64,000 nt of DNA from Methanosarcina mazei S-6. Its GTDB lineage: Archaea; Halobacteriota; Methanosarcinia; Methanosarcinales; Methanosarcinaceae. Location of the stretch: NCBI RefSeq assembly GCF_000970205.1, contig NZ_CP009512.1:496001-560000 (forward strand), read 5' to 3'. A program made the translations under genes and the position numbers. The stretch's first letter is position 1, and every line of letters starts with the position of its first letter. Positions 1 to 64,000 of this stretch are shown piece by piece. Under the pieces are notes generated by a model. That model ran no database searches, was not told where the DNA came from, and worked only from the letters and a program-made list of their open reading frames with translations.

Positions 1-242
1 AGGTCCTGGTAAACAACTCTTCCTGCCCCTATGTTCAGATGACCAACTTCAGAGTTTCCCATCTGGCCCTGCGGCAGTCCTACGGCTTCTCCGGATGTTT
101 CTAAAAAGCACGAGGGACGTTCTTTTTGCAGCCGGTCAAGATGAGGAGTGCTGGCTGCTAGGATAGCGTTTCCTTCTTTTTCCTCCCTGTAGCCCCAGCC
201 ATCAAGGATCATAAGCATAAGAGGTCTTCTTGCCTGAGTCAT
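1..242 (-). CDS. gpmI: 2,3-bisphosphoglycerate-independent phosphoglycerate mutase, N-terminal part
   Basis: The gene runs off the left edge of the window, so only about the first 80 residues are present. It interconverts 3- and 2-phosphoglycerate in glycolysis and gluconeogenesis. The reverse strand from the ATG at 242 reads a typical start with a LMILDGWG motif (first metal-binding Asp), followed by the MGNSEVGH motif whose Ser is the phosphorylated catalytic residue of the alkaline-phosphatase-fold iPGM family. The arrangement and spacing match bacterial-type GpmI rather than the archaeal ApgM type. The rest of the enzyme cannot be judged here. Confidence 0.93.
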
Positions 243-487
243 ATGAAGGGAAATCCGCACATGTTAATAAATAGATTCCCGTGATCTGGAGACTTCTTAT
301 AAAATTAAATGTTATATATTTATAATGTATTGAAAATTTATCTACTGTCCTTAAATATAAGTATTAATAATTACATACTTCTCCAAAAGGTGAAAAAGAG
401 ACATCCTGAAAGGGAGGGTGTCTCCTCGTATTATTTATTGGAAGTTCAGGCGAAATCTCCGGTTAACGGGAAGGAGGATTGGATTTT
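243..487. other. Divergent intergenic region between gpmI and the acetate permease
   Basis: AT-rich spacer carrying both promoters. TTATATATTTATAA-like sequence near 310-325 is a reasonable TATA region for the rightward gene. An AGGAGG ribosome-binding site lies at 472-477. A 60-codon open frame starting at 309 has no recognisable features and I do not call it a gene. Confidence 0.5.
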
Positions 488-1090
488 ATGAGTCAAAACA
501 TTAAAGATGTTATGGACATTCGTGACATAAAAATCAAGGATTTAACCGCAAACCCCGCTCCACTGGGTTTGATGGGGTTCGGAATGACAACTGTGCTTTT
601 AAATATACACAATGCAGGTTTCTATCCGATGAATGCAATGATTCTTTCAATGGGCTTTTTCTATGGTGGATTGGCTCAGGTCATTGCAGGGATTCAGGAA
701 TGGAAGAAAGGTAATACGTTCGGAGCAACGGCTTTTACCTCATACGGGCTTTTCTGGCTCACACTGGTAGGAATTGTCCTGCTTCCCAAGTCTGAAAGCT
801 ATGCAGGGCTGGCCACGGAGTCATTCCCATTTGCTGCATATCTTTTCATGTGGGGAGTTTTCACTCTTTTCATGTTCATAGGCACGTTAAAAGGATCAAA
901 AGCTCTCTCTGTTGTTTTTTTTACCCTTACAATCCTGTTCTTCTTGCTGGCTGCAGGCAACTACCTTGGAAGTGAATCAATACTCGTGATCGCAGGTTAT
1001 GAAGGAATCCTCACAGGACTTTCCGCAATATATGCAGCTCTTGGCCAGGTGTTGAACGAGGCTTACGGGAAAAAGATAGTTCCCCTCTAA
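488..1090 (+). CDS. aceP: GPR1/FUN34/YaaH family acetate permease (AceP-like)
   Basis: Small integral membrane protein of 200 residues with six predicted hydrophobic spans, the size and topology of the AceTr/SatP acetate-succinate transporter family. The family signature NPAPLGL lies near the N-terminus, ahead of the first span. In Methanosarcina mazei a protein of this family has been reported as the acetate transporter AceP, feeding aceticlastic methanogenesis, and this is very likely the same gene. I chose the ATG at 488 because AGGAGG at 472-477 is ten bases upstream. The alternative TTG at 479 is only one base from it. The gene stands alone, divergent from gpmI. Family is certain. The acetate substrate is inferred from the genus. 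Confidence 0.88.
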
Positions 1091-1444
1091 AAACATTTGC
1101 AGGTTTCTACATGTTTATTCCGGGCTTTTTAGCCCTAATTTTTTCTTTAATTTTTTTTCTCTCCATCATCTTTTCATTTACTCTCATCATCTACTTCTCA
1201 TCTATTCTTCATTGTCTACTTCTCATCCATTCTTTATCGTCTACTTTTCATCTATTCTTCATCGTCCTTTTTGTTATTTTTTATTCTCTATTTTTCTGCA
1301 GTCGTTCAGTCCGACAATAATTCTCAAAGAAGATTCTCTTCATACATGTGCAGGATTTTTTAATAAATTACTTATTTTTTAACACTCATTTAACTTTCTA
1401 TATTACCTGTGGTCAAACCAGGAAAAAACCAACGAGGATGAAGA
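1091..1444. other. T-rich intergenic region with a 25-bp tandem repeat
   Basis: Pyrimidine-rich spacer. About three imperfect copies of a 25-bp unit beginning CTACTT start at 1191, 1216 and 1241. The long T runs just after the acetate permease (1140-1160) could end transcription. The open frame across it encodes only low-complexity Ser/Phe/Leu sequence and is not a gene. Confidence 0.55.
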
Positions 1445-2284
1445 ATGGATCTCAAAATCGACTGGAATGAACTCTGGAAAGAGAAAATGGAATTGCAAAG
1501 TAAAACAAAAACGAATACCGATTGCACGAATATGTGGAAAAGCCAAAAAAGTGCAAAACGTTTCTGGGATATGACTCAGGAAAATAAAGGCAGGGTTGAA
1601 AAAACTCTATCAGGAATGGCTCTTACTCCTGAGTCCAGAGTCCTGGATATAGGTGCCGGCCCGGGGAGCCTGGCAATTCCTCTTGCTGAGATGGTTGCAC
1701 ATGTGACAGCAGTCGAGCCTGCAGAAGGAATGATGGAGATACTGAAACAGAACATGGAGACCTATGGGACCAGGAATATCGACTGTGTTTATAAAGACTG
1801 GGAAACTGTTGACGCAGGGTCTGACCTCTGCCCTCCTTATGATGTTGTATTCGCGTCATATTCACTGGGCATGAAAGATATCCGGGCTTCAATCCAGAAA
1901 ATGATTGACGTCTCTTCAGGATATGTTTACCTTTACTGGTTTGCAGGCGACACATCTTGGGACATTCATTCCCGAAAGCTCTGGCCTATCCTTCATGGCT
2001 GTGAGTACAGGCAGGGCCCGAAGGCAGATGTCCTTTACAACGTACTCTACGATATGGGCATCTATCCGAATATGAAAGTCTTTTCTTTTGAACATAATAA
2101 CCGGTTTGAAAACATTGAAGAAGCTCTTGAGCACTTTAAGCCTCAATATGCCTTATCCTCGCCTGAGCAGGAAGAAATACTCAGGTCTTACCTTCTGGAT
2201 GTGCTAGAAGAAGAAAATGGAGCCCTCGTGCAGAAAGGCAAAAGCACAAGGGTGAAGATGTGGTGGAAGGTTTCTTCTTTTTGA
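1445..2284 (+). CDS. Class I SAM-dependent methyltransferase
   Basis: A 279-residue soluble protein with a Rossmann methyltransferase core. Motif I VLDIGAGPGSLA sits near residues 66-77, the acidic end of beta-2 is AVEPAEGM, and a motif IV-like DVVFASYSLG follows. The first 55 residues are charged and helical. The C-terminal third has no metal-binding cysteines and no membrane span. Similar Methanosarcina proteins are annotated only as methyltransferases, and the substrate cannot be read from the sequence. A GAGGAT ribosome-binding site sits about ten bases before the ATG. It converges with the P-type ATPase gene downstream. Confidence 0.8.
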   Translation: MDLKIDWNELWKEKMELQSKTKTNTDCTNMWKSQKSAKRFWDMTQENKGRVEKTLSGMALTPESRVLDIGAGPGSLAIPLAEMVAHVTAVEPAEGMMEILKQNMETYGTRNIDCVYKDWETVDAGSDLCPPYDVVFASYSLGMKDIRASIQKMIDVSSGYVYLYWFAGDTSWDIHSRKLWPILHGCEYRQGPKADVLYNVLYDMGIYPNMKVFSFEHNNRFENIEEALEHFKPQYALSSPEQEEILRSYLLDVLEEENGALVQKGKSTRVKMWWKVSSF

Positions 2285-2326
2285 AAAAAAACGAGGGTGT
2301 TTTTTAGCCGTTCAGGCTTGCCCTCA
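2283..2326 (-). terminator. Hairpin plus T-run terminator of the cation ATPase gene
   Basis: On the minus strand a GAGGG...CCCTC outer stem with an inner AGCC/GGCT stem is followed directly by eight T residues, just past the ATPase stop. It lies between two convergent genes. Confidence 0.55.
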
Positions 2327-5161
2327 TGTCACAATATCTTTATCACGAGCAGCTCTTATCTTTTTGAATATTTCCATCACAACAATAATTGTGGCGGCAA
2401 TTACGAAAAAGCTGAACCAGCTCTGAAATGTGACCGGGCTTATACTGAGAAGTCCCTGCATGAAAGGTACTTGCATGGCTAAAATATGAAGTGCCTGCAT
2501 CATAACCACGCCTATGACCAGGAAGTAATTATTCCTTATAGGCACCCGGAATGCGGAACGGTACTCAGAACGGCAGTTGAATACATGGAAATTTTCGAAG
2601 AGAACCATCAGGAGAAGCAGGAGGTTTCTTGCCCAGTTTTCTTCGTAGCCTTCTCCAAGTAACCACATCCAGACTGCAAACGCTATCAACCCTATAGTTG
2701 CTCCTGAGACCAGGGTCTCTTTTATCATCAGGTTATTAAAGATCCCTTCTTCGGGTTCTCTCGGTTTTCTGTACATCACACCGGGTTCACCTGCTTCAAA
2801 AGCCAGAGCCACCCCCTGAATCCCATTCGTAACAAGATTCAACCAGAGGAGCTGGACTGCGAGCAGAGGTATTGGTAAACCTACTAAAAGGGCAAGTATG
2901 AACAGGATAACCTCCGAAAGCCCGGTTGAGATGAGAAGAAGTGTAACCTTCCTTATATTATCATAAGCGACCCTTCCTTCCTCGACTCCTGCAACAATAG
3001 ACGAGAACGTATCATCGGTTACAATCATGGATGAGGTATCTTTCGCCACATCGGTTCCTGACCCCATGGCCACTCCGATATTTGCCCGCCTCAGAGCAGG
3101 GGCATCATTGACACCGTCCCCTGTAACTGCAACAAAATGCCCTCTTCTTACCAGTGCATCCACAATCTGCATCTTCTGAACCGGTGTTACCCTCGCAAAC
3201 ACCCGGATTTTTTCCAGGGTAGTCATGAAAGTGGGAAGTTCAGGGTCACCAAGGTCTTCTATCTCTCTGCCTGTGAGCATTTCTTCCCTGGAATCGGTGA
3301 TTCCAAGCTCTCCGGCTATTGCAAGTGCGGTTTTCGGGTGGTCCCCTGTAATCATTATTACATCAATTCCAGCCTTTTTACAGGTCCGGACCGCTTCATT
3401 GACATCGGGCCTTAATGGGTCTATAAAAGCTGCAATGCCCAGGAATGTGAGTTCTGGCTTTACATATTCGAGCTCAGCCTCTTTACCTATTTCTCCCTGG
3501 ACCGGACCCTCAGCCACAACCAGTGCACGGTACCCTTTCTCCATAAGGGAGTTCAGCTCCCTGTTCAGGGAATCAGGGTCAATAGGGACTTCCCCTCCTG
3601 CCGTGTACATTTTCCTGCAGTAAGGAAGAACAGCTTCCATTGCTCCTTTAACAGCTACCCTGATGTGGTCGCTTTTGTCTTCCTTGTAATATACAGCAGC
3701 GTACATTCTTTCTGATTCGAAAGGCACTTCGGCAACTATTTTCACTTCTTTTTTTGCTTCCTTTGGATTTATGCTTATCTTGGACGCAAGGGAGAGGAAA
3801 GCCACATCTATAGCATCCCCGTGGTGGACCCATTTCCCCTCTTCCTGATAAAGTGTGCCTTCATTACAGATCACAGCAGCCCGCGCAAATTTTTGAAGCC
3901 TTTCCATGTCTTTTGTCTCTGGAGTGCTTCCCTTTTCCTCTTTTATCTCCCCTGAAGGGACATATCCCTCTCCAGAAACTTCAAAATAGTTTTCCGGGGG
4001 CAGCAGGACTTTCTTGGCAGTCTGCTGGTTGACTGTGAGGGTTCCGGTTTTATCGGTTGCTATTGTGGTACAGCTTCCCAGGCTTTCTACTGCAGAGAGC
4101 CTGCGGACAATTACATTCCTCTTTGCCATCCGGGTGGAAGCAATGGAAAGCGCAACTGTTACTCCAACGGGAAGACCTTCAGGGATAGCTGATACGACAA
4201 GGGCTACTGCAAGGAAAAAAACTTCTATGGGTGCAGTCCCCTGTGAAAGGGCAACCGCGCTCATAACAGCACTTGCAGCAATAACAATAATTCCTATTTT
4301 CTGAGCAAACTCCTCCATCCGTATAAGAAGAGGAGGTTTTGCAGATACCGTTTCCGTGACTGCGCGTGCAATCATACCTACTTCTGTTCGGCTGCCGGTT
4401 GCGGTCACCACTCCACAGCCTCGTCCGGTAATTACGGTACTTCCTGCATATGCCATATTGCGCCGGTCGCTTACTGGAATATCTTCCCTCATTATGTCCG
4501 CAGTCTTCTGCACAGCCTCTGATTCACCGGTAAGGAGTGACTCATCAATAGTAAGATTAGTAGCACGAAAAATGCGGATATCAGCAGGAACACGGTTTCC
4601 TGATTCAAGAAGGACTATATCTCCCGGAACCAGTTCTTCAGCAGAAATCTGGCTCTCGGTTCCCCCTCTCCTTACCCTGGACATTATTTTCAGGATGGTC
4701 TGTAGCTGTGATGCGCTCTGTTCTGCTTTCCATTCCTGGATGGTGCCGATTACCGCATTGATTATTACCACAAGAAAAATAAATGCAGCATCTTTGATGT
4801 CATCAAGGAGAAGAGATATTACTCCTGCTATAAGAAGAATGTAAATTAAAGGGCTTTTAAACTGATGGATAACTATTTCGGCAATTCCCGGAGGTTTCTT
4901 TGAAGGAAGTGTATTTCTTCCATATTCTTTAAGCCTGATTGCTACTTCTTCGGGATCAAGCCCCCTGGAAGACGTTGCAAGCTTTTTGAATATCACTTCG
5001 TTTTCCAGAGAATACCACGAAGTAGTTTTTGAATGGCTTTCTAAAATCTCTGTCTCAGAGTGCTTTTCCTGAGATGGGTTATTCTTCCCTTTTTCCTCCG
5101 GGCCCTGTTTGTTCTCTTTCCCTTCAGATACATCTGGATCTGATAAAAACACGCTTGTCAC
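2324..5161 (-). CDS. P2-type cation-transporting ATPase
   Basis: A 945-residue P-type ATPase of the calcium-pump-like P2 group. Visible parts are a hydrophilic N-terminal tail of about 50 residues, a cation ATPase N-domain, TM1-2 (about 103-145), an actuator domain with TGES (about 211-214), TM4 with PEGLP (327-331), the phosphorylation loop DKTGTLT (370-376), TGDGVNDAP in the hinge, and four to six C-terminal helices. TM6 reads LLWLNLVTNG, where SERCA-type pumps carry an Asp ligand after VT. That position is Asn here, so the ion (Ca2+, Na+, Mn2+ or other) cannot be assigned. It is a single gene with a long AT-rich upstream region. Confidence 0.92.
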   Translation of the reverse strand: MTSVFLSDPDVSEGKENKQGPEEKGKNNPSQEKHSETEILESHSKTTSWYSLENEVIFKKLATSSRGLDPEEVAIRLKEYGRNTLPSKKPPGIAEIVIHQFKSPLIYILLIAGVISLLLDDIKDAAFIFLVVIINAVIGTIQEWKAEQSASQLQTILKIMSRVRRGGTESQISAEELVPGDIVLLESGNRVPADIRIFRATNLTIDESLLTGESEAVQKTADIMREDIPVSDRRNMAYAGSTVITGRGCGVVTATGSRTEVGMIARAVTETVSAKPPLLIRMEEFAQKIGIIVIAASAVMSAVALSQGTAPIEVFFLAVALVVSAIPEGLPVGVTVALSIASTRMAKRNVIVRRLSAVESLGSCTTIATDKTGTLTVNQQTAKKVLLPPENYFEVSGEGYVPSGEIKEEKGSTPETKDMERLQKFARAAVICNEGTLYQEEGKWVHHGDAIDVAFLSLASKISINPKEAKKEVKIVAEVPFESERMYAAVYYKEDKSDHIRVAVKGAMEAVLPYCRKMYTAGGEVPIDPDSLNRELNSLMEKGYRALVVAEGPVQGEIGKEAELEYVKPELTFLGIAAFIDPLRPDVNEAVRTCKKAGIDVIMITGDHPKTALAIAGELGITDSREEMLTGREIEDLGDPELPTFMTTLEKIRVFARVTPVQKMQIVDALVRRGHFVAVTGDGVNDAPALRRANIGVAMGSGTDVAKDTSSMIVTDDTFSSIVAGVEEGRVAYDNIRKVTLLLISTGLSEVILFILALLVGLPIPLLAVQLLWLNLVTNGIQGVALAFEAGEPGVMYRKPREPEEGIFNNLMIKETLVSGATIGLIAFAVWMWLLGEGYEENWARNLLLLLMVLFENFHVFNCRSEYRSAFRVPIRNNYFLVIGVVMMQALHILAMQVPFMQGLLSISPVTFQSWFSFFVIAATIIVVMEIFKKIRAARDKDIVT

Positions 5162-5237
5162 CTCTCAAAATTTTTCCCACAAATTTCGCTTCCTTGCGAA
5201 TTTACGCCAGCTTCCTGTTTTTAAGTCAATCACAGAT

Positions 5238-5291
5238 TTTGTTATTCTTACTCAGGAACGATAGTTTGTTATTTTTACTCAGGAACGATAG
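5238..5291. repeat. 27-bp direct repeat, two copies
   Basis: Two adjacent 27-bp copies (5238-5264 and 5265-5291) differing at one base, each ending ACTCAGGAACGATAG. They lie about 80-130 bp upstream of the ATPase start, where an upstream control site could be. The function is unknown. Confidence 0.8.
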
Positions 5292-5724
5292 ATACAGTAA
5301 AAGTTTCTTCAGATGCAATTTTTCTGTGTCCTTAAATCAACTGAATCAGTTAAGACCAGGGACTTCATCAATGAAGATCAAATATCGATTTTTACAGCTT
5401 AAATGACCCGATATTCTCTGTAAAACCGATTTGCCTGTTTCTCTCCCTTTCATCACATATGTTGCTTATTATAAATCTAATTTTGCTTGTTTGCAGCTTT
5501 TATTTTTACTTTTTATTTATTTTTGTTTTATTTTTATCGCTCAACTTCCTGGATGCCCTTTCGGATATAATTATAATCCGGAACTATAACTACTAAATAT
5601 ATTTTGCGAAATCAATTTATATCTATTTTTCTGATGTGCCCTGAATAAAATCGGATTTAAGTTTAAGAGGAGACACTCTTTATCTGTCTTGACTGTGATT
5701 TATCCAGACTTTAAGGGCTTTTCA

Positions 5725-5809
5725 AATGTATAATCCTTTAAAATGTATAATCTTTTAAAATGTATAATCTTTTAAAATGTATAATCTTTTAAAATGTATA
5801 ATCTTTTAA
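5725..5809. repeat. 17-bp tandem repeat, five copies
   Basis: Copies of the 17-bp unit AATGTATAATCTTTTAA begin at 5725, 5742, 5759, 5776 and 5793 with almost no divergence. Each contains a TATAAT-like stretch. It looks like slippage expansion. No encoded product is evident. Confidence 0.85.
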
Positions 5810-6238
5810 TATGTGTATCATGGAAAGAAGAACCATGATTACGCTGATATCTTCTTATTTTCTGCTCCCTGCTTTTATTACAATATAGAAAATATATCTC
5901 ATCGTTGCGAAGGTTTCAGCCCGGTAATAAGCCTGGTTTGAGTACCAGTCCTTTTTTCGCAAAGTTTAAACAGTTTTTTAAAATGCTCGCTACCCCCCCT
6001 CAGCACCAGGTTAATCCATAACATATGTTTTTCTGCTCGTTCGGGCCATTATGACCGGTGCCCCGCAGCTTTTTTATCCGTTATATCAGAAAAAATTTCT
6101 GTATAAATATAATTGTTAGTTTCTCTTTTTACTCGTTAGTTTAATCGTATACAATTTTAATAGTGTCTTATCTGTTATACGTATCTGTCTATATTATATC
6201 GAATTAATAATATTTAAAAGTCAAACTTTATTAGTTTC

Positions 6239-7159
6239 ATGAGCTTCAATGTATTTTCTGGAAGTTTTGGACAGATTTTCAAGCGTAGTAGAAAGAATTC
6301 TCATGAATACAAAAATGAAAATGCTACTTTTGAACTGATAAAAAGTTCTATTCTAGTTGCATTCTCCGGTGCACTAAGAATACACCTTGCCTTTCTATTA
6401 ATGTATATTCAATCGAATATACTGGTCTGTATTGCAGGTGGTCTAATTATTTATACAGTTTACACTCTTGACAGAGCTCTGGGATCTGAAGAAGACTCGG
6501 TAAACCGGAAGGAACTTAATGGGTCGAATAAAAAAGTCGGACTCACAGTCTCACTGCTGGCTTTCATGGTGGGAACTTATATCCTGGCAGGAGAGGAAAT
6601 GCTTCCACTTGCGTTCATACCTTTCGTAACCGGATATCTTTACAGTAAAGGCATTAAAATAGGCAAGTTCGCTTTGAAGCTTAAAGGAGGGCTTGGGGTA
6701 AAAAATATTGTTGTGGGGCTTACATGGGGTATTTTCATTGCAGGGCTTGCAGGGAGCGGGTGCAGAAACCTTATACCCGTTGTTCTGATTTTCATCTTCT
6801 TCGGCGTCAAACTCTTTATTAATTCTACGATCTACGATTTTAAGGATATTGCAGGAGATACTCTTGCAGGTATCAATACCCTTCCAGTAAGCCTGGGAGT
6901 AAGGAAAACCCGCAATCTCCTTACTGGCATGCACCTCTTTTCTCACCTTGTAATAGGGGTCGCCCTTATTCATGGAGCTCTCGCTTTTGAACCTCTTATA
7001 GTCCTCTATAGTTTTGTTTGCGGACTGATATGCATCCAGAAATTTACACACCCGGAATACGAAGAATTCCCTTCACAGAAAATGGAAAGAACTTTGCTTG
7101 TTGACGGAGAATCCACATCCATTACGGGGCTGAGAATTGCGGGATATCTGATTGCATAA
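6239..7159 (+). CDS. UbiA-family prenyltransferase
   Basis: A 306-residue polytopic membrane protein with both Asp-rich motifs of the UbiA superfamily. These are YTLDRALGSEED near residues 75-86 and YDFKDIAGD near residues 199-207, with hydrophobic helices between and after. Members join an isoprenyl diphosphate to an acceptor in the membrane. In archaea these include digeranylgeranylglyceryl phosphate synthase, haem O/chlorophyll synthases and quinone-type enzymes. Motif 1 has LDR in place of the usual NDxxD. That sets it apart from ordinary DGGGP synthase and suggests a paralogue with another acceptor, possibly the methanophenazine head group. That idea is speculation. It is convergent with the regulator downstream. 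Confidence 0.8.
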   Translation: MSFNVFSGSFGQIFKRSRKNSHEYKNENATFELIKSSILVAFSGALRIHLAFLLMYIQSNILVCIAGGLIIYTVYTLDRALGSEEDSVNRKELNGSNKKVGLTVSLLAFMVGTYILAGEEMLPLAFIPFVTGYLYSKGIKIGKFALKLKGGLGVKNIVVGLTWGIFIAGLAGSGCRNLIPVVLIFIFFGVKLFINSTIYDFKDIAGDTLAGINTLPVSLGVRKTRNLLTGMHLFSHLVIGVALIHGALAFEPLIVLYSFVCGLICIQKFTHPEYEEFPSQKMERTLLVDGESTSITGLRIAGYLIA

Positions 7160-7498
7160 AGATTAATCGCCTGAAAGTCCTCGAAAACTTTCCCCGGATC
7201 TGCATCTGGAGCTTGAAGCCGTATTTAAAATATCACAAAAAACGCTAATGATATTCTTGGAATAACATGCCCAAAAAATGAAAGTATCTGGAAGTACATT
7301 CATGCTAAAAAATGAAAATATCTGGAACATTTTCATGCTAAACTGATAACATGCAGAATCAGTCGAATACTCTATTACAGGGTGGTCAAATATACTTCAA
7401 AAGTGTCAGGCTGAAGATTCCCCGGTCTTCAGCTATTTCTATCTGTTTTTCTTTCAGTTTCTTATGGGCTGCAACTTTACATTATTCTGAAACCCGGC
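7160..7498. repeat. Convergent intergenic spacer with a 33-35-bp repeat
   Basis: Between two convergent genes. A unit starting CATGC and containing AAAAATGAAA and ATCTGGAA recurs at 7266, 7301 and (partly) 7334. T runs and the GAAGATTCCCC...CTTCAG region could serve termination. No gene is seen. Confidence 0.5.
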
Positions 7499-8284
7499 TT
7501 ACAGAGTTTTAATTTCGACTGCATTTTCTTTGTAATATTTGAAAAGGTCTTCTCCCCATTTTATTGATGAGGAATCAAATCCTACAAGGTCGCTTCTGGG
7601 GTCAAAGGTCCCGTTTTTGAAAAAGAGAGAGAGTGATAGGAATCTGTCCGTTACGACAAAAGCTACCTTGGCAGTGTCGTAAACATGGAAACTTGTGTGT
7701 TTGAACTTGAGATACTCTTCGATTTCAGCGTTATGCTCGTTTTTTATTTTAAAAAAGACATTTGGCGTAACAATCATGGAAATCGGGATATTCCTCCGGG
7801 CCATTTCGAGAAACATCGCTGGATAACTTGGAAGGAAAATGGACGCAAAACCCATAAAACGGTTAGAGGCCGGGACATTATCCATGAATGCTTTGTGAGA
7901 GTCGTAAATATGTTCATGTTCGTCTTTTATGATCCTGCATTCCTTTAGCTCCTGAATTCTGCTTAACAAAGTATCAGGAACTGCTGTAATGTCATGGTCT
8001 CTCCAGAAGTCTTCATTTGTTTCTATGGCCGTCAGAGTATCAAGGAAAGGTTTGTAATATATAGCTGCTACTTTCCCCAGGGAAGTTAATTTATACACTC
8101 CTTCCTGCCTGACAATCATATTCGAGTTTTCCATTTCTTTCAGGCGAGGTAAAATCTCAGGTGATCTTACATCGAAGTAGTCCTTAATCTCTGAAAGAGT
8201 TTTAGGGTTCTCCTGAAGTAAAAATAGAATATCTTTTCGTTTTTCAGAAAAGGTCAGGATGCTTAAAAGTCCAGTCGATTTCAC
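7499..8284 (-). CDS. Winged-helix transcriptional regulator with FilR1 (DUF1724) domain
   Basis: A 261-residue protein of a family greatly expanded in Methanosarcina. Residues 1-80 form an ArsR/MarR-like winged helix (LTFSEKRKDIL start, PKTLSEIKD helix, LTSLGKVAA wing). The rest is the FilR1/DUF1724 effector domain with FMGFASIFLPSYP. Characterised relatives in M. acetivorans include the Msr regulators of methanol methyltransferase genes and MreA, so a role in switching methanogenic or energy genes is plausible, but the target is unknown. The start is GTG at 8284. The following 700 bp upstream contain repeated TGATATAA sites that could be its own operators. Confidence 0.82.
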   Translation of the reverse strand: MKSTGLLSILTFSEKRKDILFLLQENPKTLSEIKDYFDVRSPEILPRLKEMENSNMIVRQEGVYKLTSLGKVAAIYYKPFLDTLTAIETNEDFWRDHDITAVPDTLLSRIQELKECRIIKDEHEHIYDSHKAFMDNVPASNRFMGFASIFLPSYPAMFLEMARRNIPISMIVTPNVFFKIKNEHNAEIEEYLKFKHTSFHVYDTAKVAFVVTDRFLSLSLFFKNGTFDPRSDLVGFDSSSIKWGEDLFKYYKENAVEIKTL

Positions 8285-8428
8285 ACTTATCAGCCCATGT
8301 ATTATAATGCTGTTTCTGGAGTAATATGAAAGTTATTACACTGATATAAGCTCTCCAGTTTTATTTACAGGAGAGGCAATCTTATTTTTTTAATTCCTCT
8401 CATCTTTTATATTGAATTGAGGTTACGG

Positions 8429-8447
8429 TTATATCAAGGTGATATAA
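8429..8447. promoter_or_regulatory. Palindrome TTATATCA-AGG-TGATATAA, candidate operator
   Basis: A perfect 8-bp inverted repeat with a 3-bp centre, about 150 bp upstream of the FilR1 regulator. The half-site TGATATAA recurs at 8342-8349 and 8618-8625. The overlap with TATA-like sequence means part of the similarity could be promoter composition. Confidence 0.45.
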
Positions 8448-8961
8448 TATTGCTAGAATGGTATACGAATTCAATATATATTATCTTTTTTAAGAGTATA
8501 TCTTATCTTTAATAATTTTTTCTGACATTCAGATTTTTTGTGTACCAGTATTTCGAAAATGAAAATTTCCAATTAGCAAAATATTGGCTTACTTCTAAAA
8601 GAAATATAGTATTTCACTGATATAAAGTTATTCTATCAATATACGGCTTAAAGCGGTTATTAAAAATGTAAATTAAAAATCAGAGATAAAAAATTGATAC
8701 TTAAACCCTATTGTCTGATAAATTCTTTATAAAAGTATATTAATATTATATGGTTAAATCTCTAATTATTTATATTAATAATTTGACAAAGTATTCAATT
8801 ATTGGCAGCGCGACCGGTTATCAGTAGTACATACTCAGCTGAATACCATAAAACGATTATAGTCCCGCCAATTTTCTCTTTCAAGTCATGACATTTCAGG
8901 AGACAGATCTAAAATTAGGCGTACCCTGCCCCTGTACGCAGGAGTACTCATGTTTTATTCT

Positions 8962-8983
8962 GGACTCAGTTATACCTGAGTCC
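8962..8983. terminator. Perfect hairpin downstream of purH
   Basis: GGACTCAG and CTGAGTCC form an 8-bp stem around a 6-base loop. It lies 18 bp past the purH stop, which fits an RNA 3' end, but on the purH strand no T run follows. The T-rich side is on the plus strand. Confidence 0.45.
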
Positions 8984-9000
8984 TCTTTGTCTCTATTTTT

Positions 9001-10617
9001 TCAGTGAAGGAAATGCCGCATTCCTGTGAAAACAAGGGCAACTCCAAGTCTGTTTGCAGTAGCAATGACCTCATTGTCCCTTATCGAGCCACCAGGGGAA
9101 ACGATATAGCGGATATTATTCTCAGCTGCATGGACCACGCTGTCATCAAATGGGAAGAAAGCATCTGAAGCCATTACACATTCTGACATAATCTTCTGGC
9201 AGTATTCTTCAAAGGGTACAGCAGGCTGCTCACGTTCGTAGATTACTTTCAGGTTTTCAACTGCTTTTGTGGCTGCCAGTTTACGGATGGAATCTACCCT
9301 GTTAGGCTGCCCGGCTCCCATTCCCAGGACCATGAAATTCCCTGGTTCATATTCATAAGCAAGGATCACGGCATTGGACTTTGTAGCTTTACATGCTTTA
9401 AGGCAAAACTCCGAGAGGGCACGCTTATTTTCAGGATAAGGTACTTCAGTAACAGACTCCCATTTTTCGTAGATCCCTATGTCCCGGCTCTGCTTGAGCA
9501 TGCCGCCTATGACGTATTTGTAGGTGTATTCCGCTCCGAAGCCCTCCCTGAGGTCAGGAAGTTTCAGGAGCCTCAGATTTTCGCTTTTCTTTTTCAGGTA
9601 TTCAAGTGCATCGGGCTTGAAATCAGGGGCAAGGATAATTTCTACGAATTTCCCGTTCAAAAAAGTTGCAGCTTCCAGGTCAAAAACCTCGTTTGTGCAG
9701 ATTATACTCCCATAAGCCGAAATAGGGTCCCCGTCCCAGGCAGAATGCAGCGCCTGAAGGAGGGACTCTCCGGTAGCAAGTCCGCATGGGTTATTGTGTT
9801 TTACTATTGCTACGGCAGGGGAAGCGTTCCCGAGTTCTTTGACAGTCTGGAGGGCGTTGTCCGCATCCACATAGTTGTTATAGGAGAGTTCTTTTCCATG
9901 AAGCTGGATGGCTTTTGCCAGACTCGGACCTTTTATTGCAGAGTCTTTATAGAAATATGCTTTCTGGTGCCAGTTTTCTCCATAGCGAAGCTTTACACCG
10001 TCAGCAAATTTCAGGTGGAGAACTTCTTCCCCAAGAAGGGTCCTGCTAAGATATGTGTCAATTGCCGCATCATAGTCGGCTGTGTGCCTGAAAGCTTTTA
10101 CCGCAAGTTCAGCACGGGTTTTATCAGAGATTATCCCGCTTGAGCGCAGCTCCTTAAGGATACGCCCGTAGTCCGAGGGGTCAGATAACACCGTCACCGA
10201 GCGGTAGTTCTTGGCTGCGGAGCGGAGAAGGGTAGGGCCTCCGATATCTATATTTTCAATGGCTTCTTCAAGCTCCACATTCTCTCTGGAAACGGTTATT
10301 TCAAAGGGGTAAAGGTTTACGGCTATCAGGTCGATAAGGGAGATGTCTTCTTTTGCAGCTTCCTCCATCTGTTCTTTGCTTTCCCGGAGGCATAAAAGTC
10401 CTCCATGAATTCTCGGGTGGAGGGTCTTGACTCTTCCTCCCATCATCTCCGGGTAGCCTGTGACTTCCGAAACATCAGTAACCTCAATGTCTGCATCGCG
10501 AAGGATTTTCGCGGTCCCGCCTGTTGAGATAATTTTCACGCCAAGTGCTTCGAGCCCGCGTGCAAATTCTACAATTCCTGTCTTGTCTGAGACGCTGAGC
10601 AATGCCCTTTTTACCAA
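9001..10617 (-). CDS. purH: Bifunctional AICAR formyltransferase / IMP cyclohydrolase
   Basis: A full-length 538-residue PurH that catalyses the last two steps of IMP synthesis. The N-terminal IMP cyclohydrolase (MGS-like) domain carries SVSDKTGI and GGRVKTLHP. The AICAR transformylase domain has the VKHNNPCG motif with the catalytic Lys-His pair and the usual C-terminal end. Many methanogens use the formate-dependent PurP instead. A complete PurH fits reports that Methanosarcina makes tetrahydrofolate for biosynthesis, because this enzyme needs 10-formyl-THF. The gene is single and not linked to purL or purC, which lie more than 40 kb away in this window. Confidence 0.96.
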   Translation of the reverse strand: MVKRALLSVSDKTGIVEFARGLEALGVKIISTGGTAKILRDADIEVTDVSEVTGYPEMMGGRVKTLHPRIHGGLLCLRESKEQMEEAAKEDISLIDLIAVNLYPFEITVSRENVELEEAIENIDIGGPTLLRSAAKNYRSVTVLSDPSDYGRILKELRSSGIISDKTRAELAVKAFRHTADYDAAIDTYLSRTLLGEEVLHLKFADGVKLRYGENWHQKAYFYKDSAIKGPSLAKAIQLHGKELSYNNYVDADNALQTVKELGNASPAVAIVKHNNPCGLATGESLLQALHSAWDGDPISAYGSIICTNEVFDLEAATFLNGKFVEIILAPDFKPDALEYLKKKSENLRLLKLPDLREGFGAEYTYKYVIGGMLKQSRDIGIYEKWESVTEVPYPENKRALSEFCLKACKATKSNAVILAYEYEPGNFMVLGMGAGQPNRVDSIRKLAATKAVENLKVIYEREQPAVPFEEYCQKIMSECVMASDAFFPFDDSVVHAAENNIRYIVSPGGSIRDNEVIATANRLGVALVFTGMRHFLH

Positions 10618-11012
10618 AAAATCACCAATATACTTGGTTTAAAAATTATTAGCTATAAAACTTATGGTTTACACATTATTTTATTTGAAAGAGGTTTTTT
10701 CGTTGAAAAAATCAGAGTTAAACTCCTTAAATGCAACATTTATGTTAACATTCTGATATAGTCCTTCAAACACGTTGTTCTTTAACCTTTTGGTATTTTT
10801 GAATGATATTTTTTCACAAATATTCCATTTCTAACCGCTCAGAAAGAATGTTCAGGTTGAATACTTATCTCTGGAAATCGAAAGGATAATAAGTACAGGA
10901 AGGCGGGTATTTTATTATTCTCACCTTAGCCTGTTCCATATTTTTAAGCTTTATTTATTATTTTGCTTTCAAGGTCTATTTTTAAGAAATAGATACAGGG
11001 GATGGGGATTCA
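10618..11012. other. Divergent promoter region of purH and the flavin oxidoreductase
   Basis: About 395 bp of AT-rich DNA. TATA-like runs occur near 10650-10690 (purH side) and 10940-10970 (oxidoreductase side). No repeat or gene is evident. Confidence 0.45.
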
Positions 11013-12365
11013 ATGGAAAAGGAATATGATATTATAATTATCGGGACAGGGACTGCAGGCAGAACTCTGGCAGGCAGGGCAGAGTCTTCTGGAATGAAAT
11101 TTGCCATTATTGACTCAAGGGAGTACGGAGGCACCTGCCCTCTAAGGGGATGTGATCCCAAAAAAGTTCTTGCAGGCGCATCGGAAGCTACAGACCTGAA
11201 TAACCGGCTTATAGGCAAAGGTGCAGGGACAGAAGAGCCTTTAAAAATAGACTGGCCTTCGCTTATCAGATTCAAAAGGACGTTTACTGAAGTCTATCCC
11301 CGCGAAGCTGAGAAAATGTTTGCGGATATGGGGATTGATATGTATCACGGTAGAGCCCGGTTTAAGAACGAAAACACCGTAATTGTCGGGAATGATGAAC
11401 TCAAAGGAAAATTTATTTTTCTTGCAACAGGCTCAAAGCCGCGTAAACTGAAGATTCCTGGAGAGGAATACCTCACAACAAGTGAGGAATTTATGGAACT
11501 CATGGAGCTCCCTGAAAAGATTATTTTTGCAGGGGGAGGGTATATCTCCTTTGAATTTACACACATTGCCAGGCGGGCAGGGGCTGAAGTCCTGATCCTG
11601 CACAGAAGTGAAAGGCCTCTGGGGACATTTGATCCTGATCTGGTGGACATGCTTGTCCGGGCTTCCGAAGAGTCTGGAATAAAAATCCTTACAAATAGGC
11701 CGGTGGTAGCTGTTGAAAAAGCAGGTGACGGTTTTCTTGTCAGGACTGAATATAAAACCGAAACAGGGTCGGAAGTCCAGGTTTTCAATGCGGACATGGT
11801 GGTAAACGGCGCAGGGCGGGTTCCTGATATTGAAGACCTGCAGCTTGAGAATGCCGGAGTCAGGGCTGAAAAAAAAGGGATTATAGTCGATAAGCATATG
11901 AGAACATCAAATCCCCGGGTTTATGCAGGGGGAGACTGTACTGCCGAAGGAATTCAGCTTACTCCGGTAGCAACTCTTCAGGGAGAAGTTGCAGCTGCTA
12001 ATATTTTTGACAGAAACGGGGCTGAAGCCGATTATACAGGAATTCCAAGTGCAGTATTTACCATCCCTGTGCTTGCTTCCGTTGGAATAAGTGAGGAAAA
12101 AGAAAGTGATAAATACAGGGTTATTTTCCGTGACCGCAGTACATGGAGCACTACCAGGAGGGCAGGGATGGAATTTGCAGCTTCAAAGATAATTCTTGAC
12201 GAAGAAAATGACCATATAATGGGAGCCCACATCCTGGGACCCAATGCCGAAGAAGTTATCAATATCTTTGCCATGGCAATGCGTCTCGGGCTCAGGACTT
12301 CGGATATAAGGAAAGTTGTATTTACCTACCCGACAATATGTTCCGATATTCGATATATGCTGTAA
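11013..12365 (+). CDS. FAD-dependent pyridine nucleotide-disulfide oxidoreductase
   Basis: A 450-residue class I flavoprotein disulfide reductase (glutathione reductase, lipoamide dehydrogenase, mercuric reductase type). It shows an FAD-binding IIIGTGTAGRTLA at residues 7-19, the redox-active CPLRGC pair in GGTCPLRGCDPKK near residues 44-56, an NAD(P)-binding FAGGGYISFEF, a second FAD site VYAGGDCT and a dimerisation domain. The usual catalytic HPT...E end is replaced by YPTICSD, so the His base is a Tyr. That variant is known in a divergent branch whose substrate is unsettled. The gene appears monocistronic, with endonuclease III about 150 bp downstream on the same strand. Confidence 0.85.
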   Translation: MEKEYDIIIIGTGTAGRTLAGRAESSGMKFAIIDSREYGGTCPLRGCDPKKVLAGASEATDLNNRLIGKGAGTEEPLKIDWPSLIRFKRTFTEVYPREAEKMFADMGIDMYHGRARFKNENTVIVGNDELKGKFIFLATGSKPRKLKIPGEEYLTTSEEFMELMELPEKIIFAGGGYISFEFTHIARRAGAEVLILHRSERPLGTFDPDLVDMLVRASEESGIKILTNRPVVAVEKAGDGFLVRTEYKTETGSEVQVFNADMVVNGAGRVPDIEDLQLENAGVRAEKKGIIVDKHMRTSNPRVYAGGDCTAEGIQLTPVATLQGEVAAANIFDRNGAEADYTGIPSAVFTIPVLASVGISEEKESDKYRVIFRDRSTWSTTRRAGMEFAASKIILDEENDHIMGAHILGPNAEEVINIFAMAMRLGLRTSDIRKVVFTYPTICSDIRYML

Positions 12366-12512
12366 TTCCGGTAGCTTTAAAGACTGCCTTTTTCTTTTAT
12401 CTGGTCCGAAAAACTTAGAAATAAAAAACGACCAATACTTTAACAGATACATTTCAAAAAGCTGTTTTATAGTTATAATCTGAAATTTGAACCTCTTAAC
12501 GGAGTTCTTTTA

Positions 12513-13217
12513 ATGCCTGAAAAAAAACCCAGAAAATCGACTTCAAAAGAAGTCCTGATTGAATATGATATTCCTGACAACAGGCATAACTTTGACCGCA
12601 TCTGGGACCTTCTAAAAGAGGAATACACGGATGCAAAACCATCTCTTAATTACAGCAATCCTTTGGAACTCCTTGTGGCAACCGTTCTTTCTGCCCAGTC
12701 GACGGACGTTCAGATCAATAAGGTGACGGAAAATCTGTTCAAAAAGTACAGGACCGCCTGGGATTACGCAAGCGCAGATATCAGAGAACTGGAAGCGGAT
12801 ATTTATTCTACAGGGTTTTACAAAAGCAAAGCAAAAAATATCAAAGCGGCTGCACAACTGATTATCGAAAATTATGGGGGAGAAGTCCCGCAAACAATGG
12901 AAGAACTCGTCACCCTTCCAGGAGTGGGGAGAAAGACCGCAAATATAGTGCTTGCCAGGGCTTTTGGGATAATAGAGGGTATTGCCGTGGATACTCATGT
13001 GAAAAGAGTCTCAGGAAGGCTGGGGCTTACCAGGAATTCGGACCCGGTAAAAATAGAACAGGACCTTATATCCCTTGCCAGGAAAGAAGACCTTGATTCG
13101 ATTTCCATGACCCTGATCTATCACGGGAGAAAAGTTTGCCAGGCAAGAAAACCGAGATGCTCGATCTGTGTTGTAAAAGAACTGTGCCCTTCCAGCATTA
13201 TTTTTATTGGAGAGTAA
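12513..13217 (+). CDS. nth: Endonuclease III (DNA glycosylase/AP lyase)
   Basis: A 234-residue base-excision repair enzyme removing oxidised pyrimidines. The helix-hairpin-helix LPGVGRKTAN carries the catalytic Lys, and the catalytic Asp is in VDTHV. The C-terminal 4Fe-4S loop has the canonical spacing C-x6-C-x2-C-x5-C (CQARKPRC, then SIC, then LC). About 25 N-terminal residues precede the conserved core. The stop lies before two hairpins shared with the convergent cbiMN operon. Confidence 0.95.
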   Translation: MPEKKPRKSTSKEVLIEYDIPDNRHNFDRIWDLLKEEYTDAKPSLNYSNPLELLVATVLSAQSTDVQINKVTENLFKKYRTAWDYASADIRELEADIYSTGFYKSKAKNIKAAAQLIIENYGGEVPQTMEELVTLPGVGRKTANIVLARAFGIIEGIAVDTHVKRVSGRLGLTRNSDPVKIEQDLISLARKEDLDSISMTLIYHGRKVCQARKPRCSICVVKELCPSSIIFIGE

Positions 13218-13266
13218 ACCGGGGTTTCAGGGTACAAAAATAGTTTTACAGTTTTATTAAGAGGAA

Positions 13267-13286
13267 TCTGGAATGCTCATTCCAGA
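13267..13286. terminator. Hairpin after nth
   Basis: Perfect 8-bp stem TCTGGAAT/ATTCCAGA with a GCTC loop, about 50 bp past the nth stop. No strong T run follows directly. Confidence 0.4.
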
Positions 13287-13312
13287 GCATGCACTGTGGT
13301 AATTTAAGAGTA

Positions 13313-13343
13313 GCCGTTTCTTCCTTTTTCTGGAAGAAGCGGC
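13313..13343. terminator. Bidirectional hairpin between nth and cbiN
   Basis: A 12-bp stem (GCCGTTTCTTCC with GGAAGAAGCGGC, one mismatch) lies between two convergent transcription units, about 30 bp past the cbiN stop. It is placed to end both. Confidence 0.55.
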
Positions 13344-13370
13344 GTTTCAAAACAGAGAAAGGAATTTTGC

Positions 13371-13676
13371 TCAGGCTTTTTTATTGAAAATCTTTCCAAA
13401 CCCGAAACTGATAGCCAGCACTGCTACAGTCCCGATTGCAATTGCCATAACCTCTCCGCTCTTTCCCATGCCTTCAATAGCGTAGTCAGACATTGGAGAA
13501 CTTACTGCGGGTTCCGTTTCTTCGAGTTCTGACATTTTCGACTCTTCAATTACTCCTCCTGCTGCACTTTCCAGCCCGTCGGGGTCGGAAGAGGCAAGGA
13601 AAGGAGCAAGGATGGAAAGCAAAAGCGCAATTGCGATTCCTGCGTAAAGGAATTTCATATTTGAGTTTTTGCTCAT
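13371..13676 (-). CDS. cbiN: PDGLE-domain accessory subunit of an ECF cobalt/nickel transporter
   Basis: A 101-residue protein with an N-terminal membrane helix (about 9-27), the signature PDGLE at residues 32-36, an acidic external loop and a second helix near the C-terminus. This is the architecture of CbiN/NikN-type small components, which help the CbiM/NikM substrate-capture protein load metal. It overlaps cbiM by four bases (ATGA), so the two are co-translated. The T and A components of the transporter are not next to it. They lie about 7.4 kb away (cbiQ, cbiO). Whether the ion is Co2+ or Ni2+ cannot be settled from the sequence. Confidence 0.85.
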   Translation of the reverse strand: MSKNSNMKFLYAGIAIALLLSILAPFLASSDPDGLESAAGGVIEESKMSELEETEPAVSSPMSDYAIEGMGKSGEVMAIAIGTVAVLAISFGFGKIFNKKA

Positions 13677-14338
13677 GCATGAGCCTCCGTCTTGGATTTC
13701 TCAGGTCTGGCAGTGTACCCGCCTTCAAGCAGGTCAGGACGGGATTTTGCAATCGCCGTGATCACGACCGAAGTGATCAGCCCTTCCCCGATAAAGCCAA
13801 TTATCAGGTGGAAAGTTCCCATAGCGATAAGCCCGGGTACCAGAGGGAAAGTGCCTGCAAGCCACATCTGCACGGCGCAAACAATTGATGAAACGAAAAG
13901 TCCTAACCATGCGCCTCCGAAGGCTGCAATGCTTGTTCCTGCACTCTTGCGGAGAGCTAGATATGTATAGTATCCTGCAAAGCCGGAAATAATGCCCATG
14001 TTAAGGATATTTGCTCCCATGGTGGTGATTCCACCGTCTCCGAATGCGAAACCCTGTACAAGCAACACGAGTGTGAGAACCAGTACTCCAGCCCAGGGGC
14101 TTCCGAAAACAATGGCAACAAGAGTTGCTCCTACCATGTGCCCGCTTGTTCCCATCCCTATAGGGATGTTCATGGCCTGAATAGCAAATATTCCTGCTGC
14201 AAGGGCAGCAAGGATGGGCACTTTCATCTCTTCAAGCTCACTTTTTGCCCATTTCATTGACATAAAAATAAAAGGAATGCTAATTACCCAGTAAACTATT
14301 GCCTGGCTTAGCGGTATAAAAGAATCAGGTATATGCAT
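13673..14338 (-). CDS. cbiM: Cobalt/nickel ECF transporter substrate-binding membrane protein
   Basis: A 221-residue polytopic S-component. It starts MHIPDS, and the amino group and His2 are the known metal ligands of CbiM/NikM. Further motifs are GTSGHMVGA and the GANILNMG loop. The ion is supplied for corrinoids (Co) or for F430, hydrogenase and CO dehydrogenase (Ni). It has a good GGAGAGG ribosome-binding site and is first in a two-gene operon with cbiN. It is divergent from a SAM methyltransferase and two nicotianamine-synthase-like genes across a 480-bp spacer. Confidence 0.93.
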   Translation of the reverse strand: MHIPDSFIPLSQAIVYWVISIPFIFMSMKWAKSELEEMKVPILAALAAGIFAIQAMNIPIGMGTSGHMVGATLVAIVFGSPWAGVLVLTLVLLVQGFAFGDGGITTMGANILNMGIISGFAGYYTYLALRKSAGTSIAAFGGAWLGLFVSSIVCAVQMWLAGTFPLVPGLIAMGTFHLIIGFIGEGLITSVVITAIAKSRPDLLEGGYTARPEKSKTEAHA

Positions 14339-14833
14339 TTTTATTTTTCCTCTCCTTGAATCTTATATCTTGTCTTTCCCGTTTTCACTGTGAACATTCC
14401 AGTTCCCACATTTTTCGGAATATTCATTGTATAAAGAATAAAACACCTAAAAAGTCAGAATACCCTGAATGCTATTCTGTGAATTAATATCAATTAGAAA
14501 TCTATTATGACTGTTCCGGATGCTCATTTTCAAGGCATTTTCGGAAGATTTTTCTGTTATTTTCTAATTAATTATGTAATACATATATACATTTTGGTAT
14601 TATTTTTTTCGATAATTTTTTTATGAAATCTTCCTCCGTGCGGTATTTTTATTTTTTAGTTGAATTAAGTAACCCTGAATTTTCTATCAGGTCTAATAGA
14701 TATTCATCCCGGAAAAGCTGGTGTTAATCCACATTAGCCTAATTTTTTCTGCCTTTTTGAGGAATGGTGATTGCTTTTATAAGCAATTAGGTAATATATG
14801 CTCATCAGATTTTAATCTTTGGTAATATTTATT
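14339..14833. promoter_or_regulatory. Divergent control region of cbiMN and the methyltransferase
   Basis: About 490 bp of AT-rich spacer between divergent genes. The clearest structure is the inverted repeat at 14456-14479. TATA-like TAATATATGC lies at 14792-14801. I found no recognisable cobalamin or Ni/Co riboswitch fold by eye. Confidence 0.5.
14456..14479. promoter_or_regulatory. Inverted repeat CAGAATA-N10-TATTCTG, candidate metal-regulator operator
   Basis: Perfect 7-bp arms with a 10-bp spacer, 118 bp upstream of cbiM. The geometry (about one helical turn between arm edges) suits a dimeric repressor such as a NikR-like or DtxR-like protein, but it does not match a consensus I can name. 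Confidence 0.4.
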
Positions 14834-15643
14834 ATGAAAAAAAGGTATATTTGTATATTACCATATTCTCTATCATATGGAGGAGTATTTATAGACTGCA
14901 AGGAAGTTATTGCTAATTACTGGAATTTCAGGTCTTCAACCTACAAAAATGGGATAAATGGGTTCGATGAAGAAGAGCGCGCTGTCTGGAAACAGATCTT
15001 TGAAAATTCCCTGGCTTCAGGCAAGCGTTTAAAAGTGCTGGATGTGGGGACAGGTACAGGTTTTCTTGCCCTTCTTTTTGCCGAGATGGGGCATGAGGTT
15101 TCTGGTATAGACCTGTCTGAAGGCATGCTTGAGAAAGCAAGGCATAACGCAGATAATATGGGCCTGGAAATTTCTTTATTCCACGGAGACGCGGAAAATC
15201 TGCCTTTTGAAGACTGTTCCTTTGATCTGGTTGTTAACAAATACCTTCTCTGGACACTCCAGGAGCCTGCCAGCGCGGTCCGGGAGTGGAAGCGTGTCCT
15301 TAAACCCGGAGGGATGATCTTTGCCATTGATGGAAACTGGTTTGATCCCCGGCCTGACAGGTATATCAAAAGAATGCTTTACGGGCTGGCAGAGAGGTTT
15401 GCAAAAAAGAACCAGTACAATCTTATTTTCAAGAAGTCCTACGGCCCTATCAGGAATTCTCTTCCCCTTTACGAAAAAATAAGCCCGAAAAATATTTCCT
15501 TTCTCTTTTCCGAAACCGGACTCATGAACACTGAAATCAGCCCTCTTCTGGAAGTGCAGAAATTTCAAAGAAACAGGCATTCATTCTCAAGGAGGATATT
15601 TGAGAATAATTCCATATTTTTGATATCCGGGCAGAAAAATTAG
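14834..15643 (+). CDS. Class I SAM-dependent methyltransferase next to nicotianamine-synthase-like genes
   Basis: A UbiE-like methyltransferase. Motif I is VLDVGTGTGFLALLF, followed by GIDLSEGML and GDAENLPFED with the post-motif FDLVVNKYLLW. The family-like part begins IDCKEVIANYW. A strong ribosome-binding site GGAGGAG (14879-14885) stands five bases before an ATA codon at 14891, exactly where that part begins. The first usable ATG in frame is at 14834, with no good ribosome-binding site. The natural start may have been lost or may be non-canonical. It lies upstream of the two NAS-like genes in the same direction, so it could modify their product. That is inference from position only. Confidence 0.72.
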   Translation: MKKRYICILPYSLSYGGVFIDCKEVIANYWNFRSSTYKNGINGFDEEERAVWKQIFENSLASGKRLKVLDVGTGTGFLALLFAEMGHEVSGIDLSEGMLEKARHNADNMGLEISLFHGDAENLPFEDCSFDLVVNKYLLWTLQEPASAVREWKRVLKPGGMIFAIDGNWFDPRPDRYIKRMLYGLAERFAKKNQYNLIFKKSYGPIRNSLPLYEKISPKNISFLFSETGLMNTEISPLLEVQKFQRNRHSFSRRIFENNSIFLISGQKN

Positions 15644-15951
15644 AATAAGTCCTCTACAACATAAAGACTGAAAAACGCCATAATGCCCTGACATTTTTAT
15701 AATTCTTTCTGTGTATATTTACTCTTTTCTTTTTTTGCTTATATAATGCCTGCCATAAGGATTTTTATTATATTTTTTCTTATTTTTCATATTCAGTGAG
15801 ATAAAAATTCTCAATATTCTTACTGATGATGAAATATGCGAAGCTTTATATTCACATTTTCAGAACCGGTGTTGAATTTGTATCTATGTATTCGTTAATA
15901 CGGTTTTGGTGAATTAAAAATGGTTTGGTGAATTAAAATGGATTTGATATC
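15644..15951. other. Spacer before the first NAS-like gene
   Basis: About 308 bp, AT-rich. A short direct repeat, GGTGAATTAAAA-like at 15908 and 15925, precedes the start. Otherwise nothing is recognisable. Confidence 0.4.
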
Positions 15952-16833
15952 ATGACCAGCCTGCTGAGTGAAGAAGGCAGTAATTTTACACCTCTATTTC
16001 AGGAATGTGGGCCAAATTCATGCAATATACAAAACATAAAGTCCTGCATACTGCATTTCCACAGTAATATTATATCCTGTAATATGAATCTAATTGCCGA
16101 GTTTAATCTTCCTCACCTTTATGATATCTTCGCCGAACTGGATGAACTCGCGCATATGGATGTTGAAGATGATGTCTTTCAGGATGTACTCCGGGATCCT
16201 GTGATCAGAGCCCTGCTTCCTTCCATTCATGCCAGTTACACCCTTTTCTTCAGTCTGCATGAAACCAGGCTTGCAAAGGAACTCCTGACCTGTAAAGAAC
16301 CCTGGAAAACGCTGGAATCTTTTCCTTTATATCCCAGATATGAAAATATGATTAAAAGTCATATAGATTATTTCCCTGAAATTGAAGTCCTGGCTTTTAT
16401 AGGCTGCGGCCCCGTGCCTATTACCCTGCTGCTTTTCAATAAATTGTATGGCATCCGCTGCATCGGCATAGATAAAGATCCTGAAGCTGTGTCTCTGGCA
16501 AAAAGCTGTGTAAAGCATTTTGGGCTTGCAAAGGAAATCAGTATTATTGAAGGAGATGAAACCGCGCTTTCAGATCTCGAATGGGACTCTGTACTTATAG
16601 CAGGGCTTGCCGAACCCAAAAAGCGTATTTTCCGAAATCTCCACTCCATAATCAAAAATCGAGAGCCAGAATGTAAAAAATCAGTTTCCATCTGCTATCG
16701 TAATTATAGTGGCATGAGACAGTTGCTCTATCGTCCGGTCCTGCCCGAGCAGACAGGAGGCTTTAGACTAATAAAAGAAGTCTGCCCCGCTGGAAAAGAA
16801 AACAATACTCTGGTCTTTCTGGAGTGTGAGTAA
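15952..16833 (+). CDS. Nicotianamine synthase family protein (NAS-like 1)
   Basis: This matches the Methanothermobacter nicotianamine synthase (MtNAS) I remember over most of its length: PWKTLESF, YPRY, AFIGCGPVPIT (SAM-binding glycine loop), GDETALSDLEW, LAEPKKRIFRN, CYRNYSGMR and NNTLVFLEC. The residues matching the MtNAS active-site Glu81 (in LHET) and Tyr107 (last Tyr of YPRY) are both present, so it may be active. NAS enzymes join aminobutyrate units from SAM to make a metal chelator. The first 44 residues are Cys/Asn/Ile-rich and poorly conserved. An internal ATG at 16084 is a possible start but lacks a ribosome-binding site. The next NAS-like gene overlaps its stop. Confidence 0.85.
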   Translation: MTSLLSEEGSNFTPLFQECGPNSCNIQNIKSCILHFHSNIISCNMNLIAEFNLPHLYDIFAELDELAHMDVEDDVFQDVLRDPVIRALLPSIHASYTLFFSLHETRLAKELLTCKEPWKTLESFPLYPRYENMIKSHIDYFPEIEVLAFIGCGPVPITLLLFNKLYGIRCIGIDKDPEAVSLAKSCVKHFGLAKEISIIEGDETALSDLEWDSVLIAGLAEPKKRIFRNLHSIIKNREPECKKSVSICYRNYSGMRQLLYRPVLPEQTGGFRLIKEVCPAGKENNTLVFLECE

Positions 16834-16972
16834 CATTCAAAAAATCAGAGCAGAACTCCTGATTGATGAATTTCGCAGCATCTATTCCCGGGTAAAGGGC
16901 CTTGAAGATGCCGAAGTGATGGGAAGTCCCTCTCCTGAACTGTATACCGTGTTTAAAAGGCTGGATGAACTA

Positions 16973-18145
16973 GTGTCTCAACCATTTAATTATTAGTCAT
17001 CATTATAAACGTTGAATCCTTTTATACCTTCATGCTACAGATTCAACTTGCAGATAATGAGGTAAATTTCCTTCAGGATTTTGTGAGAAAAGGACGTAAA
17101 AGCGCAAGAGAACTAACTCGAGCCCGTATTCTCCTTCTATCAAACCAGCAAACAGAAATCACTGAAATCGTGAAAATATTAGGTATTTCCAGGAGTACCA
17201 CCTTGAATATACGGAAAAGATACCTTGATGAAGGTATCCCCAATGCTCTTTTTGACAAATCAAGATCTGGTCAACCTATAAAATACACTGAAAAACATGT
17301 TGCAGAAGTAATCGCTTTAGCCTGCAGCAGTTCCCCTGATGGAAGCAAAAGATGGTCGCTATCCCTGCTTACTGAAGAACTTAGGAAAAAAGAAGGATTT
17401 GAAACTATAGGTAAAGAGAGTGTTCGGCTTATTTTGAAAAAAGCAAAACTAAACCTTGGTTAAGAAGGATGTGGTGTATTCAGACTATCGATACTGAATA
17501 TAGAGACAGGATGTATGACATTCTTAGTCTGTATGAAGAGGATTATGATCCTAAAAAACCTCTTATCTGTCTTGACGAGAAGCCTAAGCAACTGCTCAGG
17601 GATAAAAGAATGAGCATTCCTATGAAGCTTGGAAGCTCAGAAAAATATGATTATGAGTATGTCAGGAACGGAACAGCAAACATATTCATGGCGGTAGAGT
17701 TCAAAGCAGGAAAAAGGGTAACTCAGGTAACCAAAAGAAGAACAATGAAGGATTTTGCACAATTCATGAAGATTCTTGTCACAGAAAAATATTCTGAAGC
17801 AGAAGTCATCAGACTGGTTACGGATAATCTCAATATCCATAAAGAGAAGTCATTCTACGAAGCATTCTCAGAAGAGGAAGCAAAGAAGATTCTGGACAAG
17901 ATAGAGTTCCATTACACGCCAAAACATGCAAGCTGGCTCAATGCTGCTGAAATCGAGATCAATGTCATGGATATCGAATGTACAGGAAGAAGGATCGGGA
18001 ACATCGAGACGCTTAAAAATGAAGTGGATTCATGGACAAAGAGAAGGAATGAACACAAAAGGAAAATTGAATGGAAGTTTACAAGGAAGAATGCAGATGA
18101 GAAAATGTCAAAGTATTATGTGAAATAATTAAATGGTCATGACAC
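16973..18145 (+). mobile_element. IS630-family insertion sequence in the second NAS-like gene
   Basis: 1173 bp bounded by a duplicated TA (16971-16972 and 18146-18147), the target duplication of IS630/Tc1-mariner elements. The ends are inverted repeats. Left reads GTGTCTCAACCATTTAATT and right, reversed, reads GTGTCATGACCATTTAATT, then both continue ATT. They differ at only three positions. The element encodes one transposase, broken into two frames. Confidence 0.92.
17032..18128 (+). pseudogene. IS630 transposase, two frames (frameshifted or programmed)
   Basis: Frame 1 (17032-17463) is the helix-turn-helix half: HTH_29/32-like, ILLLSNQQTEITEIVKILGIS, then VRLILKKAK. Frame 2 (17469-18128) is the DDE half with CLDEKPKQLL (first Asp), TDNLNIHK (second Asp) and HYTPKHASWLNAAEIEI (catalytic Glu). 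Frame 2 is in the -1 register. Reading -1 near 17450 joins them through PWLRRMWCIQ, the usual IS630 junction. The cause could be a one-base deletion in the AAACTAAACC run, or programmed -1 slippage near the A-rich TTGAAAAAAGC just upstream. The catalytic residues are intact in both halves. Confidence 0.85.
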
Positions 18146-18918
18146 TAGCAGCTCTGGATGTAGATGAAAAGTTTATTTATGAAATCCTTAAAAGCCCGGA
18201 TTTTGATTCTCTCATAGCTGAGATCTCTCGCTTCAGGTTTTTATACAATCTCAGGCTTGAAAACGAAAAAGCAAAAAGCCTTCTTGAAAGCTCCAGTATA
18301 TGGGAAACTCTCCGGAATTTTACATTTTATCCTAACTACCTGCAGCTTGCCAGGACCGAATATACAGGTTCAGGTCTTAAATCCGGAGATTGTGTGCTTT
18401 TCCTTGGCAGTGGCCCCCTCCCTCTTAGTCTTATTGAGCTCTGTCATGAATACAACCTTTCTGGAATAGGAGTTGAACAGGACGGAAAAAGGGCAGATCT
18501 GTCCCGGCAGGTAATTGCCCGTCTGGGCCTCTCCGAAAGAATTAAAATAATAGATGGAAACCATTTCAGCCTGCCACTTGAAACCCGCTGTGACCTTTAT
18601 ATGGTCGCTGCCCAGGCCGAACCCAAGAGCGAAGTATTTGAACAGCTAGCCAGAGTCCTGCCCGAAGGAAGTAAAGTCTCCTACCGCCTTTACGAAAAAG
18701 GCCTCCGGAGAATTCTGGATGGCAGTTCACTCTTTGAATTGCCTTCAGGTTTTGAAGAATATCTCAGGGTTCAGCCTGAACCGCCGGTTAATAATACGGT
18801 TGTATTTCTTAAAAAGAGACAAAAACGCTTCCAGGCTATTGCAGTTCGATCTGTGGTGCTTTATCTCAAAACCATCTTTTTTAATTTTTTACTAAGATTA
18901 TGTCTCGTATGCAGATGA

Positions 18919-19402
18919 TCCGTTATTTTACTTCAACTTCGTATTTGTTTCATTTTAGATGATTTTTCTATAGTGCCAGAATGTAACTGGAATTATACAA
19001 CGTTTAACCTTTTGCGTCTTCTGCCGTTGTATCTGTATTGAGTTTCCAGATGGTTTTGAATCTTCGAAACAATTTCAGAGTACAGCAGATTCTAACTGAA
19101 AAATGTAATAATTTCATGGTTTTCTTTCTCTAGAAGTAAGTCTGACTTTGCACCGAAAATATATAAAAATTTTAAAAAGCATCTAATAAAAATAAATGTC
19201 AATACCTTTTTATATTGTGTTACTCTTTATATCTATATGTAAGAGTAAGTTTTATTTATTAATAAATTTTGACATTTTAAGACTTATTCAGTTGAATTCT
19301 TGAAAACTTAAAATTATTTTAGAATTTGATGATATTACAATAACGCTGGAGTTATGTCTCTAAACCTGCCGCTGCTTAAGTCCTGAGTTAGAGGGGATGT
19401 TA
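18919..19402. other. Spacer upstream of the sensor kinase
   Basis: About 480 bp of AT-rich DNA. TATA-like AAAATATATAAAAA lies at 19158-19171, and a GAGGGG ribosome-binding site at 19391-19396. No gene is seen. Confidence 0.5.
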
Positions 19403-20986
19403 ATGGGGAAGAACATTAGGAGTTCTGGTATCGAGATTATTGGAGACACTCCCTGGGGAGCCCGCTTATGCCAGTTTGAATTGAAAGAATCATACGATCA
19501 TTTAGAAGAATTAGTACAAGAACGAACGGTGCAGCTTGAAAAGGCTTACAAGCGGTTGAAAGAAAGTGAGATAGACCTTTCTGAAGCTCAAAAAATGGCT
19601 CATATTGGAAGCTGGAAATGGGATATTGTAACTGGCGAACTCTACTGGTCTGATGAACTTTATCTTATCTTCGGACTTGATCCTCAGGAATTCAGACCAG
19701 CTTACAATTCATTTTTTAATTATATACATCCCGGTGATCGAGACTTTGTGGATAATGCCATTAAAAAAGCTTTGAATGGAGAGCAGCTCTATGACAATGA
19801 CCACAGGATTATCTCAGCTGATGGAGAAGAGCGCATAGTCCATTCCCATGGAGAAGTTATTTTTGATGAGAAAAATACTCCTGTCCGAATGAGAGGGACA
19901 CTCCAGGACATTACGGAGCGTACTAAGATCGAAGACTCGCTTTTATTAAGCGAGGAGAGGTACCGTTCTTTTATACAGAACTTTACGGGGATTGCTTTTC
20001 AGCAAGACGAGGACCTCAACCTGGAGTTTGTAAAAGGGAACGTAGAAGAGATTACCGGGTACAGTGAAGAAGAATTAATGTCTAAAAAGCGGTGGAGAAA
20101 AATTGTTGAGAAGCAGGACCTCCCGTTATTCCTCAAAAAAGAAAGAGAGATCAAAAATGCTCGCTCTCCATATTCTGGAAAACTTAGCTACAGAATAAGA
20201 TGCAAGGACGGAAAAATAAAATGGGTGCATGAAGTATACCAGAAAATTCCAGGCAAAAATGGGAGACCTGATAATCACCAGAGTACAATAACCGACGTTA
20301 CCGAGAGAATAAAGGCAAAAGAAACCCTGGTAAAAATTGAGGACGCCAGGAAAAAAGAAATCCACCACAGAATAAAAAACAACCTCCAGGTTATCTCTTC
20401 TCTTCTTGACCTTCAGGCTGAAACATTCAACCATAGAGAGACAGTTACTGCTCCGGAAATTCTTGAAGCTTTCAGGGAAAGTCAGAACCGGGTAATCTCG
20501 ATGTCCCTTATTCATGAAGAACTCTACAGGGGAGAGGGAACCGATACACTGAATTTTTCGGTATACCTTCGAAAGCTGGCTGAAAAACTTTTACAGACTT
20601 ACAGCCTGAGCAATAAAAATATTTCTCTATTTATGAATCTTGAAGAAAATGCATTCTTTAATATGGATGTTGCTGTCCCGTTAGGAATAATTGTTAATGA
20701 ACTCGTTTCCAACTCCATCAAACATGCGTTTACTGAACAAAATGGGGAAGTTCAAATCCAGCTTTTCAGGGAAGAACAGAATAACGAAATACATAAATCC
20801 CTTTTCAGCCTGACGATTTCTGATAATGGAAAAGGAATTTCTGAAAATATAGAATTAGGAAGTGTTAAATCACTCGGACTGCAGCTGGTTAACACTCTTG
20901 TTGACCAGGTAGATGGAGAGATCGAGCTTGAGAGAGCAGGAGGAACGAAATTCAGAATTACATTCTGGGCAGCGGAAAGGTCATAA
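19403..20986 (+). CDS. PAS-domain sensor histidine kinase (HisKA_2 type) with a vestigial MEDS start
   Basis: A 527-residue soluble kinase without membrane helices. It has a short N-terminus containing IEIIGDTPWGARLCQF, then a coiled linker (about 30-65), PAS1 with PAC (about 65-175), PAS2 (about 180-300), the phosphoacceptor region EIHHRIKNNLQVISSLLDLQ with His in HHR, and an HATPase domain with NELVSNSIKHAF and DNGKGIS. The N-terminal piece matches the opening of MEDS/DcmR sensory domains (PWGTHFCQFY), but the rest of that domain is missing. I use ATG 19403 because GAGGGG is six bases upstream. ATG 19397 overlaps that site. No response regulator is adjacent. Confidence 0.88.
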   Translation: MGKNIRSSGIEIIGDTPWGARLCQFELKESYDHLEELVQERTVQLEKAYKRLKESEIDLSEAQKMAHIGSWKWDIVTGELYWSDELYLIFGLDPQEFRPAYNSFFNYIHPGDRDFVDNAIKKALNGEQLYDNDHRIISADGEERIVHSHGEVIFDEKNTPVRMRGTLQDITERTKIEDSLLLSEERYRSFIQNFTGIAFQQDEDLNLEFVKGNVEEITGYSEEELMSKKRWRKIVEKQDLPLFLKKEREIKNARSPYSGKLSYRIRCKDGKIKWVHEVYQKIPGKNGRPDNHQSTITDVTERIKAKETLVKIEDARKKEIHHRIKNNLQVISSLLDLQAETFNHRETVTAPEILEAFRESQNRVISMSLIHEELYRGEGTDTLNFSVYLRKLAEKLLQTYSLSNKNISLFMNLEENAFFNMDVAVPLGIIVNELVSNSIKHAFTEQNGEVQIQLFREEQNNEIHKSLFSLTISDNGKGISENIELGSVKSLGLQLVNTLVDQVDGEIELERAGGTKFRITFWAAERS

Positions 20987-21057
20987 GTCTGGATAAAAGC
21001 ATCAGCGTCGTCAAAATCCTTAATTATTAGTTCTCAGAAGAACCAACCGCAGGTTAT

Positions 21058-21864
21058 TCAGATATAAAGATGGACGCATAAGATGCAGCCCGCACCAAGG
21101 AGCAGAAAAATGACATCTGGAGTTTTTATTTTTGTCCTGAAATACAATTTTTCATGCCCGCTGCCATAGCCCCTGCAAAGCATGCTGATGTAGGTCCTTT
21201 CCCCCTGCTCATAGGAGCGTATGAAGATTGAGCTCATGCTGTTTCCTACCTGTTCGAGTACCCACCTCCTGGGCACATCTTTATTCCATATATCAAAGAG
21301 CCTGGTCTGCTGTGCGACCCTTATCCTTTTAAGGACTGCCCAGAAAAGGAAGAGGTAACGCACCATCATGCTCAGAAGCAGGGTGAATTCCCTTGGGATG
21401 CCCATCCTGTCAGCTGCTGAAACCATATCTCGCAGCCGTGTTGTGGAGGACAGAAGGACAATGGATGTTATGCATACAAGGAATTTTGCAAGCAGCGTGC
21501 TCCCAAAGGCAAGGCCCTCATATGTTATGCTCAGCCCCAAAGGCAGGTCAAGAGGGTAAGGAGTATAATTTTCTATGAAGGAAGGCCTCAGGAAAGGCTG
21601 GATCAAGGCAATTGCAAGCCCGAAAGGTAAAATTGCAAGAACACGCAGGAAAAAGTACCTTAAATCCAGTCTGGCAGCAAGTACAAGTAGGAGAAGATAG
21701 ACCTCGACCGCAAAAAGGCGGGTTATGTTTTCTTCATGTATTCGGGGCAGGCTAACAGTATAAAGGATCACAGAAAGCACAAAGAGCAGTTTTACTCTGG
21801 GGTCAAGCCTGTGTACAGGGCTGTCTTTATACGACTCACGCTCGATATCAGTAAGTGTTACCAT
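21058..21864 (-). CDS. cbiQ: ECF transporter transmembrane (T) component
   Basis: A polytopic CbiQ/EcfT protein. It has an N-terminal HRLDPRVKLLF motif, about five membrane spans and the coupling-helix end EQGERTYISMLCRGYG, which contacts the ATPase. It transmits ATP hydrolysis to the S-component CbiM. The start is ATG 21864, preceded at seven bases by GAGGAG. A TTG fifteen bases further upstream is less likely. It follows cbiO with a 52-bp gap on the same strand. Together with cbiMN at 13.4-14.3 kb it would complete a CbiMNQO-type transporter. Confidence 0.92.
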   Translation of the reverse strand: MVTLTDIERESYKDSPVHRLDPRVKLLFVLSVILYTVSLPRIHEENITRLFAVEVYLLLLVLAARLDLRYFFLRVLAILPFGLAIALIQPFLRPSFIENYTPYPLDLPLGLSITYEGLAFGSTLLAKFLVCITSIVLLSSTTRLRDMVSAADRMGIPREFTLLLSMMVRYLFLFWAVLKRIRVAQQTRLFDIWNKDVPRRWVLEQVGNSMSSIFIRSYEQGERTYISMLCRGYGSGHEKLYFRTKIKTPDVIFLLLGAGCILCVHLYI

Positions 21865-21916
21865 CAGGATTCTCCTCAAAAGCCCCGCAATAGTTTTTAT
21901 GACTTTTATTCTGTTT

Positions 21917-22900
21917 TTATTTCATCTCTGCTTTCCGGTTCTCGGATCTTATAACCCGGAGGATTTCATCCCTGGCAGTTTCGGCAGTTATCTGTATATT
22001 AACGTCAACGCCTTCCTGTTTCAGCATCTCAAAAACTTCTGCAACCCTGGGAAGCCTCAGATGAGCTTTCCTGAGCAGCGCGGGGTCATTGAAGATCTCT
22101 TCCGGGCTTCCGCTGGCTTCAAGTTTGCCGTGGTGAAGTACAAAAACCCTTTCCGCAAAATAAGGAACAACATCCACGTCGTGGGTTGAAAGCAGGAGAG
22201 TGATCCCCAGCTCCCTGTTCATTTTCGTAATAAGCTTCAGGACCCGGGCTGAGCTTAAAGGGTCAAGTCCTGCGGTGGGTTCGTCCAGAACAATAACTTC
22301 AGGCCTCATGGCAAGGATTCCTGCGATTGCCACAAGTTTTTTCTGTCCGCCGCTCAGGTGGTGCGGGGCTCTCTCTTCAAAACCATTAAGCCCTACCATT
22401 TCCAGGGCTTCCTTTACTCTCATTTTCACTTCTTCTCTGGACAGCCCCATATTTATCGGCCCGAAAGCCACATCTTCTTCAACACTTGGGGCAAGCACCT
22501 GGTCGTCAGGGTCCTGAAAAACTATCCCTACTGTTCCTCTACACATCCGGACATTCTTTTTTGTTATTTTTTCCCCCTTTACCAGGACTTCTCCGGAAAG
22601 AGGGCGCAGGATACCATTGAGGTGTTTGAATAAAGTGGATTTCCCTGCTCCGTTAGCCCCGAGAACTGCGACTCTTTCCCCCCTGTATATCCTGAGGTTT
22701 ATTCTGTCAAGCGCATTTGCCTCCAGGTGAGGGTATCTGTGGCAGAGATCTTTTATTTCAATAACAGGAGTATCGGTTCTTCCTTCGGAATTACCTGTCT
22801 TTTCCGGATCCTTTCCGGTTTCCGGGCCCGTCCTGCCTTCAGCCTGCTCCGGAAGATCTGCTTTTATTATTGAACTTTTTAGGGGGGTTGATTTGCTCAT
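21917..22900 (-). CDS. cbiO: ECF transporter ATP-binding (A) component
   Basis: A 327-residue ABC ATPase with Walker A GANGAGKST, Q-loop FQDPDDQVLAPSV (typical of CbiO/EcfA), signature LSGGQKK, Walker B VIVLDEPTAGLDP and switch His in STHDVDV. About 45 extra N-terminal residues rich in Glu/Gly/Thr/Lys precede the ABC domain and look disordered. The C-terminal extension (about 270-327) is typical of the family. It is first gene of the cbiO-cbiQ unit. Only one A component is encoded here, so it would act as a homodimer. Confidence 0.93.
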   Translation of the reverse strand: MSKSTPLKSSIIKADLPEQAEGRTGPETGKDPEKTGNSEGRTDTPVIEIKDLCHRYPHLEANALDRINLRIYRGERVAVLGANGAGKSTLFKHLNGILRPLSGEVLVKGEKITKKNVRMCRGTVGIVFQDPDDQVLAPSVEEDVAFGPINMGLSREEVKMRVKEALEMVGLNGFEERAPHHLSGGQKKLVAIAGILAMRPEVIVLDEPTAGLDPLSSARVLKLITKMNRELGITLLLSTHDVDVVPYFAERVFVLHHGKLEASGSPEEIFNDPALLRKAHLRLPRVAEVFEMLKQEGVDVNIQITAETARDEILRVIRSENRKAEMK

Positions 22901-23195
22901 AACTGAAAACGTCCTCTAATGAGACCTTCTCTATATACCTTTTTTAAAAACAGTATTACAGCTAATGAAGTTATCTTTTTTATGCGTTATGGTTTGTATT
23001 TTCCTTTTTGAAACAGGTCTTATTAATCAGCCATGTTTTTGATTCTGCTTGTCTTTCACTTAATTCTGTTTAAAGCCAGATGACTGAAGTTAGTATTTTA
23101 TTTTCCTATCTTTCTTTCACCTTTCTCGCTTTAAGCTTTAATGACAGATACTCCGAGAGATAATTATACAAATCTTCCCAGCATCTTTTCTTTTG

Positions 23196-24290
23196 ATGCA
23201 GCGGGTCGTCCTTCACATAGATATGGATTATTTTTTTGCAGCAATTGAGGAGCGGGAAAATCCGGAGCTTCGCGAAAAAGCAGTTGTAGTCTGCATGCTC
23301 TCAGGGCGGAGCGAACTGAGCGGGTCTGTAAGCACATGCAATTACGTTGCCCGAGAATTTGGAATCAGGTCAGGAATGCCCTGCTCAAGGGCTAAGAAAC
23401 TCAATCCTGAAGCTGTTTTCCTTCCGGTCAGAAAAGATTTCTACACCTCGGTTTCGGATAGGATTATGGAAATCCTTCGCAGCTATGCAGACCCTGGAAA
23501 CGGAGATTCTTTCGAACAGATAAGTGTTGACGAGGCATTCCTTGAGAGCTCAGAAAGGACAGGTGGAGACTTTAGGCTTGCTTTTGAGATCGGGATGCAG
23601 ATTAAAAAGGAAATTAAAGAAAAAGAAAACCTGACATGCTCCATAGGGATAGGTCCGAATAAGTTAATTTCCAAAATGGCTTCTTCCGCAAAAAAGCCTG
23701 ATGGGATAACTGTTGTGAGCCCGCAGGACCTGGAAGCTTTCCTCTGGCCGTTAAACGTATCAAAGCTCTGGGGGATCGGGAGTGTAACTGCAGGAAAATT
23801 GCAGGAAATGGGTATAGTTACGGTAAAGGACCTTGCAGAGCGGGACGTTATTAAACTTATTTCCATCTTCGGAAAATCAAGGGGCACCTGGCTTAAACAG
23901 GCAGCTTCGGGTATTGATGATTCTCCCCTTAAAGAAAGAGACGGCTCGGAGCAGATCGGGAGGATTGCAACACTGCCCGAAGATAGCCTGGATAAAAAGC
24001 TGATCTCTTCACTGATCGAGAGGCTAGCAGGGGATGTTATCGAAAAACTGGATTCAAGGGAACTCTCCTTCAGGATTGTGACCGTTACGGTCATAAACTC
24101 AAATTTCAGGATGTACACAAAGAGCCGTACACTGAGCCACCCGGTATCTTCAAAAGAAGTCCTCCTTCAGGTATCCGGAGAAATTCTGGATGAATTCCTT
24201 TCAGAAAACAGGACTGAGTTCAGGCGAGTGGGAGTAAGGGTGGGAGGTCTCCAGAAAAAAAAAGGTCAGAAAAGCCTTTTTGATTACTGA
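23196..24290 (+). CDS. dinB: Y-family DNA polymerase IV
   Basis: A 364-residue translesion polymerase. Palm motifs are HIDMDYFFAA (first catalytic Asp pair) and SVDEAFLE (Asp-Glu). Finger residues are in CNYVAREFGIRSGMP. HhH-like VSKLWGIGSVTAGKL and the little-finger domain follow. The last residues QKSLFDY form a PCNA-interacting PIP box, as expected for an archaeal Dbh/Dpo4-type enzyme. ATG 23196 is preferred over the TTG immediately before it, which fits the usual start a few residues before HIDMD. Confidence 0.95.
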   Translation: MQRVVLHIDMDYFFAAIEERENPELREKAVVVCMLSGRSELSGSVSTCNYVAREFGIRSGMPCSRAKKLNPEAVFLPVRKDFYTSVSDRIMEILRSYADPGNGDSFEQISVDEAFLESSERTGGDFRLAFEIGMQIKKEIKEKENLTCSIGIGPNKLISKMASSAKKPDGITVVSPQDLEAFLWPLNVSKLWGIGSVTAGKLQEMGIVTVKDLAERDVIKLISIFGKSRGTWLKQAASGIDDSPLKERDGSEQIGRIATLPEDSLDKKLISSLIERLAGDVIEKLDSRELSFRIVTVTVINSNFRMYTKSRTLSHPVSSKEVLLQVSGEILDEFLSENRTEFRRVGVRVGGLQKKKGQKSLFDY

Positions 24291-24924
24291 GGAAGATGTT
24301 TGAGTCTTGAAATTAGTTTATTTTTGAAATTATTTTTTTCTTAAAAATTATGTTTATCCTGGAAACCATGTTTATCTTATTGAGAGTGGATTTGAAGAGC
24401 TCTGTGTACCATGTCAACAAATCTTGAAAATCTGCTTAATAAGAAACAACTCTGGAGAACGGGCTTAATGAGTTCTGTGTACCATGTCAACAAATCTTGA
24501 AAATCTGCTTAATAAGAAACAACTCTGGAGAACGGGCTTAATGAGTTCTGTGTACTATGTCAACCTTCTGCATGGCTCTAACTCTTCACATAATTTATAT
24601 TTAATTTTTGTATATAATTATGCTCCGTACAGTTTAAATAATTCACTCCGATCTTCTCTGTTTTTTGTTAACCTGCAGGAAAATTTTTTCATAAAATTTA
24701 TCATACAAGAAATGTAATAATAATAAGGCTAATATTCCAGAATTGCTTCAAGGACCTGAATTTCTATCCCCGTTTTGAGCCAGGCTATTTTTTTATGTAG
24801 ATTATCTCTGAATGCGGGTTTCTTCAAAACGGCACTTCCTTTGAAATTCGCTAAAATTGGCGAAAAAATTTGTAGAGTGGGTAAGGAAGGACGGCTACAT
24901 AAGGACGGTTAGGAGAGGGACAAT
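24291..24924. other. Intergenic region after dinB
   Basis: About 630 bp with no convincing gene. It contains the 73-bp tandem duplication (24401-24565). The open frame 24484-24717 is created by the repeat and has no family features. A T-rich tract at 24315-24340 may terminate dinB. Confidence 0.5.
24401..24565. repeat. 73-bp tandem repeat, 2.3 copies
   Basis: Copies start at 24401, 24474 and (19 bp only) 24547. The two full copies are nearly identical, so the duplication is recent. Each unit contains ATG plus about 28 sense codons (MSTNLENLLNKKQL...). I cannot tell whether that short peptide is real. Confidence 0.85.
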
Positions 24925-25179
24925 ATGATTAAAAAACCGTTTACAATCCAGTTCCCGGAAAATCCGGTTAGCGGATTTAGCTGGGACATCGCGACCAGTA
25001 ACGGGCTGCAGGTAATGAGGGAAAGATTTATTCCTGAGGATGAGGAACAGACCAGTGGTGGAGGATACCGGGTATGGGATATTCAGGTAACTTGCCAGGG
25101 AAGTCAAAAGATAACAGGCACATATCGGAGGGGTAACCAGATAGCAAGTTGTTTTGAAATCAATATTGACGCCGAATAA
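24925..25179 (+). CDS. Chagasin-like (inhibitor family I42) peptidase inhibitor, short cytoplasmic form
   Basis: An 84-residue protein with the three binding loops of chagasin cysteine-peptidase inhibitors. These are NPVSGFSW (family NPTTGYxW) at residues 13-20, GGGYRVWDI (GGxGxxxW) in the middle and TYRRG near the end (family RPW, here weaker). It begins directly at the first loop strand with no signal peptide, shorter than the usual 110 or so. TAGGAGAGGG is a good ribosome-binding site. The expected role is to inhibit papain-like peptidases. The cellular target is unknown, and the weak third loop leaves activity open. Confidence 0.75.
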   Translation: MIKKPFTIQFPENPVSGFSWDIATSNGLQVMRERFIPEDEEQTSGGGYRVWDIQVTCQGSQKITGTYRRGNQIASCFEINIDAE

Positions 25180-25207
25180 GAATTTTTACAGGCTGAAAAA
25201 ATGAAGC

Positions 25208-25290
25208 CCTGGAAAGGTCGCCTTCTCTGGTAAAAGTCCAATCCGCCCTGCTTTTCCAGGATTCACTTTTCTGCTTTTTCTTTATTTTCT
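25208..25290 (+). terminator. Stem plus T-rich tract after the chagasin-like gene
   Basis: CCTGGAAA (25208-25215) pairs with TTTCCAGG (25253-25260) and is followed by a long T-rich tract (25265-25300). Confidence 0.4.
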
Positions 25291-25339
25291 TTTTCTAATT
25301 TTTCCAGACCTGCCCCTGTTTTACGATTCCTGATCACGC

Positions 25340-27244
25340 TTACATAAATTTCACAAGTGGACAGACCTCTATACAGGCTCCACAGTGAGTGCAGCTGTCT
25401 TTTATCCAGGCTCTCTTCTCTTTCATTTCAATTGCGCCGTGTTCGCAGTGCCCTACACAGACCCCGCACCCCTGGCAGAGAAAGGCTCTTCTTACCGAGA
25501 ACTCAACCATTCTCATGAGTTTTTTCAGTGTTTTTTCGTTCTCACTTCTCCCGTTCACATTTCCTGAAGCATAGACCTGGGCTCTGGATTCCCCCAGGGA
25601 AACAGAAGCAGCCCCCTCTATGAAGGAAACCTTACCTGCAGGTTTAAGCATACCGCTTTCTTCCAGGGTTCCTATATCTATCGCCTGCCCGAAGCTTCCG
25701 TCCGCAGAAATTCCTCCTGCTTTGCAGGGTCTGTATCCTGTGACAACTTCAAGATGGAGTTCTTTTGGAACTTCCTGAGTAGGGAGCAGGGAAATTCCTT
25801 TTTTAGCCGTAAGTTCCTGCAATACTTTCGGGTAGCGCTTGTAGCGCCATAAGCCGTATTTTACCCATTCAGGGGAAAGTCCCATTTTTTCTGCATAAGC
25901 CAGAAGATGGGAGTTGAGCTTTTTTGCAAGTTCGGGGTGGCTTTCCTCGAGCTGGAAGAAGTCGGATAGGGACGAAGAAGGGCAAAGCCAGCATCCCATT
26001 CGGTCATACCCTTTCTCATATGCCATATTATAGGGAGCTTTTGTCCTGAAAAGGTAGAGCCAGACATGCAGAGCTGTCCATTCCTGTATGGGAGATGCTC
26101 CAACCTGGTTTCCTACCCAGGGGTTTTTCCAGACTTTCTTACTGATAGACCGGGCGTGAGATTCATACTGGCGCTGCCCTATAAAGCTCAGGCAGCCCCC
26201 CTCATAGTTTTCGTCAATCAGCCTGGTAATGGGTCCCAGTTTGCAGATCTTGCAGCACCAGCGTGTGTCCATCGTAGGGGGCCCGAAAACTCTTATGGAC
26301 TCCCAGAAAGAATCCCCTGCACTCGCAGTCCTGAGAGACTTTCCATAATATTCCGCAACCTTTTTGACGTTTTCAAGGGTTTCCGGAAACTCAAGCCCGG
26401 TATCTGCAAACATCAATTCGTAATCTTCCAGAGTTTCATCCACAAGCTGTAACACTGCAAGGCTGTCCTTGCCCCCGGAATAAGATACGCTGACCTTCAG
26501 GTCCATACTTCCTGAAACATTTCTTATAAAAGTATGAGCGTTTTCTACCATGGAGCCCAGAATTTTCTCATTGGCTTTTACGGCGTCGTCCCAGTTCCGT
26601 CCCGACTCAAGGGTTTTTGCAGCCTTCGGCTCCGCACTCCAGCGCGGTTTTACCGCATTCCCGCGCTTTTCCTCTATCATTTCTTTTCCTGCCATCCTGG
26701 CTCTTCCGCAGCAGACCACTTCTCCGGCAGGGTTCAGGACAACGACTTCGTCCTCTCTTTTAATCTCAGGGTCTGCATCAAGGACTCCGGGAGCCAGGAT
26801 ACTTGCCCCTTTTTTAAGGATGAAAGGCAAAATTTCCTCTTCAATAACGACCCATTTTTTCAGGTCTTTCCTATCCCTGCCCTGAAAAAGCCGTCTTGCC
26901 CCTTCGAGGCGGGGAAGAAGGACCCATTCGCAGCTTTCTATTTCAAATCTAATAGATGCAAGGACTTCCCCGTCCACTATAATTTCATCCATCCGGTCTT
27001 CATAAGGGGCTTTGTTAAGAACCACAAGGTGACCTTCGGGGATAAGAGTAGCATTAAATTGTTTTTCAGAAACGGAATTTATGCGCTTGATATCATAATC
27101 AAAAGCCGGGCGAATATCTCCGGGAGGAGTTACTTCAACTTTTTTTGTTCTTCTGCCGCACCCGCACTGTTTTCCGAGCACAGGCACATTGCAGGCCTCG
27201 CACCAGTGCAGGAGCATTTTGCCAAGGTATGCTGGTCTGGACAT
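25340..27244 (-). CDS. PAPS-reductase-like PP-loop protein with zinc-ribbon/PUA front and double ferredoxin tail
   Basis: A 634-residue fusion. Residues 10-30 form a Cys zinc ribbon (CEAC...CGCG). About 50-185 is a PUA-like region. The PP-loop SYSGGKDS is at 254-261. A cysteine-rich stretch with WCCKICK and GCWLCP completes the PAPS-reductase/adenylyl-sulfate core. Residues 588-634 carry two 4Fe-4S ferredoxin motifs (CQGCGVCVGHC and CTHCGACIEVCP). Such archaeal fusions are annotated as phosphoadenosine phosphosulfate reductases, but the front half resembles RNA-modification proteins. Sulfur transfer to RNA or sulfite/APS reduction are both possible. It is monocistronic. A triple 52-bp repeat sits just upstream of the start. 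Confidence 0.82.
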   Translation of the reverse strand: MSRPAYLGKMLLHWCEACNVPVLGKQCGCGRRTKKVEVTPPGDIRPAFDYDIKRINSVSEKQFNATLIPEGHLVVLNKAPYEDRMDEIIVDGEVLASIRFEIESCEWVLLPRLEGARRLFQGRDRKDLKKWVVIEEEILPFILKKGASILAPGVLDADPEIKREDEVVVLNPAGEVVCCGRARMAGKEMIEEKRGNAVKPRWSAEPKAAKTLESGRNWDDAVKANEKILGSMVENAHTFIRNVSGSMDLKVSVSYSGGKDSLAVLQLVDETLEDYELMFADTGLEFPETLENVKKVAEYYGKSLRTASAGDSFWESIRVFGPPTMDTRWCCKICKLGPITRLIDENYEGGCLSFIGQRQYESHARSISKKVWKNPWVGNQVGASPIQEWTALHVWLYLFRTKAPYNMAYEKGYDRMGCWLCPSSSLSDFFQLEESHPELAKKLNSHLLAYAEKMGLSPEWVKYGLWRYKRYPKVLQELTAKKGISLLPTQEVPKELHLEVVTGYRPCKAGGISADGSFGQAIDIGTLEESGMLKPAGKVSFIEGAASVSLGESRAQVYASGNVNGRSENEKTLKKLMRMVEFSVRRAFLCQGCGVCVGHCEHGAIEMKEKRAWIKDSCTHCGACIEVCPLVKFM

Positions 27245-27283
27245 ATCACGCAGATTGAGTGAGGTTCACCTTTAAAAGGCTTT

Positions 27284-27439
27284 GGCTCAACCTTTTTAAA
27301 AAAAAGCTTGACCAAAAATTTCTGTAAAAAGCTCTGGCTCAACCTTTTTAAAAAAAAGCTTGACCAAAAATTTCTGTAAAAAGCTCTGGCTCAACCTTTT
27401 TAAAAAAAAGCTTGACCAAAAATTTCTGTAAAAAGCTCT
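27284..27439. repeat. 52-bp tandem repeat, three copies, in the PAPS-reductase-like promoter region
   Basis: Units begin GGCTCAACC at 27284, 27336 and 27388, with a partial copy from 27440. Each unit contains a TTTTTAAAAAAAAGCTT TATA-like core flanked by CAACC and GACC. The first copy ends about 40 bp from the start codon, so the array occupies the promoter. Confidence 0.88.
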
Positions 27440-27545
27440 GGCTTTTACTATGAGAAAGTCTTAATATCGAGTTTATTTTGTAGCCGTAGCAGGAATTGCG
27501 TATTTGAACTGAAAAAGTAGCATACTTGTTCAATCCAGGTCTTGT

Positions 27546-28550
27546 TTATTTTTTTCTAAGTTTCCGTCCTCCATACAGGCAGGTCAAACTTCCCAATAAT
27601 CCGAAGCCTGGAGCAGAGTTACTTTTGCTCGGTTCATTTCCGACTGAATTACTGCCATTTGATCTACTGCCATTATTAGATCCAGAATCAATATTGTTTG
27701 AATTGTTTTGATCCTGATATTTCTTTAAAGACTCTTTCTCGACCATTGGACCTATCTCACTCATGAAAGCATAGTCATCTTCCGTGATATTTTCTGGATA
27801 CCTGTCCCAGATGTCCTGTAATCGAGCTTTATACCTCTCTTTTTCCTTCTCAGAAACATCGAAGTTGTCAATATATTCCATCGTAATATCTTGACTTTCA
27901 GGATCTGTAGCAGCAAAAGCAAGCCCTCTATATGGCATACGTTTCACCACATCCGGCAAAGAAGCCTGCAGCTCCAGGTAATCCGCAACCTCCTTCATTC
28001 CTTCTTCGCCCAGCTCAGCCTCCAGAGCCTCCATTTTTAACTGGGCAGCATCTTTAACTGGGGTGGTATTTTGCTCTTTGGTAGAAGCTTCTCTTGCAGA
28101 TTTTTGAGTTTGAATGAATCTTTTTGTCATTATTTCATTAATCACTTTTAAAGGCTCATTGTCTTCAACTTTAAAATCATCAGGATACCTTTCCCATATA
28201 TCCTGCAGGTCAGCCTTTAATTTCTCTTTATCCTCCTTCTTAAGATCAGATTCGTCAATTGCAGTCATATAAGCAGCCCTGCTCTCGTTATCCGTCGCGG
28301 CAAAGGCAATCGAGCTATAAGGAGATGCCTTGACAGCATCCGGCAAAGAGGCTTGCAGCTGCAGGTATTCTGCAACTTTTTTCATTCCTTCCTCACCCAT
28401 TTCAGCCTCTAGAGCCTCCATCTCTAACTGGGCAGCATCTTTAGTCTGGTTTGTTTGCTGTTCTTCGGTGGAAGCCATTGCTAATGGCGGCAGGAATAAA
28501 CACAAAACTATGGCAACATGTAGCACTAATATTCCATCTTTAGCATTCAT
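27546..28550 (-). CDS. Secreted surface protein with duplicated domain and PGF-CTERM-like anchor
   Basis: 334 residues from ATG 28550, chosen because GGAGAG is eight bases upstream and a signal peptide (ILVLHVAIVLCLFLPPLAMA) then follows at once. Two homologous segments of about 105 residues each start AAQLEMEALEAEMGEEGMK and AAQLKMEALEAELGEEGMK and end in DIWERYP/DIWDRYP. An Asn/Ser/Gly-rich linker leads to APGFGLLG, a short hydrophobic stretch and RKLRKK. That tail fits the PGF-CTERM signal processed by archaeosortase A, giving a lipid-anchored cell-surface protein. The function of the repeated domain is unknown. A transposase gene begins just upstream in the opposite direction. Confidence 0.72.
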   Translation of the reverse strand: MNAKDGILVLHVAIVLCLFLPPLAMASTEEQQTNQTKDAAQLEMEALEAEMGEEGMKKVAEYLQLQASLPDAVKASPYSSIAFAATDNESRAAYMTAIDESDLKKEDKEKLKADLQDIWERYPDDFKVEDNEPLKVINEIMTKRFIQTQKSAREASTKEQNTTPVKDAAQLKMEALEAELGEEGMKEVADYLELQASLPDVVKRMPYRGLAFAATDPESQDITMEYIDNFDVSEKEKERYKARLQDIWDRYPENITEDDYAFMSEIGPMVEKESLKKYQDQNNSNNIDSGSNNGSRSNGSNSVGNEPSKSNSAPGFGLLGSLTCLYGGRKLRKK

Positions 28551-28597
28551 CTGTTCTCTCCAGGACTCAGTTCCAAAATCTAGTGATAAAAGTAAAT

Positions 28598-28647
28598 GTA
28601 ACATCACTACACAAAATTATAATTCTATAATTATGTAATGATGTTAC
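28598..28647. repeat. 50-bp imperfect palindrome at the left of the transposase gene
   Basis: GTAACATCA (28598-28606) pairs with TGATGTTAC (28639-28647), with inner TTATAATT symmetry. It lies between the surface-protein gene and the transposase and may be part of the IS end or its promoter. Confidence 0.5.
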
Positions 28648-28657
28648 GGCACAAATA

Positions 28658-29962
28658 ATGGTAACTATAAACCTTACTCTTAATAACTTTTCGGAGCTCC
28701 CTGCTCTTTTAGACGTTTTTGGTTGTTTTGGAAACGATTACGAATACACTACACAAGGAATTTTTCGTAGAAAAATTCCTCCAGCCTGTTCTATTTGTAG
28801 TACTCCAATGGTTCATAATGGCTATAATCCCCATACCAAACAAGGTCTTGGAGAAATCATCATTGGTCGATATAAATGCTCAAATTGTGGTAGTACACAC
28901 GAAGAAGATCATAGCTTTTGGGAAGATCTGAAAGCTTTACTTTATGATTCATTCAATGATTTCTTCAAGTTACTCAGATACCATAACGTTTCATATGAAG
29001 GAATCTCTGATATAATGGACTTCATCTATCCAAGATCAAGAAGCACTATTTTAAGAGCATTCTACAAAGAAATGGAACAGGAAACTGTTCCATTTTCAGA
29101 AAATATACATATGGTACACTATGACGAACAACATCCAAAAGAAGGACGCTGTCAGAAATACCGTTTAACCTTACTGGACGCAAAAACTCAAACAACAATA
29201 GCAGATGACCTTTTTGATGATAAGAGTCCAGAAACAATCAAGGAATTTCTACGGAAAAATCTTGATGCATCAGAACCTGTGTTTATCGTTACGGATTTTG
29301 ATAAGAGATACCCTGATATATTAAAGGAAATTTTTGGAGATAAGTTAGTGCATCAATATTGTTTGATGCACTTAAACAAGCTTATAGTTAGTGATTTTCC
29401 AAAAAATACAACCATTGAACAGGAACTATTGAAGTACAGGTTATTGAATATATTTTACAATCGAGAGAATGAAATTAAATTTTTGGAAGAACTTCAATCT
29501 GAAGAACTCAACGTAATTAATAATGAAGAAAAACATCAAGAATGGAGTAAAAAAGCAAAAAAGGAATTTAACCAGTTTAGACGTAAATTAAAGCTTGAAA
29601 GAAGACGAAAAAAGGAAAATCTTCCACTTAATAGTCTTGAAAAAGCAAAACATAACTTCGATAAATTAATGGAAAATATAAGAACATACGATCAAACGAT
29701 TCAAAAACGATTATGGATGATCAATAAACACTGGTTAAATCTTACTTTGTTCCATTATCTTCCAGGAGCGCCAGCGACAAATAACCCTATCGAAAGCTAT
29801 TATTCTAAAAGTCTAAAAACTGATAACAAGAAGCAGTTCAGGACTGATAAAGGAATTGGGAACCAGATTAAACTTACTCAAATGAGAAGATTAAATTTGC
29901 TCAAGAAACCACAAAAGTCATTTCTGGAATTGTTCAGATTATTTAATCCATTTAAGCTTTAG
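28658..29962 (+). mobile_element. Insertion sequence transposase, intact (possibly ISNCY/ISM1-like)
   Basis: A 434-residue transposase with no frame break. An N-terminal zinc-finger pair (CSIC...CSNCGS) comes first, then a DDE-type core with VHYDEQHPKEGR, FIVTDFDKRYPDI and HQYCLMHLNKL, a basic coiled segment rich in Lys/Arg/Glu, and TNNPIESYYSK near the end. The layout suits MULE/ISNCY-type archaeal transposases (an ISM1 relationship is a guess). I could not define terminal inverted repeats with certainty, so only the coding span is given. It is AT-richer than its neighbours. The intact frame suggests recent activity. Confidence 0.82.
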
Positions 29963-30548
29963 TAATCTATTTTGGGATAGGAGTTAAGGATTATGTAGCG
30001 GAGCGTATCGATTTTAGGCAAAAAATAAAGTGAAAAATTAAAGGAATAAAAGAATTCTTTGGCATTCATGCCAAAGAAATTGTTTCTCAAGGATTATTAC
30101 AGTTTATTTGGCCAGTTAGCAGAGAAAAGTGAAGATTTAAGGAAGGAAAAAATGAGAAATCACTAAATTATGAAATTGTGTCCGCTATCCCTATAAATAA
30201 TAAATTTCCGGTTTTCATGATATCACATTCAAAAAATGGTGAGAATAACGGAAATAAACAAAGAAGAAAGAGAAATATTCTCCTCCTTTGTTGTTTATGT
30301 CACTTCATTCAAATTGCAGTTTCTGTCTCTTTATTTTTCCTTTCTTGTCTCTTTGTTTTTCCTTCCTGTCTCTCTGTTTTTCCTTTCCTGTTTCCTTTCC
30401 CAGATTTTCGTTTCCTAAGAATCACGGTTTTATGTCATTTCCGAAATTGATTCGGCTATTTTCAGTATTTGAAGAAGATTTGCTGTTATTGTAAATTATT
30501 GAATTGTCGAATGAATAACCTTCAGGCAGGTACTCTGGAATGAGGATT
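29963..30548. other. Spacer after the transposase: hairpin and pyrimidine repeat
   Basis: It contains a near-perfect hairpin at 30055-30078 (11-bp arms TTCTTTGGCAT/ATGCCAAAGAA) that could be the right end or a terminator of the insertion sequence. A C/T-rich tandem repeat of 21-22 bp (units start TGTCTC at 30324, 30346, 30367, 30389) follows. Open frames here are low-complexity and rejected. Confidence 0.5.
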
Positions 30549-31325
30549 TCAAAAACTGGTTTTCTCTCTTGCTTCTTCAGGGCTCGGTTTTTCAGAGGAT
30601 TTGATTTCCTTAAGTTTTTCAGAGGATTTGATTTCCTTAATATCCAGTGTTTTTACTTCTGCGCCGTCCGGAATCTCGAATTTAAACTCAGAGTCAGGAA
30701 TTCCGGAGTTGACTTTCAGGTCCCGAATTTCGATTTTTGCGGTCAGATTTCCATCGCCATCATACATCTCATACCTCAGAGGCATCCATGTTTCTTTATC
30801 TACCCAGATTTTTGTCCTGTTTATCATCGGATAAGCTCCATCTTTTTCTTTCGAACTTGTCTCCAGCAGGTAAGCAGTCCTTCCATCTATGTTTTCCACT
30901 CTGAGCAGTGTTACATTTGTAGAATTCAGGAATTCACCTATAGCATTGATGCAGTCGCTTTTCGTAGGTTCGGGGATATCGGGAAGCTCCATTTTTATGA
31001 CTTCATTCGTAGCCGGGATGTAACTCCACGCGAATTCCCCATCCGAAACAATAATTATCTGATCCTTTTTCCCGGGTTCCGTTATAATGTCTTTACTCAT
31101 GTTCGGCTTTTTGAACATGGTCTTATATTCGATTTCCGCAGTTTTTCCCCCTGCGTAGGAGGTCATGTACATTGTATACGAATAGTCTTCAGTGCTGTTC
31201 TGTTTGTCCAGCATCTGGGTTACAATCTCTTCTGCACTCAGGTTTTCTTCCGTGCAGCCTGAGGCAAAGAGGATTATAGCTACAAATGCCAGCATGAGTA
31301 TCGATTTGAGTCCTTTCGTTGGCAT
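30549..31325 (-). CDS. LolA-like outer-membrane-lipoprotein-sorting family lipoprotein
   Basis: A 258-residue lipoprotein from ATG 31325, preceded by AGGAGGAG. The signal peptide ends in the lipobox FASGC. The mature part resembles the LolA/DUF4367-type half-barrel family common in Methanosarcina: SAEEIVTQML start, DGEFAWSYIPATNEVIKM, GRTAYLLETS, KIWVDKETWMPLRYEM, and EFKFEIPDGAEV end. The family is thought to bind lipids or hydrophobic ligands outside the cell. The role here is unknown. Near the C-terminus a 27-bp repeat doubles the peptide KEIKSSEKL. The ribosome-binding region itself is duplicated (31326 and 31358). Confidence 0.75.
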   Translation of the reverse strand: MPTKGLKSILMLAFVAIILFASGCTEENLSAEEIVTQMLDKQNSTEDYSYTMYMTSYAGGKTAEIEYKTMFKKPNMSKDIITEPGKKDQIIIVSDGEFAWSYIPATNEVIKMELPDIPEPTKSDCINAIGEFLNSTNVTLLRVENIDGRTAYLLETSSKEKDGAYPMINRTKIWVDKETWMPLRYEMYDGDGNLTAKIEIRDLKVNSGIPDSEFKFEIPDGAEVKTLDIKEIKSSEKLKEIKSSEKPSPEEAREKTSF

Positions 31326-31404
31326 CACGCTACTCCTCCTTCAACGGGTGTTGTTATCACGTTACTCCTCCCTCAATGGGTAATTTTTTAATTCATAAAA
31401 AGAA

Positions 31405-31448
31405 GGCAGGAAACCCGCTAAATCTAAAGATTTAACGGGAGGAATGCC
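31405..31448. repeat. Hairpin resembling an IS200/IS605-type element end
   Basis: GGCAGGAAACCCG and CGGGAGGAATGCC flank a CTAAATCT-AA-AGATTTA stem with one mismatch. The layout is like the imperfect end hairpins of IS200/IS605-type (TnpB) elements in methanogens. GTCAAC follows. No tnpA or tnpB frame remains. Confidence 0.35.
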
Positions 31449-31500
31449 GTCAACACCCCTTACTGCCTTTTTTCACCTTTTTTATTTTTATAATTGTAAT

Positions 31501-31521
31501 GGGAACGGAATAACCGTTCCC
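31501..31521. repeat. Perfect hairpin GGGAACGG-AATAA-CCGTTCCC
   Basis: An 8-bp perfect stem with 5-base loop between the two IS605-like hairpins. Its function is unknown. Confidence 0.5.
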
Positions 31522-31774
31522 CGCCTACTTTCGTAGGGTAATGCGTATCCTGAAGTATAGAATAATTTCAGGAATCCGTCTTCCTCTCGATCAGATATTG
31601 CAAGGTTTTTGATATAAGCGCTGTCCACAACCCTTTAGGACTTTTAACTTGTATCCTTAGAGCTTCAAACTGAGGCGACATTCGAAGGTAACTATATGAT
31701 TCTTGCATATCGTTTACCAATTTTGTTTACTCCAATTGATGATCTGGTCAACAAGGGCTATCTTTAGACAAGCC

Positions 31775-31810
31775 CCTTCCTCGACCGCATCAGCGGGCAG
31801 GGAGGGGTAG
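31775..31810 (+). repeat. Hairpin resembling an IS605-type right end, followed by TTGAC
   Basis: CCCCTTCCT pairs with AGGGAGGGG and GACCGC with GCGGGC around an ATCA loop, each with one mismatch. TAGTTGAC follows directly. This resembles the right-end or omega-RNA hairpin of TnpB-coding elements, but no tnpB is present, so it would be a remnant or a non-autonomous element. Confidence 0.35.
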
Positions 31811-32077
31811 TTGACCGGTAACTGTTAATTTTCAAGAAGATAATATATCCTGAATGTCCCGGTTCTGCCATAGTTTCCGAAATTTTAACTTATTTCTTCA
31901 AGCAAATATAAAGTTGTAGCTATTTTTTATATTATTAGTATATATAGAATTATTTCTTTATCTTTTTAAATCTTTTATTAATTATAGTTAATAAGCTTAT
32001 TTATAAACAAAAATTACTAACAAATAACCCGCTTATCCAGTAGAATATTAACTTCGATAAATGCTTTGGAAAACATA

Positions 32078-32240
32078 TTTAAACTCTATAAACTCCTATA
32101 TACTCTTCTTTGTTAACTCCTTATAAGTTTTCTGTGTAAATTCTCGAACAATTGTTTTTCAGACTCGAAAAGAATCTGAAATTAATCCCTGATTTTTGAT
32201 TGTTTGATGGTTTGGCTAGAAAATATATATGAACAAATTG
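32078..32240 (-). promoter_or_regulatory. Leader module, copy C (orphan)
   Basis: On the minus strand: a TATA-like CATATATATTTTCTAG, CAAACAATCA, a CAGATTC/GAGTCTG hairpin, then CAGAAAACTTATAAGGAGTT and GAGTTTAAATA. The same blocks in the same order occur upstream of two secreted-protein genes (34501-34650, 37400-37580). No gene follows this copy, so its gene has probably been lost. Confidence 0.55.
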
Positions 32241-32673
32241 CCCTAACTCGTATTCAAATACATATATAAAAGAAGATTAGTAAAATTTTACAGTCTTACA
32301 AGTCGATATTTAAATTAATCCATATAAATCCTGGACTGATATATTCTCGAATTACAATATTTAGAGGAATAAGTGCAAGTATGAAGATATTTTATGATGA
32401 ATTATAGGCTCAAGGTTGAGAGATCAATCTATCCTTGCAAATCCCTACAGGCCAGGTTACTAAGATCTTAAAAAGCTTCTAACAAATTCAAAAAACAATA
32501 GCAAGAAAATTTATTGAAATCTATTTATATTTGTAGGTTTCTCCGATCAAATTTTCTAAGCATACTTTTCCCATGAACCAATATACGTGTGCGATATAAT
32601 ACGCGTGTGCGTTGCATATGTATACGTATGGACATTACAACCGACTAAATACAGATACTTAGCGAAATTCTCT

Positions 32674-32883
32674 CTAGTCAATTCCTAACTTAACAAGAAT
32701 CCAGTAGGCAAAAAACCCAAAAAGAAAAAATCCAATCAGTGATATTGTTATTAATGGATAGTCATGTACTCCATTTTTAGATACTGCTTCTCCGAGTTTT
32801 TGTGATATAACTTGAGCAAGTACGGTCATAGCAATAACCGTGAAAACTGGAATTAAAATCCTTAATATCTGTTTTCTTTCCAT
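32674..32883 (-). CDS. Small two-helix membrane protein
   Basis: 69 residues: MERKQ start, hydrophobic helix (about 7-27), polar loop with SKNGVHDYP, second helix (about 45-64) and a short tail. GGTGAT lies just before the ATG. A GGCTGATT/AATCAGCC hairpin is 20 bp upstream. The second small gene at 33483-33665 has the same plan and a similar hairpin upstream. A secreted-protein gene precedes that one, while here an IS1634 relic sits in that position. No family is recognised. Size and setting would suit an immunity or anchoring peptide, which is inference only. Confidence 0.55.
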   Translation of the reverse strand: MERKQILRILIPVFTVIAMTVLAQVISQKLGEAVSKNGVHDYPLITISLIGFFLFGFFAYWILVKLGID

Positions 32884-32902
32884 GTTATCACCAAATAAAA
32901 AA

Positions 32903-32922
32903 GGCTGATTAAAAAATCAGCC
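32903..32922 (-). repeat. GGCTGATT-AAAA-AATCAGCC hairpin
   Basis: Perfect 8-bp stem, 4-base loop, directly upstream of the 69-residue membrane protein. On the minus strand it is followed by TTTTTTATTT, so it could attenuate or terminate read-through from a gene upstream. The stem sequence matches the twin hairpins at 33687-33728. Confidence 0.65.
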
Positions 32923-32953
32923 GATATTCAACTGCCTTTCCGCAGATCTCCAC

Positions 32954-33401
32954 TCAAAAGTAGTATTTTTCACAATTTTTCCCCATCAACCTTATTATCT
33001 TGGCTTTAACTTCATTCATGTTGGCAATTTGAGTTACTACTTTTGAATCAATTTCCAGTTTTACTTCTGTAATCCCTCTCATTAGCATAAAAGCCCACTT
33101 CAAAGTGGGCTTTTGAGTTTGTTTTAACTTGGTCAAGCATTGTTTCCCCTGTTTCATTTAGCCTTTCTCTTAATTTCCATTCCGCTACCGGGTAAACCAT
33201 TAGAGTTAATACCATTACCATTGATAGAGCTTCAATTCTTTGAGGTTTTTTCAAATAAACCTCCGAAACCCTGAAACTTTTGTCCTTTATGAACCTGAAC
33301 CCTTTTTCAACTTTACTTTGATTTTTGTAGTAATCCAGCATCTTTTCAGCATCAAGATTGAGAAAACGTCTTAAATTCAAACCATTAATATGACTGGACA
33401 A
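32954..33401 (-). pseudogene. IS1634-family transposase C-terminal relic
   Basis: Two overlapping minus frames (33048-33401 and 32954-33157) together give the C-terminal quarter of an IS1634 transposase. Visible are DYYKNQSKVEKGFRFIKD, VYLKKPQRIEALSMVM and YPVAEWKLRERL in one frame. After a frameshift near 33100, TLKWAFMLMRGI and a GKNCEKYYF end follow in the other. The N-terminal three quarters, including most of the catalytic core, are missing. It sits where a secreted-protein gene would be expected upstream of the 69-residue membrane protein. Confidence 0.8.
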
Positions 33402-33482
33402 TAATCAGTGTTAACTTTCTAATTCAGTTCGGGTTTTAAATAATTAAACGCACAGGTAGAGTTAAAAAAAGTCTAACAGTAT

Positions 33483-33665
33483 TCAATTAAATTTTCCAGT
33501 TTTTCGATAATAACTAGCCGATTTATATAAATATCCACAAATGAACGCAATCCAAATAGAGAAATAAGTTATATAATCATATTTTGGATAATGTATAGTA
33601 AGTCTAACTACTGCTACTAAAGTAATAACTTGAATTAACAATGTTATCATGTTCTTTTTTTCCAT
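33483..33665 (-). CDS. Small two-helix membrane protein, second copy of the cassette type
   Basis: 60 residues: MEKKN start, hydrophobic helix (about 6-24), short loop HYPKYDY, second helix (about 31-46) and a basic end YYRKTGKFN. An AGAGGG ribosome-binding site lies 6-8 bases upstream. It follows a secreted-protein gene on the same strand by 82 bp, and two GGCTGAT/ATCAGCC hairpins lie in that gap. There is no clear sequence family. The plan matches the 69-residue protein at 32674-32883. Confidence 0.55.
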   Translation of the reverse strand: MEKKNMITLLIQVITLVAVVRLTIHYPKYDYITYFSIWIAFICGYLYKSASYYRKTGKFN

Positions 33666-33686
33666 AATATCCCTCTAAATTAAATT

Positions 33687-33728
33687 TGGCTGATTGTAAT
33701 ATCAGCCAGGCTGATTATAATATCAGCC
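33687..33728 (-). repeat. Twin GGCTGAT/ATCAGCC hairpins
   Basis: TGGCTGAT-N6-ATCAGCCA (33687-33708) and GGCTGAT-N6-ATCAGCC (33709-33728) stand back to back between the secreted-protein gene and the small membrane-protein gene. The stem is the same as at 32903-32922. Confidence 0.75.
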
Positions 33729-33747
33729 AAATGGTTAATTAAATTGG

Positions 33748-34485
33748 TTAAATTGTGTACCAATGTGAACCAATTTTCATACTAACATGGCCTGTTAATG
33801 GATATTGGAGCGCATTTGCATAAGGTATACTAACGTCTATACTATTGTCAGAATTTGATTCTGCCCAATAAAATGTTGCTATTCCAAAAGCCACCAAAGC
33901 GCCTATTGCATCACCAAAAGGCAACGGTCCATCGAGTATTATTCCAAGAAGTACAGCAGCAGTTGCAGCACCACCAGCAAGCCAGAGCCCATCTTTTGCC
34001 GAGAAATGAATATGCACCCCACCTGTTGTTGCAGATCCATATGTTTCAAGATAACTTCCATTCCAAAAACTTACCTTAGCGGCAGAAATTACTGTTGCAA
34101 CTGCCGAACTATCATTTAGACTTGCAGTAGATATGAGTTTTTTGGATACTAATTCACTCTGATCCACAAAAGCAAAATTTGTTCTATTAGGATTCTTTTC
34201 ATCTGCCCATGAAATCACGTATGCAATTGATCCATCATCTTTTTTGAAAGATACTATCTTTTCTTTATCGGTTTCTTTCAATACATTCATGTTTTTTGAT
34301 GTTTCACTCACTTTTTCCATTGCTTTTTTGAGGTCCTCTTCAGAAATTGGGATGTTGTTCGAAATGTCTATCGCATCAACATACTCTTTATTTTGCGATC
34401 CGGCCTGTGCACTCACAGCCGGAACAAAAGCAACACTTACAAGAAGTACTGCCATAAACAATGCACTTATTTTAAGTTTCTTCAT
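33748..34485 (-). CDS. Secreted protein with a long hydrophobic C-terminal segment
   Basis: 245 residues. The signal peptide KLKISALFMAVLLVSVAF ends at PAVSA, about residue 26. A charged region (about 30-115) resembles a propeptide. A glycine/alanine-rich hydrophobic stretch with DGLWLAGGAATAAVLLG and LPFGDAIGALVAFGIATFYW (about 165-207) follows, then a polar tail ending HWYTI. GACAGGAGTGA provides the ribosome-binding site. It is preceded by a long leader (copy A) and followed by the hairpins and a tiny membrane protein. No family is recognised. A pore-forming peptide or bacteriocin precursor with its immunity partner is one possible reading, and an envelope protein is another. Confidence 0.6.
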   Translation of the reverse strand: MKKLKISALFMAVLLVSVAFVPAVSAQAGSQNKEYVDAIDISNNIPISEEDLKKAMEKVSETSKNMNVLKETDKEKIVSFKKDDGSIAYVISWADEKNPNRTNFAFVDQSELVSKKLISTASLNDSSAVATVISAAKVSFWNGSYLETYGSATTGGVHIHFSAKDGLWLAGGAATAAVLLGIILDGPLPFGDAIGALVAFGIATFYWAESNSDNSIDVSIPYANALQYPLTGHVSMKIGSHWYTI

Positions 34486-34500
34486 AATTTCACTCCTGTT

Positions 34501-34650
34501 TAATTACTCTTTGTTCACTCCTTATAAATTTTTCTAGCCAGATCATCAAACTGATGATTTTTCATGCTCCTTTCAAGTCTGCAATTATTCCCTCTCTTTG
34601 ATTGTTAAATACTTTTGACAGAAAATTTATATAACAGTACTTACTGCAAG
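34501..34650 (-). promoter_or_regulatory. Leader module, copy A (upstream of the secreted protein at 33748-34485)
   Basis: On the minus strand: GTTATATAAATTTTCTG (TATA, centred near 34627), AACAATCAAAGAG, an ATCATCA/TGATGAT hairpin, CTGGCTAGAAA, TTTATAAGGAGTGAACAAAG, then the gene start. If transcription begins about 25 bp after the TATA box, the 5' UTR is roughly 115 nt. Confidence 0.55.
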
Positions 34651-35689
34651 TAGTTTTTATTCTAAAAACTAAACAACGATGTTTTTAACGAATATATTAA
34701 TTTTAATTAAAATAATAGATTAAAATATGTCAAAAATTCTAATTTTTAGAATTAATTTCAATACATTTTGGAATGCGATCAATAATTATCGAAGTGGATC
34801 TTGAGGAAAATAATTAAATGGACTTTAAAGTATTTTTGATATCTGAAACTTCCGAAAAGCTATAGAACCAAAATCTCTTAAAGAAAAACAATAGAGACAC
34901 AGAGCTAAAAAAAACCATGATGGAAACTTAGTAAGATAGCTAAATATTTTTTTCAACCTTTAAGAATAACACGAGCACTGTCCTTACTATAAATTTTCCT
35001 ATCACAAGTTAAATTCGAATTCTATATTTCAGCCTTTTGTTTCGCGTTTCGGTGAGGCTAAATCAGGCTCTCCGCTATTTTGTGTAGGTTGAAAATTATT
35101 GCTTAGTTAGAAAGTAGCCAGGCAAAAAAAGAAACATCAAGCTTGAATGTGATTTTCAACAACGAATGTTTCTAAATTTTAGATATGCCACTTCAATATT
35201 TAGGAGATGAATGCAAGTTATCCATTCGAAACACGAAGAGCCCTAAATCATGAATCCTTCACATATGAAGCTCTAACATTAGTTCCACTGGAAACCTAAT
35301 CATAAGAACGTCAACCATTAGTGATGGATGTCCTACAAATGCAGAAAGACGAGGTAGTGAGAGAATTTCATGATAATAATAAAAATAGATGTAGCCGCAG
35401 GTTCGGTTATATTCGGAAAATTCTTACAACTCATTACAGGGCAGTAGATTTCGTTTTGGCCTCTTCGCAACAATTGCCGTTTTTATGGGATTTTCGATCC
35501 AAAAAATATTAGGGTCTTTTCCTTGATTTTCGGAAAAATGGGCTGTATTCGGCCTATCTTTTACGGAATTTTCTTATACATAACTCCCTCAGCGCCTTTG
35601 AAGTCTACCTTTTATTACCCTGATAGTTCACTTTCTTCTGATTTTTGCCTTTTTTCACTGTGCTGAATCTTTTTCCATTCATTCCCGGT
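34651..35689. other. Non-coding AT-rich stretch in the accessory island
   Basis: About 1 kb without a supported gene. The frame 35321-35512 (63 codons) lacks a ribosome-binding site and family features. No long repeats were seen. Confidence 0.45.
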
Positions 35690-35880
35690 TTAGAAAAATT
35701 TGGACAAAAGAGAAGAATTCGAAACGCAGTGTTCTGAAAAGGTGCATTCTTTACAGAATTTTTCTTCCGTTTTCTCAGGCATGAATCCGGCTTTTATTTT
35801 TTCCACACGCCTGCATATTTTCAATACTTCTCTGCGGTCCGAACTCTGGATAACTACTTTTCGGATTATCCCTAACTGCT
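35690..35880 (-). pseudogene. Partial second copy of the Cas4-like gene (3' end only)
   Basis: It encodes the last 57 residues of the protein at 37734-38552 with only a few changes. RKVVIQSSDRREVLKICRR and CKECTFSEHCVSNSS stand against RKVVIRSSDRRE and CPECTFSEHCVSNSS. The DNA match runs on past the stop to about 35670. It begins abruptly at 35880, where an IS630 transposase fragment takes over. Confidence 0.85.
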
Positions 35881-36011
35881 TTTTGATCAAACTCTGGATC
35901 AACTTTAGCAATATAAGAGCTAATCTTATGTGGTTTTATGTTGCTCGCATTGAGAATTTTTGGAATTGCTCCTTTAGGACGATGACTTATACGAGGTGTA
36001 AGGTAGTTCAT
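35881..36011 (-). pseudogene. IS630-family transposase fragment
   Basis: The minus strand reads ISHRPKGAIPKILNAS and NIKPHKISSYIAKVDPEFDQK, typical of the linker between the HTH and DDE parts of IS630 transposases (IKPHKIxYYLxxxDPxF). Both ends are cut. The lower end is fused to the Cas4-like fragment. It is a different subgroup from the IS630 element at 17 kb. Confidence 0.72.
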
Positions 36012-36078
36012 TGAATAATTAATATAATCCCCTTATATATTAGAATCTAAGCACTATACTAGGAATAGTCCCAAATGA

Positions 36079-36165
36079 TCACCTATATGTTAATCCCAGG
36101 AGAATAACAAAAAGTACAATGCATAATAATACAAGCTCTATAATATATTTAACTGATTTACTCAT
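36079..36165 (-). CDS. Possible 28-residue single-helix membrane peptide
   Basis: ATG at 36165, preceded by AAAGGTG. It encodes MSKSVKYIIELVLLCIVLF and a short tail LGLTYR, a clear membrane helix with basic start and end. It lies about 360 bp downstream of the secreted-protein gene 36527-37279 on the same strand, the place where other cassettes have a small membrane protein. Chance cannot be excluded at this length. Confidence 0.35.
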   Translation of the reverse strand: MSKSVKYIIELVLLCIVLFVILLGLTYR

Positions 36166-36526
36166 AATTCGACACCTTTTTACTATCATTTTAGTCCAAA
36201 CATGTGAAGTACATTGACTCATGAATTGTACTTAGAACTTATTTTGTTCTCCTACGGTTAGAAATTTAGTTTCAGCCGCAGATTAATCCCTCTTCCACAA
36301 GAATGACTATAAATAAAAAAATTAAAGTGTAGATATTTTTGGCTGAAATACTATTTGTGGGTCTAAAAAATTGCAAAAATCAAATTTTACATACAACAAT
36401 TTTAGTATTTTGCTTTTGAAAGCATTATGAGGTTTTATGAAAGAATTGTAGAGTTAACCTTGCCTTTCTATAGTAACGCAACCAAATTTCTACCTTTGAT
36501 AAATTATTTTTTCACAATCATTATAG
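36166..36526. other. Spacer downstream of the 36.5-kb secreted-protein gene
   Basis: About 360 bp, AT-rich, with T runs after the secreted-protein stop on the minus strand. No gene or repeat is recognised. Confidence 0.4.
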
Positions 36527-37279
36527 TTAAGGAGCAGTTTCTTCAAAAATAACCCGATAATTACCGTTTTGATCACATTTTATGTAAAGGTTGTCATAAA
36601 ACTCACGTATAACTATACCAGTACCTTCAATAAATATTCCCCACTGGAAAGTTCCTCTACCGTAGATGTCTGAGCGAGTACCTGAACTATATTCGATACT
36701 TCCTTCTTCCCAGTTACTAACTGACCAATATAATGCATAATTTCTTACGTACCATGAATCTATATAATGAGCATCTACAGTCTGACCATTATAAGTAAAA
36801 TACCCCTTTGTATAAATTGTGTAGACTTTAACACCAGTCCAAGAATAGAGTTCCTTATATCCTTTAATGGTGGGAGTAGTCGAAACACTCGCTATAGTAG
36901 CAGTTTGAGTTGTTATTTCATTATTTGTTTCTTCCTCTACGCCAGTAATGAAGAAATAGCTTCCATTTGTGAAGGTTATATTTGATCCATCTCTTAGTTG
37001 ATAAGTCCTTAAATTAATTTTATCTGAAGCAGTATCATTTTCTTTAAGATCATTTATTGAAATTTTATCTTTGTTTGCTTTAACATAATTCGCAACCACA
37101 TCTTCTGTGGATAAGTTTTTTTTATTGGAATTCAGTGAATCTATTAGCCCTTGTTCCAATTCAGAAGGCTTCTTACTGATCTTTGAGATTTCTTGTGCAC
37201 TCACAGCTGGTATCAATGTCATACCAACCAGTAGTATTACCAAAATTAATATTCCTATTCCAAACCTTTTATTGAACAT
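36527..37279 (-). CDS. Secreted protein of unknown function with beta-rich C-terminal half
   Basis: 250 residues with a signal peptide (FGIGILILVILLVGMTLIPAVSA, cleavage near 28). A charged helical region (about 30-85) is followed by a Tyr/Trp/Thr-rich half (YKELYSWTGVKVYTIYTKGYFTYNG, NYALYWSVSNWEEG, GRGTFQWGIF), which suggests a beta sandwich. The C-terminus has no anchor. The PAVSA-Q/A signal end and charged propeptide-like part resemble the secreted protein at 33748-34485, while the C-terminal half differs. It is preceded by leader copy B. No family is recognised. Confidence 0.6.
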   Translation of the reverse strand: MFNKRFGIGILILVILLVGMTLIPAVSAQEISKISKKPSELEQGLIDSLNSNKKNLSTEDVVANYVKANKDKISINDLKENDTASDKINLRTYQLRDGSNITFTNGSYFFITGVEEETNNEITTQTATIASVSTTPTIKGYKELYSWTGVKVYTIYTKGYFTYNGQTVDAHYIDSWYVRNYALYWSVSNWEEGSIEYSSGTRSDIYGRGTFQWGIFIEGTGIVIREFYDNLYIKCDQNGNYRVIFEETAP

Positions 37280-37375
37280 TATATTACATTCCTAGTTATT
37301 TTTTCCCTAGGAGGCAGAATAAGACAAGCTTAAATATACGCTAAGCTAACTTAATTATGCCTCGTAGGGTATGTT

Positions 37376-37420
37376 TTATGGAGTTCGACTGAACCTGGAA
37401 AGTTTATTTGAACTCCATAA
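37376..37420. repeat. Inverted repeat TTATGGAGTTC...GAACTCCATAA in leader B
   Basis: Perfect 11-bp arms with a 23-base loop in the 5' UTR of the secreted-protein gene at 36527-37279. One arm contains ATGGAGTTCAAATAA on the minus strand, a possible four-codon leader peptide preceded by GAGGG. Confidence 0.6.
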
Positions 37421-37580
37421 ATCCCTCTTACCTAACTCCTTATATGTTTTCTGTCCAGATTATCAAACAATCAGAAATGATGTTGGATTTATGATTATTT
37501 TTTTCAAAATTACTACTTTATTGACTAATTGTTTGAGACTCTGGAGAAAAAACTTATATATTCATACTCAACGCAAGTTC
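37400..37580 (-). promoter_or_regulatory. Leader module, copy B (upstream of the secreted protein at 36527-37279)
   Basis: On the minus strand: AATATATAAGTTTTTTCTCC (TATA), a long stem formed by CCAGAGTCTCAAACAATTAG with CTGATTGTTTGATAATCTGG, then CAGAAAACATATAAGGAGTT and GAGTTCAAATAAA. Block order and sequence match copies A and C. The predicted 5' UTR is about 250 nt. Confidence 0.6.
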
Positions 37581-37733
37581 TTTCTTACACCTAAAAAATG
37601 AGAAATGTTATTGTTAATAAAGATACAAACTGTGTTCAGTCGCACTCAAAAAAGTCCTTACAACTGTTACTGAACAACAGTTTTGTTTTTGCTTTTTTTA
37701 TTATGCTGCAATCCTTTTCCATCCATTCATGAT

Positions 37734-38552
37734 TTAGAAAAACTTGGACATGAGGGAAGAATTCGAAACACAGTGCTCTGAAAAGGTGCATTCCGGACAG
37801 AATTTTTCTTCTGTTTTTTCGGGCATCAATCCGGCTTTTATTTTTTCCACACGCCTGCATATTTTCAATACTTCCCTGCGGTCCGAACTCCGGATAACTA
37901 CTTTTCGGATTATCCCGAAACTTACGTATTCGACAAAACCGAAAGGAATTTCTTTTCCGGTCTCGCTTTCAAGGAGAAGGGCAAGTGCTGCAATGTGTAT
38001 TCTGTCAGATGCCCATACGCCCTGAATGGGGCAGCTTCCGGGCCTTATTATTGAGGGGACATTTGCGCCTTCAAAACAGACTATCTTGGAAGGTGATCCC
38101 TTCAGGTTCAGGCGCTTTGAGAAAATAATGGGCTCCGTTTTTACAGGGGTAAGTGCCGCAAGCATGGCATCATTTCCGAATTCTTCTATCCCTTTGAGAA
38201 GGTTGGCTGCAATTTCAGGGATTTTAGCTCTTGCCCGCGCGTCCCCTTCTTCCAGAAATCCTTTTTCTGTGCGTTCAAATTCTTTTGGAAACATTAACGG
38301 GAGGTCTTTACATGCATAAGTGAGAGCAGCTTCGAGTTCTTTGCACATGGTATCGGCGTTTAACGAACACTTTTTCACAATTTCCGAATAATTCAGGGAG
38401 AGTTCCTTCAGAAGCATTCTCTCAAGACGGGAAGCATTAATTTCCGGGAGCAGTTCATATCCCCGGCTGACAAAGTAAACCCTTCGCGGGCAATTGATAT
38501 ACAGGAGCAGGTCTGAGACGCTGATCTCCGGGTTCTGTGAATCTGTGGGCAT
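37734..38552 (-). CDS. Stand-alone Cas4-like / RecB-family nuclease-related protein
   Basis: A 272-residue protein of the Cas4-related (DUF83) group. The N-terminal Cys is in YINCPRRVYF. The C-terminal cluster C-x2-C-x5-C is CPECTFSEHC, with a preceding Cys in KICRRVE. Together these are the four ligands of a Cas4-type Fe-S cluster. The helix DRIHIAALALLLE and KIKAGLMPEK fit the family. The place where a catalytic Asp is usual (GxPDKIV) reads GSPSKIV, so nuclease activity is doubtful. No other cas gene or CRISPR array is in the window. ATG 38552 follows a possible GTG at 38555. A duplicate of its 3' end lies 2 kb away. Confidence 0.72.
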   Translation of the reverse strand: MPTDSQNPEISVSDLLLYINCPRRVYFVSRGYELLPEINASRLERMLLKELSLNYSEIVKKCSLNADTMCKELEAALTYACKDLPLMFPKEFERTEKGFLEEGDARARAKIPEIAANLLKGIEEFGNDAMLAALTPVKTEPIIFSKRLNLKGSPSKIVCFEGANVPSIIRPGSCPIQGVWASDRIHIAALALLLESETGKEIPFGFVEYVSFGIIRKVVIRSSDRREVLKICRRVEKIKAGLMPEKTEEKFCPECTFSEHCVSNSSLMSKFF

Positions 38553-38693
38553 CACATTGTAATTTCTCTTCTAAATATTATAAATTTTTTCATAAAGAGC
38601 TTCTCGTATTCGACAGTTAACGCTCTGCGACAATTGCCGAACTGACATTCGTTAGATATATATGCTAATGTTTCCTCTTAGATTAAGTAAGTC

Positions 38694-39434
38694 ATGACAT
38701 CCAATGATTCCTCAGAAAATCTGCGCAACCGCCTGGCGGAAAAAATGGCTGGAGATATCACACTCTCAGAGAAACCCGGAGAGTCCCTGAAAAAGTGGAG
38801 GTTAAACTTCGAGATATCCCAGACTGATATTGCAAATTACCTTAAGGTCTCTCCCTCCGTTATCAGCGATTATGAAAGCGGGAGGCGAAAGTCTCCAGGG
38901 ACACTGATCGTCCGGAAGATCGTGGAGTCCCTGCTTGAAATCGATCTAGAGAGGGGAGGCAAAAAGATTCACACCTACGAAACTATGCTTAATGCCGAAA
39001 GCGGCTCAAAATCAATCTACTCAACCTACGAGTATACTCTCCCGATACAGCTTGCTAAACTGGTTAACCTTATTGAAGGCGATATAGTCTATAAAGGAAT
39101 CGAGAAGCCTCTATATGGTTTTTCTGTTGTCGACAGCCAGCGGGCAATCCTGGAACTTTCCTCACACGAGTTTCAGAAGCTCTACGGCTGGAGTACGGAC
39201 AGAGCCATGATCTTTACAAAAGTCAGTACCGGAAAATCCCCCCTGGTAGCTATCCGGGTAACTAACCTGAAGCCCGGAGCTGTTGTGCTTCACGGACTTC
39301 GTAAAGAAGAGGTAGAATCTGTTGCAGTCAAGATGGCGGAAGTAGACCGTGTCCCCCTGGTCGCAACCACAATGGACCTCGATCAGATTGTGCAGCTACT
39401 GAAAAAATACAGTCAATACTACGCAAGGGAATGA
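38694..39434 (+). CDS. HTH (Xre-type) regulator of the archaeal HMG-CoA synthase operon
   Basis: 246 residues. An N-terminal leader is followed by a Cro/CI-type helix-turn-helix ([25 protein letters not shown], about 43-68). The C-terminal domain (about 105-246) is conserved in archaea but functionally undefined. Homologues stand directly upstream of HMG-CoA synthase in many euryarchaea. Here the gap is 40 bp on the same strand. Control of the mevalonate operon, perhaps with a sensed metabolite, is likely by context but not shown. Confidence 0.82.
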
Positions 39435-39474
39435 CCCCCTGGAATACCCTAAACACTTAAAAACAGGTGAAAGC

Positions 39475-40524
39475 ATGACCATTGGAATAGTATCTTACGG
39501 CGCATATGTTCCGAGATACCGCATAAAAATTGAAGAAATTGCCCGGCTCTGGGGTGATGACGCAGAGGCTCTCAAAAACGGCCTCATGGTGTATGAAAAA
39601 TCCGTACCCGATATCGATGAAGACGCAGCAACAATTGCCGTGGAGGCAGCAAGAAACGCAATGATAAGAAGTGGCGTCGATCCCTCCAGAATAGGGGCGG
39701 TGTATACCGGTTCTGAAAGTCACCCTTACGCCGTAAAACCGACAAGCACCATTGTCGCTCAGGCTATTGGCGCAACTCCTCAAATGACTGCAGCAGACTT
39801 TGAGTTTGCATGTAAAGCAGGGACAGCCGCAGTTCAGGCATGTATGGGGCTCGTAGGCTCGGGAATGGTCGATCTTGGTCTGGCTATAGGAGCGGACGTT
39901 TCCCAGGGAGCTCCTAGTGATGCCCTTGAATATACCGCAGCAGCAGGAGGAGTCGCCTGTCTTATAGGTAGAAATGAATCCGAACTTGCTGCTATCATTG
40001 AAGATACATACTCTTTTACAACAGATACTCCCGACTTCTGGAGAAGGGAAGGAATGCCTTACCCCGAGCACGGAGGGCGTTTTACGGGAGAACCCGGGTA
40101 CTTCAAACATGTAACAAACGGAGCAAAAGGCCTGCTTGAAAAACTCGGGGCAAAGCCTGAAGATTATGATTACGCGGTCTTCCACCAGCCAAACGGAAAG
40201 TTCCCGAGCAAGGCTGCAAAGATGCTAGGGTTCACAAAAGCTCAGATTACTCCCGGACTTGTTGTCCCGAAAATAGGAAACACCTATTCAGGTTCCTGCC
40301 TCATGGGAATTGCTGCAACCCTTGACCAGGCAAAGCCAGGGGACAGGATATTTGCAACCGCATTCGGGTCCGGAGCAGGTTCTGACGCGTTCAGCATAAC
40401 GGTTACTGACAGGATTGAGGAAATCCGAAACAGGGCTCCGACGGTTTCCGAACTTATCAAGGATCCTGTATACATCGACTACGCAAGGTATGCCAGGCAT
40501 AAAGGCAAGATCCGCCTGGCCTGA
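39475..40524 (+). CDS. Hydroxymethylglutaryl-CoA synthase
   Basis: A 349-residue archaeal HMG-CoA synthase, condensing acetoacetyl-CoA and acetyl-CoA in the mevalonate route to archaeal lipids. The catalytic Cys is in FACKAGT (about 113), the Glu in SESHPY (about 81) and the His in VFHQPNGK. It is followed at 17 bp by the thiolase and then by the DUF35 protein. In methanogens these three form a complex that channels acetoacetyl-CoA. AGGTGAAAGC is the ribosome-binding region. Confidence 0.95.
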
Positions 40525-40541
40525 AAACGGGGTGAATAATA

Positions 40542-41714
40542 ATGAGAGACGTAGCAATTATCGGAGTAAAGAATACTAAATTTGGCGAACTCTGGGAGCG
40601 CTCCTTAAGAGACATAGTCGTGGAAGCCGGAATCGGAGCAATCCAGGACGCAGGAGTAAGCGGAAAAGATATTGATGCCCTTTATATTGGAAACATGAGT
40701 GGAGGCCGCTTTGTTGAGCAGGAACACATAGGCGCACTCATCGCAGATTATTCCGGGCTTTCAAGGAACCTTCATGTCCCGGCTACCAGGGTGGAAGCCG
40801 CCTGTGCATCTGGAGGGCTTGCCCTGCGCCAGGCTATAATGGCTGTGGCTTCAGGTTACAGCGAAATCGTGGTCGCAGCAGGGGCAGAGAAAATGACAGA
40901 TGTAGGCTCTGAAGAAGCATCTTCGGCTCTTGCGGCAGCCGCTGACCGTGAATGGGAAGGCATGGCAGGAGCAACATTTCCCGGGCTGTATGCAATGATT
41001 GCAAAGCTTCATATGCATATGTACGGAACCACAGGTGAGCAGCTTGCGGAAGTAGCTGTGAAGAACCACAAAAACGGATCTTTTAACCCTATTGCCCAGT
41101 ACAAGAACACAATCACCGTAGATAATGTTCTGAACTCAATAATGGTAGCTGACCCGTTGCATATCTTTGACTGCTCTCCGATAACAGATGGAGCATCTGC
41201 GCTTGTCCTTGCACCTGCGGAGATTGCCCACAAATATACCGACACTCCAATTTACATTAAAGCAACAGCACAGGCAAGCGATACAATTGCCCTGCATGAC
41301 AGGAGAGACATCACAACTCTGGATGCAACCGTGATGGCTGCAAAGCGGGCATATTCTATGGCAAAACTTACCCCTGAAGATATCGACCTTGTAGAGGTCC
41401 ATGACTGCTTTACCATTGCAGAGATCTGTGCAATTGAAGACCTCGGCTTTGCAGAGAAAGGTAAAGGCGGAATTGTCACAGAAAACGGAGAAACCGCAAT
41501 TGGAGGCAGGATTCCTGTCAACACATCCGGCGGCCTGAAAGCCTGCGGGCATCCTGTAGGGGCAACCGGAATAAAACAGGCGGTGGAAATCGTAACCCAG
41601 CTGCGTGGAGAAGCAGGAAAGCGCCAGGTAGCAGGAGCTGAGTACGGGATGACCCATAACGTCGGAGGGTCAGGAGCGACAGCAGTAGTACATATTTTGT
41701 CGAGGGGGATGTGA
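40542..41714 (+). CDS. Acetyl-CoA C-acetyltransferase (archaeal thiolase)
   Basis: 390 residues in the thiolase fold. The nucleophilic Cys is in EAACASGG (about 88), with HDCFTIAEI, and [17 protein letters not shown] near the end provides the second active-site region. It makes acetoacetyl-CoA for the adjacent HMG-CoA synthase. It belongs to the SCP-x-like archaeal branch that needs the DUF35 partner. The gaps of 17 bp upstream and 6 bp downstream indicate one transcript. Confidence 0.95.
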
Positions 41715-41720
41715 TATTCG

Positions 41721-42119
41721 ATGTCTTCTGTTCCAAGATTCTGGAGAAACCTCGGCAGCAGGTATAACCTTGAAGGCACCCGCTGCAAGGAATGCGGGGA
41801 ATATTTCTATCCCCCACGCAATGTTTGCGTAAACTGCAGGCGCATGGGAGAGCTTGAACCCTTCAAATTCAAAGGCACGGGTGAAATTGTAAGCTATACA
41901 CTGATTCACACCGGTGCTGAAGGTTTTGAAGGCCAGGCTCCTTACACCCTTGCAATCATTAAACTGGATGAAGGTCCTCGCCTTACCTCTCAGGTGGTCG
42001 GCAATACCGATAATATCCAGATCGGAACGCGGGTCAGGTCTGTGTTCAGAAAACTCGGGGAAGATGGCGAACGTGGTATGATCTACTACGGCACCAAATT
42101 CGTCCCTGTGGATGCCTGA
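41721..42119 (+). CDS. DUF35 Zn-ribbon OB-fold scaffold protein
   Basis: 132 residues: an N-terminal helix, a zinc ribbon C-x2-C-x10-C-x2-C (CKECGEYFYPPRNVCVNC) and an OB fold. In the methanogen thiolase/HMG-CoA synthase complex, this protein bridges the two enzymes and shares the CoA-binding site. It lies six bases after the thiolase stop, so it is the last gene of the operon. Confidence 0.92.
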   Translation: MSSVPRFWRNLGSRYNLEGTRCKECGEYFYPPRNVCVNCRRMGELEPFKFKGTGEIVSYTLIHTGAEGFEGQAPYTLAIIKLDEGPRLTSQVVGNTDNIQIGTRVRSVFRKLGEDGERGMIYYGTKFVPVDA

Positions 42120-42232
42120 TAGTTTTCGGATATTTCCTTCCAGGCATCTGCTGTTAATTCCCCTATTAATTAATAATGGATTAAACCATAAATTGAGCCA
42201 AACCATAAATTGAGCCGGAGATGTCTGGAATT

Positions 42233-42763
42233 ATGATTGAAGTGGAAGTCAAGGTTAGAGCGGATCACTCAAAGATCCGCCATCTACTTTTAGAAATTGG
42301 GGCAAGTAAAATCGGGGTTGAAGAACAGTCAGATGTCTATTTTGCAGCTCCATACCGCGATTTTGCAAAGACCGATGAGGCTCTCAGGATACGCTCTCTG
42401 GGAGGACATTCTGTGCTGACCTATAAAGGTCCTAAACTTGATAAAGTTTCCAAAACCAGAGTGGAGATCGAAACTCCAGTGGATGGGACTGCTACAGCTA
42501 AAATTTTCCACTCTCTGGGCTTCATGGAAGCCGGTGCAGTCCGCAAAAAAAGGGATATTTTCAGAGCAGGAGAGATTATTGTCTGTCTTGATGCCGTCGA
42601 AGGGCTCGGAGAGTTTCTGGAAGTAGAGCTCGATGTGGAAGATAAAAAAGATCTCGAAAGTTCAAGGGCAGAATTATTTAAATTCTTATCTCAGTTTGGC
42701 CTGAGTGAAAAAGATTCTATCCGGACTTCTTACCTTGAAATGGTGCTGGAAAAAAGAAATTGA
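42233..42763 (+). CDS. CYTH-domain protein (CyaB / class IV adenylate cyclase-like)
   Basis: 176 residues, one CYTH domain. The N-terminal metal-binding EVEVK opens the barrel. DEALRIRS, LTYKGPK, RVEIET, KKRDIF and EFLEVELDVE supply the inward-facing charged residues of a triphosphate tunnel. Archaeal members may be triphosphatases (thiamine or inorganic triphosphate) rather than cyclases. I use ATG 42233, giving the standard MIEVEVK start. The ATG at 42221 lies immediately after GGAG and is too close. Confidence 0.82.
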   Translation: MIEVEVKVRADHSKIRHLLLEIGASKIGVEEQSDVYFAAPYRDFAKTDEALRIRSLGGHSVLTYKGPKLDKVSKTRVEIETPVDGTATAKIFHSLGFMEAGAVRKKRDIFRAGEIIVCLDAVEGLGEFLEVELDVEDKKDLESSRAELFKFLSQFGLSEKDSIRTSYLEMVLEKRN

Positions 42764-42770
42764 TAACGTT

Positions 42771-42882
42771 CCTGGATTATAACTTTCCTGGGTTTTAATT
42801 TTCCTGGGTTTTAATTTTCCTGGGTTTTAATTTTCCTGGGTTTTAATTTTCCTGGGTTTTAATTTTCCTGGATTAGCTGTTA
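42771..42882. repeat. 16-bp tandem repeat, seven copies
   Basis: The unit CCTGGGTTTTAATTTT recurs every 16 bp from 42771 to about 42882, just after the CYTH gene. The middle copies are identical and the two outer ones read CCTGGATTA. Confidence 0.9.
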
Positions 42883-43019
42883 TCTTCATGCCCGCATTAT
42901 TACGGGCACGAAGACGAAAATCAAACTTTAACCTGTCTAAAGCCGGGTTTAAGCTTCTATGTTATTTTGATTTTACCTGATTATTTTAATTTTACCCGAT
43001 TCTAACTTTTTTTCAATCT

Positions 43020-45155
43020 TTACCTTATCCTGGAGCCCGGTTTAATCTCCTTATCCGGCATCAGGGCTGCCACAATTGCTCCGCCGTCATCGGCTGCAAG
43101 CATCATGCCGTTAGATTCAACTCCGCATAGTTTGGCGGGTTTCAGGTTAGCGAGCACGATTACGGATTTGCCTACAAGTTCTTCTGGAGTGTAATATGAA
43201 GCCATGCCTGCAACAAGCTGCCTGGGCTTTTCCTCTCCTATATCCACTTCAATCCTCAGGAGCTTTTTTGACTTTTTCACAGGTTCGGCGAGGAGTACTT
43301 TTCCTACCCTTATGTCAAGTTTTGCAAAGTCCTCGTAATCGATCACTGGAAGGGTTTCTACCTGTACTTTCTCTTCAACTTCTGCAACATCTACTGTTTT
43401 TTCGGATGCTTTTGATGCTTCAGAGGGTCCCATTCCTTCGGACTTTGAAGGCTCTTTTTCGCCTCCTTTTACTCCGTTTCTCTTTGCATTTGCGGCTGCT
43501 ACACGCTGGTTTGCAATCTCTTCCATCTCTCCTATCCTGTCATCTTCGAGCTTGGTAAAGAGGATTTCAGGTTTTGCAAGTTTTGTGCCTGCTTTCAGGG
43601 GCACAAGGGTCTCTTCATAAAGTGCGGCATGTATGTCGCTCTCCTGCCCTAGCCCTTTCCAGGCTTTCTCCATTGTCTGCGGGATAACGGGTTCAAATAT
43701 CAGGCTCAGGGCTTTTGCCAGGTGCAGGCAGTTATAGACGACCTGTCCGCATGCATCCCTGTCTTCTTTTATCAGTTTCCAGGGTTCATGGGACTGGAAA
43801 TAAGTGTTACCGAAAGATGCAAGAGCCATGGCAGAGTCCACTGCTTTCTTGAACTCGTACTCTTCCATTGCAGCTTTGACCTCTACGAGAGCTTTTTCTA
43901 TCTCTTTCCGGATTTCAGGCTCTACTTCACCTTCCGGGACTTCTCCGTAGTTCTTGAAAGCAAAGAGCATGGTCCTGTAAAGGAAGTTTCCGAGAACTGC
44001 AACCAGTTCGGCATTGATCTTTTCCTGAAGCACGCGCCAGGAGAAGTTCAGTTCCTTGGTGTGGGAGGTATAGCTTGCAAGGTAATACCTGAGAAGGTCG
44101 GGATGGAAGCCGTGGTCAAGATAATCTTCCCCAACCCAGACTACATAGCCTCTGGTTTTCGAGAACTTCCTGTCTTCGATTTTTACCATCCCTGAAGCTA
44201 CAACTGCTGTTGGCACGGAGTAATCTGCGCCTTTAAGCATGGCAGGCCAGAAGATGCAGTGGTGATAGGTTATGTCCCCTCCTATAAAGTGGACTATTTC
44301 CCCGTCTCCCTTCCAGAACTTTTCCCAGGAGTCTCCTGCCTGTGCAGCCCATTCCTCGGTAAAAGCGATATAACCTATCGGAGCGTCCACCCAGACATAA
44401 ACCACAAGGTCTTCGTGTCCCGGAAATTTAACTCCCCACTCAAGGTTCCGTGTAATGCACCAGTCCGTAAGCCCCTGCTTTACCCAGCCGCGTGCGTAGT
44501 TGATGGCATTTGTGGTCCCTCCGAGGTCTTTTGAGAGGTAATCCATCAGGTAGTCGCTGAACTCGGAAAGCTTGAAAAAGAAGTGTTCCTGCTGGCGGTA
44601 CTCTGCAGGGCCTCCGCAGATGGTACATACAGGGTTCTGAAGCTCCCCGGGCTCAAGATGTTTTCCGCAGCCCTGGTCGCATTCATCTCCTCTGGCAGTT
44701 TCTCCGCAGTGAGGGCAGGCTCCTTCTACATAACGGTCAGGAAGGAAGCGGTTGCATGCCGGACAGTAGGCGATTTCTATAATTTTCGGGTAGACATATC
44801 CTTTTTCAATCAGCCTGCTCACTATGTCGTGGGTCCGGTTGTGGTTTTCAGGGTCATCCGTTGTCCCGAAAGCATCAAAATAAATTCCAAGCTCCTTGAA
44901 AGTTTCGTCAAAGTGTTTGTGATATATTTCTACAAGTTCTGTTGGGGTAATTCCCAGTTCTTCGGCGTTTACGGCAATAGGGGTTCCATGGGTGTCCGAG
45001 CCACAAACAAAGGTTACTTCCCGCCCCTCTTTTTTCAGGGAACGGGCATAAATATCAGCGGGCACATAGGTCCGGAGATGCCCGATATGTGCCTTGCCAT
45101 TGGCATAGGGCAGGCCGCATGTGACAAGTACGGGTTTACTGGATGATTTTGACAT
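43020..45155 (-). CDS. metG: Methionyl-tRNA synthetase with C-terminal tRNA-binding domain
   Basis: 711 residues from ATG 45155, chosen because GGAGAT precedes it and the class I start ([22 protein letters not shown] motif) then follows. It has two zinc knuckles (CPAC...CPHC and CDQGC...CTIC), the anticodon-binding helices, the KMSKS-equivalent KFSKTRG, a Lys/Glu/Ser-rich hinge (about 590-640 of the long frame) and an EMAP-II/Arc1p-type OB domain at the end ([29 protein letters not shown]). The frame is open upstream to 45269 but that part is not protein-like. Confidence 0.96.
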
Positions 45156-45487
45156 TCTTATCTCCATATATTTTTCTAGATGTATCTCTTCTGGATGACT
45201 GCAATTCTGAAATATATTTCGCTTATCGTGGTTACAAGGGAACTTATTTGAGGGATAGTTGATTATCATATATAAAGAGGGGTGGAATTCAGAGAAACAT
45301 AAATACTTGCTCTGACAATTCAGACCTATTGGATTAATCTTTTTATTTGCGGGCTTTTTAAAAAATATACTTCTGGCAGTTCCTGTAACTGGAAATTTGC
45401 CTGCCCCTTAACTGGAGTTTTCAGCAGTGAAAAAGTACAGACCGGGGAAGTTAGAGAAACAAATCCAAAAAATACGGTCATGTCAAT
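45156..45487. other. Divergent promoter region of metG and sppA
   Basis: About 330 bp. TATATATA-like sequence at 45265-45280 suits metG. No repeat or RNA was recognised. I saw no T-box-like element. Confidence 0.45.
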
Positions 45488-46720
45488 ATGAATGATGAAA
45501 GTGTAAATTCAGATGGTGTGGATTCAAAAAACACGAGTCCTGAAGAGATGTCTGGAGACAGCCTGTCGGAAAATGATGTTTATAATAAAAAAGAAATTAC
45601 TGCTCATGATGGGGACATTTCGGAGAGTAAAATAAAAGAAAATTCCTCTGGTTCCTATTCCGCTTCTGAAACGCAGCAGGAGGCGGCAAAATCAGATGTT
45701 CAGGAACCTTCTCAGCCGGAACCTCATAATACTATTAAAAGTGAGCGTTTAAACATGAATTCAGGCTCTTCTCCTTCCCTGCCGAAAAAGAAACGCAGTG
45801 GGGCTTCTTATCTTATCTTATTGCTGGCTTTAATTGCTGTCATTGCGGTTAGTATAGCCGCTATTTTTTACGGGCTTGGTTTCGGAGGAAATATCGGGAG
45901 TTCCGATAAGATAGCGGTCATTTATGTGCAGGGTACCATGCTCACCGGAAATGTTCCTGCAGGGCTCGGCTATGCAACCTCGGAAGAAATTTGTCAAAAC
46001 ATTCACTCTGCTGTAGAGGATAATAACGTCAGGGCGATCGTACTCCGGGTAAACAGCGGTGGAGGCTCTCCTTCAGCCGCTCAGGAAATAGCAATAGAGA
46101 TAGAGAAAGCTCAGAAACAGGGAGTCCCTGTCATTGTTTCCATGGGGGACCTTGCAGCCAGCGCTGCGTACTATATCTCTGCCCCGGCAGATTACATATT
46201 TGCAAATCCTTCCACAAATACGGGGTCTATTGGAGTTATCTGGACCTTTGAAAATATGTCTGGCTTTTACCAGAATGAAGGCATAGATTATTATGTTTCG
46301 AAGTCCGGAGAGTTTAAAGATATGGGAGGGACCTGGAGAGGGTTGACCGACGAAGAAAAAGAATATGCTGATGAAGTTGTAATGGAGAGTTATGAAGAGT
46401 TTGTAACCCAGGTTGCCGAAGGGCGGAATATAAGCCGGAGTGAAGTAAAAAAACTTGCTGACGGGCGCATTTATACCGGATCAAGAGCAAAAGATCTCGG
46501 GCTTGTGGATGACTTTGGAAACCTCTATGATGCAATTGATAAGGCTGCGGAACTCGGAGGGGTGCAGGGTAAGCCAAAAGTTGTTTATATGAACAGGGCG
46601 ACCCTCTCAAGCTTGCTTCTGGGCTCGGAAACGGACAACTCAAGCGAGGGAGCAGGTCAATTCGTCAGTTATTTTGAGGAAAGTCCTTATGGGAAAGTCC
46701 TTGCGTGTTTGCGCAATTAA
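45488..46720 (+). CDS. sppA: Signal peptide peptidase SppA-type serine peptidase (S49)
   Basis: 410 residues. About 100 N-terminal residues are Ser/Glu/Asp-rich and disordered, followed by one membrane helix (SYLILLLALIAVIAVSIAAI, about 107-127) and the S49 domain outside the membrane. It shows IAVIYVQGTM, VNSGGGSP, the nucleophile Ser in GDLAASAAYYI and NTGSIGVI, with GRIYTGSRAKDLGLVD further on, as in single-domain bacterial and archaeal SppA. It degrades remnant signal peptides or membrane proteins. The long acidic N-terminus is unusual for the family. Confidence 0.9.
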   Translation: MNDESVNSDGVDSKNTSPEEMSGDSLSENDVYNKKEITAHDGDISESKIKENSSGSYSASETQQEAAKSDVQEPSQPEPHNTIKSERLNMNSGSSPSLPKKKRSGASYLILLLALIAVIAVSIAAIFYGLGFGGNIGSSDKIAVIYVQGTMLTGNVPAGLGYATSEEICQNIHSAVEDNNVRAIVLRVNSGGGSPSAAQEIAIEIEKAQKQGVPVIVSMGDLAASAAYYISAPADYIFANPSTNTGSIGVIWTFENMSGFYQNEGIDYYVSKSGEFKDMGGTWRGLTDEEKEYADEVVMESYEEFVTQVAEGRNISRSEVKKLADGRIYTGSRAKDLGLVDDFGNLYDAIDKAAELGGVQGKPKVVYMNRATLSSLLLGSETDNSSEGAGQFVSYFEESPYGKVLACLRN

Positions 46721-46817
46721 CGGATTTTCTGACTTTCCTTCTCCATTACTTATTTTTAGGATTTCAATTTCTTATGCAGGCTTGCAGCCTGAAAATAGTA
46801 AAATATATATTAGCTAA

Positions 46818-48110
<1,293 letters not shown>

Positions 48111-48321
48111 AGATAGTTTGAGCTTGCGGACTATTTCAAAAGACTCTTTCGCACAGCTGGCAGAACTATATTCCATAGTCGATGCCGTCTAAATTAAGTT
48201 AGAAATGAAAGAATATAGAGCGAGCCAAAAGCTGTGCGTGAAGGAATTTAATAATTGTGGAAGCGATTGCAGGCTCTATAATTTGATTTTTTTTCCAGTT
48301 GTTCGTTTTTTCTCCTGAGCT
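48111..48321. other. Convergent spacer after serS with TATAGAGC/GCTCTATA long-range complement
   Basis: TATAGAGC near 48213-48220 and GCTCTATA at 48273-48280 are complementary and followed by TTTGATTTTTTTTCC, a possible terminator for serS. An alternative frame through serS stays open to 48192 and is rejected as a gene. Confidence 0.4.
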
Positions 48322-50298
48322 TTACTCCTGATTTCCTGCGTTTCTTCTACAAATTTTATCAAAGAGAATAATATTGTTAAGCATAAGAGCCCCGCTCCAG
48401 CCGAGAGGGATTGCCCACGCCGACTTGCCTGTAGACTTATCCACCTGTTCAGGGAGAAGGCCCGTACTTGTAGCTCCGGCAAGAGCCCATCTGAGGCATT
48501 TTATTCCTTCCTCGGTCAGCTTTTTTGCCTCCTCAGCATACTGGTCCCCTGCTCCTTCCGGCAGGTCAAGGGCAAAAGCGAACATAGCTTCCGAGAGCCA
48601 GAGTGTTGTTACTATCCAGGGATTTCCGTCAATATAAGTGTCATTTTCGTAACGCTTGATTCCATAGCCATTATTGATGGGAATTGAAAGCTTCTTCTGG
48701 ATATTTTCTATAAGAAAAAGAATCATGTCCCTTTCTACAGGATCTTCAGGAGAGATCATTCTAAAAGGAATATAAGCTCCCAGAACACTTGCATCAAGGG
48801 TCTTGTCAAGCTTTTCGTGAATTATCCCTTTTGCAAAATAACCTTCCTGAAGCCAGAAACGATCAATTGTAGCCTGTTTTATGAAATCAGCCCTTTTTTT
48901 CCAGCGCCTTGCCATTCCGGACTCGCCGTTTTCTTCTGCAAGGTGAGAGGCACCCATAAGCCCTGCATAGATTGAAGCATTTGTGTAGGTGAAAATCCCG
49001 TAATATGTCTCCCACAGGTCCATGCAGCTTTCGTGCAGGCCGGATTTTGTCCTTTTCATAAGGTATTCAGCAGCCCTGAGGACTGAGACCCATACTTCTT
49101 CCAGAAACTCTACCTTTTTAAGCCCTTCAAGAATCCTGTAATAAACGTCCATGGCATGAAGTGTGGCTCCGGTCTCATCTATCTGGGTCGAGTAGTCAAA
49201 ATTTCCCCAGGAAGGGGCTATGTCCCCATTGAGCCAGTATCTCTGGAACCAGGAACCATCAGGCAGCTGCGTCCTGATGCACCATTTAAAAAACCTGTCA
49301 CAATAATCAGGATATCCGGAATGTTTGAGGGCAAGAACCAGTTCCGAGGTGTCTCTGTTCCAGCAAAAACCATATCCTCCGCATTTTTCAAAATTTGAAT
49401 CAAATTCCGGAGCGGCTACAAAAGACCCGTTTACACGGTCGTTCAGGAGGTAAAGCATGAGAAGAGACCTGTTGTAAGCATTGAAAAGCTCCTGGCGCAG
49501 GTTATTGTGTCCTTCTATTCCGGGCATTTTGAGTACATGCTTTTTCGATAGCCACATCACCCAGTATTCCCGTGTCTTTTCAAAGATGTGTTCCAGAGGC
49601 AGTTTGGACAGCTCTCGCATCCTTTTGTACAGGAGGCTTCGGGAAGATGCGGCTCCTATAAAGATGACAAATTCGTTTGCCCCATCAGCTTCCAGCTCGA
49701 GGTCCCAGCCCGCAGCATTGTTGATGTTTCCTATATCTTCTTTATTTCTCTGGAGTTTCCCGTCTTCCATATCATACTTGGAATTTGTCCACCAGATGGT
49801 GTCCATCGCCTTTCCGACCTGCCACTCCGTAAACTCAGGAAGGGCATAGATCCCGATGTAATAATCCTGCCAGTACTGGGCAAGAAGTCTGGCTTCTGAA
49901 TCACAGAAAGCCGAATTTTTTTTGGAAGTTTCCCCCACATTCAGGTTCGAGTAATAGAAGAATTTTCCGGAAATTTTTTGCTGGGACTGTACTTTGAACC
50001 TGCGGATAAGGACCGGGACTTCAGGGTGTACAAGGTCAAGAATAGAGATTCTTATCCCGGAATCATGGTAAAGTTTTGTTGATACTATATTGGTATCTTC
50101 TATGTAGTTCTGAATCGAGTGCCATTCGTTATCGTTTGTCCAGAGAAGTCTTTCTCCTGTGTGAATGCAGGCAAGGGATTCTTCTACGTGCTGGGCATGG
50201 TCTCTGCGGGGATAAAATAAGCCAAGGATTTCTCCTTTTCTTCCCATTGTCACAAGAAGCTCGTCATTCCCCAGAATGACATTCGGTTGTCTGATCAC
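48322..50298 (-). CDS. Glycoside hydrolase family 15 (glucoamylase-like)
   Basis: 658 residues. An N-terminal beta-sandwich (about 1-250) is followed by an alpha/alpha barrel with GYGFCWNRDTSEL (about 308-320), QLPDGSWFQRYWLNG and QIDETGA (372-378), where Glu375 is the likely general acid. It releases glucose from alpha-glucans or trehalose-like substrates inside the cell (no signal peptide). The start GTG overlaps the stop of the V4R gene by four bases, so it is the last gene of a glucan operon with two GH57 proteins. Confidence 0.9.
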   Translation of the reverse strand: MIRQPNVILGNDELLVTMGRKGEILGLFYPRRDHAQHVEESLACIHTGERLLWTNDNEWHSIQNYIEDTNIVSTKLYHDSGIRISILDLVHPEVPVLIRRFKVQSQQKISGKFFYYSNLNVGETSKKNSAFCDSEARLLAQYWQDYYIGIYALPEFTEWQVGKAMDTIWWTNSKYDMEDGKLQRNKEDIGNINNAAGWDLELEADGANEFVIFIGAASSRSLLYKRMRELSKLPLEHIFEKTREYWVMWLSKKHVLKMPGIEGHNNLRQELFNAYNRSLLMLYLLNDRVNGSFVAAPEFDSNFEKCGGYGFCWNRDTSELVLALKHSGYPDYCDRFFKWCIRTQLPDGSWFQRYWLNGDIAPSWGNFDYSTQIDETGATLHAMDVYYRILEGLKKVEFLEEVWVSVLRAAEYLMKRTKSGLHESCMDLWETYYGIFTYTNASIYAGLMGASHLAEENGESGMARRWKKRADFIKQATIDRFWLQEGYFAKGIIHEKLDKTLDASVLGAYIPFRMISPEDPVERDMILFLIENIQKKLSIPINNGYGIKRYENDTYIDGNPWIVTTLWLSEAMFAFALDLPEGAGDQYAEEAKKLTEEGIKCLRWALAGATSTGLLPEQVDKSTGKSAWAIPLGWSGALMLNNIILFDKICRRNAGNQE

Positions 50299-51101
50299 TT
50301 AATCTCCCCTCTGAGCTGGTTTTGCTGATCCGGGCTGGTAGGAGCCAGTGAAATTATATGTTCGCAGACATTCTTCCCGGTGGCTTTACAGCTGACTTCC
50401 CTCACACTGATGTTCTTTCCGAAATACTCGGTCAGGTAGCCAGCAAAATAACCGCTCATGAATGCACAGACTGGCTGGTCCGAGCCTCCGTAAACGTCAG
50501 CTATAAATGAATCCTTTACAATGATTTTTCCTTCACACGTCTCTGGGTTGCAGTCAATTTCCAGGATCCCCCAGCCAACAGCTCTGTAAAGTTCTGCAAG
50601 CATGCTTGCAAAGTTACTATCATTAATTGGCATAATACTCTTAAAATATTTTGCTGCATGGCCTCCTCCGCGCAGTCCTGAGAGTGTAAGAAGCCCTTCA
50701 GCGTGTGGAACACTCTGATTAAGTATCTTAATAATGTCTACTATAGTGAGCGCCCTTGCCATAACTCCCCTGACCCCTATAACGTTCAGAGGGAAGTCAA
50801 CGGAGTAAATCATCCCGAATTCCGAAATCCCGTGTTCCACCATACTTACAGCTTCCAGACCTTCGATTTTCCGGGCAAGCTCCCCAATATCCACATCTTT
50901 CTTAAGCTCCGTAAATACTGAGTACTCTCCAATGTGCTGCGTAATATTGTCAATATGCCCGAACTTGATGTATGCATTTTCTTTTTCAAGAAAATCGGTT
51001 ATTGCGGATAAAGAACCGGGCCCTTTAGAATAAGTAATCTTGAACCATACTATTCGCGAATCTTCATTGAATCCTGCAAACATGCATAAGTCCCTGACCA
51101 T
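50295..51101 (-). CDS. V4R-domain protein with N-terminal ACT-like domain
   Basis: 268 residues from ATG 51101 (GGGAG eight bases upstream). The N-terminal part (WFKITYSKGPGSLSAITDFL, SVFTEL) looks like an ACT-type ligand domain. The C-terminal part is a V4R (4-vinyl reductase) domain: LAELYRAVGWGILEID, CEGKIIVKDSF and CKATGKNVCEHIIS, with the conserved cysteines. V4R domains bind small hydrophobic ligands or metals and are common in methanogens as sensors. The position between two glucan hydrolases (50 bp from GH57, four-base overlap with GH15) suggests a sensor or regulator of glycogen breakdown. That is inference. Confidence 0.78.
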   Translation of the reverse strand: MVRDLCMFAGFNEDSRIVWFKITYSKGPGSLSAITDFLEKENAYIKFGHIDNITQHIGEYSVFTELKKDVDIGELARKIEGLEAVSMVEHGISEFGMIYSVDFPLNVIGVRGVMARALTIVDIIKILNQSVPHAEGLLTLSGLRGGGHAAKYFKSIMPINDSNFASMLAELYRAVGWGILEIDCNPETCEGKIIVKDSFIADVYGGSDQPVCAFMSGYFAGYLTEYFGKNISVREVSCKATGKNVCEHIISLAPTSPDQQNQLRGEIK

Positions 51102-51151
51102 ATGACAAACTCCCATTGATGTGTATGAATATTTTGTAAATGTATATTTCC

Positions 51152-52348
51152 TTAAGGCATTTTGCTGAGTTTTTTGAATACCTGAGCCTTAAAGTCAATG
51201 AGTACAGCCATGAAATTGACTGCTGCCTCGAAAGGTGTGGAATGGACGCTAAAATAAGAATGTACGTCCCCGTCTCCGAGCCATTTGGTGCACATGTAGT
51301 AATAGTGGTCCGAAGTCAGCAGGTGCTTCCATATACGCAGGATTTCGGGGTCTTCTGTCTTTTTCACAAAAGGTTCGAGCAGCCTTATTTCTTCAAAGCA
51401 GCGCCGCTGCATGTCGTTCCCTAGCCATGCGCTGGTGTCGCGTTCCATATCCGCCCAGGAAATCGTTGAAAAGTCTCCAACATCGATTTCGGCTACAGGT
51501 AAGTATTTTTCAGTAAGCTCTACAGGAGTACTGAATTCAAGGCCGTTTTTAAGGACTTCTGCAGGCAGCTTTTCCACAAAATCAAAAATTCCTGTCTCTC
51601 TCCACTGGTGTTCTCCAAAGGTCTCGTAGTCCATAAAGATATTGATGCAATCTTCCTTAACTCCTGAAGCCCATGAAGCCCATTTTTCCGCGGTCAGAGG
51701 GTATCCTTCCCACCACCGTGCAGAGAAACGGTATCCTATATCGTCGCTCAGTTTGTAGTTTCTGAAAAGAATGGGTAACCCTGAATCTTTTGCTTTATAA
51801 AGCACGTTAGGAGACCTTCCCTCAAGCATATGGTCCGCTCCTTCCGTAAGAATTGCCTTATAACCCAGATCGGAAACGATTTTTGCTATGCTGTTATTGT
51901 AGAGAAGTTCTGTGTTTCTAAATATTTGAGGTTTAACTCCGAGGAGATCGGAAACCATTTCCCTGTGTTCTTTTACTTCTTCGATAAATTCTGTTTTGTC
52001 TTCAAAAAGGCTTGAGAGGGAATGGTAAAACGTTTCTTCCAGAATCTCCACAGCCCCCGTTTCCGCAAGCTGCCTGAAACTTTCCAGCACTTCTCCCCCC
52101 CAGAGTTCACACTGTTCAAGCAGGGTTCCGGTAATTGATAGGGAAAACTTGAATTCCCCTTTATGCTCATCAATGGACTCCAGAAGAGTTCTGTTTGCAG
52201 GGATATAACATTTCCGGGCTACTCTTTCAAAAATCTCCCTGTTGCTCCTTTCGTCAAAGTAGCGGAAAAAGCCAGGTCTGTCATCGGGCCAGAACCTGCG
52301 CAGCCTGAACGGTTGATGGACCTGAAAGTACATGCATAGTGAGGTCAT
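51152..52348 (-). CDS. Glycoside hydrolase family 57, catalytic-type
   Basis: 398 residues with the GH57 landmarks: CMYFQVHQPFRLR (motif 1 HQP), YHSLSSLF, the nucleophile Glu147 in FRNTELLY, WEGYPL, and the general acid Asp240 in FMDYETFGEHQ. GH57 members are alpha-amylases, amylopullulanases or branching enzymes. Length and motifs fit a maltogenic or alpha-amylase type. There is no signal peptide, so it acts on internal glycogen. It overlaps the paralogous upstream gene by four bases. Confidence 0.9.
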   Translation of the reverse strand: MTSLCMYFQVHQPFRLRRFWPDDRPGFFRYFDERSNREIFERVARKCYIPANRTLLESIDEHKGEFKFSLSITGTLLEQCELWGGEVLESFRQLAETGAVEILEETFYHSLSSLFEDKTEFIEEVKEHREMVSDLLGVKPQIFRNTELLYNNSIAKIVSDLGYKAILTEGADHMLEGRSPNVLYKAKDSGLPILFRNYKLSDDIGYRFSARWWEGYPLTAEKWASWASGVKEDCINIFMDYETFGEHQWRETGIFDFVEKLPAEVLKNGLEFSTPVELTEKYLPVAEIDVGDFSTISWADMERDTSAWLGNDMQRRCFEEIRLLEPFVKKTEDPEILRIWKHLLTSDHYYYMCTKWLGDGDVHSYFSVHSTPFEAAVNFMAVLIDFKAQVFKKLSKMP

Positions 52349-53481
52349 GCGCTTTCCTCCAGAACAGCTCTTCTCAGGTCCGAAAGAATGGAATAATAGT
52401 TCACAGCCCTTTCATGGCCTTCCCGTGAGTTTCCGGGTCCCATTGAAAAAAGGATTTCGCTTTGCTGGAGGTAGCCAAATATCTGTTTGAGCCTACCGTA
52501 GTTCTTTTTTCCTTTAATTTCTGAAAGTTCTTCCCCTACCCTTACAAGCTCCCTCAGGTAAAGCTGCTGAGCATGGTTTCCGACGGCATTGTGCATTCCA
52601 TAACGGATTGTCTGTTCTGTCCCCAGAGTCGGAAGCCTTAAAGGGCTGAACCTGCTTACGGCTTCAGAAGGTGTGATCATCTCAATGCCCCGGCTTTTAA
52701 GGGCTTCCGGAAAAGCCCTTATAAAATCAGCTATCATGCTCTTGTTCCTGTGGTGAAGGCAGAGGCTCGTATTGTTCAAATAAAGGGTCAGGACATCTCC
52801 TTCAATTCCTGCAATCCAGTCTGCGAATTTGTCAGGGATAAGAGGATATCCTTCCCAGCTTTTCTCCGAAAAGCGCAGTTCCAGGTCTTCGCTCAGGTTT
52901 ATGTGTCTTAGAAGAATGGGAAGCTGGCTTTCAAAGACGCGGACAGGGTCGTATCCGTCCAGAATATTTCTTGACCCTTCGGCAATAAGACATTTGAAGC
53001 CCATCTCGCCAAGTATGTCGCCTGCTCTCTGAGTGTACAGGAGTTCGGTGTTTACGAAAGTCTCAGGGCTTACTCCCAAAAGCTCCTTCATCATTTCCCT
53101 GTATATTGTTACTTCTTCCCTGAACCAGGAAAGGTCGGGATAAAGGGCACTCAGGGAATGGTAGTTGCAGCTCCCTGTAAACTCTACTCTCCTGCTTTCT
53201 GCAAGTTCCCTGAAAGATTCAAGCATCTCAGGGTCCCATCTGCACTGTTCAAGGAAAGGACCTGAAAGATCAAAAGCATAACTTCCCCCTCTTTCAATTG
53301 ATTCTATAAAAAGATCATTAAGGCGTAAAAACTCTCTACCTGCTTTTAGAAGCCTTGAAAATATCTGGTTCCGGTCAAAATACCTGTCCATCTCAGGCAC
53401 TCCGGTAAAACCCTCTACAGGCCAGTACCATTTCGGGCTGTAAGGAAGATGCACTCCCACACACATGCAAACGGCTTTCAT
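52345..53481 (-). CDS. GH57 paralogue lacking the general acid
   Basis: 378 residues, clearly homologous to the next gene: GVHLPYSPKW, NYHSLSALYPD, FVNTELLYT with Glu146 kept, and WEGYPLIPDKF. The motif that holds the general acid is changed from MDYETFGEHQ to LNNTSLCLHH, so the Asp is Asn236 and the GEH is lost. Motif 1 HQP is HLP. It is therefore probably not an active hydrolase alone. A partner, regulatory or glycan-binding role next to the intact paralogue is plausible. It is the first gene of the four-gene operon. Confidence 0.85.
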   Translation of the reverse strand: MKAVCMCVGVHLPYSPKWYWPVEGFTGVPEMDRYFDRNQIFSRLLKAGREFLRLNDLFIESIERGGSYAFDLSGPFLEQCRWDPEMLESFRELAESRRVEFTGSCNYHSLSALYPDLSWFREEVTIYREMMKELLGVSPETFVNTELLYTQRAGDILGEMGFKCLIAEGSRNILDGYDPVRVFESQLPILLRHINLSEDLELRFSEKSWEGYPLIPDKFADWIAGIEGDVLTLYLNNTSLCLHHRNKSMIADFIRAFPEALKSRGIEMITPSEAVSRFSPLRLPTLGTEQTIRYGMHNAVGNHAQQLYLRELVRVGEELSEIKGKKNYGRLKQIFGYLQQSEILFSMGPGNSREGHERAVNYYSILSDLRRAVLEESA

Positions 53482-53971
53482 AACAAAATACTCTTGTGCG
53501 GAAACCTACTAAAAACTATTGTTTTTTTATTCTCTAGCCTGTAGCTGAATTATTGATTCTCTTAAAAAGTCCGGTTTTTATTACTCGCTATACCTGTCCC
53601 GGAGTCCGGAAAAGACGTCTTCTGTTTTCTTTCCTGCGCCGCTCTGGACCGGTACCGGTGAGTTCTGTGAGAAAAACAATAACCCATAAACTGCAACCAT
53701 GGAAGATAAAAGGAAAATCTGCTGAAAATGCTGCGTACTGAGAGAGTACATTTCTCAGTCTCAAAAACCGGTTTCCAATCAGTAGATATGAAGAAACAAA
53801 AGATGTAACAGAATTAACAGAACAAAAGATGTGACCGAAAACAGAACAAAAGATGTGACCGAAAACAGAACAAAAGATATGACAAAATAAAAAATATATT
53901 GAATTAAAAGATGCCCTTCAGGCTGATAAGAACACTTAACTGAAAAGAAAAAAGAAATGGGATGAGGTTAA
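53482..53971. other. Intergenic region between the glucan operon and purL
   Basis: About 490 bp. It includes the GH57 promoter side, a 24-26-bp tandem repeat (53795-53886) and the purL terminator. The frame 53553-53741 is not gene-like. Confidence 0.5.
53795..53886. repeat. 24-bp tandem repeat, about four copies
   Basis: AACAAAAGATGTGACCGAAAACAG-like units start at 53795, 53821, 53845 and 53869 (spacings 26, 24, 24). Confidence 0.85.
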
Positions 53972-53980
53972 TCATCCCAT
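53947..53980 (-). terminator. purL terminator overlapping the stop codon
   Basis: ATGGGATGA and TCATCCCAT form a perfect 9-bp stem with a 6-base loop. The purL stop codon lies inside the stem, and TTCTTTTTTC follows on the minus strand. Confidence 0.65.
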
Positions 53981-56122
53981 CATCATAAATTTAGTAAGGC
54001 TTTCATGTGCATTTTTGATTTCTTCTAAAGAGATGGAGAGCTCGAAATCTTTACCTTTTATCTCAAGGGCATCTCCACCAACCGTGCCTATTACGGCATG
54101 GGGCACACCTTTAAGGAGTTCCTGGACGGCTTCCGGTTCAGCTGTTGCAAGCAGCGCCCTTGCGGGGGCTTCTGAGAACAGGAACTCGTCTGCCTTCATC
54201 TCGCCGGCAATCTCGCTAATGTCTACTTTTCCGCCTATGTTTTTGCACATCCTCGCAAGCCCTGCACCGATTCCTCCGAGGGAAAGGTCGTGTGCGGAAT
54301 TCAGTTTTCCGCTCTTAACAGCTTCAATTACGGCTTTTATTATTTCAGGGGCGTTTTTCGGTACCTCAGGTACTTTTCCGGCATTGCCAGCTCCCATGCA
54401 GGAATAGTACTCCGAACCTCCCATTTCAGGAACTATTTCTCCTACAAGTATAATGCTGTCTCCGGTTTTTGCAAAGAAGCCCGATGGGAGAGGCGTTTCG
54501 AGGTCAACTTTTCCGATCATTCCTATTGAAGGGGTTGGGGGGATTGCAGTCCTGAACTCATCGCTTTCATTATAAAGGGAAACATTTCCTCCTACAACCG
54601 GGATTGAAAGCTCCCTTGCTGCGTCTCCGAGCCCGAGTACGGCGTTTTTGAACTGCCAGTAGGTTTCAGGGTTTTCAGGGTTTCCAAAGTTGAGGCAGTT
54701 CACAATGGCAAGCCCTTCAGCACCTTTTACTGCAAGGTTCATGGCGTTTTCAATGATTGCAGTTCTTCCTCCTGTATAGGGGTCAAGAAGAGTTGCTCTG
54801 GGCTGGCAGCCGCAGGAAAGTGCAATTCCTTTTTTATCTGTAATTCTGAGGACTCCGGAATCTTCTCCTGGTTTGACAACTGTCCTTAGCTGGACTTCAT
54901 GGTCATACTGCCTGTAGATCCATTCCTTTGAGGCAATGTTGTGTGAAGACAGGACTTTCATGAAAGCTGCTTTCAGGTCCTCAGGGGTTTCCGGTTTTTT
55001 GCCTTCTTCCCTGTGTATGGGGGTCTCTGAAGGCTTTTCACAGGTCGGGGCTCCTCCCGTAAGGAAACCTATAGGGATGTCAGCCACGATTTCGCCTCTG
55101 AACTCAACAGTGTAATTGGGCTTTTCTGTGAGGTGCCCAATCACAGCCCCGTTCAGATCATATTTCTGCACAAGGGCAAGGACTGCATCCACATCTTCAG
55201 GGGCTACCTCAAAGACCATACGTTCCTGAGATTCGGCAAGCAGGATCTCATAAGCGTTCATTTCGGGTTCGCGCTGCGGGACTGCGTCTGCAATAATATA
55301 GGCTCCCAGTCCTCCTTTAGCAGCCAGTTCCGAACTCGCTCCCCCAAGCCCTGCAGCTCCGAGGTCTTTGCAGGACTTTATGTACTCTTTATCTATGGCT
55401 TCCAGGGTCATTTCCATAACAAGCTTTTCTGTATAGGGGTCTCCTACCTGGACGCTTGGGCGATCTTCGGCTTCGGCTGATTCCGAGAGGTCTCTGGAAG
55501 CAAAGGAAGCTCCACCCAGCCCGTCTTTTCCCGTGCTTGAACCTGCAAGAATGAGCTTGTTTCCTGCTTTCTGGGAGCGGGAAGTCATAACTTTTTCTTC
55601 TTTGCAGAGCCCGACTGCAACAACGTTTACCAGCGGGTTTCCGCTGTATCTCCTGTCAAAAAAGGTCTCACCATTAACCACGGGCACTCCTATGCAGTTC
55701 CCGTATCCTGCGATTCCTTTTATTATCTGCTCGAAAAGGAAAAGGTTTTTAGGGGTGTCCAGAGGCCCGAAGTAGAGCGGGTCCATAAGGGCTATTGGGC
55801 GGGCTCCCATGGAAATTATGTCTCTTACAATGCCTCCCACACCGGTAGCTGCCCCGTTATACGGGTCCACATATGAAGGGTGGTTGTGGCTTTCCATTCC
55901 TATAGCAAGCACATATCCGTCTTCGAATTTGATGATTGCAGCATCGTCTCCGGGACCGATAATCACGTTTTCGCCCGTGGTTGTAAAGGTTTTCAGGAGA
56001 GGGGCACTTGATCGATAGGAGCAGTGCTCACTCCACAGATTTAAAAAACAGCCCTGTTCTACAAGGGTGGGCTCTCGCCCGAGTTCTTTTTTAATGATCT
56101 TAAGGTCTTCTTCAGGTAACAT
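53972..56122 (-). CDS. purL: Phosphoribosylformylglycinamidine synthase subunit PurL
   Basis: 716 residues, the small PurL form that works with PurS and PurQ in step four of purine synthesis. It has [10 protein letters not shown] with the catalytic His (about 33), [24 protein letters not shown], and the second PurM-like half with LNFGNPE and GGNVSLYNE. Neither purS nor purQ is adjacent. Start at the ATG giving MLPEEDLKI. Confidence 0.96.
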
Positions 56123-56519
56123 TGCCTTGCCTCTGATTCTTAAGCCTCTCTGGATATGCCGAAGCTTCAGATTTTCTTATAAGTTCCCTGATACTTCAGG
56201 GTTTGATTAGTGTTACAACAGATTAAACAGACTATGCGGACATAAAGGGATAGGGATTAGATAAATATTTCTTCAGGCCGGGCAGGAAAATTTTCCCAGG
56301 AATAGGTGACTGTAAACACTTTACCTGAGTATTTAATTCGGAAAGGGGAAAGCTCTTCTTCCCCTGCAGAGGAAAAATCCTATCTTTTACGGGATATGTA
56401 TTCCGGTTTAAAAAGGCTGCAGATTAATTACAGGCAAAAACCGAAAAGTATGCAAGGGACCCGCAGGTAAAAAAAAGTAAATTTGAATTGGAAATTTTTA
56501 AAATAGGGATTGATGAAAA
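56123..56519. other. Spacer between purL and the small winged-helix gene
   Basis: About 400 bp holding the purL promoter side and the 3' end of the winged-helix gene. No structure beyond AT-rich runs was recognised. Confidence 0.4.
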
Positions 56520-56759
56520 TTAGATTTGCTGGACCATTTTTTCTATCTTTGTTCCGGTCTCAGTCAGGAAGTAAATCTCTTCTTTTTTTGAGATAAGGTT
56601 TTTTTCCTCGAGTTCCTCGAGAGTCTTTGCTATGGTGGGATATACCACCCGAAGAGTTTTTGAAATACGTTTCCCTTCCATTTCCCCTTTTGAGGCGAGC
56701 AGAGAGAGCACTTTTTGCCTCACGCTGTTTCCATTTACAAAACCTATTAACTCGTTCAC
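56520..56759 (-). CDS. Small winged-helix DNA-binding protein
   Basis: 79 residues, essentially one winged helix: VRQKVLSLLASKGEMEGKRI, a recognition helix region VVYPTIAKTLEELEEKN and a wing LISKKEEIYFLTETG. It starts with GTG, with GGGAGGT five bases upstream. A TATA-like stretch ATATATAAATATG lies about 50 bp upstream. It is a single gene, presumably a transcriptional regulator of unknown target. Confidence 0.75.
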   Translation of the reverse strand: MNELIGFVNGNSVRQKVLSLLASKGEMEGKRISKTLRVVYPTIAKTLEELEEKNLISKKEEIYFLTETGTKIEKMVQQI

Positions 56760-57310
56760 AGGGTACCTCCCGATATGTCTGGTTTTTAGTGTTATTATAT
56801 AGACATATTTATATATGTGATGTACATAAATATGTGGCTATACAGATTATATAAAAAGATGGGGTTCAAGATATATTTAGCTTTTTGCTGGCTGAAAAAT
56901 GCTTTTTCTGGCAAAAGCACAAATTATCTGGGACTTATTGTTCAGGGTAAGAACAGGGTCTTTCCGTATTTTTTATTCTTGAAGCTACTTATACCTGAAT
57001 TTTTCAGTTTCCTGTAGATCGCTTCCATCCCCTATGTAATCATGTTAAATTATATTAACTCAGATATGTGAATCGTTTTAGATCTCTGTGGATTATTTAC
57101 TTATAATACAAAGAATAAAAAAATATAGAGCCCTGGTTGGCTTTTTATATTATTGAGGGTTTTTGTGTATAGCAGAAATTCAGTATAAAGTGCCTGAAAA
57201 ATACCATTAGGCTTTAATATCATCATTGATAAGTACTTTATATCTATTTAGATATTTTCGGATGTAAATTACATATACAATGATTACAAATTTGGAGGAC
57301 ATACTAACAA
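56760..57310. promoter_or_regulatory. Divergent control region with the aIF1 promoter
   Basis: About 550 bp. CTTTATATCT at 57236-57245 is a good TATA box for the translation factor gene, and GGAGG at 57294-57298 is its ribosome-binding site. The winged-helix promoter lies at 56790-56820. The open frame 56817-57017 lacks coding character. Confidence 0.5.
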
Positions 57311-57619
57311 ATGAGCAGCGGAATGTGCCCGGTATGCGGGCTTCCAAAAGAACTTTGCATATGCGAAGAGGTTGCAAAAGAGCAACAGAGAATAACTGTT
57401 AAAGTTAACAGAAGAAGATATGGTAAGGAAGTCACTGTCGTAGAAGGTTTTGATGCTAGTGAAATTGACCTTCATGAACTGTCCACTTACCTGAAATCAA
57501 AGTTTGCATGCGGCGGTACAGTAAAAGGAAATACGGTCGAACTTCAGGGCAATCACCTGACCCGCATGAAAGAAGTCCTCATGGAAAAGGGTTTCTCTGC
57601 TGAACAAATCAAAAATTAA
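57311..57619 (+). CDS. Translation initiation factor aIF1 (SUI1)
   Basis: 102 residues. The archaeal N-terminal zinc-knuckle-like [16 protein letters not shown] precedes the SUI1 fold. The basic loop is [17 protein letters not shown] and the end is [16 protein letters not shown]. It proofreads start-codon choice on the small ribosomal subunit. GGAGG lies 12 bases upstream. Confidence 0.95.
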
Positions 57620-57817
57620 ACTCTGAATCCGTCCCCCACCGGAACTCTCGAGCCTGAGATATTAGCTTATAGATTCGGAGTTTTACGTATCTTTTTGCCA
57701 GTTTTTCGATAGCATGCACCTTCTTTCAGGCGTACTCGCCGGAACCTGAGTCCATCCCGGAAAACCATACAAAAAGTGCGTTTCCATATATTTTATATTT
57801 GCAAGTGTTGGTCTCCA

Positions 57818-58183
57818 ATGAAAACAACATGCGAAATAATGGTACAAAAAGTCTTGCCTGCTATCAGATCCGAACTCTCAAGGGCAATGATTTTCGAACA
57901 TGGGTGTACGCAGCAGGATGTAGCGGATATCCTTGAGCTTTCAAGAGCAGCTGTTTCTCAATATGTGAGTGAAAAACGAGGAGCTGAAGTTGATTTCTCT
58001 GAAGAGACCCAGAACGAAATCCGAAAATTCGCTTCAGTACTCCTGAGCGGAGGTCTATCTTCTCAGGAGAAAGTCAAGGGTATGTGCAGTATATGCTGTT
58101 TCGTCCAGAAATCCGGCTGGTTGTACAGAAATGCTCCCGAAGCCAAAGCCTGCATACTCTGTAAGGATATGAACGAAAAGTGA
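57818..58183 (+). CDS. HTH regulator with C-terminal cysteine pairs, co-translated with nreA
   Basis: 121 residues from ATG 57818. A Cro/CI-like helix-turn-helix (HGCTQQDVADILELSRAAVSQY, about 28-50) is followed by a C-terminal CSICCF...CILC cluster that could bind zinc or Fe-S. This is the COG2522-type archaeal regulator family. Its stop overlaps the GTG of nreA by three bases, so it may regulate or respond with that DNA-repair gene. The frame is open back to 57776, but the conserved part starts at MKTTCEIMVQ. Confidence 0.8.
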   Translation: MKTTCEIMVQKVLPAIRSELSRAMIFEHGCTQQDVADILELSRAAVSQYVSEKRGAEVDFSEETQNEIRKFASVLLSGGLSSQEKVKGMCSICCFVQKSGWLYRNAPEAKACILCKDMNEK

Positions 58184-59406
58184 AGGATACACTGTGCATC
58201 AAATGTAAGGGAAAAGGACTCTGCGGGCGTCCACGTTGCCCTATTCTTGAAAAGTTCAAATCCCTGCAATCAATTTCTCCTGCAATTTCAGGAGATTCTG
58301 TTTTTGGGGCATCTCCCCCGGCTCTTTTTGTAGGAAGCTATGGCTATCCAAGGGTTTCTGCGGGTCCCCTGATCCCTCCCATGGCAAAAGAAAACGAGGC
58401 TCTTATTTTCGAAGACCCTTCAGCCTGGGGCAACATGCAGATCGAAGATATCATCTCCATGCGTTCCCGTATGGTCAGAGCAAACACGAGCCTGCATGTG
58501 AAAGATGCGCGGAGCAAAGAAAACCCTCTTCTGGTCAAGGCTCAGGAACTGGCTCTTTCCAGAAAGCCGGTGGATACCGAAGCCTGGTTTTTTAAGGCTC
58601 CGAAACAGGAACTCAAGTTCGATGCAGTCCTTACTCCCATGGGACCTTCAGGGCTTGTGAAAAACTTTGAGCTTGCCGAGAACCCCGATGTCCCGAAAAA
58701 AGTGGATTACCTTGTTTACGATACCGATGCCCTGGCAAAAGACGCCATTACCGAACTTTTGAAAAGTGATGTTTCCACCGAGCATATTACGCGTCTTTTT
58801 TCCATTGGCCTGCTGGGAAAAGAACGCAAAGTAGTGCCTACTCGCTGGTCTATAACAGCTGTCGATGATATGGCTGGGAAGGAACTTTCAGACCGGATAG
58901 TTGACTTCCCCTGGGTTTCTGACATCAAACTCTTTAGCGGGACCCATTTCGGAAACCATTTTGAAGTCCTTATCCTTCCGAGGGCTTATTCCTTTGAACT
59001 TATTGAAATCTGGCTCCCAAAAACGGTCTGGTCAGGGGAATCAAGCTGGATAGGGGAGGACAGTGAAGGTATTAACGGAAAGAAAGGCTATTCTCCCCTT
59101 GCAGGGGGTTATTATGCAGCAAGGCTCCCTGTACTCGAATATCTGATAGGAATCAAAAGGCAGGCTTCGGTCTTTGTTTTGAGGGAAATCACTCCCGATT
59201 ACTGGGCTCCTCTCGGAGTCTGGGTGGTCAGGGAGGGGATGAGAAAAGCCCTTCTGAATCCCCCTGAAACTTTTGAATCCCTGGAAGCCGCAGTTTCTGA
59301 CCTTTCAGGCAGGGTCAGTACTCCAAAAATCGAATGGATTCAGCAGGCAAAGATGCTATCTGAGTTCCGATTCCAGAAAACACTTGATTCCTTTTTTAAT
59401 CTCTAA
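58180..59406 (+). CDS. nreA: Archaeal DNA repair protein NreA, with PCNA-binding tail
   Basis: 408 residues. The N-terminal zinc-finger-like segment is CIKCKGKGLCGRPRCP, the Nre_N domain contains VGSYGYPRVSAGPL, and Nre_C includes GGYYAARLPVLEYL. The last residues QKTLDSFFNL are a PIP box, as reported for Haloferax NreA, which binds PCNA and helps survive mitomycin C damage. The GTG start overlaps the upstream regulator. The 3' end of the gene, including the PIP-box codons, is the first unit of a tandem repeat that continues past the stop. Confidence 0.92.
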   Translation: MKDTLCIKCKGKGLCGRPRCPILEKFKSLQSISPAISGDSVFGASPPALFVGSYGYPRVSAGPLIPPMAKENEALIFEDPSAWGNMQIEDIISMRSRMVRANTSLHVKDARSKENPLLVKAQELALSRKPVDTEAWFFKAPKQELKFDAVLTPMGPSGLVKNFELAENPDVPKKVDYLVYDTDALAKDAITELLKSDVSTEHITRLFSIGLLGKERKVVPTRWSITAVDDMAGKELSDRIVDFPWVSDIKLFSGTHFGNHFEVLILPRAYSFELIEIWLPKTVWSGESSWIGEDSEGINGKKGYSPLAGGYYAARLPVLEYLIGIKRQASVFVLREITPDYWAPLGVWVVREGMRKALLNPPETFESLEAAVSDLSGRVSTPKIEWIQQAKMLSEFRFQKTLDSFFNL

Positions 59407-59520
59407 TGAATTCAAAGTGAAAAGAGTTTAATTCCTTTTTTAATCTCTAAAGAATTTAAAAATTGAGAAAAATTTAATTCCTTTTCTAATCTCTAAAGAA
59501 TTTAAAGTGAAAAGGATTGG
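59388..59520. repeat. About 45-bp tandem repeat beginning inside nreA
   Basis: Units beginning TTCC(T)nAATCTCTAA start at 59388, 59432 and 59478 (spacings 44 and 46). The first unit encodes SFFNL plus the nreA stop. The later ones are non-coding copies. Confidence 0.85.
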
Positions 59521-59652
59521 TGCGAAAATAAGGAAGCCAGAAGACAGGTTCGTTAAGATGAACTGCCTTCATGTTTAAAAATTAATAAGCAGGTCTTTAA
59601 AGCCTTTTCAGGTTATTCAGGCTTAAGATCTTGCTTTTTGACCTGTTCTGGA

Positions 59653-60366
59653 TTATTCGAATATCTCGGGCACTATGCGCCGGGCAACTTCTTCATAGGC
59701 TTTGGAGATGTCGCCCTTGTCAAACCTGAAAACGTCTTTGTCCATAGACTGCCCGGTTTTCTTGTCCCAGAAACGGCAGGTGTCGCAGGAAATCTCATCT
59801 GCAAGGACAATTTCCCCCTCCCTTCTACCGAACTCAAGCTTGAAATCGGGAAGCAGAATTCCTTTTTCATCAAGGTAGGGAACAAGCAGCTCGTTGACCC
59901 TGAGTGCCAGTTTTCGAAGTTCTGCAAGTTCTTCGCGGGTTGCAATGCCAAGTGCAAGAGCAATATCATCATTCAGCATTGGGTCTCCGTATTCATCGCT
60001 TTTGAAATCAAAAACGAGAACAGGCGGCTTTAAAATAGTTCCCTCTTTTATAGGGTACTTTCTGGTTATCGAGCCTGCGGCAATGTTCCTTACAATAACC
60101 TCAATTTTGATGATTTCAACTTCCCTTACAAGCATATCAATATCGGTAAGCATACTTACAAAATGGGTCTTGACTCCGCTGGCTTCCAGCATCTCAAAAA
60201 TCTTCTTTGATATCTGGGCGTTGTAGTAACCCTTCAGTTCCATCTCGCCTTTCTTTTCCCCATTAAATGCGGTAAGGCTGTTTCGGAACTCAGCGATAAG
60301 GGTATCGGGATCATCTGTCCTGTAGATGGTTTTTGCTTTCCCTGAATAGAGCTGTTCTCTTTTCAT
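59653..60366 (-). CDS. purC: SAICAR synthetase
   Basis: 237 residues, normal length for PurC. It has the start [27 protein letters not shown], the ATP-binding PDFKLEFG and [14 protein letters not shown], and the C-terminal YEEVARRI. It joins aspartate to CAIR in purine synthesis. It is a single gene, convergent with nreA. Confidence 0.96.
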
Positions 60367-60823
60367 GTAATGGTCCTCTCTAGGGATAATTCTGGATTTT
60401 CCTTAGATAGAGAGATTTCCGGAAATAATTCCCGGAATAATAGTAATTTTAATATAATAGTTATTTTATTAATATTCGGGACATTCCAGAAACGGATAAG
60501 CACTCTCCGAATCTGTATGCTTATGGAAATAGTTGCATTTCCAGACTTTTCAAAGATTCACCCGTAAACCTGGAAGTTTGCAGATTATGGATTTTTTTCT
60601 CAAACACGTTCCCGGTTTCATGAAGGGATGGAGTAAATGAAAAGCCCTTCTGCTAGATAAACTTATCATTCGTACCGGCTTTCTATCCTTCTGAAGAGGT
60701 CTGTCTCCTGCTTCGTAAATTATATCTTTAAAGAGAGCCCATTACTAGGTTTAGCAACTTAAAAAAAGATTTAAGAACTTTCTGCTCTGGATGTATACTA
60801 CCTGATGGTAGTCTAATCTAAGT
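60367..60823. other. Divergent spacer between purC and the AAA ATPase
   Basis: About 457 bp, AT-rich, with TTAATATAATAG near 60449 as a possible purC-side promoter and AAATTATATC near 60717 on the other side. No gene or repeat was recognised. Confidence 0.4.
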
Positions 60824-62128
60824 ATGCAATGGGTAAAAAACATGTCAGGCATGATACTAGACATCGTAGAACTACTGCTCACCGCAGAGATCTATAACCG
60901 CTATCCGGAACTGGATGTTAATGATCTTCCCAAAAACATCCGTAAAAGTTACTGGAGCAGCGTGGAAAAAACAGTTCCCAAACCCATAATAGCTTCATTT
61001 GTCAGGATCGAAAAACTATATGGGGTCAAAGATATCGAAAAAACCGTAAGGAATATACCTTTTATAAATATTGACAGGTCTCATTTTGAACTCCGTTTGA
61101 GCGCTTTTGACCTTGCAGCCGAATGGTTTGAGAAACAGGAAGGTTCTCAGGAAAAAATTGAAAATAACCCTGTCCTTGCTTACTATTTTGGGGAAATCCG
61201 AAAGGTTGAAGCTGCAGATTATGCCGCAGCAAAGGCAAAAATAAGGCCAAAAGAAGTTGACCGGGAATGGATAGAGTCCCTGATAGCTGAAATCAGGAAA
61301 GAAGACAAGAGCGAGGAGATGCTCAAGCTTGTTGTCATTATCGCTCCTGAAGACGTCAAACAGAAAGTCAGGGACCTTGTGCTCACTGAGGAGCAAAAGG
61401 ATGAAATCGAAAAAATCATGAAAGCTATCCAGCACAGGGAATACCTGTGGGAGATAGGGCTGCATGATATAGGAAAACTCCTCTTTGTAGGTCCCCCTGG
61501 CACAGGCAAAACCTCAGTTGCCCGTGCACTCTCGGAACAGCTCTCCATTCCTTTTGTTGAGGTCAAGCTCTCAATGATCACAGACCAGTACCTGGGCGAG
61601 ACTGCAAAGAACATAGACCGCGTTTTCCTGCTTGCTAAGAAATTAAATCCCTGTATCCTCTTCATAGATGAACTGGACTTTGTTGCAAAAGCCAGGACTT
61701 CTGACGAAAATGCCGCAATCAAAAGGGCAGTCAATACCCTCCTCAAAGCCATAGATGAAATTAGCCTTGTAGAACACGGCGTGCTCCTTATTGCTGCAAC
61801 AAACCACCCCAGAATGCTTGACAGCGCGGCATGGAGGCGTTTTGATGAAATTGTCCATTTCCCACTTCCTGACCTTGATATGCGCAAAAATATCCTGGAC
61901 ATAGTAACCAGGCATATAGAAGGAGACCTGGATACCGCAGAGATTGCGGCACTGACTGAAGGTTATTCGGGTTCTGATTTGCGCATGGTTATAAGGGAAG
62001 CTGTCCTGAGTGCTCTTCTCGAGGAACGCAAGGTCCTTACCCAGAAGGACCTGCTTGACGCGGTTAATTCCTTTGACGAACGGGCAGACTTAAAGTCCGA
62101 TGAGTACGCAGGGAAGAAATCCTCATGA
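60824..62128 (+). CDS. AAA-family ATPase
   Basis: 434 residues. A helical charged N-terminal part (about 1-210) carries no recognised domain. One AAA module follows: Walker A GPPGTGKT (223-230), Walker B ILFIDELDF, sensor-1 ATNHP, and arginine-finger region AWRRFDEIVHFPLPD, with the C-terminal lid GYSGSDLRMVIREA. It resembles single-module Cdc48/proteasomal-ATPase relatives. The N-terminal half probably sets the target. It overlaps the downstream hydrolase gene by four bases (ATGA). A second ATG at 60842 is possible. Confidence 0.88.
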   Translation: MQWVKNMSGMILDIVELLLTAEIYNRYPELDVNDLPKNIRKSYWSSVEKTVPKPIIASFVRIEKLYGVKDIEKTVRNIPFINIDRSHFELRLSAFDLAAEWFEKQEGSQEKIENNPVLAYYFGEIRKVEAADYAAAKAKIRPKEVDREWIESLIAEIRKEDKSEEMLKLVVIIAPEDVKQKVRDLVLTEEQKDEIEKIMKAIQHREYLWEIGLHDIGKLLFVGPPGTGKTSVARALSEQLSIPFVEVKLSMITDQYLGETAKNIDRVFLLAKKLNPCILFIDELDFVAKARTSDENAAIKRAVNTLLKAIDEISLVEHGVLLIAATNHPRMLDSAAWRRFDEIVHFPLPDLDMRKNILDIVTRHIEGDLDTAEIAALTEGYSGSDLRMVIREAVLSALLEERKVLTQKDLLDAVNSFDERADLKSDEYAGKKSS

Positions 62129-62865
62129 GACTGACTCTGCTCGGAACCGGGGACGCGGTAGGTACGCCCAAAATCGGGTGTAACTGCCCCGCATGCACTG
62201 ATGCTCGTGAAGGTGGAAAGAGCCAGCGCCTTCGTTTTTCTATCCTTGTGGAGTCCGGGCAGGGCAAAATTCTTATTGATACAAGCCCCGACCTCAGGCA
62301 GCAGTTTCTCAGGCAAAAGCTTTCGGGTATAGATGCCGTAATCTGGACACACGGGCACTATGACCACTATGCAGGTTTCGGAGAGTTTTACCGGGTTCAA
62401 AATAAAGTCGATGTATATGGTGTTTGCGAAACTCTGGATTACATAGACCAGTATGTTTCTTTCCTGAAACCCAGGTATCACTACGTAAAACTCTATGAAC
62501 CTTTTGAATTAATCGGGCTTGAGTTTACACTTTTCAAGGTTCACCATCCTCCTGTAGAAGTCCCTGCCGGAGTTGTTATTCGGGATGGGGATACAAAGGT
62601 TGTTGTTACAGGAGATACGAGCCCCGATATTCCTGAAAATAGCCTGGAGTTAATGAAAGACCCTGACCTCCTTATTGCAGATGCCATCGTTCCTCCGCAC
62701 ATTCATATCAAAAAACACATGAACTCGGAAGAGGCTATGGCACTCGCACAGAAGCTAAATGCAAAAGAAGTGGTCCTGACTCATCTCAGCCACCTCTTTC
62801 GCCCGCACCATATTGAATCAATGTTTTTACCGCTGGGGTATGACGGGCAGGTCTTTGAGTTTTAA
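62125..62865 (+). CDS. Metallo-beta-lactamase-fold hydrolase (PhnP-like)
   Basis: 246 residues: an N-terminal GTGDAVGTPKIGCNCPACTDAR with a Cys cluster (19, 21, 24) as in PhnP phosphodiesterases, the metal motif THGHYDHYAG (HxHxDH at 76-81), GDTSPD, and the C-terminal LTHLSH. PhnP hydrolyses cyclic ribose phosphates. Other members act on nucleic-acid or lipoate-related esters, so the substrate is open. Translational coupling with the AAA ATPase suggests a joint task. Confidence 0.85.
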   Translation: MRLTLLGTGDAVGTPKIGCNCPACTDAREGGKSQRLRFSILVESGQGKILIDTSPDLRQQFLRQKLSGIDAVIWTHGHYDHYAGFGEFYRVQNKVDVYGVCETLDYIDQYVSFLKPRYHYVKLYEPFELIGLEFTLFKVHHPPVEVPAGVVIRDGDTKVVVTGDTSPDIPENSLELMKDPDLLIADAIVPPHIHIKKHMNSEEAMALAQKLNAKEVVLTHLSHLFRPHHIESMFLPLGYDGQVFEF

Positions 62866-62969
62866 CCTTTTTTTAAATATTAGCCTGCGCTTCATACAGG
62901 AGCTTTGGATCTCTCAGCCAGTTTTACTGTTCCAGGCATTTTTTGCCCGGTATTGAAAGAGCGTTATTC

Positions 62970-63108
62970 AGTTTAAGTCTCGGTTTCAGTTTCAGTTTAA
63001 TTTTCAGTTTAATTTTCAGTTTAATTTTTAGTCTAATTTTTAGTCTAATTTTTCATTTTTACAGTTCAGGTGTTAGTTCTATATTTACAGTTCAGGTGTT
63101 AGTTCTAT
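62970..63108. repeat. Two adjoining tandem repeats upstream of the photolyase gene
   Basis: A 12-13-bp unit TTTTCAGTTTAA, drifting to TTTTTAGTCTAA, repeats about six times (62975-63050). A 26-27-bp unit containing ACAGTTCAGGTGTTAGTTC then repeats twice (63060-63108). The frame 62943-63161 through it codes only Phe/Ser/Leu runs. Confidence 0.75.
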
Positions 63109-63117
63109 ATCTCCTAA

Positions 63118-64000
<883 letters not shown>

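What the first reader, a model, noticed from the sequence alone, without database searches (positions are those of the whole stretch)
32078..37580. Repeated cassette: leader, secreted protein, hairpin, tiny membrane protein
Reading the minus strand: leader B then secreted protein (36527-37279) then a possible 28-residue membrane peptide. Leader A then secreted protein (33748-34485) then twin GGCTGAT hairpins then a 60-residue two-helix protein. An IS1634 relic then the same hairpin then a 69-residue two-helix protein. Finally orphan leader C. The order suggests at least three related units eroded by insertion sequences. One secreted protein has a Gly/Ala-rich 40-residue hydrophobic segment after a charged propeptide-like part. 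Inference: archaeocin or surface-toxin genes with small membrane immunity partners. I recognise no known family.
Basis: partly seen in the sequence, partly recalled or inferred. Interest (0 to 1): 0.72.

Follow-up and report, generated by a model that had tools for sequence, protein, structure and literature searches.

The report
Archaeal toxin cassettes with switch-like leader RNA
In this methane-making archaeon, repeated gene pairs look like secreted toxins with small membrane protectors, and one of them, like about two dozen other genes mostly for exported proteins, starts with an undescribed folded RNA that can hide or expose the ribosome-binding site.

Summary
Both secreted proteins belong to families with a signal peptide, a conserved pro-part and a variable C-terminal domain, followed downstream by a small membrane protein. 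In S1-type cassettes a conserved hairpin lies between the two genes. Every intact S1 homologue I examined has the partner, whereas intact partners often remain where the secreted gene is broken or lost; the window's 69-residue protein is such an orphan. Partner type tracks the C-terminal domain, and in one tandem pair C-domain and partner changed together on a near-identical pro-part. This is the pattern of modular toxin-immunity pairs. No Pfam, NCBIfam or PDB family matched; the second protein's C-domain also occurs in Bacillus plasmids and SPbeta-like phages.

Leader B is a structured 5' RNA, absent from Rfam 15. This genome has 26 sense copies, at least 22 in front of signal-peptide ORFs (toxin-like genes, peptidases). 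Covariation supports two mutually exclusive helices sharing one strand: one leaves the ribosome-binding site free, the other pairs with it. A translational switch controlling secreted weapons and exoenzymes is my best reading. Leaders A and C are only promoters with leader remnants. Toxicity, immunity and switching are inferred, not shown.

The parts
37283..37424 (-). Leader B: complete copy of the structured leader RNA (hairpin 1, then the long P2/P3 stem, RBS-pairing strand near the 3' end)
   Evidence: CM R1 match 109.9 bits, E 1.6e-25; covariation; no Rfam match
37434..37559 (-). Promoter region of leader B: TATA-like CATATAAGG and two facing copies of a TTGTTTGA-containing element
   Evidence: repeats D2, I2; sequence
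36527..37279 (-). S2: secreted protein, signal peptide + pro-part + C-domain (about 145-250) shared with Bacillus/SPbeta-like phage proteins
36079..36162 (-). 28-residue single-TM partner of S2
   Evidence: counterparts of 24-30 aa behind L035, L036, L040, L042
34490..34551 (-). Leader A: promoter (TTTGATGATCTGGCTAGAAAAATTTATAAGG) placed about 40 nt before the S1 ATG; structured leader lost
   Evidence: comparison with L004
33748..34485 (-). S1: secreted protein, signal peptide 1-26, pro-part 27 to about 138, C-domain 139-245 with Gly/Ala-rich hydrophobic core 166-208
33688..33732 (.). Twin intercistronic hairpins between S1 and its partner
33483..33665 (-). 60-aa two-TM partner of S1 (class II)
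   Evidence: same type behind L004/L005; related in L011, L012
32954..33401 (-). Transposase relic (DDE_Tnp_1) in the place where the secreted gene of the third cassette would be
   Evidence: PF01609, E 6e-5
32903..32923 (.). Intercistronic hairpin of the broken third cassette
   Evidence: matches L002 and L009 hairpins and spacing
32674..32883 (-). 69-aa two-TM orphan partner (class I)
   Evidence: 84% identical to the L009 partner, dN/dS 0.32, 113.6 bits
32075..32230 (-). Leader C: orphan promoter plus the first bases of hairpin 1
   Evidence: repeats D2-D4

Best explanation
The cassettes encode secreted proteinaceous toxins (archaeocin-like) with small membrane immunity proteins. The precursor is exported by its signal peptide, its pro-part keeps it inactive, and the released C-terminal domain acts on the envelope of sensitive relatives; for S1 this domain is a Gly/Ala-rich hydrophobic segment flanked by conserved motifs, consistent with membrane insertion. 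The partner sits in the producer's membrane and blocks the cognate C-domain. C-domain plus partner form the exchangeable unit. The intercistronic hairpin probably sets the expression ratio of the two genes. Production is controlled by a structured leader RNA: when GAGGCA pairs with TGCCTC the ribosome-binding site is free; when TGCCTC pairs with the ribosome-binding site, translation is off. Shown by sequence: gene pairing, orphan partners, joint change, RNA structure, the two competing helices and association with exported proteins. Inferred: toxicity, immunity, membrane target, switching and its signal.
For: Pairing: all intact S1 homologues examined have a small TM partner, usually 12-90 nt downstream; 15 of 18 scorable S2 homologues have one further downstream; background 3/55. 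Asymmetric loss: partner intact with toxin broken or absent in the window, L010, L015, L186, L204, L189, L191, and several unlike small membrane ORFs side by side in L188, L190, L203; I saw no intact S1 without a partner. Orphan 69-aa dN/dS 0.32. Partner distances track the C-domain beyond the pro-part (partial Mantel 0.53-0.66, p=0.0002, 13 pairs). Tandem L008 cassettes: 3/114 aa differ in the pro-part, 31/109 in the C-domain, partner dN/dS 1.27. Several further precursor classes share the layout. S2 C-domain in Bacillus plasmids and SPbeta-like phages, in two records with a 65-66 aa TM protein behind it. Leader RNA: 88.4% of cells paired, 14 pairs with double changes, 0/500 shuffles; structure recovered de novo from 55 non-seed copies, -41.3 against -3.6 shuffled, 17/29 pairs with double changes; RBS helix 14.26 matched against 12.10 (sd 0.23) mismatched, competing helix 16.59 against 15.79 (sd 0.23); 84 of 86 leaders with a following ORF precede a signal-like N-terminus.
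Against: No toxin domain was recognised and no activity is known. The AlphaFold models are weak (mean pLDDT 49.7 and 37.5) and Foldseek gave nothing. The leader also precedes peptidases, so it is not toxin-specific. S2 partners lie 120-365 nt away in many loci and three S2 homologues lack one. The 13 pairs of the Mantel test are related by descent, so its p-value is optimistic. Both S1-type genes of this genome have lost the complete leader, and archaea do not always need a Shine-Dalgarno. The signal-peptide count used a simple hydrophobicity rule.
Confidence: 0.7

Rival explanations
1. The secreted proteins are envelope or matrix proteins (or exoenzymes) and the small membrane proteins are dedicated anchors or export helpers, not immunity proteins.
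For: The leader RNA also precedes ordinary secreted hydrolases; no toxin family is matched.
Against: Helpers should not persist alone, yet orphan partners and partner arrays occur without the secreted gene; the hydrolases of the same regulon mostly lack such partners; partner type follows the variable C-domain.
Confidence: 0.15
2. The system works within a population (cannibalism or kin discrimination, like SdpC/SdpI of Bacillus subtilis): siblings that have not switched on the leader-controlled genes are lysed and fed on by those that have.
For: Same precursor layout (signal, pro-part, hydrophobic segment, tail) and co-regulation with secreted peptidases and a phospholipase-like protein, which would suit nutrient release.
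Against: No SdpA/SdpB-type maturation genes seen beside the cassettes; no model match to known families; patchy distribution fits competition between strains equally well.
Confidence: 0.25
3. The leader RNA is not a ligand switch but a passive element: a stable 5' structure that sets translation rate or mRNA half-life of exported-protein mRNAs, or a landing site for an sRNA or protein.
For: No ligand is known; the same leader serves unlike genes behind at least three promoter types.
Against: Two competing helices are both kept by covariation, which a passive structure does not need.
Confidence: 0.4
4. The repeated leaders are dispersed mobile DNA (promoter-carrying repeats) that landed in front of genes.
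For: 26 sense copies in one genome; the region holds IS relics.
Against: Copies diverge with compensatory base changes, end at the start codon, are oriented with the gene, and reach other families of the phylum.
Confidence: 0.03

Closest known systems
Polymorphic toxin and bacteriocin-immunity modules (Zhang et al. 2012, PMC3482391; archaeal survey by Makarova et al. 2019, mBio 10:e00715-19, not held here)
   Same: Conserved N-part, variable C-terminal domain, cognate immunity gene directly downstream, orphan immunity genes and arrays, joint exchange of C-domain and immunity gene
   Different: Small Sec-type precursors of about 250 aa, no nuclease or other known toxin domain, immunity proteins of 24-75 aa with one to three TM segments, structured leader RNA in front. 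Whether the 2019 survey already listed these families could not be checked.
Halocin C8 and relatives
   Same: Archaeal precursor with signal peptide, long pro-part and C-terminal peptide (from memory)
   Different: S1 C-domain has no cysteine-rich peptide; NCBIfam halocin model only 0.019-0.34 with one member, far below its cut-off; protection here is a separate gene
SdpC/SdpI of Bacillus subtilis
   Same: Precursor with internal hydrophobic segment released by cleavage; membrane immunity protein (from memory)
   Different: No sequence match in NCBIfam or Pfam; no maturation genes next to the cassettes
Uncharacterised secreted proteins of Bacillus plasmids and SPbeta-like phages (e.g. spr_52 of phage SPR)
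   Same: S2 C-domain 49-54% identical in the best records, signal peptide, in two records followed by a 65-66 aa TM protein
   Different: Different pro-part; function unknown there too; SPR and SH1 copies have no obvious small partner behind them
Translational riboswitches that sequester the ribosome-binding site
   Same: Alternative pairing of one strand either upstream or with the RBS
   Different: No Rfam family matched; ligand unknown; mostly precedes exported-protein genes in Methanosarcinaceae and, more weakly, other families of the phylum

Membership tests
Modular toxin-immunity pair (polymorphic toxin / bacteriocin type) | Secreted precursor with conserved N-part and variable C-terminal domain | tested here: met
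Modular toxin-immunity pair (polymorphic toxin / bacteriocin type) | Cognate partner gene directly downstream in (nearly) all members | tested here: met
   S2: 15 of 18 scorable loci
Modular toxin-immunity pair (polymorphic toxin / bacteriocin type) | Partner specific to the C-domain; orphan immunity genes | tested here: met
   (sequence evidence only)
Modular toxin-immunity pair (polymorphic toxin / bacteriocin type) | C-domain is toxic and the partner protects | not testable with these tools
   needs expression and killing assays
Halocin C8 family | Match to the halocin C8 precursor model | tested here: not met
   best 0.019 for one member, 10.4 bits where scored singly against a cut-off of 200
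SdpC family | Sequence match to a curated model of the family | tested here: not met
   no such model among NCBIfam/Pfam matches
SdpC family | Maturation proteins SdpA/SdpB encoded alongside | tested here: inconclusive
   none noticed in about 1.5 kb around each cassette; not searched genome-wide
Any described RNA family (Rfam 15) | Match to a covariance model | tested here: not met
   window at gathering threshold: only HEARO elsewhere; 11 leader loci, none at E 0.1
Riboswitch | Conserved covarying structure in a 5' UTR | tested here: met
   that the element is the transcribed 5' UTR is inferred from TATA-like sites upstream
Riboswitch | Expression platform: two exclusive helices, one covering the RBS | tested here: met
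   (pairing covaries; switching itself not shown)
Riboswitch | Direct ligand binding | not testable with these tools
   needs in-line probing or SHAPE with candidate metabolites

The most novel reading that the evidence does not exclude
A new, widespread class of structured leader RNA in Methanosarcinaceae, with weaker matches in other families of the phylum, acts as a translational switch (possibly a riboswitch) for the set of exported weapons and digestive enzymes, coupling archaeocin-like toxin cassettes to secreted peptidases.
Probability: 0.6. Interest if true: 0.85.

Novelty: new variant of a known kind. Interest (0 to 1): 0.75.

Why it matters
Few natural regulatory switch RNAs are described in archaea, and killing between methanogens is barely documented. 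A leader with about two dozen copies in one genome gives a ready handle on which signal turns on exported enzymes and toxins, and its copy positions list candidate weapons without any protein homology. The S2 domain shared with Bacillus plasmids and SPbeta-like phages would let its activity be tested in an easy bacterial host.

Tried and rejected
Pfam, NCBIfam and PDB profiles for S1, S2 and the small proteins: only sub-threshold, mutually inconsistent hits. AlphaFold of S1 (2-row alignment) and S2 (single sequence): too weak to interpret; Foldseek against PDB best E 0.11. S1 in plasmids, phages and viral contigs: none. RNAalifold on the first, badly aligned 26-row alignment gave no structure; solved by leaving out the most distant rows. 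Antisense hits of the RNA model come from the near-palindromic hairpin 1 and were not counted. A single TATA-box position was not found: at least three promoter types precede the leader. Homology of archaeal and Listeria small partners: suggestive only (hhalign probability 50%). Papers: no description of this leader was found in the searches made; the 2019 mBio survey of archaeal toxins is not held.
Full report
Setting. On the minus strand the order is: leader B, S2 (36527-37279), a 28-residue peptide, a duplicated tail of the neighbouring Cas4-like gene, leader A, S1 (33748-34485), twin hairpins, a 60-aa protein, a DDE transposase relic, a hairpin, a 69-aa protein, leader C.

S1 family. S1 has a paralogue in the same genome (62% identity), a MAG homologue at 80% and homologues in a patchy subset of Methanosarcinaceae, with one distant relative elsewhere in the phylum (L073). 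Every intact homologue examined is followed on the same strand by a small membrane protein: usually 56-72 aa with two TM segments, a longer multi-TM protein in L016 and L017, and 80 aa in L073. Most intergenic gaps hold a hairpin whose stem sequence varies while pairing is kept (GGCTGAT/ATCAGCC, GACTGAT/ATCAGTC, TTTGATTG/CAATCAAA). In the window background, 3 of 55 ORFs of 150 aa or more have a comparable downstream ORF.

Third cassette is a relic. The 69-aa gene has the same hairpin, spacing and start context as the L002 and L009 partners; similarity to those cassettes begins just behind the place of the missing stop codon, and a transposase fragment occupies the place of the secreted gene. 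Compared with its L009 counterpart the orphan shows dN/dS 0.32.

Immunity signature. Losses are asymmetric. In L010 and L015 the secreted gene is broken and the partner open. L186 and L204 keep a partner behind short remnants of a secreted gene; L189 and L191 keep it without one; L188, L190 and L203 hold several unlike small membrane ORFs side by side. I saw no intact S1 without a partner. Distances between partners follow distances between C-domains beyond what the pro-part explains (partial Mantel 0.53-0.66, p=0.0002); relatedness makes this p-value optimistic. In L008 two tandem cassettes have almost identical pro-parts (3 of 114 residues differ) but unlike C-domains (31 of 109) and partners, as expected if C-domain and partner change or move as a unit.

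S2 family. S2 homologues occur in several genera. Of 18 scorable loci, 15 have a small membrane ORF downstream: 24-30 residues with one TM segment (window, L035, L036, L040, L042) or 60-75 residues with about three; L038, L050 and L051 have none and L043 is decayed (L095). The C-domain has 49-54% identical relatives in Bacillus plasmids and SPbeta-like phages and weaker ones elsewhere in Bacilli; in NZ_CP011023 and NZ_LR134401 a 65-66 aa TM protein follows. No Pfam or NCBIfam model fits these bacterial proteins either.

More precursor classes. Loci brought in by the signal region alone show further classes with the same layout, for example L075, L076, L096 and L092 (hydrophobic C-part ending in a Tyr-rich tail, 2-TM partner), L074 and L094.

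Leader RNA. Upstream of S1 and S2 genes in many genera lies a conserved element of about 140 nt: hairpin 1 (GGAGTTCA/TGAACTCC), then GCCC-GAGGCA pairing with TGCCTC-GGG around an inner stem. On 18 sequences 88.4% of cells pair, 14 pairs show double changes, and no shuffle of 500 reaches this; sliding the partners by one to three columns drops pairing to 29-48%. From 55 leaders not used in the seed the same structure is recovered de novo, -41.3 against -3.6 for column-shuffled alignments, 17 of 29 pairs with double changes. These 55 were found with the model, so they are independent of the seed sequences but not of the search.

Copies and genes. This genome has 26 sense copies; by inspection at least 22 stand before an ORF with a signal-like N-terminus, including C39-like peptidases, a matrixin, reprolysin-like metallopeptidases, serine-protease-like and phospholipase-like proteins (the last two below curated cut-offs), and S2-type genes. 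Across 90 leaders, 86 have an ORF at the 3' end and 84 of these a hydrophobic N-terminus (a simple hydrophobicity rule). Copies occur in 27 of 31 genus members and in 51 of 295 genomes of the phylum, strongest in Methanosarcinaceae. Rfam 15 has no match.

Switch. TGCCTC(C) can also pair with the ribosome-binding region just before the ATG. Stem scores of a leader with its own RBS region are 14.26 on average, with other leaders' RBS regions 12.10 (sd 0.23, highest of 200 permutations 12.72). The competing upstream helix scores 16.59 against 15.79 (sd 0.23, highest 16.49). Both helices covary and share one strand, so they exclude each other. This supports, but does not prove, a translational switch; ligand, protein or sRNA control are all open.

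Window leaders. Leader B is complete. S1 has a promoter about 40 nt before its ATG and no structured leader, and the L002 paralogue keeps only the 3' end of one. If the leader represses, these two genes are expected to escape that control (inference).

What is shown and what is not. Shown by sequence: gene pairing, orphan partners, joint change, RNA structure, competing helices, gene association. Not shown: toxicity, immunity, processing, switching, signal. Structure prediction did not help. Novelty of the protein families is uncertain, because a 2019 survey of archaeal toxins could not be read; for the RNA, no family in Rfam 15 and no paper found in the searches made.

Noticed in passing
window 31578-31815, minus: HEARO RNA (RF02033, 91.3 bits), apparently without its nuclease gene nearby, just beyond leader C.
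   Followed up: no
window 35666-35875 and 37710-37919: A 210-nt, 90% direct repeat of the 3' end of a Cas4-like gene brackets the S2 unit; in L207 a partner-like gene also follows the same Cas4-like gene, so this may be an insertion hotspot.
   Followed up: partly
L188, L190, L203: Small membrane ORFs of several types side by side without a recognisable secreted precursor, like immunity gene arrays.
   Followed up: partly
L075, L076, L096, L092: A third precursor class with hydrophobic C-part and Tyr-rich tail plus 61-81 aa membrane partner.
   Followed up: partly
L146 727-1500, minus: Leader-preceded precursor with a cysteine-rich hydrophobic C-terminus, reminiscent of halocin-type peptides; no family match.
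   Followed up: partly
L004 4927-5685 minus; L075 251-1075 minus: Membrane-bound winged-helix regulators and FilR1-like regulators lie next to several cassettes and may control them.
   Followed up: partly
window 28658-29962, plus: Transposase-like ORF with weak MULE and DUF6431 similarity.
   Followed up: no
window 30549-31328 minus; L002 2300-3478 minus: LolA-like lipoprotein genes lie near both S1-type loci of this genome.
   Followed up: no
L179 (NZ_LR134401.1): Record labelled plasmid carries tyrS, rpsD and other housekeeping genes, so it is probably a chromosome piece.
   Followed up: no
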